Below are positions 1 through 43,265 of a stretch of DNA of 43,265 nt, in pieces; the stretch's first letter is position 1, and each line of letters opens with the position of its first letter. Made by a program: the position numbers and the translations under genes. Source of the DNA: Candidatus Micrarchaeota archaeon CG1_02_51_15 (GTDB lineage Archaea > Micrarchaeota > Micrarchaeia > Norongarragalinales > UBA8480); NCBI GenBank assembly GCA_001871495.1, contig MNVG01000017.1, positions 1-43,265 of the forward strand, in the 5' to 3' direction. Under the pieces are notes generated by a model, which made no database searches, had not been told where the DNA came from, and saw only the letters and a program-made list of their open reading frames with translations.

Positions 1-165
1 ACTCGTACCGCTCGGCAATCTCTTCCAACACGCGCTTCAAAAACGAGATTCGCTCATCCGCAAAAAGCAGTTCTTACGATACTTAACACACAAAACCAAG
101 TGATACCCAATCTTATAGACGCAATGACTCGCACGCCCTAACTCCACACCCAAAATACGACGCAA
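1..165 (-). pseudogene. tnpA: IS200/IS605-family transposase TnpA, 5' part, frameshifted, runs off the window
   Basis: Read on the minus strand, this encodes a TnpA-like N-terminus: ELGRASHCVYKIGYHLVLCV followed by KYRKN, matching the conserved 'YHLVxxVKYR' start of the Y1 HUH transposases that move single-stranded IS200/IS605 DNA. A TTG near 165 or a GTG at 147 could start it. Near 60-70 the frame is lost: one frame stops soon after, while the frame shifted by one base continues as FADERISFLKRVLEEIAERY, the expected next segment. One missing base there would restore a single protein. The catalytic HUH and Tyr residues lie beyond base 1 and cannot be checked. The copy is probably dead. Family assignment is strong, but only about 50 residues are visible. 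Confidence 0.75.
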
Positions 166-191
166 AACATTACATCACTACCGCCCTGCAG

Positions 192-213
192 ACCCCGCCC
201 CAAGGAGCGGGGT
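192..213. repeat. GC-rich hairpin, probable left end of the IS200/IS605 element
   Basis: Bases 192-201 and 204-213 form a 10-bp inverted repeat with one mismatch (ACCCCGCCCC / GGAGCGGGGT). It lies about 30 bases upstream of the tnpA start, where members of this family carry the subterminal hairpin recognised by TnpA. The exact cleavage site is not determined. The T-rich sequence just outside it on the element strand (about 222-230) would fit a TTAT/TTAC-type target. Confidence 0.6.
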
Positions 214-219
214 ATTCTG

Positions 220-450
220 CGGAATAAAACGTGGCGCGAAACGAATTCCCGAGGCAACCTTACTCATTATCGCGAGCTTGATGCCAAGTGGCTCGGCAGC
301 ACCGCTTTTTGGGTATACGGAAACAAGTTTTGTATGATAATCCCGGGCGCGCCGCCTACGGCAGTAATAGTGGAAAGCAAAGCAGTTACAGAAAGTCAAC
401 GAAATCAGTTTGAGCTCCTATGGAAACAGGCGAGAGAAGTAAGACAATAA
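220..450 (+). pseudogene. C-terminal remnant of a TrmB-like transcriptional regulator
   Basis: An open frame with no start codon ends at TAA 448-450. It reads about 75 residues, including TAFWVYGNKFCMIIPGAPPT and then AVIVESKAVTESQRNQFELL followed by WKQAREVRQ. The pattern 'YGNK...AVIVE.K...ES.RNQFELLWK' is the end of the effector-binding region of TrmB-family archaeal regulators (sugar-responsive HTH proteins). The N-terminal helix-turn-helix is absent. The coding similarity begins right next to the IS-end hairpin, so the simplest reading is that the element inserted into, or deleted, the 5' part. TrmB assignment is from recall of the family and is moderately sure; that it is a truncated gene is clearer. 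Confidence 0.55.
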
Positions 451-510
451 CCCGCCGGGCAATGCAACGCACGCGAAGCCCACGTTAGCCAACCGAATAG
501 CACGCAACGC

Positions 511-2463
511 TCACTGGAATTCTTTCTTGATTTGGTTGAGTAACGCGTTTTTCTTGGGTCCGGGTTTGAGCGCATAGGAAAGCACGTCGTGTAAGTTGCG
601 TGCGCGGATAATCTCTATTTTCTTGAGTTGTTCTTCGCTTAATGCCAAGTCTTCGTAGTTGGCGTAAGGTAGGATTATCTTCTTCATCCCTGCTTCTATT
701 GCCGCTTCTGCTTTGGAAGTCACGCCACCAACAGGCAGTACTTCGCCGCGTACGCTCAAAGAGCCGGTCATGGCAACGCTTTGGTCGACCTCTGCTTCTT
801 CGAGTGCGGAAATGACTGCAGTTGCAACCGAAACGCTGGCGCTGTCGCCTTCGACGCCTTCGTAAGTCTGGAGGAACTGCACGTGAATATCATACCTCGA
901 AATGTCTTTGCCTATGTGCTTCTTTATTATCGCGCTCACGTTCTCAACTGCCTCGCGCGCTATCTCGCCCAGTTTTCCTGTTGCGATTATCCTTCCCTCG
1001 TCTTTGGAAGCGCCAGGAGCGATTTCCGCGACAATCGGAAGGATTACCCCGCTGTCGCCCATTACGGCCAAGCCGTTGACGCGGCCCACCCTCGAGCCCT
1101 CGGAAATGAAAACCTCGTAGTCTTTCTTGACGTCCACCATTTGCTGCGTAGCCTGCTGCTCGAGAGTACGCGCAATCTTTAGCGCGGTTTCAACGTGCGC
1201 AAGAGTCACCAACTCGACGCCCTTCTCGCGGGCAACGTCGCCTGCAGTTCTGACTAAGCCACCGAGTTCCCGAAGCTTTAGAGTGAGCTTATTCTTGCGG
1301 CCGGCGCGTTTTCGAGCTTCGTTGATAATGCGTTCGACTGCAGCGCGGTCGAAAGCAGGAATCTTGCCGTCTTTCTTAATTTCTTGGGCAACAAACTGCG
1401 CTATCTTCAAACGATTTACCGACGTGTCTTCAATAGTCTCTTCCATATACACTTCGTAGCCATAGCCGCGGATTCTAGAGCGCAGTGCCGGATGCATGCG
1501 TTGAACGTCCTGGTAATTGCCTGCGGCAACGAGAACAAAATTACACGGAACAGGTTCAGTACGCACTTGAGCGCCTGAAGACATTTCACTCTGACCCGTA
1601 ATTTGGTACTTCTTCTCCTGCAAGGCAGTCAACAACTCCTGCTGCGCTTTGGGCCTTAGCGTCGACGCTTCGTCAATAAACAACACGCCCTGGTGCGCGC
1701 GATGAATCGCGCCTGCTTCCACGCGCAAGTAGGCCGGCGTGCCGAGGCCGCCTGACTGGAACGGATCGTGGCGCACGTCGCCAAGCAGTGCACCTGCGCG
1801 GCTTCCGGTTGCGTCTACAAAAGGCACTCTCTTCTTGCCCGTGTTGTCGACTAGTAATTTCATTCCCTCTATTTCCTGGCTCATTCCGGGCAGCGCCATC
1901 TTCCTGCCGACCTGCGAGGCAAAAGCGAGTGCGGCAACCATGAAGAACATTCCAATGAGCATGGCGGCAGTGATTACGTCGCCGAACTCTTTTCGGCCGT
2001 AGAACAACAGAAAGAACGAGCACACGAAAACCAATGCAAGCATGATTATGTTCATGTTGCCTCCACCCAAACCCGATTTGGCACGCGCAGCGTCAATCAT
2101 CTTGCGGCCTTCGCCTGCTTTGACTATCTTGACTTTAGGCATGTTGTCGTCGGCAGGGTTCTGGGTGACTAGAATGTCTTCCAATTGCGAAACAGGCATC
2201 AGTTCAGCCATTGCCTGTGCAAGCATTGACTTGCCGGTTCCGGGAGTGCCCACTAATAATACGTTGCGTTTTTGCTTGGCTGCCTTCTTGATTATCTCCA
2301 CTCCCTTTTCCTGGCCTATTATCTGGCCTGCCAAGTGGTCGGAAACGGGAATGTCGGCAGTCGACTTGTAGTCATTCCACGCAGGCTCTGGCGACTGGTG
2401 AGCCGAAGAAGAAACTAAGGGCGTAGCTGCTACGGAAAACTTTTTGCGAATTCGAACAACCAT
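511..2463 (-). CDS. lonB: Membrane-anchored ATP-dependent Lon protease (archaeal LonB)
   Basis: This is the main ATP-dependent protease of archaea, degrading misfolded and regulatory proteins at the inner face of the membrane. The 650-residue product shows Walker A GTPGTGKS at about 72-79, two adjacent hydrophobic segments (about 137-190) inserted in the AAA+ domain as in LonB, a Walker B-like VLFIDEA, and a C-terminal S16 protease domain with GDSAS (catalytic Ser about 541) and VTSKAEAA (Lys about 584). The Ser-Lys spacing of 43 equals that in bacterial Lon. ATG at 2463 is preferred over an in-frame start at 2532. A TTAAAA box about 28 bases upstream suits a leaderless transcript, and the longer version adds an unconserved tail. 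It is divergent from rnz. Length and motif order are complete. Confidence 0.96.
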
Positions 2464-2574
2464 TGCAAGCTTATTTAACCAACCGCTTGGTTTTAACCCT
2501 TGCGAAACGCGGGTTTTTATTGCGGGCAACACCCGATATAATCACGGCAATTTCGGCCGAAAGGTAACCTCAAA
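2464..2574. promoter_or_regulatory. Divergent promoter region lonB / rnz
   Basis: The 111-bp gap holds a TTAAAA box (about 2489-2498, minus strand) roughly 28 bases before the lonB ATG, and a GATATAAT box (2535-2542, plus strand) about 35 bases before the rnz ATG. AAGGTAAC at 2561-2568 is a possible ribosome-binding site for rnz. Sites are read by eye. Confidence 0.5.
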
Positions 2575-3486
2575 ATGATTAGAATAGTGGTGCTGGGAAC
2601 AAGCGCTTCCATGCCTTCCAAGGACAGGACTCCCTCGTGCTTTGCAGTAAAGTACGACGGCGTGTTCCTCTTCGACTGCTGCGAGGGAGTGCAGAAGCAG
2701 ATGATGAAGCACGGCGTCAGCTTCGCGCAGGTAAAATGCGTTTTCTTAAGCCACTTGCACGCCGACCACTTCCTCGGCCTTCCGGGCCTAGTGCAAAGCA
2801 TGAACTTTTCCGGGCGCAAGGAACCCCTCTACGTTTTCGGGCCCGCCGGCACGCAAAAATTGTTCGAAACCGTTTTTGCCGCCAAAGAACTGCGGCCGCA
2901 CTTTACCCTCCGCGCGTTTGACGTGGGCGAGTCCGACAAGCCGGTCTTCGACTCGCGGCTCTTCTCGGTAAAGGCATTTGAAGTCGAACACTCATGCACC
3001 GCGCTCGGCTACTCGCTGGAGGAAAAACCTTTCCGTAAGTTCGACTTGGAAAAAGCCAATGCACACTGCGTGCCCCGCTCGCGATTCAGCGAAATCCAAG
3101 CCAAGAACAGCCTGAAAATAAAAAACGAGAAGACCGGCCGCACTAAAACGGTTAAACTAGATCAAATTACTTTTGTCAAGCCCGGCAAAAAAATAGTCTA
3201 CTCTGGCGACACCCGGCCCTGCAAAAACCTGCTTAAAGAAGCACAAGACGCCGACCTCATAATCCACGACGCGTGCTTCTCGCAAGAACACCAGCAAATG
3301 GCAGTCGACAAAAAACACTCGACTGCAGGCGAAGCAGCCGAAATCGCCAAAAACGCAGGCGCCAAAAAACTGTTGATAACCCACTTTAGCAACCGCTACG
3401 ACGACATCACCCCCCTGCTAAGAGAAGCACAATCCGTATTCCCCGAAACAACCGCTGCCGAAGAAGGGATGGCAATAATGGTGTAA
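2575..3486 (+). CDS. rnz: Ribonuclease Z (tRNA 3'-end endonuclease)
   Basis: This enzyme cuts the 3' trailer from tRNA precursors so that CCA can be added; that matters here because the one tRNA in the window has no encoded CCA. The 303-residue product is a short-form tRNase Z of the metallo-beta-lactamase fold. Zinc motif HLHADH lies at residues 60-65 within FLSHLHADHFLGLPGL. The later YSGDTRP and ITHFSNRY segments supply further metal ligands and the C-terminal histidine motif. Length is normal for the ELAC1/RNase Z type. ATG at 2575 follows an AAGGTAAC site. An eight-base gap separates it from the next gene, suggesting cotranscription. Confidence 0.95.
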   Translation: MIRIVVLGTSASMPSKDRTPSCFAVKYDGVFLFDCCEGVQKQMMKHGVSFAQVKCVFLSHLHADHFLGLPGLVQSMNFSGRKEPLYVFGPAGTQKLFETVFAAKELRPHFTLRAFDVGESDKPVFDSRLFSVKAFEVEHSCTALGYSLEEKPFRKFDLEKANAHCVPRSRFSEIQAKNSLKIKNEKTGRTKTVKLDQITFVKPGKKIVYSGDTRPCKNLLKEAQDADLIIHDACFSQEHQQMAVDKKHSTAGEAAEIAKNAGAKKLLITHFSNRYDDITPLLREAQSVFPETTAAEEGMAIMV

Positions 3487-3493
3487 ACACCAA

Positions 3494-4135
3494 ATGAGCA
3501 ACGAATCCCGTGAAGAAACTTCCCACGCCCATGAAATAACTCTTTCCGACGACCCTTTTACAAAAAACTTTCTCAAAAACTACGGAATAAACACGACAAT
3601 CTGGTTCTTCCCCGGCCTAATAATGCACGAAGCAGCCCACGCACTCGCCGGAATACTCTCAGGCGGCCGCCTAACTGCCGCAACATGGTGGAGCAAACAC
3701 GGTGGATTCGTCTCGCTAACCAACGTAAGCTGGGCAACCGGCGCACTCGTCTCACTCGCCCCCCTACTGCTCGCGCCAACAGCAATACTGTTATTCCAAC
3801 AAGGGTTTTCAAGCCTGAATACAACCGCAAAAGAAGGCATCCTGTTACCAGTACTGTTCCTATGGCTCGCAGTCTCGCTCGCAATATTCTCGATTCCAAG
3901 CGTGCCCGACCTCAAGAATTGCATTCACCGCAGCCGCAAAGCCAGGCAGTTCACCACCCGCACGCCTACAATACTATTCTCACCGTTAATCAAAACACTG
4001 GTTTTTTACATTCCAATGATAATCTCCGAAATAACGGCAGTCGGACTACTTCTGACCTTCCGATGGAGCAGCACCATGCGCTTCGCTTGGATGGCCGTCT
4101 TATGCCTCGCAACCCTTAATTACTTTCCCACGTAA
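3494..4135 (+). CDS. Multi-pass membrane protein with HEAAH zinc-protease motif
   Basis: 213 residues. After a charged N-terminus of about 25 residues comes a hydrophobic stretch carrying HEAAH at residues 45-49 (IMHEAAHALAG), then several further hydrophobic segments (about 70-95, 113-135, 168-190). HExxH inside a membrane segment is the zinc-binding signature of intramembrane or membrane-associated metallopeptidases (M50-like and related 'zincin' families). A third ligand typical of M50 (NPDG) is not evident, so the family is uncertain. It lies 8 bases after rnz and 24 bases before a small anchored protein, a plausible substrate or partner. No named function is claimed. Confidence 0.7.
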   Translation: MSNESREETSHAHEITLSDDPFTKNFLKNYGINTTIWFFPGLIMHEAAHALAGILSGGRLTAATWWSKHGGFVSLTNVSWATGALVSLAPLLLAPTAILLFQQGFSSLNTTAKEGILLPVLFLWLAVSLAIFSIPSVPDLKNCIHRSRKARQFTTRTPTILFSPLIKTLVFYIPMIISEITAVGLLLTFRWSSTMRFAWMAVLCLATLNYFPT

Positions 4136-4159
4136 AAAAATAAACAACCGGTGAACACA

Positions 4160-4648
4160 ATGGAACTCACGGAAAACAATTACATCATACTAATAGCAAT
4201 AGGCGCAGCAGCAGTCGCATTCCTCGGAATAACCCTGCTAAACGCGCACGCACCAAAACCCTTTGAAGAAATAAACGGAGTCAAAGTCTACGGCGGAATG
4301 CCCGCAATAAGCGCCGCCTTCTCGGCCCAAAAACTCGCGGTACAAGTAATGCTCGAAGAAGACAAGCCCATTCCCTGCATGTCAAAGACATGGATAGAAT
4401 CAGCCAGCGCGCTGGGCAGCACAGGCAAGGATATCACAAACCACGTCAACATCAACGGCTCCTGCCTCGGAGAAAACAAAACCGCGGAAACCTGTCCAAC
4501 AGCCAACCTGGTTCTCAAAGAAGGCAACTGCAACTGCATCCGCACGAACGCAAGCCAAGTCGAAATAAACGGCGACGACTCATTCTACTGCAACAACCAA
4601 ACCGCGGTGCGAATAAGGCAAATAATCCAAACCGCGCTAAGAACCTAG
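4160..4648 (+). CDS. Small N-terminally anchored extracytoplasmic protein, unknown
   Basis: About 162 residues. GGTGA at 4150-4154 stands 5 bases before the ATG at 4160, which decides this start over the GTG at 4151. Residues about 8-30 form one hydrophobic segment (IILIAIGAAAVAFLGITLL) that would anchor the protein with the remainder outside. The exterior part has six to seven cysteines, including CNCIR and YCNN, suggesting disulphides, and ends in a short helix. I recognise no family. The tight spacing after the HEAAH membrane protein suggests the two are made together. Confidence 0.7.
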   Translation: MELTENNYIILIAIGAAAVAFLGITLLNAHAPKPFEEINGVKVYGGMPAISAAFSAQKLAVQVMLEEDKPIPCMSKTWIESASALGSTGKDITNHVNINGSCLGENKTAETCPTANLVLKEGNCNCIRTNASQVEINGDDSFYCNNQTAVRIRQIIQTALRT

Positions 4649-4756
4649 TGCCTTAACCTACAACCCACGCGAACCCCGTTTGAAACCCTGAAAACCGATT
4701 CGCTGCACTGAACCATCTGACTAAAGCCCGAATTCAAACCACGCCCGAACCTAACT

Positions 4757-5527
4757 TCAAACAGTCTTATTAATCCTGAACAAGTAGAACATCAGGCCAG
4801 CCGCGAGAACGGCGAACGCCGACACCAAACCCACGAGGAAACTATCCCACTCGAACGCAGATGACGGAGCCAACCCAATTGCCGGCGCAACCTTGGAGTA
4901 AGGCGTCTTTTGTAAACTCAACGTAACAAACGAAGCGTCTTTAGTAGACGACGACAACCCGCCCACGTCAGTACAACTCACGCGATAATGATACAACATT
5001 GACGCACTCAAACCCGCAACGTCCACCCAGTGCGTCCTGAAAAAACCCGCCAAATCAACCCGACTGCCGTACGCAGTCGTCCTCCCGTACTCCAAAAAAC
5101 ACTTTGCCGACTCGTCAGCAGCCCACCGCAACGTCGCACCCGTCTTGGAAACCGAAGGAGTCAACAAAGTGATAACCGGCGGCCGGTTATCCACTCCGGT
5201 TACTGAAACCGAGTCTTCGCACAAGTCGAAGAAAGTCATAAAATCACAATCCAAGCCCCAGTAATAACGCACGGACGGCACGTGAACGCCTTCAGCGTAC
5301 ATGCAGTAAAAAAACGTGGACGAAGGCGCTTGAGGCGCCGAAACCGCGTCGCCAACGTCACAGAAGTAAACCCAGTAACACGGCGAGGCTGAAGAAGAAA
5401 CATTAATCCTGACCGGCGAACCGGCGGACGCCGAAGAAGGCGCCGAAACCGAACACGCCGCTGCTGCAAACGAAGCCACCACTAAAGCAAACAACGCCAA
5501 CGCAGGCAAAAAACCAACTACCCTCAA
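4757..5527 (-). CDS. Secreted, C-terminally anchored protein with FN3-like domain
   Basis: About 256 residues. A signal peptide (hydrophobic LPALALFALVVASFAAAA) precedes a Cys-rich N-terminal domain of about 80 residues, then a fibronectin-III-like domain (about 115-205; ITLLTPSVSKTGATLRWAAD through MLYHYRVSCTD), a short linker and a TM helix near the end (SFLVGLVSAFAVLAAGLMFY). TTG at 5527 is chosen because AAGGTG (5535-5540) lies 7 bases upstream; TTG at 5533 would sit almost on that site. The N-terminal Cys domain plus FN3 arrangement recurs in the 11412-13403 protein, so the two are paralogues. It is probably a cell-surface binding or structural protein; the ligand is unknown. Confidence 0.8.
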   Translation of the reverse strand: MRVVGFLPALALFALVVASFAAAACSVSAPSSASAGSPVRINVSSSASPCYWVYFCDVGDAVSAPQAPSSTFFYCMYAEGVHVPSVRYYWGLDCDFMTFFDLCEDSVSVTGVDNRPPVITLLTPSVSKTGATLRWAADESAKCFLEYGRTTAYGSRVDLAGFFRTHWVDVAGLSASMLYHYRVSCTDVGGLSSSTKDASFVTLSLQKTPYSKVAPAIGLAPSSAFEWDSFLVGLVSAFAVLAAGLMFYLFRINKTV

Positions 5528-5581
5528 CCCCAAACACCTTCTAAAACAAGTAGAACTAATGAAACCAAAAAACTAATAAGG

Positions 5582-5828
5582 GGACTGCCGCGGACGATTG
5601 TGAGAGGGTTCGGCCTACCCTTTTAACCATTGCCAATAGCCTCGTGCAGGAGCCTAAAGTTAGTAATTTCAAGCCCGGAGAATGAGACTAGCGTTGGCGA
5701 GTCTTGATCTAAGCTTCTACACTCTCCCACCTGCAGATTCCTTCAGAGTCTTCTGCCGCAACCATTCCTGGCACGCCTAGGTCAACCCAAGGACTAAAAC
5801 AGCCATACTCGCACGCCGGCCGGTTTTT
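5582..5828 (+). ncRNA. Candidate structured RNA with SRP (7S) RNA-like 5' domain
   Basis: The only gap over 300 bases (5534-5867) holds no credible gene. Its plus strand has GGGTTCGGCCTACCC followed by TTTTAACC at 5607-5628, close to the archaeal SRP RNA Alu-domain pattern (GTTCGGC..ACCC..GTAACC). Just outside, 5592-5605 can pair with 5808-5818 (CGG, CG and a 6-bp stretch with one G-U, with bulges), resembling helix 1. Just inside, 5631-5652 can pair with 5766-5786 (including CGTGC/GCACG and AGGA/TCCT), resembling helix 5. A T run follows at 5824-5828. Against it: I cannot find the conserved helix-8 SRP54 loop (GGAA with AGCAG), and the TGTAA motif reads TTTAA. It could be a divergent SRP RNA or another structured RNA. 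Confidence 0.4.
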
Positions 5829-5867
5829 ACGCCCGCACCCGCTGCCGCCCGCACTGCTTTCACTGTA

Positions 5868-8800
5868 TTAATCTCCGGAAACACACGCACTCGGAGCCTT
5901 TTCCGGATCCCGGTCGCCGTTGATTGAAAAGCCTTCGGCACAACGCCACTGGCAAGTTCCACTGGGCTCGTTAACGTAGGCAACGCCGTTTGGATATAGT
6001 TCAGCTAGCGGGTTACAACACCCGTCAGTGTCTCCAACCGGACAGTCTGCAGGCGAGCCGGAACAGGGCGTATCTCCGCGTTTGCCGCAGGAAGCGCTTT
6101 CGGGACTGCAGAAATTATTATTGCAGAATAATCCATTCAGGCAGTATTTTTCTTCTCCCGAAGACTGACAGCAGGGCTGGCCGTCATTTCCGCAACCGCC
6201 TTCGCAGACCGACGACCCTTCGCGATTAGTGTAAATGCATTCCCCTTGGAGCTTGAACAAGTCGCACCTGCCTTGAACATTTATAGTTTGGGTGCGACGC
6301 CCGGTCCACTCCGAGCCGGTTTCGCATAATTCGTTACGGCCGTACACCCCATGCATTTCCCCTCCTTTCAGAACAGTACCTGCTTTGAAAAAGAGAGTCT
6401 TATCCTGAAAAACGGTTGGAATTTCGAGGGTTACACGGTTGTTCGGACTTACCAACGAAAACGCTCCTTCCAACCCCCAGTCCGCCATTATTTGGTCTGC
6501 GAACTCTTGTTTGCACTTCTGTCCATCAATATAATGAATAGTGGCGGACGGGCAAATGAATGTAGTGTTGAAATAACCGGTGAACGGGTTTATCCAGTCA
6601 TAAACTTGGAAGCTTAGGAAGTCGCTTACGCAAAGCCATTCACAGTTTTCGGTAGCAATTACCCCGCGCTTCCAGTAACGGAACAGCATGCACGTTGGCT
6701 GATGCAAGAAATACATGTCTAGAATAGGCAACGGCATTTGAGTAGCCTGCCCGAAATTCTCGCCAGAATACCATGACGGTGACGATGCTTCGTCGTAGAA
6801 ATATTTCGCGGCATAAGTCAATTCATTACCGTAACTGCCGCTGCTTGGAAAACCGAAGCGTTCGGCTTCGCGGCTGTTTACACGTTCCGCGCCCCGATTG
6901 CCGTTATAAATTAGAGAACTCAGACTAACTCCAGGCAAATCTTTTACCAAGGAGTCGCGCGCGCATTGCACTTCATCTACTCTGAGCGACGTGCGCGGCA
7001 CGGCGAGTGGCTTGGGCAGTACGCATCCGCCTCCACAAGTCCAGTAACCTGTTCCGCAAAGAGTTACGTTTGTTCCAGCCGAAGCCACCGGAGCCGCATC
7101 TCCCGAAGCAGCTGCTTCAGGCAACTCGCCAGAAGCAGGTGCTATTACAGAAGGCGTTCGCGCGAACCCACATTTGGACTCAGGGCTTTGATGATATTGA
7201 GACGCGGAAAGGGATACGACTTGCGCACGCGTATCCCAAGCAGGCAGTTCGGCTTGCCACGTGTTTTCGCGCGGCGCCATGTTCTTTATGAAAACACCGC
7301 GGTTGCGTTGCGCTTCGCAGGCACTTGCCTCCGCATAGTTAGTTACATAATCCGAGGCGCTATCCGTCGAAGCAACACTTGTCGAACCCCAGTAGTAACG
7401 AATTTGCCTTGAAGACGAAGCAGTGAATGCAGAAAACGGAAATCCTCTTGCAGCCGCCGAAGCCAACGCATTGTGTTCACTCCTGCGGAAAACCGTTTTC
7501 TCCAGAATTTCGCGTACTTGCCGACGGTTTAAATCAATTGACATTCCTTCGATGTTAACGTAAGAAGAGGCGAGCAAAAGTTTTTGCTGTGCATTTTCGT
7601 TTGCTACGTAAGCATACGCCCCCGTATTTGTCAGTTTGTCGGTCAAGCTTTGAAGGTAAAGGTTGGGTTCGGTTCCGAACGCCAAATGAGGATATTCAAT
7701 CGAACCCCACTGTCGGTTGTTAACTATAACGTAGACTAACGGGGCAATGAACTCGCAACCTGCAGGCGCGTAACCCAAGTCCTTCATATTCGACTTGTAT
7801 ACCGCGGGCACGTCTCCGGCCGGCCGGTTGTCCCACGCGGTTATTTGCGCCGGGTTTTTCTTTACTTGGAGTTTGAATGACGTGGAGGTTACTCCGAGGC
7901 AGGGGATGTTGAAGCGTATTATTCCGCCGTCAGTGGAGCTGGAGCGGGGGTATTCGGTTACTTGGTTGGGGCTGATGTTGTATAGTGCGCAGGAGCCGAA
8001 TGGGTTGGGGTTGCTGGCGTCGTATTTCAAGAGTTTTTTGGTGTTGTCGTAATTGAAGCAGCCGCGGGTTTCTTGGCCGATGGGTTCGGTTGTGAGCATT
8101 AGTTCGGTGTCGCGGCAGTTTATTGGAAGCGAGTCATAGTCGAGTTCGAGGTACACTGCGTCAGCAGGCATTATGGGGTCGGTGAACAGGAGTATGGTGT
8201 CGTCGTCCACGCCGTTTGCAGAGTGGCTCCATTCTCCGCTGACTTCGGTTGGGAGCACGAGTTGGCCTTCGGGGTTTTTGACTTTCAGTGAAAGCATTTG
8301 CTCTTCCTCATCGTAGCTGATATAGTAAGTGTTGGATGAGATTGACAGCGCGGGCGTGTAGAGGAGGATGTAAGACTGGAGTTGCGGCATTTTCGAGCTG
8401 TAGTCGTAAAGCAAGTCTGCTAAGCCGGTTCCTTGTACCCACGCAAGCAACGCAGGGGCGTTGTAACGTCCTTGGTTGAGTTGGCGGGTGGAAACGTTTA
8501 CGGTTCGTTGGTTGCGGGTGTTGGGGTCTGTCGGGTCCAAGCGCAGTTTGTCTTCTTGAACAGTTAATTTGATTCCTGTTGGTTCGTCTGGGCTTGAAGG
8601 GTTGAAGTCAGTTATAGTGTATCTGATGTTGAGGGGGTTTTCAGAGCCTAGTTGTGCTGCGTAGCCGTCTCCTCCTTGCGGTGCTCCTCCTTCTTGCGAG
8701 TAAGAAATGTCGATGCAGGCTTGAACTCCGCAGTTGAACTTGTGCGAGCGCGGCGCGGGGTCGGTTACGGTGAGGGTGATGTTGTAGGAGTCGTGCTTGC

Positions 8801-11300
8801 ACCACCTGTCGGAGGCAGAAGTGTCTTCGGGTGCGCGTGATGTTCCGTCTTCGGTTACTGCGTAAGCCGAGTAGTGAAGAGTAATGGTTTCTTTGTTGGC
8901 GTGTTTGACGAACACGGGGACTGTTATTACGTAGGCGCCTGTTGAAAGGTTGTGGAACAACACGTTTTTGAAGAGGCCGTTGGCGGATTCGCCAGAACCA
9001 CATGACGAGCCTGGAAGCGAGTGGGTTGCGGTAATGTCTCCACGTGGAGTGGCGAAGATAGTGTTTTCGTAGTTGAAGTCGTTGCTTCGGAGCACTTCGA
9101 CTCCGTCGTCTATTTTGTCGCCTGCTTGGAAGTAGAATCCGGCTTCGGACGCGCCTTCGGGGACGTTGAGTACGAACGTGAGTTGGTATGCCTTGCCTAT
9201 TTCGAGTGAGTTGACTGTTCTCTGGTCTTCGCCTTTTATTTGAGTCTGCACTTGAGCGGGCGGGCTGACGAGTTGGTCGAAAGTAGTGGGAACTAGTTGG
9301 ACTTCGTGAAGGTAGTAGTATTCGGAGGGCGCGGGGTTGAAGGTTGTTGTTGTTTGGTAGTAGCCTTCGGCGGTTGTGGTTACTGCGTATTGGAGGTTGG
9401 AAAATATTGCTTGCGCGGGGGTGCAGCCGTTGCTGCTGGTTTGCGTGCAGGAAGCGAATTCGGTTGTGCCCAGCCGGTCTACGAAAACGTGGAACGAAGG
9501 ATTGTTTAGGGTGACTGATTGGTTGGTGAACAAGTCGGTTGCTTTGAACAATACCGGCACAATTGGAGGCAGGAGGACTAAGTCGAATTTGTTGACTTCG
9601 GCAGAGAGAGTGGTCAGAGTTGTGTTGGAAACGAAGCCTTCCTTGCGGGCAGTGACGGTTACGCGTTTGCCTGCGGGCAGGTCTGCTACGGTTGCTTTTC
9701 CACGGGAGTCTGTTGGAATGTTGTTAGCTATTGTGATGTAGCCTTCGAGTTTGACTGAAATGTTGGCGTTTGCGTGGCCTCGGCCGTAGAAGTCGGTTAC
9801 GTTGGTTTCTACTATTGCCGAGTTGTTGGCGTTTGATTGAGAGAGCACGAGAGTGTAGTTGGTTTCGCCGCTTAGTTCAATTGGTTCGCTTATGTTGGTG
9901 ACGTAGCCGTTTTGCCTGGCTACTGCAATAAAGGTGAATCCTATTGGAAGGGAGCTGAAGGATGCGTAGCCTGTTGAGTTGACGGTGGTTACGTTGGTCC
10001 ACTGCAGGCCCATTGATTGTTCGTATACGGTTACGGTTGCGCCTGTTGCAACGCGGTTGTTCTGGGTTTTTACTATTATTGATAGGTTGGCTGCGGTTGC
10101 TTCTTCGTCGGGTTCGAATATTGCTTCTTGGAGTGAAACGCTTAGGACGTTGACGCGACCTTGCTCCATTGTCCTGACTTCGGAGTTGTTGGTTACGAAG
10201 CCAAGGGCTTCAACGTGGACGTAGACGCGGGTTCCTGCTTCGACGCGGAACCTTATGTCGTCGGCTGAAGAGCCGGTTGAGAAGTTGTTTATGGTATCGT
10301 CTTCGTTGAGTATGGTTACGTTTGCAAAAGGAACTTCGGTTGGAATCAGTCCGTGGACTCCTCTTACTCTTACTACTAAATCAGAGTACCTTGAAGGCGG
10401 ACTGCCGGGAGTGGGGATGCTTCCGTCGCCTGCAGGCGGCGCAAACTCGATTGCAGACGGTCTGCGGAGGGTAATGTGTTCAACTGCGTTTTGGCGGGCT
10501 ACAAAACGCGTGCTTTTGACGTCGTAACCGTCTTTTGAAGCGGCTACGCTGACTGTAGCGCCACCTGGCACGTTGAATGACGCGCGGCCGTCTTCGTCAG
10601 TGAAAGTAGAGTCGCTTGTTGTGCCTGCTTCGTAAACGAGAGTAGCGTCGGGAACGGGTTGGCCGTCGAATTCTTCTACTTGCACGGTTACCAAAACGTT
10701 TTGGCCGCTTGTTGGCGCAAGAAATCCCAGCCGCGTTGCCAAGTCAATTGCTTCCGGACCTGGCATGCTGCTTAATTGCACGTCGGTGTACTGGCCTGTT
10801 TGCTTGAGTAGTTCCTTCGCGTTTTCCTCGGGAGTAACCACTTTCGGAGACAGTTTTATTGCAAAGGGCTTGTCGGATGCTTTGATTCGCTTTGATGTTT
10901 TTGTAAAACCCGTTTTTTCAACTGCAATAGTCAGTTGGGCGTTGTAAGGAATTTCTTCAAATGAAGCCAGGCCGTTTTCGGTTGTTTCCACCAGTCTTTC
11001 TTGGTCGTATGACAATGTTATTTGCGCGCCGTCGATTGGTTCGTTGTTCGCAATTACGCTTACTGTGAAAGTGACTGAAGAAGGCGCGAGGCCGCCCAGG
11101 GCAAGGAACGCGATTCCGCAAAATAGGAGTAGGAAAAACACTGCGAAGATCGGCAGGGAAGGAATTCCTTTTTCCTCCATTGCGTTCACCAGCTTGTCTA
11201 AGGGAACGTGAAGTTTTTGGGTAACCCAGTCAACTAACGCGTACCACTTGTCTTCGACTTTTGCGTAAAAACCGGTTTCCTGAACCCCTTCATCCGCCAT
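5868..11300 (-). CDS. Giant membrane-anchored surface protein with carboxypeptidase-regulatory-like repeats and Cys-rich C-terminus
   Basis: About 1810 residues. ATG at 11300 begins a cytoplasmic stretch of about 48 residues, then one TM helix (IFAVFFLLLFCGIAFLALGG), giving an N-in/C-out anchor. Five to six beta-sandwich repeats of about 80-100 residues follow, each with the pattern 'V..A.V.......G...T...G.A.F..LP.G....V.A...GY', typical of carboxypeptidase-regulatory/PEGA-like domains. The middle (about 700-1500) is a long unassigned extracellular region with many N-x-S/T sequons. The last 120 residues are very Cys-rich (QPCCQSSGEEKYC, DTPCSGSPADCPVGD), suggesting disulphide knots. An upstream start 14 codons earlier exists but adds an unlikely segment. 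It probably acts in the cell envelope or in attachment; no enzyme motif is seen. Confidence 0.85.
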   Translation of the reverse strand: MADEGVQETGFYAKVEDKWYALVDWVTQKLHVPLDKLVNAMEEKGIPSLPIFAVFFLLLFCGIAFLALGGLAPSSVTFTVSVIANNEPIDGAQITLSYDQERLVETTENGLASFEEIPYNAQLTIAVEKTGFTKTSKRIKASDKPFAIKLSPKVVTPEENAKELLKQTGQYTDVQLSSMPGPEAIDLATRLGFLAPTSGQNVLVTVQVEEFDGQPVPDATLVYEAGTTSDSTFTDEDGRASFNVPGGATVSVAASKDGYDVKSTRFVARQNAVEHITLRRPSAIEFAPPAGDGSIPTPGSPPSRYSDLVVRVRGVHGLIPTEVPFANVTILNEDDTINNFSTGSSADDIRFRVEAGTRVYVHVEALGFVTNNSEVRTMEQGRVNVLSVSLQEAIFEPDEEATAANLSIIVKTQNNRVATGATVTVYEQSMGLQWTNVTTVNSTGYASFSSLPIGFTFIAVARQNGYVTNISEPIELSGETNYTLVLSQSNANNSAIVETNVTDFYGRGHANANISVKLEGYITIANNIPTDSRGKATVADLPAGKRVTVTARKEGFVSNTTLTTLSAEVNKFDLVLLPPIVPVLFKATDLFTNQSVTLNNPSFHVFVDRLGTTEFASCTQTSSNGCTPAQAIFSNLQYAVTTTAEGYYQTTTTFNPAPSEYYYLHEVQLVPTTFDQLVSPPAQVQTQIKGEDQRTVNSLEIGKAYQLTFVLNVPEGASEAGFYFQAGDKIDDGVEVLRSNDFNYENTIFATPRGDITATHSLPGSSCGSGESANGLFKNVLFHNLSTGAYVITVPVFVKHANKETITLHYSAYAVTEDGTSRAPEDTSASDRWCKHDSYNITLTVTDPAPRSHKFNCGVQACIDISYSQEGGAPQGGDGYAAQLGSENPLNIRYTITDFNPSSPDEPTGIKLTVQEDKLRLDPTDPNTRNQRTVNVSTRQLNQGRYNAPALLAWVQGTGLADLLYDYSSKMPQLQSYILLYTPALSISSNTYYISYDEEEQMLSLKVKNPEGQLVLPTEVSGEWSHSANGVDDDTILLFTDPIMPADAVYLELDYDSLPINCRDTELMLTTEPIGQETRGCFNYDNTKKLLKYDASNPNPFGSCALYNISPNQVTEYPRSSSTDGGIIRFNIPCLGVTSTSFKLQVKKNPAQITAWDNRPAGDVPAVYKSNMKDLGYAPAGCEFIAPLVYVIVNNRQWGSIEYPHLAFGTEPNLYLQSLTDKLTNTGAYAYVANENAQQKLLLASSYVNIEGMSIDLNRRQVREILEKTVFRRSEHNALASAAARGFPFSAFTASSSRQIRYYWGSTSVASTDSASDYVTNYAEASACEAQRNRGVFIKNMAPRENTWQAELPAWDTRAQVVSLSASQYHQSPESKCGFARTPSVIAPASGELPEAAASGDAAPVASAGTNVTLCGTGYWTCGGGCVLPKPLAVPRTSLRVDEVQCARDSLVKDLPGVSLSSLIYNGNRGAERVNSREAERFGFPSSGSYGNELTYAAKYFYDEASSPSWYSGENFGQATQMPLPILDMYFLHQPTCMLFRYWKRGVIATENCEWLCVSDFLSFQVYDWINPFTGYFNTTFICPSATIHYIDGQKCKQEFADQIMADWGLEGAFSLVSPNNRVTLEIPTVFQDKTLFFKAGTVLKGGEMHGVYGRNELCETGSEWTGRRTQTINVQGRCDLFKLQGECIYTNREGSSVCEGGCGNDGQPCCQSSGEEKYCLNGLFCNNNFCSPESASCGKRGDTPCSGSPADCPVGDTDGCCNPLAELYPNGVAYVNEPSGTCQWRCAEGFSINGDRDPEKAPSACVSGD

Positions 11301-11411
11301 AACATAAACCCCTTTTTTCAGACTGTAAACGCTGAAGAACATTCACGAAACCGGCAATAAAAAAGGTATTGTTTTAAAGAAAAGTTGGGCGACGGAACAA
11401 AAACGAGTTGT

Positions 11412-13403
11412 TTACCTGCTTTTTACGCGTTCGGCTTCTGCGAGCCTGGCTTCTGCTTCGGCGAGTTCCTTTTGCTTCATGTCGTATGCTTTTTGGTAAG
11501 TCAAAGGGTCGATTTCACGTTTCATCAAGCGGTATTTAAGCATCTTCATGTCGTTGAGTATGCTCTGCCTCCTTGAAGCAAGCCGTTCTTTGTAAGTCAC
11601 AATGTCTTCAATCTTGCGTATTGCAAAATACACCATTGCCAAGAACAGTAACGCGGCAATTGCAGCCAATGCGTAAAAAGAATAGTCCGACCCCCTTTGG
11701 ACCAACTGCACTTTAGCCGATTCGCCAGGAGTAAGGAACACTTCCACTTCCTTCTTGGCACCCACTGCATTAGTCAAACGGACTACGTAACGACCTTGGA
11801 CCGGCGGTTCAATGTTACAATCAACCACGTAACCACCGTTACGAGGAGACAACAAGCACCCGCAGTAACTCGCCGTATTGTCGAAAGGCGCGTCGCACAC
11901 TACACTCCTCAATTCAACGTCAGAAGAAAGAACTGCACTCACGCTCGTTGCAGCGTCCATTATAGTTACGCGCGGCGAAACCACTACCTCGCCCACTGAA
12001 ACATTGGCTTCGTCGTTACGGCCCGAGTTAGAAAAAGCAGGAGAATCGCCTTCGGAAACAATTCCGGGAGTCGCAACAACAGTCGCAATAGGCGTAGGCG
12101 ACGGTCTTATTGCAACGTTGTTTAAAGAGTTACTGCAGCTAACGCCGTTAACCTTGGCGCCTACAGTAAACAACGCAGCAGAACTATAGACGCAAGAAGC
12201 ATTACACGCTCCGCTCGAACAAGTTGCCGCGACAGTATCGCCGTTGCCGCACACCACTTCAGCACTTGAAACCGAGGCAACATTCCCGTATTCGACTAAA
12301 ACGTACGTGGTCCCGCCCGCTTCTCCAGTCGAAGGTTGCACGCGGCAAAACCCCACGCCAGGCGATACCGACGGCCCGACAGTAGGACGAGGCGTTGCAG
12401 TTGCTCCGGGCCTAGGAGTAGCAGTAGACGCCGGAATAGGAACCGCAGTAGGAACCGGCGTTGGAACTGGCGTTGGAACTGGCGTCGAACCTATTGGCGA
12501 AACCACAACGTTGTTTGCAGAATTACTGCAGTCAGTCGAACCCAAATGCGCACCTGCAGTAAAACTGCCTGCCAAAGCATAATTGCAAAACGCAGTGCAG
12601 ACGCCTCCACTGCACGAAGCAACAGGCGAAACGCCGTTACCGCAAGATACAGTTCCCGACGGCGTGGCTAAAAAGTTCGTGTAATCCACTGAAACCACCG
12701 TCGAACTGCCTGCAACGCCGGAAGCAGCGCGCACGCTGCAAGACGGCGCAACTGGAAGCGGCGCGGGAACCGCAGTAGTAACGAACGTCGACGCACTGCT
12801 GTAGCCAACGTTGTGCGCCGCGTCTTCGCACTGCACGCGGTAATAGTAAGTAGTGCTTGCGACCAAGCCGCTTAGTTCGACTGAAGTTGCAGATGCAGCC
12901 GAATGCGTGCCGCGCGCAACAGTTGTTCCGTAGTCGACGAAGCACGAATACGCCGAGGGTTCGATGACGCTCCAACTAACTGTTGCGCCGTTAAAACTAG
13001 TTGAAACAGCCCCTAAAGAAACAACTGGGGCAGTAACGTCGCCTGCAGGAGGCTCCGGAGTAGGCGTTGCCGCAGCCGTAACCGTGACTACGGCGGAACC
13101 GCAGGAGTCGTAATCAACAGCACATACATCAGCTATTACAGAATAGGAATAATATCGCGCGGCCGCCGTAAAGCTTCCTGCCGCGACATAGTTGCAGGAA
13201 AACGAAGTTACTCTTACAACCGACACCCAGTCGAGGGCTGGACTACATTTATATTGCAGCATGCAAACAGATTCGCTTGGAACTATATTCAGTGCCACCG
13301 CCGTTCCTGCAGTAGTAGAATACGCCGCGGGAGAGAAGGAGCAGGCTGCAAACACGAAAGCGCTTGCAAACAACAGTGACAACGCCACTACAAAACTGCG
13401 CAT
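11412..13403 (-). CDS. Surface protein: FN3-like, duplicated Cys domain, Thr-Pro stalk, C-terminal TM and coiled coil
   Basis: 663 residues. A signal peptide is followed by a Cys-rich N-terminal domain similar to that of the 4757-5527 protein, and an FN3-like domain (about 128-212). Next come two copies of an 80-residue domain with SCGNG/VCGNG and DCSNS/SCSNS motifs, separated by a Thr/Pro/Val stalk (PTPVPTPVPT). A further beta domain leads to a TM helix (SFYALAAIAALLFLAMVYFA, about residue 585) and a charged cytoplasmic tail predicted as coiled coil (LAEAEARLAEAERVKSR). A TTTTAAAA box about 28 bases upstream of the ATG suggests a leaderless transcript. The stalk and the cytoplasmic coil suggest a protein linking the exterior to something inside. 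Function unknown. Confidence 0.85.
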   Translation of the reverse strand: MRSFVVALSLLFASAFVFAACSFSPAAYSTTAGTAVALNIVPSESVCMLQYKCSPALDWVSVVRVTSFSCNYVAAGSFTAAARYYSYSVIADVCAVDYDSCGSAVVTVTAAATPTPEPPAGDVTAPVVSLGAVSTSFNGATVSWSVIEPSAYSCFVDYGTTVARGTHSAASATSVELSGLVASTTYYYRVQCEDAAHNVGYSSASTFVTTAVPAPLPVAPSCSVRAASGVAGSSTVVSVDYTNFLATPSGTVSCGNGVSPVASCSGGVCTAFCNYALAGSFTAGAHLGSTDCSNSANNVVVSPIGSTPVPTPVPTPVPTAVPIPASTATPRPGATATPRPTVGPSVSPGVGFCRVQPSTGEAGGTTYVLVEYGNVASVSSAEVVCGNGDTVAATCSSGACNASCVYSSAALFTVGAKVNGVSCSNSLNNVAIRPSPTPIATVVATPGIVSEGDSPAFSNSGRNDEANVSVGEVVVSPRVTIMDAATSVSAVLSSDVELRSVVCDAPFDNTASYCGCLLSPRNGGYVVDCNIEPPVQGRYVVRLTNAVGAKKEVEVFLTPGESAKVQLVQRGSDYSFYALAAIAALLFLAMVYFAIRKIEDIVTYKERLASRRQSILNDMKMLKYRLMKREIDPLTYQKAYDMKQKELAEAEARLAEAERVKSR
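12439..12486. repeat. Tandem 12-bp repeat encoding the Thr-Pro-Val-Pro stalk
   Basis: Four consecutive 12-base units (GGAACCGCAGTA, GGAACCGGCGTT, GGAACTGGCGTT, GGAACTGGCGTC) lie within the surface-protein gene. Each unit encodes Val-Pro-Thr-Pro on the minus strand. The in-frame period would allow copy-number change without loss of frame. Confidence 0.85.
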
Positions 13404-13634
13404 ACGACTATTAAGAGGAAGGACCTTCTTTTAAAAACTTGGTTTAAAGCCGCATTACAGCTAAACGAATTGTAGCGCAAAACTCTTCTTTGAGACCCTA
13501 AAACAATTATTTTATAGTCGGACTAAACCGTTTCACCTCGACACTAAGACTGCAATAATGCAGGATGCCAATCTGCCAAACTGCACCTTACCCACAAGCT
13601 GCGGAAACGACTGGAAATGTAGTTTGCAACTGTC
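13404..13634. other. Intergenic region between two surface-protein genes
   Basis: This 231-bp gap contains the TTTTAAAA box for the 13403 gene near 13427-13436. A TTTTATAG box on the plus strand at about 13510-13517 has a 30-codon open frame (ATG 13558 to TAA 13650) downstream that overlaps the end of the next gene. That small frame has three Cys but no ribosome-binding site, and I do not call it a gene. Confidence 0.4.
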
Positions 13635-16600
13635 TTATGTCGAGCGGTAAAGCACTCCATTGTAGTGACTGGGGTCTACTTCCGCGTTAGCGCCAAGATA
13701 AATTTTGCCTCCGAATTCGGCGAACACAGGGGCGCTGCCGTTTACGGCAAAGATGCTTTTCCAAGTAGCGCCGCCGTCACTGCTTTCGTAAATTAAAGTA
13801 TAGTAATTGGTTCCGGATGGGCGTCCTGCGCCGTATGCCTTCGTCCCTGCTTTTAACAACGGAATGCTGCTCACACTGCTGCCGGAAAACGTGTCCTGCC
13901 AAGCTAACGCATTATTGCTTTTTTGGAAAGCGGACGGAACCAATGAACTTGATTCGAGCAAAACGGTGCTGTTGAACGTCAACAAATTCATTGCGGAGTT
14001 CGCCCGGACGTCACGAGTGCGATAGGCGTCGCAGGACTCGTAATAGTTCTTGTTGCACCACACATCCTCGAAACCAACTCCGTTCAATCCAGCGTAAAGC
14101 TGGTTATTGAACACCGTGAAACTATTTACTGCATTCGCAGAAACGGTCCAGTAAATGTCCCAAGCTGCGTCATTGCCCCAAGCCGACACGCTGTACAATA
14201 TGCGTGCGCGCGTGCCTATTGTTCCATTCTTCATTCCAAGGAAACGCAGCGTAATTAGTTCGTGCGTAATCGGATCGGCGTAATTATATTCTGCTATTGA
14301 ACGAATGTCACCCTCTACCGTAAAATTAACGAGGTTATTCCAACTGCCGTCCGCGTTACGGCGGTATAATTGGCCATAGTCGAGCCCTGTTCCAGCAAAT
14401 AGTTTGCCGTCCAACACTCCAAAAGATCGTATAAACCGGTCGTTCACCACTACTTCGTCCCGGTAAGTGCTTCCGTCAGTTGAAACTATTTTAGCGCGAG
14501 TGCTGCTCGGATAATTATAAGTTCCCAAGTATAACCTCCCTGAGAAGGACTGCATAGCTATCACTCCAAAATCCAACCCCGTGTCTCTCACGAGTTCGAA
14601 CGCGACTGGTGTTCGAAAGGTTGCTTCAGAGGTGTTGGTGCAGTTTGAGCGCGCATCGCAGGATTCGATTATGTAGTGGTAGAGCGAGTCAGGCTGCAAA
14701 TCGTAGAGTGTTTGGTTGTGAGTGCGCGTGCTTGTTGCGTTGGTTACTAACAAACGCGTCGTATTCCAATAATATACTGTAGACGTGGCGTCGCGGTCAG
14801 TAACCCAGTTAAGCATTCCCTGTTGACCCAGCGTGCCATTCGTGTAATTCCAGTACGCGCCTGAGGCAATAGGTGCGGCGGAGTCGGTTACGGTTAAGCG
14901 ACGCGAAGCATAGGCCGATGCGTAGTTGTCGTTGCCTGCAAACGACGCGTTGTAAACCAGTACTCCTGCTACTACAGGCGTGCGCGCAACCGAGCGCGGG
15001 GACGCTCCTGAAGAGATTACCGCGTCGTTTTCAGTAAGGGTTACGTCGCCTGCAACTGAGAGCGTGGAAGCAATTGTAACGCGAGTGCCGATTTCAACGC
15101 TCAAGTCGGATTCTTCTCCGTTCAAAGAAATGGTTATCGACGGAGTTGCTCTTGCAACGCGCAGCATCAGCGGCGCTGCTGCGGCCGCAGAGTAGTTTTG
15201 GGTTTCGATTGAAGTGCAGGCGTATTCATAGGTTCCCGCATTCAAAGTGGCAGCATGGGGATTCGACACGCCCACTGCGTCGCGCGTCAAACGCGGCGAA
15301 ACCTGGGTTGAAGACGCAGTACATCGCACGTTTGTTGCAGTGCCGTAAGTAACCGAATCGGAGGGAGTTGCTTCAATAGAGAGAACCGGAGCAGCCTTGT
15401 TTACAGTTAACCAGTGCATTGCCGAAGAAGAAGAGTGCGCGACGTCGGCGCGCGTGAACGCCGAAACGTTCCAGAGTCCTGCACGGAGAACAAGTAAAGA
15501 CGGGTTGGAAATTACCGTGCCGTTTAGGTATAGCGTAACTGCGGAACCGGTTGTTGAAGCAGCCAAGTTGGCTGCATCGCCGTAATCTATTACCCTATCA
15601 GAGTTGAAGCCGTTTATAGTAACCATTGTTATTGTTGGCAGGCGAGAGTCGACTATCAAAGTCGCCGGAGCGGCGGTTGCGGCAGTGTAATTCTGGGTTT
15701 GAATTGAAGTACAAGCATAGTTGTAAGAGCCTGAAGCAAGCGTGGCAACGTCAGGGTTTGAAACCAGAGCGCCGTTGCGCGTCAAACGCGGCGTTATTTC
15801 AGACGCGGAAGCAGTGCATTGCACGCGCGTTTCGGTCCCAGGAACAACAGTCGAAGTAGGGGCTATTGATATTGAAAGCATTGGAGTTGCACGGTTTACA
15901 TTAAGCCAGTGCATTGCCGAAGAAGAAGAGTGCGCGACGTCGGCGCGCGTGAACGCCGAAACATTAAACCTTCCGGCCGCAAGGCCGAGTAAAGACGGGT
16001 TGGGAATTGCACGGCCGTCTAAGTAAAGCGATACGCTAGAACCCGTGGTTGAAGCAGCGAGGGTTGCGCCGTCGCCGTAGTTTGTCGTCTGGTCAGCGTC
16101 AATGCCGTTTATCGTAACAGTAGTGGCAGTTGGAGTTACTGAATCGGCGGTAACTATTATTGTTAAAGGAGCCGCGGTTGTTGCAGTAAAGTTTTGGGTT
16201 TCTGCAGAAGTGCATGAATAATCGTGCGAACCTGCAGAGAGCACGGTTCGTTCGGGGTTGGATACTACCCGGCCCGCGCGCATCAAACGCGGAGTGACTT
16301 GCGAGCCAATCCAACCTGATGTTATGGGTACGAAACATTCTACTTGGGTTGTTGTTCCGGATGCAACTGTTGTTCCTGGTTTTGCATTAATGCGTAGCAC
16401 CGGAATTGTTCTGGTCACTTCAAAGGTTAACGGAACGTCGCGGCTTATCGTGCGCAATATTCCGCTGTCGATGTATTGTAATGAAGCCCTTACTGAAAAC
16501 GATTGCGAACCGACGCGATAGTATGGAAGCTGGAATTCGGTGGAGACTCCGTTCAACGCATTGCCCAAGCGGGTCACGCGGCTTCCTTGCACTAAATCAA

Positions 16601-16868
16601 TCGGGTATGAAAAGCTGCCGCCGGTCACCCTGACGCGTACACGGCTGGGTTGTGAAGCATAATTTATTGGAGAGATTACGACTGAAGCGCCTACTGAATC
16701 AAGCAACGGAATTCGTTCGACAGGCGGTTGTTTAACCGGCGCAACGACGACTTTCCCAATTCCGGGAATTAATTTCGAAGTACTTGCGCTCCAAGCATCT
16801 GCAAACTGTGCAGTTGCAAAAACCGATAATACTACCGCTAACACTATTACATATACATATGCTTTCAA
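13635..16868 (-). CDS. Secreted protein with three Ig-like tandem repeats, FN3-like domain and propeller-like C-terminus
   Basis: About 1077 residues. TTG at 16868 is preferred over GTG at 16880: AGAGGTGG lies 8 bases upstream of the TTG, and the product then begins with a clean signal peptide (MKAYVYVIVLAVVLSVFATA). Residues from about 150 to 640 hold three repeats of about 165 residues, each with 'G.....C.......PRL.R......SNP....L..G.Y.Y.CTS..TQNY.A' followed by a second beta domain. An FN3-like domain follows (GMLNWVTDRDATSTVYYWNT). The last 330 residues have recurring 'GRLYLGTYN', 'GKLFAGTGLDYG', 'NQLYAGLNG' blades of a beta-propeller. No C-terminal TM is visible, so it may be released or bound by neighbours. 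Ligand unknown. Confidence 0.85.
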   Translation of the reverse strand: MKAYVYVIVLAVVLSVFATAQFADAWSASTSKLIPGIGKVVVAPVKQPPVERIPLLDSVGASVVISPINYASQPSRVRVRVTGGSFSYPIDLVQGSRVTRLGNALNGVSTEFQLPYYRVGSQSFSVRASLQYIDSGILRTISRDVPLTFEVTRTIPVLRINAKPGTTVASGTTTQVECFVPITSGWIGSQVTPRLMRAGRVVSNPERTVLSAGSHDYSCTSAETQNFTATTAAPLTIIVTADSVTPTATTVTINGIDADQTTNYGDGATLAASTTGSSVSLYLDGRAIPNPSLLGLAAGRFNVSAFTRADVAHSSSSAMHWLNVNRATPMLSISIAPTSTVVPGTETRVQCTASASEITPRLTRNGALVSNPDVATLASGSYNYACTSIQTQNYTAATAAPATLIVDSRLPTITMVTINGFNSDRVIDYGDAANLAASTTGSAVTLYLNGTVISNPSLLVLRAGLWNVSAFTRADVAHSSSSAMHWLTVNKAAPVLSIEATPSDSVTYGTATNVRCTASSTQVSPRLTRDAVGVSNPHAATLNAGTYEYACTSIETQNYSAAAAAPLMLRVARATPSITISLNGEESDLSVEIGTRVTIASTLSVAGDVTLTENDAVISSGASPRSVARTPVVAGVLVYNASFAGNDNYASAYASRRLTVTDSAAPIASGAYWNYTNGTLGQQGMLNWVTDRDATSTVYYWNTTRLLVTNATSTRTHNQTLYDLQPDSLYHYIIESCDARSNCTNTSEATFRTPVAFELVRDTGLDFGVIAMQSFSGRLYLGTYNYPSSTRAKIVSTDGSTYRDEVVVNDRFIRSFGVLDGKLFAGTGLDYGQLYRRNADGSWNNLVNFTVEGDIRSIAEYNYADPITHELITLRFLGMKNGTIGTRARILYSVSAWGNDAAWDIYWTVSANAVNSFTVFNNQLYAGLNGVGFEDVWCNKNYYESCDAYRTRDVRANSAMNLLTFNSTVLLESSSLVPSAFQKSNNALAWQDTFSGSSVSSIPLLKAGTKAYGAGRPSGTNYYTLIYESSDGGATWKSIFAVNGSAPVFAEFGGKIYLGANAEVDPSHYNGVLYRST
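15411..15467. repeat. Perfect 57-bp direct repeat, copy 1
   Basis: Identical to 15906-15962, 495 bases (165 codons) away in the same gene. It encodes the VSAFTRADVAHSSSSAMHW segment of Ig-like repeat 2, and its counterpart encodes the same segment of repeat 1. The flanking sequence is clearly more diverged. Confidence 0.9.
15906..15962. repeat. Perfect 57-bp direct repeat, copy 2
   Basis: Partner of 15411-15467. Identity at every base, including third codon positions, while neighbouring parts of the two protein repeats differ, points to recent local gene conversion or unequal exchange. Confidence 0.9.
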
Positions 16869-16986
16869 CCCACTGCCCACCTCTGAACAATTAGAGTTGA
16901 ACTAATGATTATTAAACCTAACTAACTTCGTTGGAAATTGGACAAGTTCGGGCGAAAATTTGAAGTAAACCCGCGTTTACGGGTTT

Positions 16987-17904
16987 TCAAAGTATTTTGC
17001 TTAGGTTTACTGCGCTTGTTTCGAGTTTGTCGAGTTCGGTTTGGTTGGCGTTGATGCGTTGTTGGATGTCGGCGACTTGTTCGGGTTTCAAGTGTTTGAA
17101 GCGGCCTTGCATTTTCAAGTAGTTTTCAACTGGTTCGATTTGCTTGGGTTTTACGGTCCGGTGGAAAACTCCGTTTTCTATTTCGTATAGGTTCCACATT
17201 CCGGTGTTCACGGCTTTCCGTGCTACTTCGATTGAGAGTGATGGCTCGTGTTTCCAGCCTAGTTGGCAGCCTGCGAACAGGGTTATTATACGGAAGCCTT
17301 TGATTGCCTTGGCTTTCTCGATTTTTTTCTTCAAATCGGAAAGGAAGGCGATTGATGCAGTGGCCGCGTAGGGCACGCCGTGCGAAGCAGCGATGAATGA
17401 AACGTTTTTTTTCCACTCGCTTTTTCCGCCGACTTCCTTGGGAGAAGTGGTGGTTGCAGCGTATTTGGGCGTGGCGCCCGAGCGTTGGATGCCCGTGTTT
17501 TCGTAGGCTTCGTTGTCGTAGCAGAAGTAAATCATGTCTTCGTTTCTCTCCATTGCTCCGCTTAGTGCTCCGAATCCGATGTCGTAGGTTGAACCGTCGC
17601 CGCCTATTACTACCGGAATTGCGTTGCTGCCGCGTTTTTTCAATGCGCGCGTTACGCCCGAGGCTACTGCGGGCGCGTTTTCAAAGAGGCTGTGGACAAC
17701 AGGGACGCCCCAACAATTGTCAGGATAGCCTGTTGAGACTACTTCCATGCAGCCGGTTGCAAGCGAGACTACGATATTCGGGCCGAGGTTGAAGAGTATG
17801 GAACGGATGGCTACGGCCGAACCGCAGCCGGCGCAGGCGCCGTGGCCTTTTGAAAACAGTTGCGGCTTTGTAGGCGCCGCTGTTTTTGTTTGGGTTTCGG
17901 GCAT
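16987..17904 (-). CDS. porB: Pyruvate:ferredoxin oxidoreductase, beta subunit
   Basis: This is the TPP- and 4Fe-4S-binding subunit of the enzyme that converts pyruvate and CoA to acetyl-CoA, CO2 and reduced ferredoxin (or a closely related 2-oxoacid). 305 residues. It has GACAGCGSAV (cluster cysteines) near the N-terminus, TGCMEVVS, the TPP segment GGDGSTYDIGFGALSGAMER followed by FCYDNEAYENTG, and AGCQLGWKHEP (fourth Cys). It is last in a minus-strand unit porD-(unknown)-porA-porB, starting 25 bases after porA ends. Substrate specificity for pyruvate is inferred from the POR-type subunit set and is not proven. Confidence 0.94.
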   Translation of the reverse strand: MPETQTKTAAPTKPQLFSKGHGACAGCGSAVAIRSILFNLGPNIVVSLATGCMEVVSTGYPDNCWGVPVVHSLFENAPAVASGVTRALKKRGSNAIPVVIGGDGSTYDIGFGALSGAMERNEDMIYFCYDNEAYENTGIQRSGATPKYAATTTSPKEVGGKSEWKKNVSFIAASHGVPYAATASIAFLSDLKKKIEKAKAIKGFRIITLFAGCQLGWKHEPSLSIEVARKAVNTGMWNLYEIENGVFHRTVKPKQIEPVENYLKMQGRFKHLKPEQVADIQQRINANQTELDKLETSAVNLSKIL

Positions 17905-17928
17905 TTGTCAAATCACTTTCCGTTTTTT

Positions 17929-19062
17929 TTATAGCCAGATTGTTTCGGTTTTTCCTTGCGCGAGTTCGGTTATGGCGCGTTCGATGTCTTTTTGTCTTAC
18001 GTCTTTTCCGCCGAGTCCGCAGACGCATGAGAGCACGGGCAGTTGGACGTTGTTTTCGTAGAGGGCTTCTTTAAGGTCGTGCGAAAGGCTGCCTTGGTCG
18101 TTGGAAGAAGCGTCTTTTTCTATTACTACTACTCCTTTCTTGTTTTTGAGTGCGGCTGCAACCAGTTTTTTCGGGAATGGACGGAAGCACTTGAGGCGCA
18201 GCGTGCCTATTTTTTTTCCTTGCGTGCGGAGTGTTTCAACGAGTTCTTCAGTGGTTTCGGCAAGGCTCGACATTGTAAAGACGGCATAGTCCGCGTCTTG
18301 CAGGCTTGTTTCTTCGATTAACGGAATTTGCTTGCGGCCGAACTTGTTTTCGAAGTCTTGGGCGGCTTTTTCGATTGCTGGCATTGAGTTGTTGAACTCG
18401 GCGAGTTGTTCCTGCTTGTATTTTTGGAAGTAAGCCGGACCTGCGAATGCACCTATAAGTTCGGGGTTGGCAGGGTCCAAAGTGTGTTTGGGCTTGCGGG
18501 GCGGCAGCAGGGAAAGGCATTTTTCTTTGTCGGGAATTTCAACTGGAGATACTTCGTGGGTCAAATAGAATCCTTCAAAGCACACCATTACCGGGACGTC
18601 GGTTTGTTCGGCAATTTGAAATGATTGGACTAGAGTGTCCACTGCTTCCTGCTTGTTTTTGCAAAAAAGTTGAATCCAGCCCGAGTCGCGGAGCGCCATT
18701 GCGTCGCTCCAGTCGTTCCAAATATTGAGAGGACCGCCTATTGCGCGGTTGGCGACCACCATTACTATAGGCAAGCGCATTCCAGAAGCGTTGTAGAGCG
18801 CTTCGGTCATTAGGAGCAGCCCTTGCGAGGAAGTGGCGGTGAATGCGCGGGTTCCAGCTGCACTAGCGCCGATTACTGCGCTTATTGCCGAGAGTTCCGA
18901 TTCGACGGGAATGAATTCGTAGCCGTGTTCGGGCTGTATGCGGGAGAGTTCTTCCGGAATTACCGTCGAAGGGGTTATGGGGTATGCCGCCACTACTTCT
19001 ATGCCACAGTTGGCGGCGGTCCAAGCAATTGCTTTTGAGCCAGACGTTATTTGCAAAGTCAT
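17929..19062 (-). CDS. porA: Pyruvate:ferredoxin oxidoreductase, alpha subunit
   Basis: The alpha subunit supplies the pyrimidine-binding half of the TPP site. 377 residues starting with TLQITSGSKAIAWTAANCGI and the signature AAYPITPSTVIPEELS. A GTGA motif sits just before the ATG at 19062, favouring it over the GTG three codons earlier. The central part has TSSQGLLLMTEALYNASGMR, a conserved POR alpha stretch. Length is normal for a separate archaeal alpha subunit. It is cotranscribed with porB downstream and with a membrane protein and porD upstream. Confidence 0.94.
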   Translation of the reverse strand: MTLQITSGSKAIAWTAANCGIEVVAAYPITPSTVIPEELSRIQPEHGYEFIPVESELSAISAVIGASAAGTRAFTATSSQGLLLMTEALYNASGMRLPIVMVVANRAIGGPLNIWNDWSDAMALRDSGWIQLFCKNKQEAVDTLVQSFQIAEQTDVPVMVCFEGFYLTHEVSPVEIPDKEKCLSLLPPRKPKHTLDPANPELIGAFAGPAYFQKYKQEQLAEFNNSMPAIEKAAQDFENKFGRKQIPLIEETSLQDADYAVFTMSSLAETTEELVETLRTQGKKIGTLRLKCFRPFPKKLVAAALKNKKGVVVIEKDASSNDQGSLSHDLKEALYENNVQLPVLSCVCGLGGKDVRQKDIERAITELAQGKTETIWL

Positions 19063-19116
19063 TTTTTTCACTTTTTTAGCGCTATGTTTGTTATTCAGCC
19101 GCAGCGGTTTTAAGTC

Positions 19117-20070
19117 TTATTGTTCCGAGCCGTTTTTCTTAATCGGTTTTTTGCCAGAGTACTTGGGTTTGAGTTCTTTAAGCGCATAGTCGATGTCGTC
19201 GATTACTTGCTTGGTGGACGTTTTTGGTTCGAAGAGTTCTTCAAGCGAAAGGCTTTTCATCGCCTCTTCTTTTGCAGGTGCTTCCTTGGCGTCGGCGCTT
19301 GCTTTTGTTGCAGGAGCGGTTTTCTTCACGGGTACGTTTATGTCGTCTTGCTTTTCAGTTGAGGATGAACGGAGTTGGAATCCTTTTTCCTGCTCTTTTT
19401 CTGCTGGTTTTTCGTCTTCTATTACTATTATTCTCTTTTGGTTGGAAACAGGAATGAACTGGTTTGTTTTTTCGAGTGCGGACTGCGTTTTGTCCATTAT
19501 CTTTGTTTTGCTCATTTCCTTTGCCCTAGCCTTGCGGTAGGCGGGCACGCCGAAGTAGAACGCAAGCACCGCGATTACTACGACTATAAGTATTGCCGCA
19601 ACCAACGGAAGCACGTCGGATTGCGGCGTTTGTTGTTTTTCGGGTTGGGCGCGCAGGGCTGCAATTTGCGCAAGAGGCAACGGGAGGATGTTGACTTTGA
19701 GTGCAATGGTCTGAGGCGTAAGGCCCGAGTCAGTGTCTTCGAGAATTATTTTAAGCACGTACGCGCCGGTTGATTCGGGGGCAGAGCAATAGGTTACGAC
19801 CAGTTTGTTGTCCTGGGTCTGGTTAGATACGGTCCAACTGCTTGGAATGAATGCGGCTACAACCACGGCGCGGTCCCATTGCTTTCCGTCGCTTGCGTCG
19901 CGGGAGATTAATATAGTCATAGGCTGGCCTGCAGTAAATGAGCCTAGCTGCGCCAGTTCGTTTGACTCGGCGGAATTGAAGGAGTAAGGGTTGGGGGAAG
20001 TTATTTGGACGACGGACGCGGCAACAAGTACGGAAGCGACGAGGAGGAAGAAGACGGAGAGAAAACGCAT
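19117..20070 (-). CDS. Signal-peptide, single-TM protein inside the por operon, unknown
   Basis: 317 residues. A signal peptide (FLSVFFLLVASVLVAASVV) is followed by a beta-rich exterior domain of about 140 residues with no cysteines, a TM helix (about 155-177: LPLVAAILIVVVIAVLAFYF) and a highly charged cytoplasmic tail of about 140 residues (many K/E; predicted helices; LEELFEPKTSTKQVIDDIDY). It lies between porD and porA, 23 bases after porD and about 55 before porA, so it should be made with the enzyme subunits. I know no POR subunit of this kind. It may tether or regulate something at the membrane, or may simply share the transcript. Confidence 0.75.
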   Translation of the reverse strand: MRFLSVFFLLVASVLVAASVVQITSPNPYSFNSAESNELAQLGSFTAGQPMTILISRDASDGKQWDRAVVVAAFIPSSWTVSNQTQDNKLVVTYCSAPESTGAYVLKIILEDTDSGLTPQTIALKVNILPLPLAQIAALRAQPEKQQTPQSDVLPLVAAILIVVVIAVLAFYFGVPAYRKARAKEMSKTKIMDKTQSALEKTNQFIPVSNQKRIIVIEDEKPAEKEQEKGFQLRSSSTEKQDDINVPVKKTAPATKASADAKEAPAKEEAMKSLSLEELFEPKTSTKQVIDDIDYALKELKPKYSGKKPIKKNGSEQ

Positions 20071-20092
20071 TTTTGTTTTTTTCCCCTCTCTC

Positions 20093-20332
20093 TTATTTTT
20101 CTTCCTTTTGCGCCGAAATTGCCTTGAAAGGACATTCGCGCAGGCATATGAGGCAGCCTTTGCAGTAGTCGTAATCCATTTGCGCGCCGTCTGGAGTTAT
20201 GGTGATGCATGAATCGGGACAGAATGTTTCACATATGCCGCAGCGCGTGCACTTGGCAGCGTCGACGATAGGACGCATCGTCCTCCAGGAACCGGTTTTG
20301 TTGCGCGCGCCCGGCTTTATTACTAAATCCAT
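20093..20332 (-). CDS. porD: Pyruvate:ferredoxin oxidoreductase, delta (ferredoxin-like) subunit
   Basis: About 79 residues with two 4Fe-4S motifs, CTRCGICETFCPDSC and CKGCLICLRECPF, both complete (CxxCxxCxxxC-type). This is the electron-transfer subunit that passes electrons from the PorAB core to ferredoxin. The N-terminal MDLVIKPGARNKTGSWRTMR matches PorD tails ('TGSWR..RP'). ATG at 20332 is preferred to a start three codons upstream. It is first gene of the minus-strand por unit and divergent from the adenosine-specific-kinase gene, with about 74 bp between. Confidence 0.94.
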   Translation of the reverse strand: MDLVIKPGARNKTGSWRTMRPIVDAAKCTRCGICETFCPDSCITITPDGAQMDYDYCKGCLICLRECPFKAISAQKEEK

Positions 20333-20405
20333 GGAAAGCACTTGGGCGAACCAAGTTTTTAAACGTTGGCGAATAAAACAATTTTTTACGCAAGTCGTTT
20401 GGAGA

Positions 20406-20906
20406 ATGAATTTTGTGGCACAACCCTTGTTAGAGACTATCGACGTACGACTTCCCCAAGGAGCGAATGCAATAATCGGGGGTAGTCACTTCATAAAAAC
20501 GGCTCGGGACTTGTTTGAAGCAATTGCGGAATCGGCTCCGGCTGCAAAGTTCGGCTTGGCGTTCTGCGAGGCAAGCGGCAAGCGGCTGATACGCACTGAA
20601 GGCAACGACGAAAGCCTCGTGGAGGCCGCTGCGGAAACGGCTGCAAAAATAGGCGCAGGGCATTTCTTCGTGGTTTTCTTAAGAAACGCGTTTCCAGTAA
20701 GCGTGCTGAACCGCATAAAGTCGGTGAGCGAAGTAACCTGCGTTTATGCGGCAACCGCCAATCCCCTGCAGGTGATAGTTGCGGTTACTCCTCAAGGCAG
20801 AAGCGTTTTGGGGGTTGTCGACGGCTTGCCTCCATTGGGAACCGAAAGCGCGGAAGATCGTATCGAAAGACGGGAATTAGTTAAGAAACTGGGCTACAAG
20901 AGTTGA
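20406..20906 (+). CDS. Adenosine-specific kinase family protein (PF04008 / DUF355)
   Basis: About 166 residues. The sequence has the family's characteristic run: QGANAIIGGSHFIKTARDLF, then KFGLAFCEASGKRLIRTEGN, AGHFFVVFLRNAFPVSVLN, VYAATANPLQVIVAVTPQG and VLGVVDGLPP. Members were named adenosine-specific kinases from structural and binding work on an archaeal protein; the physiological role is still thin. ATG at 20406 overlaps a GGAGA purine run; GTG at 20415 is a possible alternative start with better spacing. It is followed 10 bases later by pheS. An adenosine or AMP role would fit the AMP-salvage genes at 28.6-31.1 kb. Confidence 0.85.
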   Translation: MNFVAQPLLETIDVRLPQGANAIIGGSHFIKTARDLFEAIAESAPAAKFGLAFCEASGKRLIRTEGNDESLVEAAAETAAKIGAGHFFVVFLRNAFPVSVLNRIKSVSEVTCVYAATANPLQVIVAVTPQGRSVLGVVDGLPPLGTESAEDRIERRELVKKLGYKS

Positions 20907-20916
20907 TTTGTTGCAA

Positions 20917-22386
20917 ATGGAACTTACTGTTATTGAGTCACGGGTTTTGCGCGCGTTGAAATCGCGCAAAGGATTCGTTTTGGCACCCGAACTGGCGGAT
21001 TCTGCGAAAGTGGATTACGGCGCACTCATGAGCGTTTGCGCCGGATTGGAACAACGGGATTTGGTTAAGGCGAAAAGAAGCGAATTGCTTTTGCTCGAGC
21101 CGACTGCCGAAGGACGAACGTACGCGAAAACGGGGTCTCCTGAAAAGCGTTTGGCAGACGCAGTTGCGGAAGCCAAGGCAGTTTCGCTTGAAGACGCGTT
21201 CGAAAAGGCGGGTTTGTCGCCTGCGGAGCGGCCTATTGCATTGAAGTGGGCCAAGCAACGCAAGTGGATCGAGTTTGCAACGGGAAATGTTTCTGCAAAC
21301 AAGCACGCGGACGGAGGCGTGGATGAAGCGCTTAAACTGCTTGCAAAAGGAAAAACGGATTTTTCAAAAGAAGTTGCAGACGAGCTTGTTTCGCGAAGGC
21401 TTGCAGTTGCAAAGTCGGAAAAAAGCGTCGAGTTGATGATTACGGAAGCCGGATCGCAAGCGGTTTCGATCGAGGGCCAATCCGAGAACGAGGTCACACG
21501 CCTGACTTCCGAAATGCTTAAGACCGGCTCGTGGAAGAAGGCAGCTTTCAAGGAGTACGACGTTTCAACGGTTCTCGCGCCGGTTTCAATCGGGTTAAGG
21601 CAGCATTACAAGCGGCTGTTGCACCAGGTGAAGGAAGAACTCGTTGGGCTGGGTTTCAAGGAAGTGCACGGCCCCCTGGTTGAAACCGAGTTTTGGAACA
21701 TGGACGCACTGTTTATGGCACAAGACCATCCTGCACGGGAGATTCACGACGCGTTCCAACTTGAAGAGCCCTGTAAGGGAACGGTTAACGACAAGGCGTT
21801 GCTTGCGCGCGTGAAGAAGGCGCACGAGGAAGGCATTGCAGGAAGCATAGGCTGGCGTTACGAATGGAATTCGGATACGGCGCACCGGCTAGTGTGCCGT
21901 TCGCAAAACACCGGGGTAAGCGCACGCAACCTTGCAAAGGGGCTCGAGACTCCTGCGCGGTTGTTTTCAATAGGCAAGGTTTTCAGGCCGGACGTAATAG
22001 ACTGGAAGCACTTCATCGAGTTCACCCAATGCGAGGGAATCGTTGCAGACGAGAATATGAATTTCCGCGAGCTTCTGGGCTACTTAAAGAGTTTTGCAAT
22101 AGAGATTTTCGGAGCCGACGATGCGCGCTTTTACCCGACTTACTTCCCGTTCACCGAACCCAGTGTGGAAATGTACGCGAAAATAGGCGAGCGAGGCTGG
22201 GTGGAAGTAGGCGGAGCAGGAGTATTCAGGCCCGAAATGCTTGAAGCCCTCGGGGTGAACATCCCCGTAATCGCATGGGGGTTGGGAATAGACCGGCTGG
22301 CAATGATTCGACTGGGCTTGGACGACATGCGCGACTTGAATTCATCGGACTTGGAGTTCCTTAAAAAACGTGCGGCGGTGCTTTAA
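20917..22386 (+). CDS. pheS: Phenylalanyl-tRNA synthetase, alpha subunit
   Basis: Catalytic subunit charging tRNA-Phe (alpha2beta2 with PheT). About 489 residues, the longer archaeal/eukaryotic type with N-terminal winged-helix tRNA-binding domains (residues 1-190), then the class II core. Motif 1 region GFKEVHGPLVETEFWNMDAL, the motif 2 region around LFSIGKVFRPDVIDWKHFIE, and motif 3 GLGIDRLAMIRLG are all visible. ATG at 20917 is favoured over the TTG at 20908. Only 5 bases separate it from pheT, so the pair is cotranscribed. Confidence 0.96.
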   Translation: MELTVIESRVLRALKSRKGFVLAPELADSAKVDYGALMSVCAGLEQRDLVKAKRSELLLLEPTAEGRTYAKTGSPEKRLADAVAEAKAVSLEDAFEKAGLSPAERPIALKWAKQRKWIEFATGNVSANKHADGGVDEALKLLAKGKTDFSKEVADELVSRRLAVAKSEKSVELMITEAGSQAVSIEGQSENEVTRLTSEMLKTGSWKKAAFKEYDVSTVLAPVSIGLRQHYKRLLHQVKEELVGLGFKEVHGPLVETEFWNMDALFMAQDHPAREIHDAFQLEEPCKGTVNDKALLARVKKAHEEGIAGSIGWRYEWNSDTAHRLVCRSQNTGVSARNLAKGLETPARLFSIGKVFRPDVIDWKHFIEFTQCEGIVADENMNFRELLGYLKSFAIEIFGADDARFYPTYFPFTEPSVEMYAKIGERGWVEVGGAGVFRPEMLEALGVNIPVIAWGLGIDRLAMIRLGLDDMRDLNSSDLEFLKKRAAVL

Positions 22387-22391
22387 AAAAA

Positions 22392-24038
22392 ATGCCTTCT
22401 ATTGCCTTGAGAAAAAAATTATTCCTAAAACTTTACGGAAGAAAAGTTTCCGACGAAAAACTTGCCGAGCTCCTGCCCTTGATAAAATGCGGCTTCGACG
22501 GAATGACTGAAGACGAAATAAAAGTAGAAGTTACCGGCGATCGGCCTGATTTGCTCAGTTCCGAAGGGGTTGCAAGGGCGCTCAAAGGATTCACCGGAGT
22601 AGAACAAGGCCTTGCGAAAATGGCAATTACGCCAAGCGGAATGGAATTCAACGTAGACAAAAGCGTTGCGTCAGTGCGGCCCGTGCTGGTTGCAGCGCAA
22701 GTGCAGGGCGTAAACTTTGAAGAAGACGACATCGTCGAACTAATGCAACTCCAGGAAAAACTGCACGTTACAATGGGCAGAAAACGCAGGAAAATGGCAG
22801 TAGGCGTGCACGACGCGTCGCAACTCAAGCCTCCGTTTTACTACAAGGCGGTTTCGCCCAAAGAAATCTCGTTCGTTCCCTTGGGGAAAGAAACTAGGAT
22901 GGACTTGAAGGAAATACTCGCAAGACACGAAAAAGGAATAGACTACGCGTTTACCCTTGCCCACGCGTCAGCCTACCCCGTCATCGTCGATTCCCAAGAC
23001 CAAGTGCTTTCCTTCCCGCCGATAATAAACGGCGTTTTGACCCAAGTTACGGACAGGACAACGGACTTGCTGCTTGAAATAACCGGAACCGATTTCGAAA
23101 CCTGCAACACCGCATTAAACATTTTGTGCCAAAACTTTGCAGACCGAGGGGCAAGAATAAAGTTGGTTGCAATACGCGGAAGCAACGGGACAAAAACCAC
23201 TCCGGAAACCAAGCCGACAATAATGCACGTTAGCACAACCGAAGCGAGCAAGGCACTGGGCGTAAAGTTTTCACCAAACGAAGCCGCCGAATGCCTCTTA
23301 AGGCAACGCATCGGCGCAATCCCCGAAGGCGACTACGTTGCCTGTGAAATACCGCGTTACCGCACCGACTTCCTACACCCGGTTGACTTAGTTGAAGAAA
23401 TAGCATTGGGTTACGGCTACAACAAATTCCAACCCAAACCACCTTCGATTTACACAAAAGGGGAAACCAGCAGCCTCACCCGCAAAATCAATTACGCCGC
23501 CGAACTCCTAATAGGCGCAGGCTACGTGGAAGCCAGCACTTACATATTCACCAACGTGGTTAAAGCGGCCAAAGCACGCGACGCAACCGACTTGGTGCGC
23601 ATCAAAAACCCGGTAAACTCGGAGTACGACTGCCTGCGAAAAACCCTGTTGCCCAACCTTTTGGAAATGCTTTCCAAAAACACGCATTACGCCTACCCCC
23701 AGAAAATATTCGAAGTAGGCGAAACGGTTTCAAAAGACGACAAGGCAGACGTCAAGACCGTTACCGAAATACGCGTATGCGCGCTATCCGCGCACGCCAA
23801 CGCCTCACTCTCGGAATCCGCTTCACTTGCTTGCGAAGTGCTTGACAAACTAGGGTTGCACTGCGAACTGTCAGCACTCGCTTCGGAAAAATACTTGAAA
23901 GGACGTGTAGCCAAGCTCATCCACAACGGAAAAATAATAGGCGACGTAGGCGAAATACACCCGGCAGTACTGGCGGAATTCGGAATACTGGTTCCCGTAG
24001 CCGCATTCGAAGCACGCATAACCAAAGTAACCTACTGA
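22392..24038 (+). CDS. pheT: Phenylalanyl-tRNA synthetase, beta subunit
   Basis: 548 residues, the compact archaeal form that lacks the bacterial N-terminal EMAP-like and C-terminal anticodon-binding extensions. VTGDRPDLLSSEGVARALKG near residue 50 is the archaeal beta N-terminus. The B3/B4 region (IVDSQDQVLSFPPIINGVLT) follows, then the B5 domain (LRQRIGAIPEGDYVACEIPR, YRTDFLHPVDLVEEIALGYG) and a catalytic-like core (KNPVNSEYDCLRKTLLPNLL). It works only with PheS, whose gene directly precedes. It is complete, with no frameshift. Confidence 0.95.
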   Translation: MPSIALRKKLFLKLYGRKVSDEKLAELLPLIKCGFDGMTEDEIKVEVTGDRPDLLSSEGVARALKGFTGVEQGLAKMAITPSGMEFNVDKSVASVRPVLVAAQVQGVNFEEDDIVELMQLQEKLHVTMGRKRRKMAVGVHDASQLKPPFYYKAVSPKEISFVPLGKETRMDLKEILARHEKGIDYAFTLAHASAYPVIVDSQDQVLSFPPIINGVLTQVTDRTTDLLLEITGTDFETCNTALNILCQNFADRGARIKLVAIRGSNGTKTTPETKPTIMHVSTTEASKALGVKFSPNEAAECLLRQRIGAIPEGDYVACEIPRYRTDFLHPVDLVEEIALGYGYNKFQPKPPSIYTKGETSSLTRKINYAAELLIGAGYVEASTYIFTNVVKAAKARDATDLVRIKNPVNSEYDCLRKTLLPNLLEMLSKNTHYAYPQKIFEVGETVSKDDKADVKTVTEIRVCALSAHANASLSESASLACEVLDKLGLHCELSALASEKYLKGRVAKLIHNGKIIGDVGEIHPAVLAEFGILVPVAAFEARITKVTY

Positions 24039-24099
24039 CTACCAGATACAAAATGCTTAAAAGCCCAGAGTCGCCCATTAGTTGCAAAGGTGGTTTCAC

Positions 24100-24651
24100 T
24101 TGATAGCATGGATACTGTTAATAGTAATACTCGTAATACTAGCCGCGTTTGTACTCATATACAACGGCTTGATTACGATCAAGACTCGCGTGGACAACGC
24201 GTGGTCGCAAATAGACGTCCAGCTCAAACGACGCGCGGACTTGATTCCCAACCTCGTCGAGACCGTCAAGGGCTACGCAAAGCACGAAAAAACGGTTTTC
24301 GAAAACGTCACGAAAGCGCGTTCGGCATTAATGGGCGCAAAGACTGTTGCCGAAAAAGGCGAGGCATCCAACCAACTTACCTCAACTCTTAAAACGCTTT
24401 TTGCAGTTGCCGAAAACTATCCAACGCTCAGGGCAACTGAGAACTTCAAGCAGCTCCAGGAGGAACTCAGCGGAACCGAATCCAAAATCGCTTACTCACG
24501 CCAGTTCTACAACGACAGCGTAATGGAATACAACCAAAAAATCCAGCAAATTCCCACCAACTTCGTAGCGGGAATGCTGGCCTACAAGCAACGCGAGTAC
24601 TTCCAAGCAACCGAAGAAGAGAAAAAGGCAGTCAAAGTAAACTTTGAGTAA
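24100..24651 (+). CDS. lemA: LemA family membrane protein
   Basis: About 183 residues: an N-terminal TM helix ([20 protein letters not shown]) with a short outside segment, then a long four-helix coiled domain with the signature [20 protein letters not shown] and [13 protein letters not shown] at 24100 is chosen because AAAGGTGG (24086-24093) lies 6 bases upstream; the earlier TTG at 24082 precedes this site. A TTAAAA box sits about 30 bases upstream of the transcript start. LemA genes often neighbour htpX in prokaryotes, and htpX is three genes downstream. The biochemical role is not established. Confidence 0.92.
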
Positions 24652-24679
24652 AACGGAAATACTTCGGTGAACAGACGGA

Positions 24680-25231
24680 ATGCCAAGCATAACAAGGGAA
24701 CGCGAATCGAAACGCTGGCAAACCCTTTACTCCACGCAAGAAAAACTGAGGTCCCTATTCAAGGAGCCTTACGGACAAGCAATCGGGTCAGTCATTGCAG
24801 GAACAATAGACTTTGTCAAAAAAAACGATACTCAAACAGGCCGCAAGTTTAACATACTAGTAATGGGCGGAGGAAAAGGCAGGTTTAGCCGCGATACGCT
24901 GCCGTTCGTCATTAAAGAGTTACGAAATGCCGGAAGTAAAGTAAGGCTGGAAGTAACCGAAACAGACATTGCGTCGGTTATCAAACATGCTCCAACCCGA
25001 AGAAAATTACAGGCAGACATGACCGCGTTACCGTTTAAAGACAAGGCATTCGACTTGGTATTAAGCGAGTCTTCATTAAACCAGCTCGGCCCGAAACAAC
25101 TCGGCCAAGTAGTAGGCGAAATAAAACGCGTACTCACTCCAAAGGATGCCTCATTCACGTTCAAGACATTCCACCAGACAGTACCGATTGGCTGCCCTCT
25201 GAATTACGGATTCCCGGGATGGACCCAATGA
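24680..25231 (+). CDS. Class I SAM-dependent methyltransferase-like protein
   Basis: 183 residues. FNILVMGGGKGRFSRDTLPF is a glycine-rich motif I, KVRLEVTETDI the second strand, and LQADMTALPFKDKAFDLVLS with IKRVLTPKDASFTFKT the later strands of a Rossmann methyltransferase. GGTGA at 24666-24670 is 9 bases before the ATG. The C-terminus ends abruptly after the fifth strand, so the substrate-binding part is short or supplied by the next gene, whose ATG overlaps this stop codon. Substrate unknown. It is embedded between lemA and htpX in what looks like one operon. Confidence 0.75.
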   Translation: MPSITRERESKRWQTLYSTQEKLRSLFKEPYGQAIGSVIAGTIDFVKKNDTQTGRKFNILVMGGGKGRFSRDTLPFVIKELRNAGSKVRLEVTETDIASVIKHAPTRRKLQADMTALPFKDKAFDLVLSESSLNQLGPKQLGQVVGEIKRVLTPKDASFTFKTFHQTVPIGCPLNYGFPGWTQ

Positions 25232-25569
25232 ATACTAGCGTTACTGTTCAAAAACAGACCGTATCCGCATTAGCTCACGCAAGTTTTGCATTGACAGCAC
25301 GCCAAGCATTCGCAACACGCCAACTAAAAAACGCGCTTATAGAAGTGCAGGCCACTGCAACCGTCAACCGCCCGAATGCAGAAACACTGGCGGAAATTGG
25401 CATCAACGGAAGACCCAGCGGATTACTTTTCCACAACGGAGCCGTGTTTACGGAAACCCAAAATCCGACTTCGAGACTGAAATTGACATATAAAGGTGCA
25501 ATCCACTTATTGTCAAAAAACCTAAAAACGCAAGACTTAATCAATCATATCGAATCAAACTTCGAGTAA
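25228..25569 (+). CDS. Small orphan protein translationally coupled to the methyltransferase
   Basis: About 113 residues starting MNTSVTVQKQTVSALAHASF. Its ATG overlaps the TGA of the preceding gene (ATGA at 25228-25231), the usual arrangement for coupled translation. An alternative ATG three codons earlier is less likely. The sequence has an Ala/Thr/Gln-rich first half and an RLKLTYKGAIHLLSKNLKTQ segment near the end. There are no TM, signal or metal motifs. It may be the missing C-terminal lobe of the methyltransferase as a separate chain. I recognise no family. It ends 6 bases before htpX. Confidence 0.6.
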   Translation: MNTSVTVQKQTVSALAHASFALTARQAFATRQLKNALIEVQATATVNRPNAETLAEIGINGRPSGLLFHNGAVFTETQNPTSRLKLTYKGAIHLLSKNLKTQDLINHIESNFE

Positions 25570-25575
25570 GATAAC

Positions 25576-26466
25576 ATGGCTGGAATGTATTCTCAAATCG
25601 ACTCCAACAAATGGAAGTCATACGCGATAGTCGCCGCTTTCTTTGTGGTAATACTTGGCATAATGTGGTTTGCAACCTACTTCTTTGCGGGCTTTGGCGA
25701 ATTCTCAATAGCAATAGCTGGAGTCCTTGCAATAGTGTTCGCTCTGGGCGGCTACTACTGGGGCGACAGATTAGTGCTATCATTGAGCCACGCAAAGCCC
25801 GCAAACGAAAACGAACACCGCTTCCTGTTGAACACCGTCGAAGGTTTGGCTATTGCAGCAGGACTGCCTAAACCCAAAGCATACGTAATAGAAGACAATG
25901 CAATAAACGCGTTCGCAACAGGCCGCAACCCCAAACTCTCTTCAATAGCAGTTACGACAGGCGCGCTCAAGAAACTAAACCGAGTCGAACTCGAAGGAGT
26001 AATAGCCCACGAAATGAGCCACATTAAAAACTATGATATACGCCTTGCAACGGTTGCAGTGGTAATGGTTGGTTTTGTGGCAATACTAAGCGACATACTG
26101 TTTCGCGGAATGCTTTTTGGAGCAGGCGGCCGCGACGACAACCGAGGCAACAGCGGCGCAATAATGATGGTGGTTGGAATCGCGTTTGCAATACTGGCTC
26201 CGATTGCAGTGAAACTATTGCAGCTGGCGTTGTCAAGAAAGCGAGAGTACCTTGCCGACGCAACCGGCGCACTGCTTACGAGGTATCCCGAGGGGCTTGC
26301 GAGCGCGTTGGAAAAAATAGGTAAAGACTCCAACCAACTGCAAGGCGCTTCCGAAACAATGGCAACGCTCTACATAGCCAACCCGTTCAAAAACATTTCA
26401 GCCTCAAAACTGCTCAGCACCCACCCTCCGTTGGAAGACAGGATCGCAAAACTAAGGGCAATGTAA
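25576..26466 (+). CDS. htpX: HtpX-like M48 membrane zinc metalloprotease
   Basis: 296 residues. Two N-terminal TM segments (about 17-58) precede the catalytic HEMSH at about 147-151 (VIAHEMSHIKNYD). Two further TM segments (about 160-215) follow, then the third zinc-ligand region KREYLADATGALLTRYPEGL (Glu ligand), and the C-terminal LSTHPPLEDRIAKLRAM typical of HtpX. The protease handles misfolded membrane proteins with its active site in the cytoplasm. It is last gene of the lemA operon, 6 bases after the orphan. Complete length. Confidence 0.95.
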   Translation: MAGMYSQIDSNKWKSYAIVAAFFVVILGIMWFATYFFAGFGEFSIAIAGVLAIVFALGGYYWGDRLVLSLSHAKPANENEHRFLLNTVEGLAIAAGLPKPKAYVIEDNAINAFATGRNPKLSSIAVTTGALKKLNRVELEGVIAHEMSHIKNYDIRLATVAVVMVGFVAILSDILFRGMLFGAGGRDDNRGNSGAIMMVVGIAFAILAPIAVKLLQLALSRKREYLADATGALLTRYPEGLASALEKIGKDSNQLQGASETMATLYIANPFKNISASKLLSTHPPLEDRIAKLRAM

Positions 26467-26467
26467 A

Positions 26468-27265
26468 CTACTTATTCAAACGCGCGCAGTAAATCGGAAA
26501 CCCGAACGTCATTGCGTAACCCGAACGGGTAACACGGACGCCCCTCGTTTTTTGCGCCCCTTCAATTATCCCCCGAATTTTACTTACTTCCTTTTCGGTA
26601 ATCGCGTAGCGCGCGGCGTGGTCCTTCTCCGAAAGCCGCAACGCGGGCGCTTCGCCTATTTCTTTCGGAGTACTAAACCCGGCCCGCAAGTAAACCGACG
26701 CGAGGTCTCCCTTCCACTGGAAATGCCACCTGCCTATCTTCGGACTCGACGAATAAACCAAGTCCGCAACCCTCCTTTCTTCCAGAGTACGAAGCGATGC
26801 ACACTGGTTGACGAAAAAACCGCGCGGCTTCAAGTGCAAGGCAACGCGCTTGAGCGCTTTTACCTGCTCTGCTGCGGAAGGAAAATAATCAAGGGAACTC
26901 CGCATAATCACCAAGTCGAATTTACGGTCCAACCGAAGGCCAAGCACATCCGCAACTATCTTCTCGGCGGCCGCGTTCTTGTTTTCACGCAGTTGTTCGG
27001 CGGAAGCATCAACCAACGTTAAAGACGAACGAAAGCCTTTTTGCCTCAAACGAAGATACAGCCGTTCCCCCAGGTCGCCGTTGCCCGAGCAAACGTAGAG
27101 CACCGCAGGGTTGCGCGGCAGTTTCGCAAACAACGACCTGCAGGCCGTGACGAACGCGCTGAAGACCCTGTTGTTCGAGAAGTAGCCGCCGTAGACCTTG
27201 CGCCAATTGCGGCCCGCAACGCGTTTGTCGCGCAAAAGGTTTTCGCGAGCCGCGTTCGAAATCAT
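26468..27265 (-). CDS. SAM-dependent methyltransferase, class I, substrate unknown
   Basis: About 265 residues starting at ATG 27265, 11 bases after the NIF3-family stop; a longer reading would overlap that gene. VLYVCSGNGDLGERLYLRLR is motif I, SLTLVDASAEQLRENKNAA carries the acidic motif II residue, and KIVADVLGLRLDRKFDLVIM and LKRVALHLKPRGFFVNQCAS complete the Rossmann core. A 100-residue C-terminal extension (FQWKGDLASVYLRAGFSTPK onward) is not recognised. It is the terminal gene of a minus-strand unit with nif3 and porC and converges on htpX with a one-base gap. Confidence 0.78.
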   Translation of the reverse strand: MISNAARENLLRDKRVAGRNWRKVYGGYFSNNRVFSAFVTACRSLFAKLPRNPAVLYVCSGNGDLGERLYLRLRQKGFRSSLTLVDASAEQLRENKNAAAEKIVADVLGLRLDRKFDLVIMRSSLDYFPSAAEQVKALKRVALHLKPRGFFVNQCASLRTLEERRVADLVYSSSPKIGRWHFQWKGDLASVYLRAGFSTPKEIGEAPALRLSEKDHAARYAITEKEVSKIRGIIEGAQKTRGVRVTRSGYAMTFGFPIYCARLNK

Positions 27266-27275
27266 TACTGTCAGC

Positions 27276-28043
27276 TCACACTCCGGTGGGCGCGTCGACG
27301 AAAAAGCTTTCGACCTTGAACTTGCCTTGCAAGAGCGGAGCAATCTCTTTTACCCCCAGGGTTTCGGTAGCGTAATGCCCGGCTGCGATTACCGACAATC
27401 CGAGGTCCCGTGCCAGCCGCGCAGAGGCTTGGTTTAGTTCGCCGGTGACAAACAGGTCAAGTTCGAGTTCGGCGGCTTCTTCAACACACGAACCCCCGCC
27501 GCCTGAAACCACTCCGACGTGCTTGGCCGAATTTTTTCCATAAGCAAGCACTTTTACTCCAAAACCCACTGAAGACGAAAGACGTTTAGCAATTGATTCA
27601 ATGCTTTCTTCGCGCGACAAGCTTCCTTTGAAACCAATGTCAACCCCGTGGTACCCCGCCCACGGTTTTACTTGCCTTAAGCCAAGCATTTCCGCAAGGA
27701 CGGCGTTGTTGCCGAGTTCGGGGTGCAAGTCCAGTGGAAGGTGCGCGGCATAAACAGACAAGTCGTGTTCGAATAGCACGCCGAGCATTTTTTTCCAGTG
27801 GCCCTTGAAGACCGAAGGCGTCTTGTCGCTTCCTTTCCACAGCATTCCGTGGTGTACTAAAATCAGTTGCGCGCCGCGCTCGGCTGCTTCAGTGAAAGCT
27901 GGAATGCAGGCGTCGACTGCGCAAGCAACTTTGGTAACGCGCGGTTTTCCTTCAAACTGCAGGCCGTTGAGTGAAGCGTCGTCTATCTCCTTGACTTTCA
28001 GCTCGACGTCCAAAAACGAAACGATTTCACGCAATTCAGCCAT
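27276..28043 (-). CDS. NIF3/YbgI-family dinuclear metal protein
   Basis: About 255 residues. The metal-binding pattern of the NIF3 family is present: LILVHHGMLWKG (two His), AAHLPLDLHPELG, and VIAAGHYATETLGV near the C-terminus (His and Glu). The family forms ring-shaped hexamers with two metals per subunit; it is often annotated GTP cyclohydrolase I type 2, but the true reaction is unsettled. ATG at 28043 has a GTGAG site upstream and avoids overlap with porC. It lies 9 bases downstream of porC. Confidence 0.9.
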   Translation of the reverse strand: MAELREIVSFLDVELKVKEIDDASLNGLQFEGKPRVTKVACAVDACIPAFTEAAERGAQLILVHHGMLWKGSDKTPSVFKGHWKKMLGVLFEHDLSVYAAHLPLDLHPELGNNAVLAEMLGLRQVKPWAGYHGVDIGFKGSLSREESIESIAKRLSSSVGFGVKVLAYGKNSAKHVGVVSGGGGSCVEEAAELELDLFVTGELNQASARLARDLGLSVIAAGHYATETLGVKEIAPLLQGKFKVESFFVDAPTGV

Positions 28044-28051
28044 TTGGTAAC

Positions 28052-28591
28052 TCACTCTTTCAATTGGTTGTAGCACGCTCGCGCGGCTTCGATGTTTTTC
28101 TTCGCTATTTCGGGCGAAAACTTCGATGCAAATGCCTTTTCGAGGTTTTCCAAAGTAATCAGTCCAGTTACTTTTGCGAACGCGCCGAGCATTGCAGTGT
28201 TGACCAACGGCTTTCCGATTGTTTTTGCGGCTATGTCGTAAGCGTCGACTACAAACAGTTTTCCTTTCACTTGCGGGGCCAGCTGTTCTTTGGTCTTGCT
28301 AGTCGCTATTATTACGGCTCCCGAAGCGACGAGTCCGTTACAGACGTTTACCGCACAGAATAGCGAGTCGTCCAACACAATGAGGTAGTTGGGTTCGTAG
28401 ATTTGCTCGTGCAGCCTGATTGGCTTGTCGTCGATGCGGCAATAGGCTTCAACCGGAGAGCCGCTACGCTCGACTCCGAATGACGGGAAGGCTTGCGAGT
28501 GTTTTCCGCCGTAGAACGCCGCTTGCGCAAGCAGTTCGGCAGTAGTGACTGCGCCTTGGCCGCCGCGTCCGTGAATTCTTACTTCAATCAA
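28052..28591 (-). CDS. porC: Pyruvate:ferredoxin oxidoreductase, gamma subunit
   Basis: 179 residues beginning IEVRIHGRGGQGAVTTAELL, the gamma-subunit signature, with FPSFGVERSGSPVEAYCRID and PLVNTAMLGAFAKVTGLITL. This subunit completes the CoA-interacting part of the four-chain enzyme with PorA, PorB and PorD. Unusually, it lies about 8 kb from the other three genes, first in a unit with the NIF3-family gene and a methyltransferase. No other gamma-subunit gene is in the window, so it very likely serves the PorABD encoded at 17-20 kb. Confidence 0.93.
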   Translation of the reverse strand: MIEVRIHGRGGQGAVTTAELLAQAAFYGGKHSQAFPSFGVERSGSPVEAYCRIDDKPIRLHEQIYEPNYLIVLDDSLFCAVNVCNGLVASGAVIIATSKTKEQLAPQVKGKLFVVDAYDIAAKTIGKPLVNTAMLGAFAKVTGLITLENLEKAFASKFSPEIAKKNIEAARACYNQLKE

Positions 28592-28621
28592 TGCAATCTC
28601 CCCCCTCCTTCAAAAAATTGT

Positions 28622-30121
28622 TTAGATAGTGTCGAGTATTATTTTCTCGACTTCAACTACGTTTAAAAGCTTGGCTTGCTTTAACGCAAAGCCAAGCCGT
28701 TCCTTGTTGGACGAAAAAATTTCGTACAACTCGGCGCCTTCGGTAATTTGTTGGCCTATGCATACTTTTAATTCCATTCCCGCTCCCTTGTCCGCCGGAG
28801 CGCCTGCAGCGCGGCAGATTCGGGAAATGGCTTTGTTATCTATGTGGTCCACGCGGCCTTCCGAAACTGCTTTAACCGGTACTGAAAATTCGCCTGGCTT
28901 GAGGTCCGAAGATTTTATGTTTGGGTTTCCTCCCTGTGCTTTTATTATTTCCCGAAATTTTTCAAGCGCTTTTCCGGACGAAAGCTGGTGGCGCGCAATG
29001 CGGTATCCTTCTTCCTTGCTGATTCCCCTAACCATGTGCAGGATTATTCCACACATCAAACACGCCTTTTCAGCAAGCAACCCGCTGCTCGAACATTCAA
29101 GCGTGCGCAGGACCTGCCTTGCTTCCAAAACGGGGCCTATGAAGCTCATTGCAGGCTCGGTGCCGTCGCTGACAATGCATTCCACTTGCATTCCCAAGTG
29201 CGCGCCCATTGTCTGGAACTTGTGGGCAAGCACGCGCGCAGGCTCTACTGAATCCACTTTGGCGCCGCGGCCGCAGGGAATGTCGAGCAGAACGAATTGC
29301 GCACCCTCTGCTTTTTTCTTGGCGAGAATGCTTGACAACAGCAGTTCTTCAGGGTCCAAACGCAGGGGGTGCCTTATCTTGATTAGCTTATCGTCGGCAA
29401 CTGCCATATTTACCGCGCCACCCCACACCAGGCAGCCGTTGGTTTTGGCAACCACTTTCCTTATTTCATCCATTGAAAGAGAAACCGGACAAAGCACTTC
29501 CAGCGTGTCTGCCGTGCCTGACGCGCTGCTTATTGCCCGCGTGCAAGTCTTGGGCATTTTTATACCAAGCGAAGAGATTATCGCAACCAACAACATGCTT
29601 ACGCGGTCGCCTGCAACCCCGCCTATCGAATGCTCGCTTACAACCGCGCCGTTCTTGAACTCCAAATGGTCGCCGGTCTCGTAGATCGCGTTGGTAAGCG
29701 AAACCACTTCCTCGGAATTCAGCCCCCGCGTGTAAACGGCTGCAATGAATGCCGTCAACTCTGCAGCCGAAAGCTCTTCGTTCATCAAATCAGTTATTAT
29801 CGCTTTTACTTCTGCATCCGAAAGTATTCCGGCGTCGAGCTTCTTGCGAATAAAATCAAGGCTGGCCGGACGCTTGACCGACTCTGCACCCACCGAATCG
29901 CCGTTCTTAGCCCCAAGCTTCTCGGCAGTGTCCTTGAAAAAAAGTATTTCCCCGACTTTGGCATCGCGAGCCAAGTCAACCAACGCAACAGTCTCGCGGT
30001 TGCCTGACTTGAGCTTAACCCTGTCTCCCAAGCCCACGTCCAGCTTCTTGGCATCGTCGTTGTCGATTACAACTACGTTCAAGCCCGCTTCAACGTCGAT
30101 TATTTTTACTTTGAAATCCAT
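28622..30121 (-). CDS. deoA: AMP phosphorylase (archaeal thymidine-phosphorylase family)
   Basis: Phosphorolyses AMP (and other NMPs) to the free base and ribose-1,5-bisphosphate. About 499 residues, the archaeal long form with an extra N-terminal domain of about 80 residues. The core has GLNSEEVVSLTNAIYETGDH, SEHSIGGVAGDRVSMLLVAI (phosphate site), TCTRAISSASGTADTLEVLC, and TNGCLVWGGAVNMAVADDKL. ATG at 30121 is preferred over a start 7 codons upstream. It follows the R15P isomerase gene by 24 bases. Together they convert AMP to ribulose-1,5-bisphosphate, the substrate of type III RuBisCO, which is not in this window. Confidence 0.93.
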   Translation of the reverse strand: MDFKVKIIDVEAGLNVVVIDNDDAKKLDVGLGDRVKLKSGNRETVALVDLARDAKVGEILFFKDTAEKLGAKNGDSVGAESVKRPASLDFIRKKLDAGILSDAEVKAIITDLMNEELSAAELTAFIAAVYTRGLNSEEVVSLTNAIYETGDHLEFKNGAVVSEHSIGGVAGDRVSMLLVAIISSLGIKMPKTCTRAISSASGTADTLEVLCPVSLSMDEIRKVVAKTNGCLVWGGAVNMAVADDKLIKIRHPLRLDPEELLLSSILAKKKAEGAQFVLLDIPCGRGAKVDSVEPARVLAHKFQTMGAHLGMQVECIVSDGTEPAMSFIGPVLEARQVLRTLECSSSGLLAEKACLMCGIILHMVRGISKEEGYRIARHQLSSGKALEKFREIIKAQGGNPNIKSSDLKPGEFSVPVKAVSEGRVDHIDNKAISRICRAAGAPADKGAGMELKVCIGQQITEGAELYEIFSSNKERLGFALKQAKLLNVVEVEKIILDTI

Positions 30122-30145
30122 GTTGCAACAACCTTTTTCCAAACT

Positions 30146-31114
30146 TCAAATCAACTGCTTTTCACCAAGACCCAACTCGCGCCACACTGCCAGCACAATG
30201 CTCTGCGGAGGCAACACCCCGAATTCAGTAACGAACGCGTTGACGTACTTCGCGTCGGTCAAATCAAATGCAGGATTGAAAACGCTTAGCTTGCGAGGAA
30301 ACTTCTTGAGCCCCAAATCCCGCGGCAAAGCAACCTCGCAAGACTCCCTTTCTTCAATGGGTTCGTCAGCGCCCCACACTGTAAACGGGTCGAACTTGTG
30401 CACTCCGGTACAGGAGTAAAAACGTTTTTCGTGCTCGAAGGCAGTTAACGCAAGCGCCGAAGTGCCTACCTTGTTAACCAAATCGCCCTCTGAAGTTATG
30501 GCATCGGCGCCAACTAGTACGACGTCCGAATCGCGCATGAAACGCGTCATCACAATGCGCGAAGCAGAGTCGACTATCAAAGTAGTCGAAATCCCGTATT
30601 CCGAAAGTTCCCGCGCGCTCTTACGACCCTGGTATAACGGCCGCGTTTCGCACGCAAACACCTTGAATTCCTTATCAGCCTCAAAAGCTTTTTTCAAAAC
30701 AGACATTACCGAACCGCTGTGGCAATGCACCAAGACAGTACCGCCGTCTGGAACCAAGCGCGCCCCGTATTCGGCAACCTTGCTTCGCACGTTCGACAAG
30801 TTCTTTTGGTAAAGCCCCACGTGCTTGGACAACGCCTCCTTAAAGTCAGCAATATTATCCCCACTGCAGAGGTGAACCGAGGCAAAAACAAGCCTCAAGG
30901 CATTCCTCAACTCGGGCTCGGTCGGCCGCACTGTCTTCAAGTACAAAGCAGCTGCCCGCAAGTCGGCAAAAAAGTCTTCTCGATTCCGCGCCTTGGACGC
31001 AAGACCCTCTATTTCCAAGGCTTTCAACGCAGCTGCGGCAACCTGGTCCGCACCTTGAACCCGCAACGCTTTTATATCCGAGTAAATTTTCCGCGTCCTC
31101 GCCTGAATAGCCAT
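30146..31114 (-). CDS. Ribose-1,5-bisphosphate isomerase (eIF2B-alpha-like)
   Basis: Converts ribose-1,5-bisphosphate to ribulose-1,5-bisphosphate in the archaeal AMP pathway. 322 residues of the eIF2B alpha/beta/delta family: VLVHCHSGSVMSVLKKAFEA, KVFACETRPLYQGRKSAREL, VLVGADAITSEGDLVNKVGT and the FNPAFDLTDAKYVNAFVTEFG ending are typical of the R15P isomerase branch. Adjacency to AMP phosphorylase supports this over a translation factor or methylthioribose-phosphate isomerase. A TTTATTTAA box 28 bases upstream of the ATG suggests a leaderless transcript that also carries deoA. Confidence 0.9.
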   Translation of the reverse strand: MAIQARTRKIYSDIKALRVQGADQVAAAALKALEIEGLASKARNREDFFADLRAAALYLKTVRPTEPELRNALRLVFASVHLCSGDNIADFKEALSKHVGLYQKNLSNVRSKVAEYGARLVPDGGTVLVHCHSGSVMSVLKKAFEADKEFKVFACETRPLYQGRKSARELSEYGISTTLIVDSASRIVMTRFMRDSDVVLVGADAITSEGDLVNKVGTSALALTAFEHEKRFYSCTGVHKFDPFTVWGADEPIEERESCEVALPRDLGLKKFPRKLSVFNPAFDLTDAKYVNAFVTEFGVLPPQSIVLAVWRELGLGEKQLI

Positions 31115-31272
31115 GTTTTGATGAAAACAAAACGAGTTAAATAAACTTTACAACCTCGCCGCAACTGCCTTCAGGCGCGTCAAACAGTGGTTAAACTGAA
31201 AAAAAAGAGTTTTAATAGGTTCCCGCAGTTATAGCCAATAAGGCAAAAGACGCAAGGGAGGAATGGTACTAA
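31115..31272. promoter_or_regulatory. Divergent promoters: R15P isomerase / CBS protein
   Basis: Minus-strand TATA-like TTTATTTAA (31138-31146) lies about 28 bases from the isomerase ATG. Plus-strand TTTTAATAGG near 31210 and GGGAGGAA at 31256-31263 serve the CBS gene. There is no other feature in the gap. Confidence 0.5.
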
Positions 31273-32424
31273 ATGGCTGCAATTGACTTGATGGAGAAAA
31301 CAACAGTGGTAGACGCAGGAACCGATTTGGCAAAAGCGATTTCCGCTGCTTCAAAAGAACCCAACATTCTACACTTCGGAGTAACTAACAACGGAGTATA
31401 CGCAGGACTGGTTGACGACCGCGTTCTCCGCGACTTCACCGGTCCTTCAAGCACAAAAGTAGGAAAGCTCACCGCACACCCGAAAACCGTTTCCCCCCGC
31501 ACTTCCGACGAAGACGTGATGGCTGCTTTCCTCAACGGCGACGACAAAGTACTGCCTGTGATAGACGACGGAAAAATACTAGGCGTAGTCACCAGGTGGG
31601 GCGCATTAAGCTCAATGGTTGCCTCAAACGCAGTTAAAGGAAAGAAAATATCGGAATACATGACGCGCAAGCTAGTAAGCATAACCGAAGAAACTACTAT
31701 TTCGCAAGCGCGTAAAACGTTCAAGGAAAACAACTTGTTCCGCGTGCCGGTTTTGGACAAGCAAAGCAGGATGACTGGAGTCATTTCAACCTACGACTTG
31801 GCAGTGAAAGTAAGCCCGCACACTGCAGGTGCCGCGCGCCAAAGCACTTTCGAACCCACCCTCCTTGAAAGAATAGGCAAGGAACCCATAACCAGCATAA
31901 TGAGCACCAACGTGGCTTCCGTAACCCAAAACGATTCGCTTTCAAACGCGTTGAAGCAAATGATTGAACGCCGCGTAATGGGACTGGTGATAACCGAAGA
32001 AGGAAAGCCAATAGGGATGCTTGCGGCAAAAGACGTGATGCGTGCGTGCCTAATGGAAAAACCCGCGCCAATCCAAATAGTAGGATTGAAAGAAGACGAA
32101 ACAATGCTCAAGCAATCGCTTTTCGACGAATGCAACACCTTCCTTGCCAAGTGGAACAAAACAATTGACTTGGCCCCGGAGGACTCGCTTACGCTTCACG
32201 TGAAGTCGAAAGTGGAAGGCAAGAAAAAACGCTTTGAAGTCAAAAGCAGGCTGACCATCGAAGGAAACGTGTTTTCTTCACGCACTCCGCCCAACGTAGA
32301 CGAACACAAGCAAAACTGGGACCTGCACTTGGCAGTGCGCGAGTCGCTCCAGGAACTCGCGAAAATAATCAAGAAATACGCCGAGTTGAAGAAAAAACGC
32401 GCGATGTCCCGTGAAGAAGAATAG
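31273..32424 (+). CDS. Four-CBS-domain protein with C-terminal HPF-like domain
   Basis: 383 residues. Four CBS motifs (about 5-60, 70-118, 130-180, 205-263) form two Bateman modules that typically sense adenine nucleotides or SAM; DVMAAF, YMTRKLVSITEETTISQARK and IMSTNVASVTQNDSLSNALK mark their starts. Residues about 268-383 differ: LTLHVKSKVEGKKKRFEVKS, RLTIEGNVFSS and WDLHLAVRESLQELAKIIKK give a beta-beta-beta-alpha pattern resembling the ribosome hibernation promoting factor/YfiA fold. A nucleotide-gated ribosome-binding factor is therefore possible (inference). GGAGG at 31258-31262 precedes the ATG. It lies upstream of ftsZ and the ribosomal genes but has its own promoter. Confidence 0.85.
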   Translation: MAAIDLMEKTTVVDAGTDLAKAISAASKEPNILHFGVTNNGVYAGLVDDRVLRDFTGPSSTKVGKLTAHPKTVSPRTSDEDVMAAFLNGDDKVLPVIDDGKILGVVTRWGALSSMVASNAVKGKKISEYMTRKLVSITEETTISQARKTFKENNLFRVPVLDKQSRMTGVISTYDLAVKVSPHTAGAARQSTFEPTLLERIGKEPITSIMSTNVASVTQNDSLSNALKQMIERRVMGLVITEEGKPIGMLAAKDVMRACLMEKPAPIQIVGLKEDETMLKQSLFDECNTFLAKWNKTIDLAPEDSLTLHVKSKVEGKKKRFEVKSRLTIEGNVFSSRTPPNVDEHKQNWDLHLAVRESLQELAKIIKKYAELKKKRAMSREEE

Positions 32425-32479
32425 AGGCAAACCGCAGCCGCACATGCAATCGCAATAGCAGCGCGCTAAACAACCGCTG

Positions 32480-32550
32480 GGCAAAACGGTTATTAATGTT
32501 GTTGAGCGTTAGTTTAGTCGATTGTTTTGACCTTGCTTAGCGGAGGAAAC
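32480..32550 (+). promoter_or_regulatory. Promoter and leader of the ftsZ operon
   Basis: GGTTATTAATG at about 32483-32493 is a TATA-like box with a predicted start near 32515. GGAGGA at 32542-32547 is a strong ribosome-binding-like site, but it lies 27 or more bases from the nearest in-frame start, leaving the ftsZ start uncertain. Confidence 0.4.
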
Positions 32551-32597
32551 GACTGGTTTCATCCCCTTTCGCAGTGCACGGCAAATGGTTTTGTAAG

Positions 32598-33701
32598 ATG
32601 ATTGACTCTGACTTTGAAAAGATGTTTGGAAGCAGCAAGAACGCAATAGTCCAAGCTCCGGGCCAGGCCTTGAGTGTCGAGGACCAACAGTTAATGGAGT
32701 TCCTTAAAGAAAGCGCGCCCCGAATCCTAGTTATAGGAACCGGCGGAAGCGGCAGCAACACCATAAACCGCCTGCAAGAAATAGGCATTGCAGGAACGAC
32801 TCTGGTTGCAACCAATACCGACGCCCAACACCTTTTGCGCATAAAGTCGCACAAGAAACTGCTTATGGGCAAGAAGAAAACCAAAGGACTCGGAGCAGGA
32901 AGCAACCCCGAAGTCGGCGAAGCGGCAGCCCAGGAATCCGAGCAGGAAATAAGGCAGTTGCTTGAAGGAGTAGACCTTGTATTCATAACCGCCGGAATGG
33001 GCGGCGGAACCGGCACAGGCAGTGCGCACGTAATCGCAAAAGCCGCCAAAGAAGCCGGCGCGATAGTAATTGCAATAGTCACGACTCCGTTTACCTCAGA
33101 AGGCAAGCGCAGGATGATAAACGCTAACTCGGGTTTGGACAAGCTCCGCAAACAAGCGGACACTACAATAGCGATTTCTAACGACAAGCTACTTTACTTC
33201 GTTCCCGACCTGCCGTTGAATGCGGCGTTCAAGGTCGCAGACACGGTTTTGGCAAACGCAGTCAAAGGAATCGCGGAACTCATTACGAAACCAGGTTTAG
33301 TCAACCTGGATTTTGCAGACATTAGAACGATCTTAGAACGTGGAGGAATGGCCGTAATCGGCTTGGGAGAGGTCGCAGGAGCAGAAGGAAAAGACCGCGT
33401 TGCTCAAGCTGCCGAAAAGGCGTTGGCGTCACCGTTATTGGACGTCGACTACGGAGCAGCCGACCGCGCGCTCATAAACGTAACCGGCGCCGACGACTTG
33501 ACTCTGGGCGAAGCCGAGTCAGCAGTTTCGGCAATAGCCGCTAAAATACACAAAGACGCGCACATAATCTGGGGCGCCACAGTCGACAATTCGATGGACA
33601 AGCGGGCAGTGCGTGTGATGTGCGTACTAGCCGGAATAAAAGAAGCACCTGCACCCGAACAGCAGAAACAAGCTGCGCTTGAAGACGTTGAATTCATTTA
33701 A
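32598..33701 (+). CDS. ftsZ: Cell division protein FtsZ
   Basis: Tubulin-like GTPase that builds the division ring. About 367 residues. ILVIGTGGSGSNTINRLQEI opens the GTP-binding domain, ATNTDAQHL follows, and the tubulin signature GMGGGTGTGSAHVIA is intact. LVNLDFADIRTILERGGMAV and the C-terminal domain are normal. The tail ends ALEDVEFI, a short acidic/hydrophobic peptide of the kind FtsZ uses to bind partners. ATG at 32598 is chosen over GTG 32574, but neither has a well-spaced ribosome site. It leads the secE-spt5-rpl11 block, the usual archaeal order. Confidence 0.95.
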   Translation: MIDSDFEKMFGSSKNAIVQAPGQALSVEDQQLMEFLKESAPRILVIGTGGSGSNTINRLQEIGIAGTTLVATNTDAQHLLRIKSHKKLLMGKKKTKGLGAGSNPEVGEAAAQESEQEIRQLLEGVDLVFITAGMGGGTGTGSAHVIAKAAKEAGAIVIAIVTTPFTSEGKRRMINANSGLDKLRKQADTTIAISNDKLLYFVPDLPLNAAFKVADTVLANAVKGIAELITKPGLVNLDFADIRTILERGGMAVIGLGEVAGAEGKDRVAQAAEKALASPLLDVDYGAADRALINVTGADDLTLGEAESAVSAIAAKIHKDAHIIWGATVDNSMDKRAVRVMCVLAGIKEAPAPEQQKQAALEDVEFI

Positions 33702-33733
33702 AATGCGAAAAGCAAAGGGGATGAAACGCAAAA

Positions 33734-33934
33734 ATGGATGTTGAAGAAAAAAAGGGACTCAAGCAAATGATCTCGGATTTCGTCAAGCAAAGCGAACGCG
33801 TGTTGAACGTGACACACAAGCCGAATCCCCGGGAATTCCGCCACATTGCGTTCAGCACTGCGTTGGGCATGATAGTTATAGGCATGATAGGTTTCGTCAT
33901 TTCAATGGCGGCATACTATATAAGAGGAAGCTGA
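33734..33934 (+). CDS. secE: Preprotein translocase subunit SecE (Sec61 gamma)
   Basis: 66 residues with the archaeal SecE plan: an amphipathic N-terminal helix with VKQSERVLNVTHKPNPREFR, then a single TM helix (IAFSTALGMIVIGMIGFVIS). It clamps SecY in the membrane channel that exports the signal-peptide proteins of this window. It lies between ftsZ and spt5, as in most archaea. Confidence 0.95.
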   Translation: MDVEEKKGLKQMISDFVKQSERVLNVTHKPNPREFRHIAFSTALGMIVIGMIGFVISMAAYYIRGS

Positions 33935-33959
33935 AAAAGCAAGAGGACCGTGAAGAAAA

Positions 33960-34388
33960 ATGTTATATACTTACAGAGTTACTGCAGGGCAGGAAAGCAT
34001 TGTTGCCGACTTGCTTTACAAAAAAATAGTGAAATCAGGCGCGCCAATCAAGGCAATAGTTGTTTCCCCGCGCCTACGGGGCTACCTAATGGCAGAAAGC
34101 GATGACGACATTGCCGCAAAGCAAATTATTGCAAACGTACCCCACGTGAAAGGAACGCTGCACCGCACTATGCCAGTAAGCGAAATAAAGGAACTGCTTG
34201 AAAGCAAGCCCCATGAAATAATACTAAACAAAGGAGACATGGTGGAAGTAACCAGCGGACCGTTCAAAGGCGAGCGCGCCAAAGTGGTAAGAATCGAGAA
34301 AGAAGACGTCACAATAGAACTCGTGGAAGTCGCAGTCCCGATTCCCGTGACCATCAAGGCAAGCGCCGTGAAGATAATTCCGCAGTAA
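33960..34388 (+). CDS. spt5: Transcription elongation factor Spt5 (NusG)
   Basis: 142 residues: an NGN domain (MLYTYRVTAGQESIVADLLY; SPRLRGYLMAESDDD) that binds RNA polymerase with Spt4 and increases processivity, and a KOW domain (ILNKGDMVEVTSGPFKGERA) at about 95-140. The protein is complete and of normal archaeal length. GTGA 5 bases before the ATG could serve as its ribosome site. It is cotranscribed with secE and rpl11. Confidence 0.96.
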   Translation: MLYTYRVTAGQESIVADLLYKKIVKSGAPIKAIVVSPRLRGYLMAESDDDIAAKQIIANVPHVKGTLHRTMPVSEIKELLESKPHEIILNKGDMVEVTSGPFKGERAKVVRIEKEDVTIELVEVAVPIPVTIKASAVKIIPQ

Positions 34389-34416
34389 AATTTTTAGAGG
34401 AGAGTGAAAAAAACCA

Positions 34417-34911
34417 ATGGCGAAAATAACCGTTTCAGCGCTAATAGAAGGAGGAAAGGCATCCCCGGCTCCGCCGCTAGGGCCCGCAATAGCACCAACC
34501 GGCGCAAACATAGGCCAAATAATAGTAGCCTTAAACGAGAAAACCAAGGCATTTGCAGGAATGTCCGTGCCAGTAAAAGTAATTATCGAAAAAAGCAACA
34601 AAAGCTTTGAAATCGAAGTCGGCACGCCGCCTGCAAGCGCGTTGATAAAATCCGAAGCAGGCATCAAAACGCCGGTCAAAGAAGAAACAGGAGTGAAAGG
34701 AAAGAAGACAATAGGCAACATCTCAATGGAGCAAGTAGTCAAAATAGCTAAAATGAAGGAAACCGCTTCACTGGCCCGCACGCTCAAATCCCGCGCAAAA
34801 GAAGTTATGGGCACCTGCCTCAGCCTCGGAGTAACCGTTGAAGGCAAGAACCCAAAGCAAGCGCAGAAAGACGTTGACGCGAAAAAATACGACGCACTCC
34901 TAAAGGAATAA
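34417..34911 (+). CDS. rpl11: Ribosomal protein L11 (uL11)
   Basis: 164 residues. KASPAPPLGPAIAPTGANIG is the diagnostic N-terminal loop that contacts translation factors and 23S rRNA at the GTPase centre; the C-terminal rRNA-binding domain (ISMEQVVKIAKMKETASLAR ... KEVMGTCLSLGVTVEG) is normal. GGAGAGTGA precedes the ATG. In most archaea rpl1 follows directly; here a terminator-like hairpin and about 3.2 kb of other genes intervene. Confidence 0.97.
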   Translation: MAKITVSALIEGGKASPAPPLGPAIAPTGANIGQIIVALNEKTKAFAGMSVPVKVIIEKSNKSFEIEVGTPPASALIKSEAGIKTPVKEETGVKGKKTIGNISMEQVVKIAKMKETASLARTLKSRAKEVMGTCLSLGVTVEGKNPKQAQKDVDAKKYDALLKE

Positions 34912-34948
34912 ACGCAACAACAGACGTTGCGTTCCCCCCCTCTTTTTT
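34911..34948 (+). terminator. Hairpin-plus-T-run terminator after rpl11
   Basis: A perfect 8-bp stem (AACGCAAC 34911-34918 with GTTGCGTT 34926-34933, 7-base loop) is followed by a C run and TCTTTTTT ending at 34948. T runs alone end many archaeal transcripts; the stem makes this one stronger. Confidence 0.7.
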
Positions 34949-34973
34949 AACTGCCCCAGCCCTAGCTCACGGT

Positions 34974-35662
34974 ATGCCCGAAGAAAAGCCGCTTCCGAAA
35001 AAAATCATCGCTGAAATAGGATACGGCCCGGTCCCGTGGACTTCCAAGCCGCTTGAACTAAAAGAAAAACTGACTACCGAACAGCAGAAAAGACTGGAAG
35101 CCTATAAGAACCGGAAACCGCCACACCCGACCGACGCAAAACCGCCGCGCAACAGGATTTACATAGGAATAGAACACCCGCGCGCGAACCGCCTGCCATT
35201 TAGTTTTGCTGGAAACCCTTTATTTGCAGCACTACTCAATAACAACCCGCACGAGTTATTCATCTCGCAAGAAACCGAAAAAATATTTTAAAAAGGAGGG
35301 CACGCAGTACACGCGGACGGACTGCACCTGCCGCTAGGTAACGGCACAGTTGACGAAATACGAGTAACAACGTGCTCAACGCGCCCACCATTGACCCCGC
35401 GTTTGCGGACAACCGCGCACACAACGCCTTGCTTGCGGAAATCCGCCGCGTGCTTAAGCCGGACGGCAGGCTCAACATAATGCACAATAAAGGGCTTGGC
35501 GAAGCCAGCCCACTAGAATCCGCATTAATTCAAGCCCACTTCCAACCCGACAAACAGGCAAGCGAAAAGCTGAAACGAAAATACGCCAAACGTAATTCCC
35601 GCATAGCAGCTCCGAACCCCACGCCTGGTCTTTCCGCAAGGTTTCCTGACGCCGCGTTTTGA
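34974..35662 (+). pseudogene. Broken SAM-methyltransferase-like gene (in-frame stop plus frameshift)
   Basis: The ATG-started frame reads KKIIAEIGYGPVPWTSKP and RIYIGIEHPRANRLP (motif I and II-like), then hits TAA at 35289-35291. The same frame continues after the stop as GGHAVHADGLHLPLGNGTVD-EIRV. At about 35365-35367 the frame must change by one base to continue as NNVLNAPTIDPAFADNRAHN, then RRVLKPDGRLNIMHNKG and on to TGA 35660-35662. The three pieces line up as one methyltransferase of about 230 residues. Two independent lesions favour a pseudogene; sequencing error or recoding cannot be excluded. AAGGAGGG lies just after the stop but no start codon follows at useful spacing. Confidence 0.7.
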
Positions 35663-35710
35663 ATACTTTTAAAAACGCGGACGCGCTTACTCGATTAAAG
35701 GTGGAAACAT
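35655..35710 (+). promoter_or_regulatory. Promoter and ribosome site of the SPFH gene
   Basis: TACTTTTAAAAACG (about 35662-35675) is a TATA-like box starting on the stop codon of the broken methyltransferase. AAAGGTGG (35697-35704) lies 6 bases before the ATG at 35711. Confidence 0.55.
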
Positions 35711-36523
35711 ATGTTGGCTGGCTTGGGAATAGTGTTAGTCTTGATTGGCTTTGGGTTGATGGCTTTTGAAAACCTGTTCCTCGGCATCCTCCTCGTAATA
35801 CTAGGCATAGTCGTCGCTACGGTAGTGATACTCAACCAGTGGCAGCGCGGCGTGGTTTTGACGCTTGGCAAGTATTCCGGGACTCTCGGGCCGGGGCTTA
35901 ACTTCGTAATTCCTTTCGTACAGCAAGTGATTACGGTAGACGTGCGCATTGTCACCACCGAAGTGCCGAAACAGGAGATTATGACGAAAGACAACGTCCC
36001 AGTGCTAATCAACGCAGTGGTTTACTTCAAAGTCGAAAAACCCGAAGACGCGATAACCAAGATAGAAAACTACAATTTCGCAGTAGCCCAGTTCACGCAA
36101 GCCGCAGTACGCGACGTGATAGGCAACAACGAACTAGACGCCGTGCTGATGCAGCGCGACAAGCTCGCCGACGCAATCAAGCAAATAGTCGACAAGGACA
36201 CTGGCGAATGGGGCGTTGACATCCAGAGCATAAACATCCAAGAAATAGAACTGCCTACAGACATGAAGCGCGCAATGGCCAAGCAAGCCGAAAGCGAACG
36301 CGAACGCCGTGCACGCGTAACCCTTTCTGCAGGAGAACTCGAAGCAAGCAAAAACCTGGCTGCAGCAGCCGAACGTCTTTCCACTTCAGGCGCACTGCAC
36401 CTGCGCACGCTCCAGACAATAAGCGAAATCGCGGCAGACCCCAGCGAAAAAATAATCATCATTGTACCCACAGACTTTGCTTCAACCGCCGCGCAACTGG
36501 TGGGCGGCAAGAAAAAAGATTAA
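35711..36523 (+). CDS. SPFH (stomatin/prohibitin/slipin) family membrane protein
   Basis: 270 residues. Two close hydrophobic segments (residues 3-20 and 24-44) form an N-terminal membrane hairpin. The SPFH domain then follows: QWQRGVVLTLGKYSGTLGPG and LNFVIPFVQQVITVDVRIVT. A helical C-terminal region (AKQAESERERRARVTLSAGE LEASK) forms the oligomerising coil. Slipins scaffold membrane microdomains and are usually paired with an NfeD protein or its protease; none is nearby. The gene has its own promoter and stands between the split ribosomal operon halves, with a hexulose-phosphate-synthase-like gene 15 bases downstream. Confidence 0.93.
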   Translation: MLAGLGIVLVLIGFGLMAFENLFLGILLVILGIVVATVVILNQWQRGVVLTLGKYSGTLGPGLNFVIPFVQQVITVDVRIVTTEVPKQEIMTKDNVPVLINAVVYFKVEKPEDAITKIENYNFAVAQFTQAAVRDVIGNNELDAVLMQRDKLADAIKQIVDKDTGEWGVDIQSINIQEIELPTDMKRAMAKQAESERERRARVTLSAGELEASKNLAAAAERLSTSGALHLRTLQTISEIAADPSEKIIIIVPTDFASTAAQLVGGKKKD

Positions 36524-36538
36524 CGAAGGGAAACCCGT

Positions 36539-37252
36539 TTGAACCCCTTTCTTTCGCTCAAAGCGCTCGTCCAAAAGCCAGTGAAGCAACTGGACAAAAA
36601 ACGCAAGCGCCTGCAAATAGCATTCAACTCGTCACTCGAAGAAGCCCAATCCGTAATTCAAGCGCTTCCTAAAGACGACCGCGTTCTAATCGAAGCAGGC
36701 ACCCCCTTACTAAAAAGAGAAGGCATGCACGCAATAGAGACTATTAGAAGCATGTGGGACGGATATATTGTCGCGGACTACAAGATAATGGACGGCGCCA
36801 GGCAGGAAGTAAACTATGCCGCAATTGCAGGAGCAAATGCGGTCACCGTGCTCGGCGCGGCACCAAAGCAGACAATAGACCTGGCCGCCAAAACAGCACA
36901 AACGCGCGGCATCGACTTGATGATAGACTTCATAAACGTCGAAGATCCGCTGCGCGTCATGCGCTCGCTCTCAATGGTCCCGCAAGTGGCAATGCTTCAC
37001 CGCGGACGCGACGAAGAAAACGCTTTTGGAAAAATAATCCAGTACCGCCACGTTGCAAGAATACTCAGCAAATTCGACTGCCTTATATCAGCCGCAGGCG
37101 GAGTCGACTTGAAAGAAGCCCAGTCCGCCTCCTTCAACGGAGCCGACATCGTAGTAGTAAACATAGTTTCTCCCAAGTCACAATGGAAAGGAATACGGAC
37201 GGACGACGACATCAACCAAGTAGTCAAAAAATTCCTTTCAACAATAGACTGA
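36539..37252 (+). CDS. 3-hexulose-6-phosphate synthase-like (OMP decarboxylase superfamily)
   Basis: 237 residues of a TIM barrel. RLQIAFNSSLEEAQSVIQAL starts the barrel; VLIEAGTPLLKREGMHAIET and YIVADYKIMDGARQEVNYAA carry the superfamily DxKxxD (here DYKIMD) metal/catalytic motif; the C-terminal SAAGGVDLKEAQSASFNGAD binds phosphate. In archaea hexulose-phosphate synthase works backwards to make ribulose-5-phosphate from fructose-6-phosphate, replacing the pentose phosphate pathway. No isomerase (PHI) partner is nearby, so the exact reaction is open. Start is TTG 36539 with GAAGGGAAA upstream. Confidence 0.8.
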   Translation: MNPFLSLKALVQKPVKQLDKKRKRLQIAFNSSLEEAQSVIQALPKDDRVLIEAGTPLLKREGMHAIETIRSMWDGYIVADYKIMDGARQEVNYAAIAGANAVTVLGAAPKQTIDLAAKTAQTRGIDLMIDFINVEDPLRVMRSLSMVPQVAMLHRGRDEENAFGKIIQYRHVARILSKFDCLISAAGGVDLKEAQSASFNGADIVVVNIVSPKSQWKGIRTDDDINQVVKKFLSTID

Positions 37253-37256
37253 TCCA

Positions 37257-37895
37257 TTACTCTCTTCTCTCACGCGAAACCCACCTTTTTACAGTTGCCT
37301 TCACACGCTGAAAAGAAGTGACCGGAACCACTTTCCCCAGCTCTTCGCAATGCGCCTTCACTTCAGACCTCAATTCCCTTCTTTCCTTATCGGTCCGCGC
37401 CCGCGCTACCAACTCTTTGAACGCAACATATACCTTACGGCCGTCAACAGCGTACGGCGCTTTTTTCCCTATAGCAGCCAACGCACTGCATATCCACTCC
37501 CGGTCGCCTCGTTCAAGCCGCGTATTGGGAACACCGGCCAACAAGTGTTCTGCCAAGTCAATGCGTTCGGCCTTATACTTTATTCCGGCTTTAATCGCAT
37601 TCCTAAGAAGACTCCGCACAGGAACAGAGGGATTGAATAATGCTTGTTCGACCAACCGCCGATGAAGCCCGTTGTTTTCAGAATCCCTGAAAATATTATG
37701 CCGGTTTACTTGTTCAAGGATTTCAGTTGCAGCCTCAAGCGCAGCGGAGTAGTCTTCACCTGCAGTCGGCGACTCAAGACGGTATTTTGCAACAACATTA
37801 AGAAAATTTTTCACGTCATCCAAAACATAATCAATTCTACTAGTATCAATACGCGGCAGCACCGGCGGGGTTTTTATTCGCGGATTATCACTCAT
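37257..37895 (-). CDS. Hypothetical helical protein
   Basis: 212 residues, soluble, mostly helical, rich in Arg, Glu and Ala, with no signal, TM or metal motif. Segments such as DYVLDDVKNFLNVVAKYRLE and KELVARARTDKERRELRSEV suggest a helical-repeat fold. It converges on the preceding gene with a 4-base gap and starts about 200 bases upstream of rpl1 on the other strand. I recognise no family and give no function. Confidence 0.65.
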   Translation of the reverse strand: MSDNPRIKTPPVLPRIDTSRIDYVLDDVKNFLNVVAKYRLESPTAGEDYSAALEAATEILEQVNRHNIFRDSENNGLHRRLVEQALFNPSVPVRSLLRNAIKAGIKYKAERIDLAEHLLAGVPNTRLERGDREWICSALAAIGKKAPYAVDGRKVYVAFKELVARARTDKERRELRSEVKAHCEELGKVVPVTSFQRVKATVKRWVSRERRE

Positions 37896-38093
37896 TTGAA
37901 AAGCCCGTATGCGTAAAACGCAGTTACAGGCATAATCGGTCGTAATGGTTTTAAAGCATTGCGTGCAAAAAGAGTGTCAACTGGTTTTCCCGTTTTACTG
38001 CTTTTGAAGCAGGAGGGAATCGGCCTTTGAAAAAAAAGGCACGCATTCGAGGAAAACCCGAATTTACTTTAAAAGGAAGGTTTCGCAACAATC
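37896..38093 (+). promoter_or_regulatory. rpl1 promoter and structured mRNA leader
   Basis: GGTTTTAAAGC (37948-37958) is a BRE/TATA-like element that predicts a start near 37978. The leader then holds a two-part stem: outer TTCCC 37987-37991 with GGGAA 38015-38019, inner CTGCTT 37998-38003 with AAGCAG 38007-38012, separated by an asymmetric internal loop. A second hairpin (TTCG-GG / CC-CGAA) lies at about 38048-38064. AAAGGAAGG near 38072-38080 is the ribosome site. L1 is known to repress its own mRNA in bacteria and methanogens by binding a stem with an asymmetric loop, so the first stem is a candidate operator; the known loop sequence is not matched. Confidence 0.45.
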
Positions 38094-38726
38094 ATGGCAT
38101 TCGATAAAAAAAGCGTTGAAAAAGCCGTTGAACAGGCTCTTGCCCAGAAGTCGGAACGCAAGTTCACCCAAAGCGTGGACTTGGCAATCAACTTCAAGGA
38201 ACTGGACTTCAAAAAGCCTGAAAACCGCGTTAACACCGACATTGCACTGCCCAACGCGGCACGCCAAGTGAAAGTAGCCGTTTTTGCAGACGGACAGCTT
38301 GCACTGGACGCCAAGAACGTTGCAGACGCAGTATTCGGCGCAGCCGACATCACTGCCTTTGCTTCAGACAAGAAGAAACAAGCAGAATTGCTGAAGTACT
38401 CGCTTCTTGCCGCACCCCAATTCATGGCTGTAATCGGAAAACAATTAGGACAAGTGCTGGGCACCAAAGGAAAGCTCCCAACGCCCATCCTGCCGGGAAT
38501 AAACCTCGCCGAACTCGTTAAGAAAACCCGCGCAAGCATCACGCTTAAAGTAAAAGGAAAAATGCTACCCTGCCTGCATTGCATAGTCGGCAGAGAAAAC
38601 ATGCCTAAAGAACAAATAGTCGAGAACGTAATGGCGGTTCTGGAAGTAGTAATAAAAAAGGTTTCCGAACCCCGCGTTGCAAGCGCCTACGTAAAAACAA
38701 CGATGGGCAAGCCGGTTAAAGTGTGA
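38094..38726 (+). CDS. rpl1: Ribosomal protein L1 (uL1)
   Basis: 210 residues. Archaeal L1: AIDKKSVEKAVE-type start, QSVDLAINFKELDFKKPENR (conserved N-terminal strand and loop), VNTDIALPN, MAVIGKQLGQVLGTKGKLPT and the C-terminal AYVKTTMGKPVKV. It forms the mobile L1 stalk on 23S rRNA and often represses its own operon. The last bases overlap the rpl10 start (GTGTGA). Confidence 0.97.
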   Translation: MAFDKKSVEKAVEQALAQKSERKFTQSVDLAINFKELDFKKPENRVNTDIALPNAARQVKVAVFADGQLALDAKNVADAVFGAADITAFASDKKKQAELLKYSLLAAPQFMAVIGKQLGQVLGTKGKLPTPILPGINLAELVKKTRASITLKVKGKMLPCLHCIVGRENMPKEQIVENVMAVLEVVIKKVSEPRVASAYVKTTMGKPVKV

Positions 38727-39538
38727 TTAAATTGTTATCAAGACAACAAAAACAAGAGATTGCCAAGCAACTTGAGCAACAGTTCCTCGACTACCCAGTA
38801 GTGGCAGTTGCAAGCATTGCCGGACTCAAGTCCAGCCAGTATAACGCAATCAAGAAGAAGGTCCGCGACAAAGTAGTAATGATAGTCGCAAGAAAAACGC
38901 TTTTGACGCGCGCAATGGATGCGGCTAGGCCCGAACTCAAGCAAATACAGGCCCAAATGACCGACGCGGAGATAATCATATTAACTAAACTAGACCCCTT
39001 CAAGCTATTCAAGACGTTCAAGCAAAACAAGTCCAAGACGTTCGCAAAACCAGGCCAACTTGCTCCAGCAGACATAATAGTGCCCGCAGGAGAAACCAAC
39101 CTCGCGCCTGGCCCGGTACTAACCGAACTCAAACAAGCCAAGATAGACGCTAAAATACAAGGTCCGAAAATAGTCATAGGCAAAGACTCTACGGTAGTCA
39201 AGAAAGACGAACCCATTTCCGAACCAGTTACAAAAGCCCTCTCGAAACTGGGAATACAGCCTTTCGAAGTAGGCGTGGAAGTCAAGGCAGTCTACTCCGA
39301 CGGACTCATTTACACTGCAGACGTGCTCGACGTCGACCAAGAATACTACCTCACGACAATACGCACGGCCTACTCGGAAGCAACCGCAATAGCCATTGCA
39401 ACCCAGTACTTCGCGCCAGAATTCATTTCGCCCGCAATAGTAAAAGCCGAGCTCGAAGCCCTCACCATTGCAGAACGAGTTAAGAAAGACGAGAAAGTAG
39501 CCGAAACGCCTGCAGAAGCACAACAACCGCCTGCATAA
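38723..39538 (+). CDS. rpl10: Ribosomal protein L10 (uL10, P0)
   Basis: 271 residues, GTG start overlapping the rpl1 stop by 4 bases (coupled translation). The N-terminal rRNA-binding domain (QQFLDYPVVAVASIAGLKSS, KKKVRDKVVMIVARKTLLTR) and the archaeal inserted domain (GPVLTELKQAKIDAKIQGPK) are followed by helices that dock L12 dimers (YFAPEFISPAIVKAELEALT, IAERVKKDEK). The tail ends AETPAEAQQPPA; the acidic hinge and terminal GLFG-like hook that archaeal P0 usually shares with L12 are missing. Confidence 0.96.
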   Translation: MIKLLSRQQKQEIAKQLEQQFLDYPVVAVASIAGLKSSQYNAIKKKVRDKVVMIVARKTLLTRAMDAARPELKQIQAQMTDAEIIILTKLDPFKLFKTFKQNKSKTFAKPGQLAPADIIVPAGETNLAPGPVLTELKQAKIDAKIQGPKIVIGKDSTVVKKDEPISEPVTKALSKLGIQPFEVGVEVKAVYSDGLIYTADVLDVDQEYYLTTIRTAYSEATAIAIATQYFAPEFISPAIVKAELEALTIAERVKKDEKVAETPAEAQQPPA

Positions 39539-39600
39539 GCACAACAGCCAACCCAACCGCGCGCAACCCCCTCTCCCTTTTTTGATTTTTAACAGGAAAG
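39537..39600 (+). terminator. Pyrimidine-rich stretch between rpl10 and rpl12
   Basis: CCCCCTCTCCC followed by TTTTTTGATTTTT (39567-39590) resembles an archaeal T-run terminator with no clear stem. It may make rpl12 partly independent. GGTGA at 39621-39625 serves the rpl12 ATG. Confidence 0.4.
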
Positions 39601-39630
39601 ATTTTCAGGAAAAATAATAGGTGAAAAAAA

Positions 39631-39933
39631 ATGGAATATGTTTACACTGCAATGCTGCTCAACGCCGCAAAGCAACCGATCAACGAAGAAAACGTCAAGA
39701 AAGTCCTCGCAGTAGCAGGCATAACGCCAAGCGACACTAAAATCAAGGCACTCGTAACCTCCCTCGAGGGAGTCAACATAGACGAGGAAAAGAAGAAAGC
39801 AGTGTTCGCCGCAGCCGCGCCCGCTTCAGGAGCAGCCGGAGAGACCAAAGTAGAAGAAACGAAAGAAGAAGGCCCATCCGAAGAACAAAAAGAAGCAGCC
39901 GCCGCAGAAGGACTCTCGGCACTATTCGGATAA
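39631..39933 (+). CDS. rpl12: Ribosomal protein L12 (P1)
   Basis: 100 residues. The N-terminal dimerisation domain (MEYVYTAMLLNAAKQPINEE) is followed by KALVTSLEGVNIDEEKKKAV, an Ala/Gly hinge (AAAAPASGAAG), an acidic Glu/Lys stretch and the terminal hook EGLSALFG that recruits elongation factors. Several dimers bind L10. The ribosome site GGTGA lies just upstream. A hairpin and T run follow the stop. Confidence 0.97.
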   Translation: MEYVYTAMLLNAAKQPINEENVKKVLAVAGITPSDTKIKALVTSLEGVNIDEEKKKAVFAAAAPASGAAGETKVEETKEEGPSEEQKEAAAAEGLSALFG

Positions 39934-39946
39934 GTTAGATTCAAAG

Positions 39947-39978
39947 GGCGGGAATAACCCCGCCAACCCCCCTTTTTT
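39947..39978 (+). terminator. Terminator after rpl12
   Basis: GGCGGG (39947-39952) pairs with CCCGCC (39959-39964) across a 6-base loop and is followed by CCCC and six T at 39973-39978. It is placed 14 bases after the rpl12 stop. Confidence 0.7.
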
Positions 39979-40127
39979 ATTACGTCCTGCCTGAGGCCTA
40001 ACTATCCAAGCGGCTAACGCGCGTAACCCCAAAGTTATCGTTGCCCTTCGACTTCACCCTACCTGCAGGGTAAAAAAACTTGCGCCCTCTTACTAATTCT
40101 GATCAATTAGACAAGGTGTTTACGATT

Positions 40128-40403
40128 ATGAGTGAAATGGTTCAAACAACAGTAATGGTTCAAGGAGACGTTGATTCCCAAAAGTTCAAAGCAGCCTGCA
40201 CCAACGCCGCCCGCGCACTAGCACTTAAAGGAACGATCAATCCACTGGGCCAAGGCTCTGCGAAAGTAGTAGTACGAGGCCGAAAAGACGCGATAACCGC
40301 GTTTACTGCTAAACTAAGCGGAATGGGAGCCGAAACAGTAAACGTGCTACACACGATTCCCGTAAACCAAGCAAAACAAGGCTACTTGAACTTCACGACC
40401 TAA
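40128..40403 (+). CDS. Acylphosphatase-like small protein lacking the catalytic signature
   Basis: About 91 residues. MVQTTVMVQGDVDSQKFKAA, ARALALKGTINPLGQGSAKV and VVRGRKDAITAFTAKLSGMG follow the acylphosphatase fold pattern (VxGxVQGVxFR ... ALGLxGxVxN ... VxxxGxxxxIxxFxxxL). The catalytic QGVxFR is replaced by QGDVDSQKF, so the Arg is absent, and the Asn position is shifted. It therefore probably lacks phosphatase activity and may bind phosphate or RNA (inference). ATG 40128 has AAGGTG 9 bases upstream; a longer TTG-started reading lacks such a site. Confidence 0.65.
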   Translation: MSEMVQTTVMVQGDVDSQKFKAACTNAARALALKGTINPLGQGSAKVVVRGRKDAITAFTAKLSGMGAETVNVLHTIPVNQAKQGYLNFTT

Positions 40404-40426
40404 AACAAAAATAGCAAGCCCTATTT

Positions 40427-40699
40427 TCAACGCCTTATTTCAAAGTTTTGCACTAATTCCTTTAAGCGTGCCTTACGGCTTGCAGCGTGCTTGCGCGCTT
40501 TGGAAACTGCGTGCTTGCGTTTTGGCTTGTTGGCAACGCGCTTTGCCTGCGTGTGTTCGGCTACGGCAACGCGCGCTACAAGCCCGCGCACTGGTTTGGA
40601 ACGGCTGCGCAGCCAGTCCACCAGCAGGAAAACGCCGATTAAGACCAGCAAGAAAACAACTATTCCCACGACCAGCAATTCGGCGTCTCCAAAAATCAT
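40427..40699 (-). CDS. Small single-TM protein with long basic tail
   Basis: About 90 residues. IFGDAELLVVGIVVFLLVLI and GVFLLVDWLRSRSK give one TM helix at residues about 8-30. The remaining 55 residues are strongly basic (KRVANKPKRKHAVSKARKHA), suggesting contact with nucleic acid, ribosomes or lipid head groups on the inside. It converges on the acylphosphatase-like gene. No family recognised. Plus-strand frames here are compositional shadows of the Lys/Arg/Ala codons. Confidence 0.55.
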   Translation of the reverse strand: MIFGDAELLVVGIVVFLLVLIGVFLLVDWLRSRSKPVRGLVARVAVAEHTQAKRVANKPKRKHAVSKARKHAASRKARLKELVQNFEIRR

Positions 40700-40761
40700 T
40701 TTCACAAAAACCTCTTACGAACACGAACGCCGACTGCGGATAAATACCTTTGCGACGGCAT

Positions 40762-41742
40762 TCAAACGATTTTAAGCAACACAACTGCAATCGCGAAATA
40801 GATTAGTATTGTTGTTAAGTCGCTGATTATTGTCGTGACCGGGCCGGAGACTGTTCCCGGGTCGAAGTGCAAGTCGTGAAGCAGTATTGAAGCGTAAGTG
40901 GAGACTAACGATTGCAGTATTACGCTGATGAAAAGTGACGCGGAAACCACGCAGGCAAAGATTACCGTGCCTTGAATGAACCACGCAACGGGAAAAACTG
41001 CAAGCGCACATGCGGCTCCCAGTGCCAACCCAACTTTGGCCTCGCGCCACAAGTACCTGCGCACTGAAAACTCGGGCTCTAAAGCAATCATTCTCACTAC
41101 CAGCGTCTGCGACTGTGTTCCAACCGCATCACTCAAGTAAACTATTACCGGAAGAAAAGCAGCCAAAGCAATGTAAGACTTGAGGATAATCTCGAAGCCA
41201 CCTATCAAGTAAGCAACAAGCGTTCCGCCAACCAGTCCCAGCAACAGCGACGGAAGCCGTGCTTTGATCAAACGAAGGCCTGTGGTCTTAATGTCTTCTA
41301 TTTCCCGCGGCTTGTGGTGGATCCCTATTGCCTTTAGAGCATCTTCTGCAGACTCTTGGTGAAAAATTTCAAGCAACGCCGCGTGCGGAATCACGCCAAG
41401 CAAAACGCGGTTGCAGTCGACAACCGGAATGGCGCGCAAGCCGTGCTTCAACGCCAAGTAAGCAGCCCGCTCCTGGTGCGCGGACGCGCCAACTTCAATA
41501 ACCTGCCCTCGCATTACTTGACGTATGGGCATATCGTCTTCGGCTTGAAAAACTTCTTTCAAAGACGCCACGCCAACTAGCTCCCCCTCGTCGGTAACAT
41601 AAACGTAGTCAATAGTCTCGAATTCCCCTGCTTTTTCGTACAGCAAGTCTTTCAGCCCGCGGACAGTAAAGCCAGGCGGAACTGCAAGAAAACGGGCGGT
41701 CATCCTAGCGCCGGCCGTACGCGGCTTGAATTCCTCAATCAC
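40762..41742 (-). CDS. mgtE: MgtE-type divalent cation transporter, CBS pair plus TM domain
   Basis: 326 residues. Two CBS motifs (about 18-70 and 75-130; VYVTDEGELVGVASLKEVFQ, RAIPVVDCNRVLLGVIPHAA) precede five TM helices. YLSDAVGTQSQTLVVRMIAL and DPGTVSGPVTTIISDLTTIL match the MgtE pore and cytoplasmic-gate segments (usual forms GNVGSQS and DPALASGP). The bacterial N-terminal Mg2+-sensing superhelical domain is missing, so gating must rely on the CBS pair, as in other short MgtE proteins. GTG start 41742 lies about 25 bases after a TTTATATA box (leaderless). Mg2+ is the likely substrate. Confidence 0.9.
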   Translation of the reverse strand: MIEEFKPRTAGARMTARFLAVPPGFTVRGLKDLLYEKAGEFETIDYVYVTDEGELVGVASLKEVFQAEDDMPIRQVMRGQVIEVGASAHQERAAYLALKHGLRAIPVVDCNRVLLGVIPHAALLEIFHQESAEDALKAIGIHHKPREIEDIKTTGLRLIKARLPSLLLGLVGGTLVAYLIGGFEIILKSYIALAAFLPVIVYLSDAVGTQSQTLVVRMIALEPEFSVRRYLWREAKVGLALGAACALAVFPVAWFIQGTVIFACVVSASLFISVILQSLVSTYASILLHDLHFDPGTVSGPVTTIISDLTTILIYFAIAVVLLKIV

Positions 41743-41790
41743 AACAAATCGTACGCGCGGACCGTATATAAATTAGGATGAAAACAATAA

Positions 41791-41875
41791 TGCAGGGAGA
41801 GAGATTTGAACTCTCGTAGGCGCTAGGCCACAGGGTTCTAAGCCCTGCCCATTTTCCAAACTCTGGCATCCCTGC
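41791..41875 (-). tRNA. tRNA-Leu (anticodon UAG)
   Basis: 85 bases. Acceptor stem GCAGGGA / TCCCTGC with discriminator A. The anticodon arm is CAGGG-CTTAGAA-CCCTG, giving anticodon TAG for CUA codons. A long class II variable arm (about GGCCTAGCGCC) and a T arm GAGAG-TTCAAAT-CTCTC complete it. CCA is not encoded, so RNase Z trimming and CCA addition are needed. A TAAATAATT box about 26 bases upstream overlaps the stop codon of the preceding HEPN-like remnant. Confidence 0.95.
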
Positions 41876-41905
41876 GCACACCAAGTTTTTGGTGGAGCGA
41901 ATTAT

Positions 41906-42169
41906 TTAGGCTATCTTTTCGCGGACTTTTGCCAAGAATTTTTTAGCGTTCTGGATTGCATTCGCAGCCTCGTTTTCGCCCACCGAGTCGGCTTCGCCGT
42001 AGACCACGTCGTGCCTTCGTACGCGGTAGCGGTTGAAAATGTTGGTAAGCGCGCCGGTTTCTCCAGTCAAGACTGCCGCACAGTATTGCACTACTACCAA
42101 GTGGCGGGAGTCGGTTGGCCGCAAGGCAATGGATGACGCAATACGGACGATTACTACAGTTGAAGGCAA
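41906..42169 (-). pseudogene. HEPN-like C-terminal remnant (possible)
   Basis: The minus strand has an open frame whose last 60 residues look protein-like: LTNIFNRYRVRRHDVVYGEA followed by ENEAANAIQNAKKFLAKVRE. The R-x-x-R-H motif followed by a helix with Ala/Glu periodicity resembles HEPN domains of toxin and nucleotidyltransferase-partner systems (RNase or adenylylation acceptors). The first 25 residues overlap and are antisense to an HsdR-like remnant, so the original 5' part is probably lost at a junction near 42100-42120. No ribosome site is evident. Family call is tentative. Confidence 0.4.
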
Positions 42170-42949
42170 TGCAAAGCGTTTTGTCGAGGGTTACAAGGGG
42201 CTGCGGAGTTTGTTTGAAGTCCTCGGTTCAGACGCAGTCAAGGCCAAGAGGTACGTTGACTATTGTTGGCTGTCTGCGGTTTACGTTTTTTACTTGAAGG
42301 AAGTCATTGGAAGCGACCCCGAGGCCGAGCAGTACTTGGAAAAGTATTACTCTAAAACGCTGAAGTGCGCGTACAAGACGACTGAAGTGCAGAAGCTGGT
42401 GAACGACCTTCCAGTAATTGCTTTTGACGAGAATTATTTGAGGGAACTTGAAAAACTTCAGGAAACAAAAGAGCAAAAGGCGGCCAACGTGGTTTTCACG
42501 CTGAACCGTTACGTACTGGTTGACAAGAAGACGAACCCGGTTTACGAAACGCTGGTCGGCAAGGCGGAACGCATTTTTAAGATGTGGCAGGAGAAATCCG
42601 CGGATTTTGAGTCGGTTTACGCGAGGGCGCGGCGGTAATCCGAGAGTTAAACGAGTTGGACAAGCGTAAGAAAGAGTTGGGTTTTTCCAACCTTGAGTAC
42701 GCAATTCTCTTGTTTTTGGAGGAAAAACTTCCGTTCAAGAATTTGGTTGAAGACGTTAAGGAAATAGGCCAGAAGCTGGACGAGGACATGTTTAGCAGCT
42801 GGCAGTTTCAGGCAAGCGCCAAAAAGGCGGCTGACAAAGAAGTGCGGCTTTTCCTCAGGAAGTACGTCAAGGAAGGGCTTTCTCTTGGCGAGTTGGAGGA
42901 ACTGCACGGCAAGATAATGGATCGCGTGGTTTCTTATGCCCAGAATTAG
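42033..42949 (+). pseudogene. hsdR: HsdR (type I restriction) C-terminal remnant, frameshifted
   Basis: From about 42117 the plus strand encodes a helical region, RFVEGYKGLRSLFEVLGSDA and RYVDYCWLSAVYVFYLKEVI, resembling the C-terminal helical part of type I restriction endonuclease subunits. At about 42622-42637 the frame ends (TAA 42636-42638), while the frame one base over continues as AVIRELNELDKRKKELGFSN and on to TAG 42949, with SWQFQASAKKAADKEVRLFL typical of the HsdR end ('IDW....R..VR...K..L..Y'). The helicase and nuclease parts are absent. So this is a truncated, frameshifted tail; assignment to HsdR rests on these helical motifs and on the DUF45 neighbour. Confidence 0.6.
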
Positions 42950-43265
42950 CGTGGACGAACTCGAAATCCCGTATTCCGTAGCCTACCGCGACATTGAGTA
43001 TCCCCGCTTGGAGTTCAAGACCGGAGAATTGCTGGTAGTGATGCCCGAAGGCAAGGAAGACGTTGAAGAAATTATTGAAAAACACGCGGCTTGGATAAGG
43101 CGGAAAAGACTGGCTATAAGCGCGGCAGTTGCACGCTCAGAGAAAAGAAAGTTGGTTGAAAGAAGCGTCCCCGAATTGAAAAAGTTAGTCCACGCGTTAG
43201 TTGACAAAATCGGGAGGGAACACGACTTTCAGGTTGGAAGGACTTTTTTTAGGAAAATGAACTCT
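42936..43265 (+). CDS. YgjP/DUF45 (M48-like) metallopeptidase, N-terminal part
   Basis: 110 codons, open at the window end. The ATG overlaps the end of the HsdR-like gene by 14 bases. Its start, ISVDELEIPYSVAYRDIEYP, then RLEFKTGELLVVMPEGKED and IIEKHAAWIRRKRLA, is the N-terminal beta domain of YgjP-like metal-dependent hydrolases ('V.R..R.....V....L.V..P......E..I..H..WI..K'). The HExxH zinc motif should follow beyond base 43265. Genes of this family commonly sit directly after hsdR in type I restriction operons, although their role there is unknown. Confidence 0.75.
   Translation, partial: MPRISVDELEIPYSVAYRDIEYPRLEFKTGELLVVMPEGKEDVEEIIEKHAAWIRRKRLAISAAVARSEKRKLVERSVPELKKLVHALVDKIGREHDFQVGRTFFRKMNS

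Follow-up and report, generated by a model that had tools for sequence, protein, structure and literature searches.

What lies between lemA and htpX in Candidatus Micrarchaeota archaeon CG1_02_51_15: two further genes that complete a four-gene operon, or the remains of a single one? The locus is carried on contig MNVG01000017.1, the 43,265 nt of which were analysed as a whole and are called the window here. The source genome (G000) is a draft of 1.13 Mb in 56 contigs and is 91% complete. A first-pass annotation had described the region as an operon of lemA, a short methyltransferase gene, a 113-residue orphan and htpX with coupled translation. All four open reading frames (ORFs) are found at the positions and in the order that it gave, but the two middle ORFs appear to be the parts of one broken gene, which would leave three genes and not four.

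The first ORF, lemA (24100..24651, + strand), starts with TTG and encodes a LemA family protein of 183 amino acids (aa) that matches PF04011 over the full length of the profile (positions 1-149 of 149, E 2e-63). After 28 nt, and on the same strand as the other three, follows the methyltransferase ORF (24680-25231, +; 183 aa). It matches Methyltransf_11 at E 7.4e-10, and its 39.8 bits against a gathering score of 21.2 identify a SAM-binding core; Methyltransf_25 is also above its Pfam cut-off on this ORF. The third ORF (25228-25569, +; 113 aa) has its ATG at 25228, overlapping the TGA at 25229-25231 of the ORF before it, so that the ATGA is present in the letters. This ORF looked like an orphan because neither Pfam nor NCBIfam gives a match for it up to E 1. 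The last ORF, htpX (25576..26466, +), begins 6 nt further on and encodes an M48 zinc metalloprotease of 296 aa, which matches PF01435 (Peptidase_M48) at E 6.4e-32 and contains HEMSH, which fits the HExxH zinc motif. Eight NCBIfam HtpX models match the same protein, every one below its own cut-off, the best of them (NF003425) with 332.7 bits against a curated cut-off of 355.

Intact relatives of the methyltransferase are encoded in two other Micrarchaeota genomes, each as a single ORF, and these are the fused homologues for which the first-pass annotation had suggested a search. The relative in G005 is 304 aa long (L002:1495–2409, within a 307-aa open frame), the one in G016 is 293 aa long (L005:1504–2385), and the two are 32% identical to each other. 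When the orphan was used as a query against 60 genomes, its own included, one other genome was matched, G005, at E 3.3e-6. This sole match at E <= 0.001 in the 59 other genomes lies inside the fused methyltransferase, on which ground the orphan was rejected as an independent conserved gene. The orphan is conserved weakly, as the C-terminal half of a larger protein.

A tblastn comparison of the G005 protein with the window gives two segments that abut without a gap (joint E 5e-37, for a single comparison). Residues 11-151 align in the methyltransferase frame with 39% identity and end at base 25135, and residues 153-303 align in the orphan frame with 29% identity and begin at base 25138. The G016 protein gives an N-half segment and no C-half segment in the same kind of comparison, and the match of the window to a profile of the two relatives is confined to positions 11-160; the C-half is therefore linked to the family mainly through G005. 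On these alignments, the methyltransferase ORF and the orphan are very probably the two halves of one frame-broken methyltransferase gene. Its N-terminal half would extend over 24680..25135 (+), up to 'EIKRVL', and its C-terminal half over 25138..25569 (+) in the other frame, comprising the orphan plus 30 codons upstream of its ATG. The orphan frame is open from 25039. The boundary of the tblastn segments places the break in the interval 25136..25150 (+), with a net shift of −1 modulo 3, and the tail of the short methyltransferase ORF past the break (25139..25231, +) has no detectable similarity to the family.

By homology the break thus falls ~80–90 nt before the supposed orphan ATG. The 30 codons before this ATG align with G005 with a score of 67, reached by none of 5000 shuffles, and with G016 with a score of 38, reached by 15 of 5000. 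For the 113-aa orphan itself, shuffles as good were found in 0 of 2000 cases against G005 and in 34 of 2000 against G016, and for the last 30 residues of the short ORF in 2041 of 5000 and 4197 of 5000 cases, respectively. Because homology in the orphan frame begins ~90 nt before the ATG, translation coupling through the ATGA is not supported. The overlap exists, but the alignments suggest that the apparent coupled start is an internal methionine ~30 codons into the C-terminal half and that the overlap is incidental. The further proposal, that the orphan might supply what the methyltransferase seems to lack, holds in a changed sense, since the two ORFs would complete each other as halves of one gene and not as two proteins.

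Codon usage agrees with this anatomy in outline, not in detail. Scored over stretches of 90 nt, the methyltransferase frame is ahead as far as the stretch 25100–25189, neither frame is ahead at 25130–25219, and from 25160–25249 on the lead is with the orphan frame. The crossover is near 25175, about 25–40 nt beyond the break placed by homology. Over the 90 nt before the orphan ATG, the orphan frame scores 0.181, at the 10th percentile of in-frame values, with only 0.3% of off-frame values as high, and the methyltransferase frame scores 0.007, at the 2nd percentile of in-frame values, with 1.6% of off-frame values as high. The signal of both halves falls inside the range of in-frame segments (22nd and 7th percentile).

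The divergence of the two halves has also been compared. In the aligned C-half, identity is 31% between the window and G005, 29% between G005 and G016, and 20% between the window and G016; in the N-half, it is 40% between the window and G005 and 34% between G005 and G016. The window keeps 14 of the 38 columns common to G005 and G016 in the C-half and 32 of 48 in the N-half. The lower retention in the C-half would fit either relaxed selection or a faster-evolving domain. Since the coding signal is kept and the C-half is about as close to G005 as G016 is, the break is either recent or not real.

The broken methyltransferase contains a GGGKG loop, then ETD beyond the following strand, LPF...FDL and, ahead of the break, an RVL/RIL turn; we take these to be core features of class I SAM-methyltransferases. 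The best profile matches among solved chains are enzymes of the Methyltransf_11 type, BH2331 (1vl5) and YcgJ (1xxl/2glu). The SAM-binding core is alike in these proteins and in the window gene, whereas the latter is frame-broken and its orphan half has no family match. Pfam stretches of the intact relatives end by residue 166 (G005) and residue 181 (G016), and against solved chains the best-matching stretches reach no further than position 176 of the 322 in the profile. An AlphaFold model of the intact G005 protein, made from a two-sequence alignment, is of low confidence (mean pLDDT 47), with block means of 56–84 over residues 31–100 and 49–70 over residues 111–160. Its fourth modelled strand spans residues 151-159. 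We take this strand to be beta-5 of the class I fold, going by the topology of that fold, because the beta-3 region is poorly modelled. In terms of this model, the frame break would lie at or just before beta-5 and the short ORF would be without the C-terminal strands. A complete catalytic fold in a single reading frame is found in the relatives only, not in the window gene.

Few genomes carry the family. At E <= 0.001 the short ORF has matches in 12 of the 60 genomes, its own included, with G005 and G016 at E about 1e-24 and the remainder weak (4e-6 to 5e-4). At E <= 1e-12 the family is present in 3 of the 295 genomes of the phylum, again with its own included, which makes the methyltransferase dispensable in the phylum and favours a natural break. 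Scanning genome contigs (genome_contigs) with the two-sequence alignment, from which only degenerate patterns can be drawn, returned G005 and G016 alone as relatives among 34 pattern stretches. A scan of viral contigs (viral_contigs) for a viral origin returned 17 pattern stretches and no confirmed relative. A separate, intact class I methyltransferase gene is located in the window at 26468-27343 (−), on the opposite strand to htpX, and ends 1 nt from the htpX stop. The broken gene was considered as a recent duplicate of this convergent gene and the idea was rejected, as only a 43-residue match (E 0.002) connects the two.

The neighbourhood of the gene has been compared across the phylum. Of the 113 genomes that have both genes among the strong matches listed, 107 have lemA followed, on one strand and within 3 kb, by htpX. 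Seven places were added to these matches (lemA in G022, G024, G017, G014, G008 and G045, and htpX in G055), all of them from neighbouring pairs, which favours adjacency. In an uncut set of 60 genomes, taken at E <= 0.001 with distant M48 proteins and second LemA copies included, 44 genomes have both genes and 27 have them adjacent. The two genes form a common pair. The window has the same order and strand as this pair (PF04011; PF01435) and differs from it by a gap of 927 nt that holds the broken methyltransferase gene. Among the matches listed, the gap is 12–208 nt long in 103 of the 107 pairs, and the four wider gaps measure 513, 594, 682 and 927 nt, the last being that of the window. In the uncut set, 2 of 27 gaps exceed 208 nt, namely those of G016 and the window.

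The gap sometimes holds another gene, and a different one in each of the four cases. In G262 it holds an ORF of 158 aa that no family profile matches above its cut-off, in G192 a GNAT acetyltransferase gene, and in G016 a 209-aa ORF. With a different gene in each wide gap, the gap content says little about HtpX function. The methyltransferase is present in 1 of the 107 pairs among the matches listed, that of the window alone; 103 of the gaps are too short to hold it. The four-gene order was not found elsewhere, the middle genes being missing from all other lemA–htpX loci examined.

Two observations on these loci are given for their own sake. The 209-aa ORF of G016 (L017:3395-4024, −, contig 51) matches sigma-70 region 4 (PF08281, 28.1 bits against 25.7), with region 2 at only E 0.049, and a sigma-70 region 4 match between lemA and htpX is odd for an archaeon. 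At G026:C44:7863-8405 (+), the lemA match is part of a 396-aa open frame, roughly double the usual length, and may represent a LemA fusion.

The intact methyltransferase genes are found in other surroundings. That of G016 adjoins the gene for ribosomal protein uL1, on a contig other than that of lemA–htpX. In G005 (L002:896-2821, −), the intact gene shares an overlap with an archease gene and has a 2'-5' RNA ligase-like gene after it, surroundings that hint at a role of the intact family in RNA processing. G005, a genome that is 71% complete, gave no HtpX match. In the same-genus genome G001 (88% complete), no match to the orphan, the methyltransferase, lemA or htpX was found at the thresholds used.

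The reading we favour, with a probability of roughly 0.57, is that of a single passenger methyltransferase gene whose frame has been naturally broken and which is thereby inactivated. A rare class I SAM-dependent methyltransferase gene (~300 aa) would have settled as a passenger between lemA and htpX, and a small natural insertion or deletion near 25136-25150 would have broken its frame. As written, the gene would yield a truncated protein that ends before the last Rossmann-fold strands and should be inactive, while lemA and htpX are probably transcribed through the insert. We infer the break in the living organism, the inactivation and the co-transcription. A scan limited to bacterial-type promoters and terminators gave no more sites than in shuffles. 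Pyrococcus furiosus offers a likeness in another enzyme, a chitinase: PF1233 and PF1234 are reported to be a single archaeal gene that a small indel, as judged against an intact homologue, has divided into two annotated ORFs (PMC3575233). In literature listings on archaeal LemA and HtpX, LemA–HtpX operons and Micrarchaeota pseudogenes, nothing on the present locus was found.

The main rival to a natural break is a consensus or assembly error, in which the gene of the organism is intact and the small indel is an artefact of the metagenome assembly. We consider it unlikely, though it is a serious alternative, as several of the observations made above would be expected from it: both halves score as coding sequence, the C-half has diverged from G005 no more than G016 has, both relatives are intact, and the genome is an incomplete draft. 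It was set against ten other genes of the window (~11.9 kb), and all ten match their family profile in one nearly full-length stretch, the shortest coverage being that of a hexulose-phosphate synthase-like gene (2–184 of 205 positions). Frame breaks are therefore not widespread in the window, and a random error that happened to fall in a dispensable gene of 0.9 kb is not the first expectation.

The window may hold a second broken methyltransferase, at 34974-35662 (+), which would fit either decay or errors. Beyond the TAA of the ORF at 34974-35291, its frame goes on to encode a methyltransferase-like stretch, GGHAVHADGLHLPLGNGTVDEIRV; the part that follows, EIRRVLKPDGRLNIMHNKG, is in another frame, that of the ORF at 35372-35662. 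Against Pfam, the stretch 34974-35662 gives Methyltransf_11 at E 0.029, below the cut-off, and the piece 35292-35396 gives no match; no relatives of the stretch were found in the 59 other genomes.

The break might also be bridged during translation. Programmed −1 ribosomal frameshifting would join both frames into a full-length methyltransferase, as has been documented in archaea for fucA1, the alpha-L-fucosidase gene of S. solfataricus, for which a review describes a slippery heptamer together with rare codons and a putative stem-loop (PMC8211752). The same review makes the case that interrupted genes are in many instances functional and that archaeal frameshifts occur in A/T-rich tracts resembling slippery sites (PMC8211752). 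The window gene is like fucA1, as described there, in that the N-part is in frame 0 and the C-part in an overlapping −1 frame (PMC8211752), and an A_AAG tetramer is present at 25141, at the homology break. Unlike fucA1, the break has no slippery heptamer and no downstream structure better than shuffles. The gene has only two X-XXY-YYZ heptamers in its frame: one at 24820, from where stops further along close the orphan frame, and one at 25213, which comes after the homology switch. Simple RNA folding downstream of the site, limited to structures without pseudoknots, is no better than in shuffles (z 0.52, 0.16 and 0.30). Tetramers of the A_AAR type are common, with one in every 54 codons across 30 long ORFs of the window, and the relatives in G005 and G016 are both single ORFs, which argues against recoding. 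Programmed frameshifting is improbable in the light of these points, and slightly more doubtful still is its most specific form, in which a single-tRNA −1 slip at the A_AAG at 25141 would give the full-length enzyme, with short and full-length products in a set ratio.

That the two ORFs are real genes, with a 183-aa and a 113-aa subunit made by coupled translation and assembled into a split methyltransferase, is very unlikely. The ATGA overlap and an orphan ORF that is open and coding-like are what such an arrangement would show. On the other side, neither protein would contain the 30 codons from the break to the ATG, which align well with the intact relative; the tail that the short ORF does have is without a match; and both relatives found are fused, so that the same split is not conserved in them.

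The idea that a methyl mark flags membrane proteins for HtpX or protects them from it is scarcely credible and is rejected on genome context: the shared strand and the close spacing, 28 nt after lemA and 6 nt before htpX by way of the orphan ORF, make co-transcription plausible, but the single case among the 107 pairs listed, the intact methyltransferases at the archease locus of G005 and the uL1 locus of G016, the missing HtpX match in G005 and the other ORFs in the remaining wide gaps all speak against it.

A single frame-broken passenger gene is thus the preferred reading, and it removes a false lead, since the apparent orphan and the apparent methyltransferase–protease operon most likely come down to one broken gene. 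A frame-broken passenger in a gap that is occasionally occupied is most likely an ordinary finding and not a new four-gene system. If the frames were joined by recoding rather than left to decay, the gene would join the few archaeal frameshift genes documented so far, and if the slip at 25141 were true, a Micrarchaeota archaeon would have a programmed frameshift in one of its cellular genes, just ahead of htpX.
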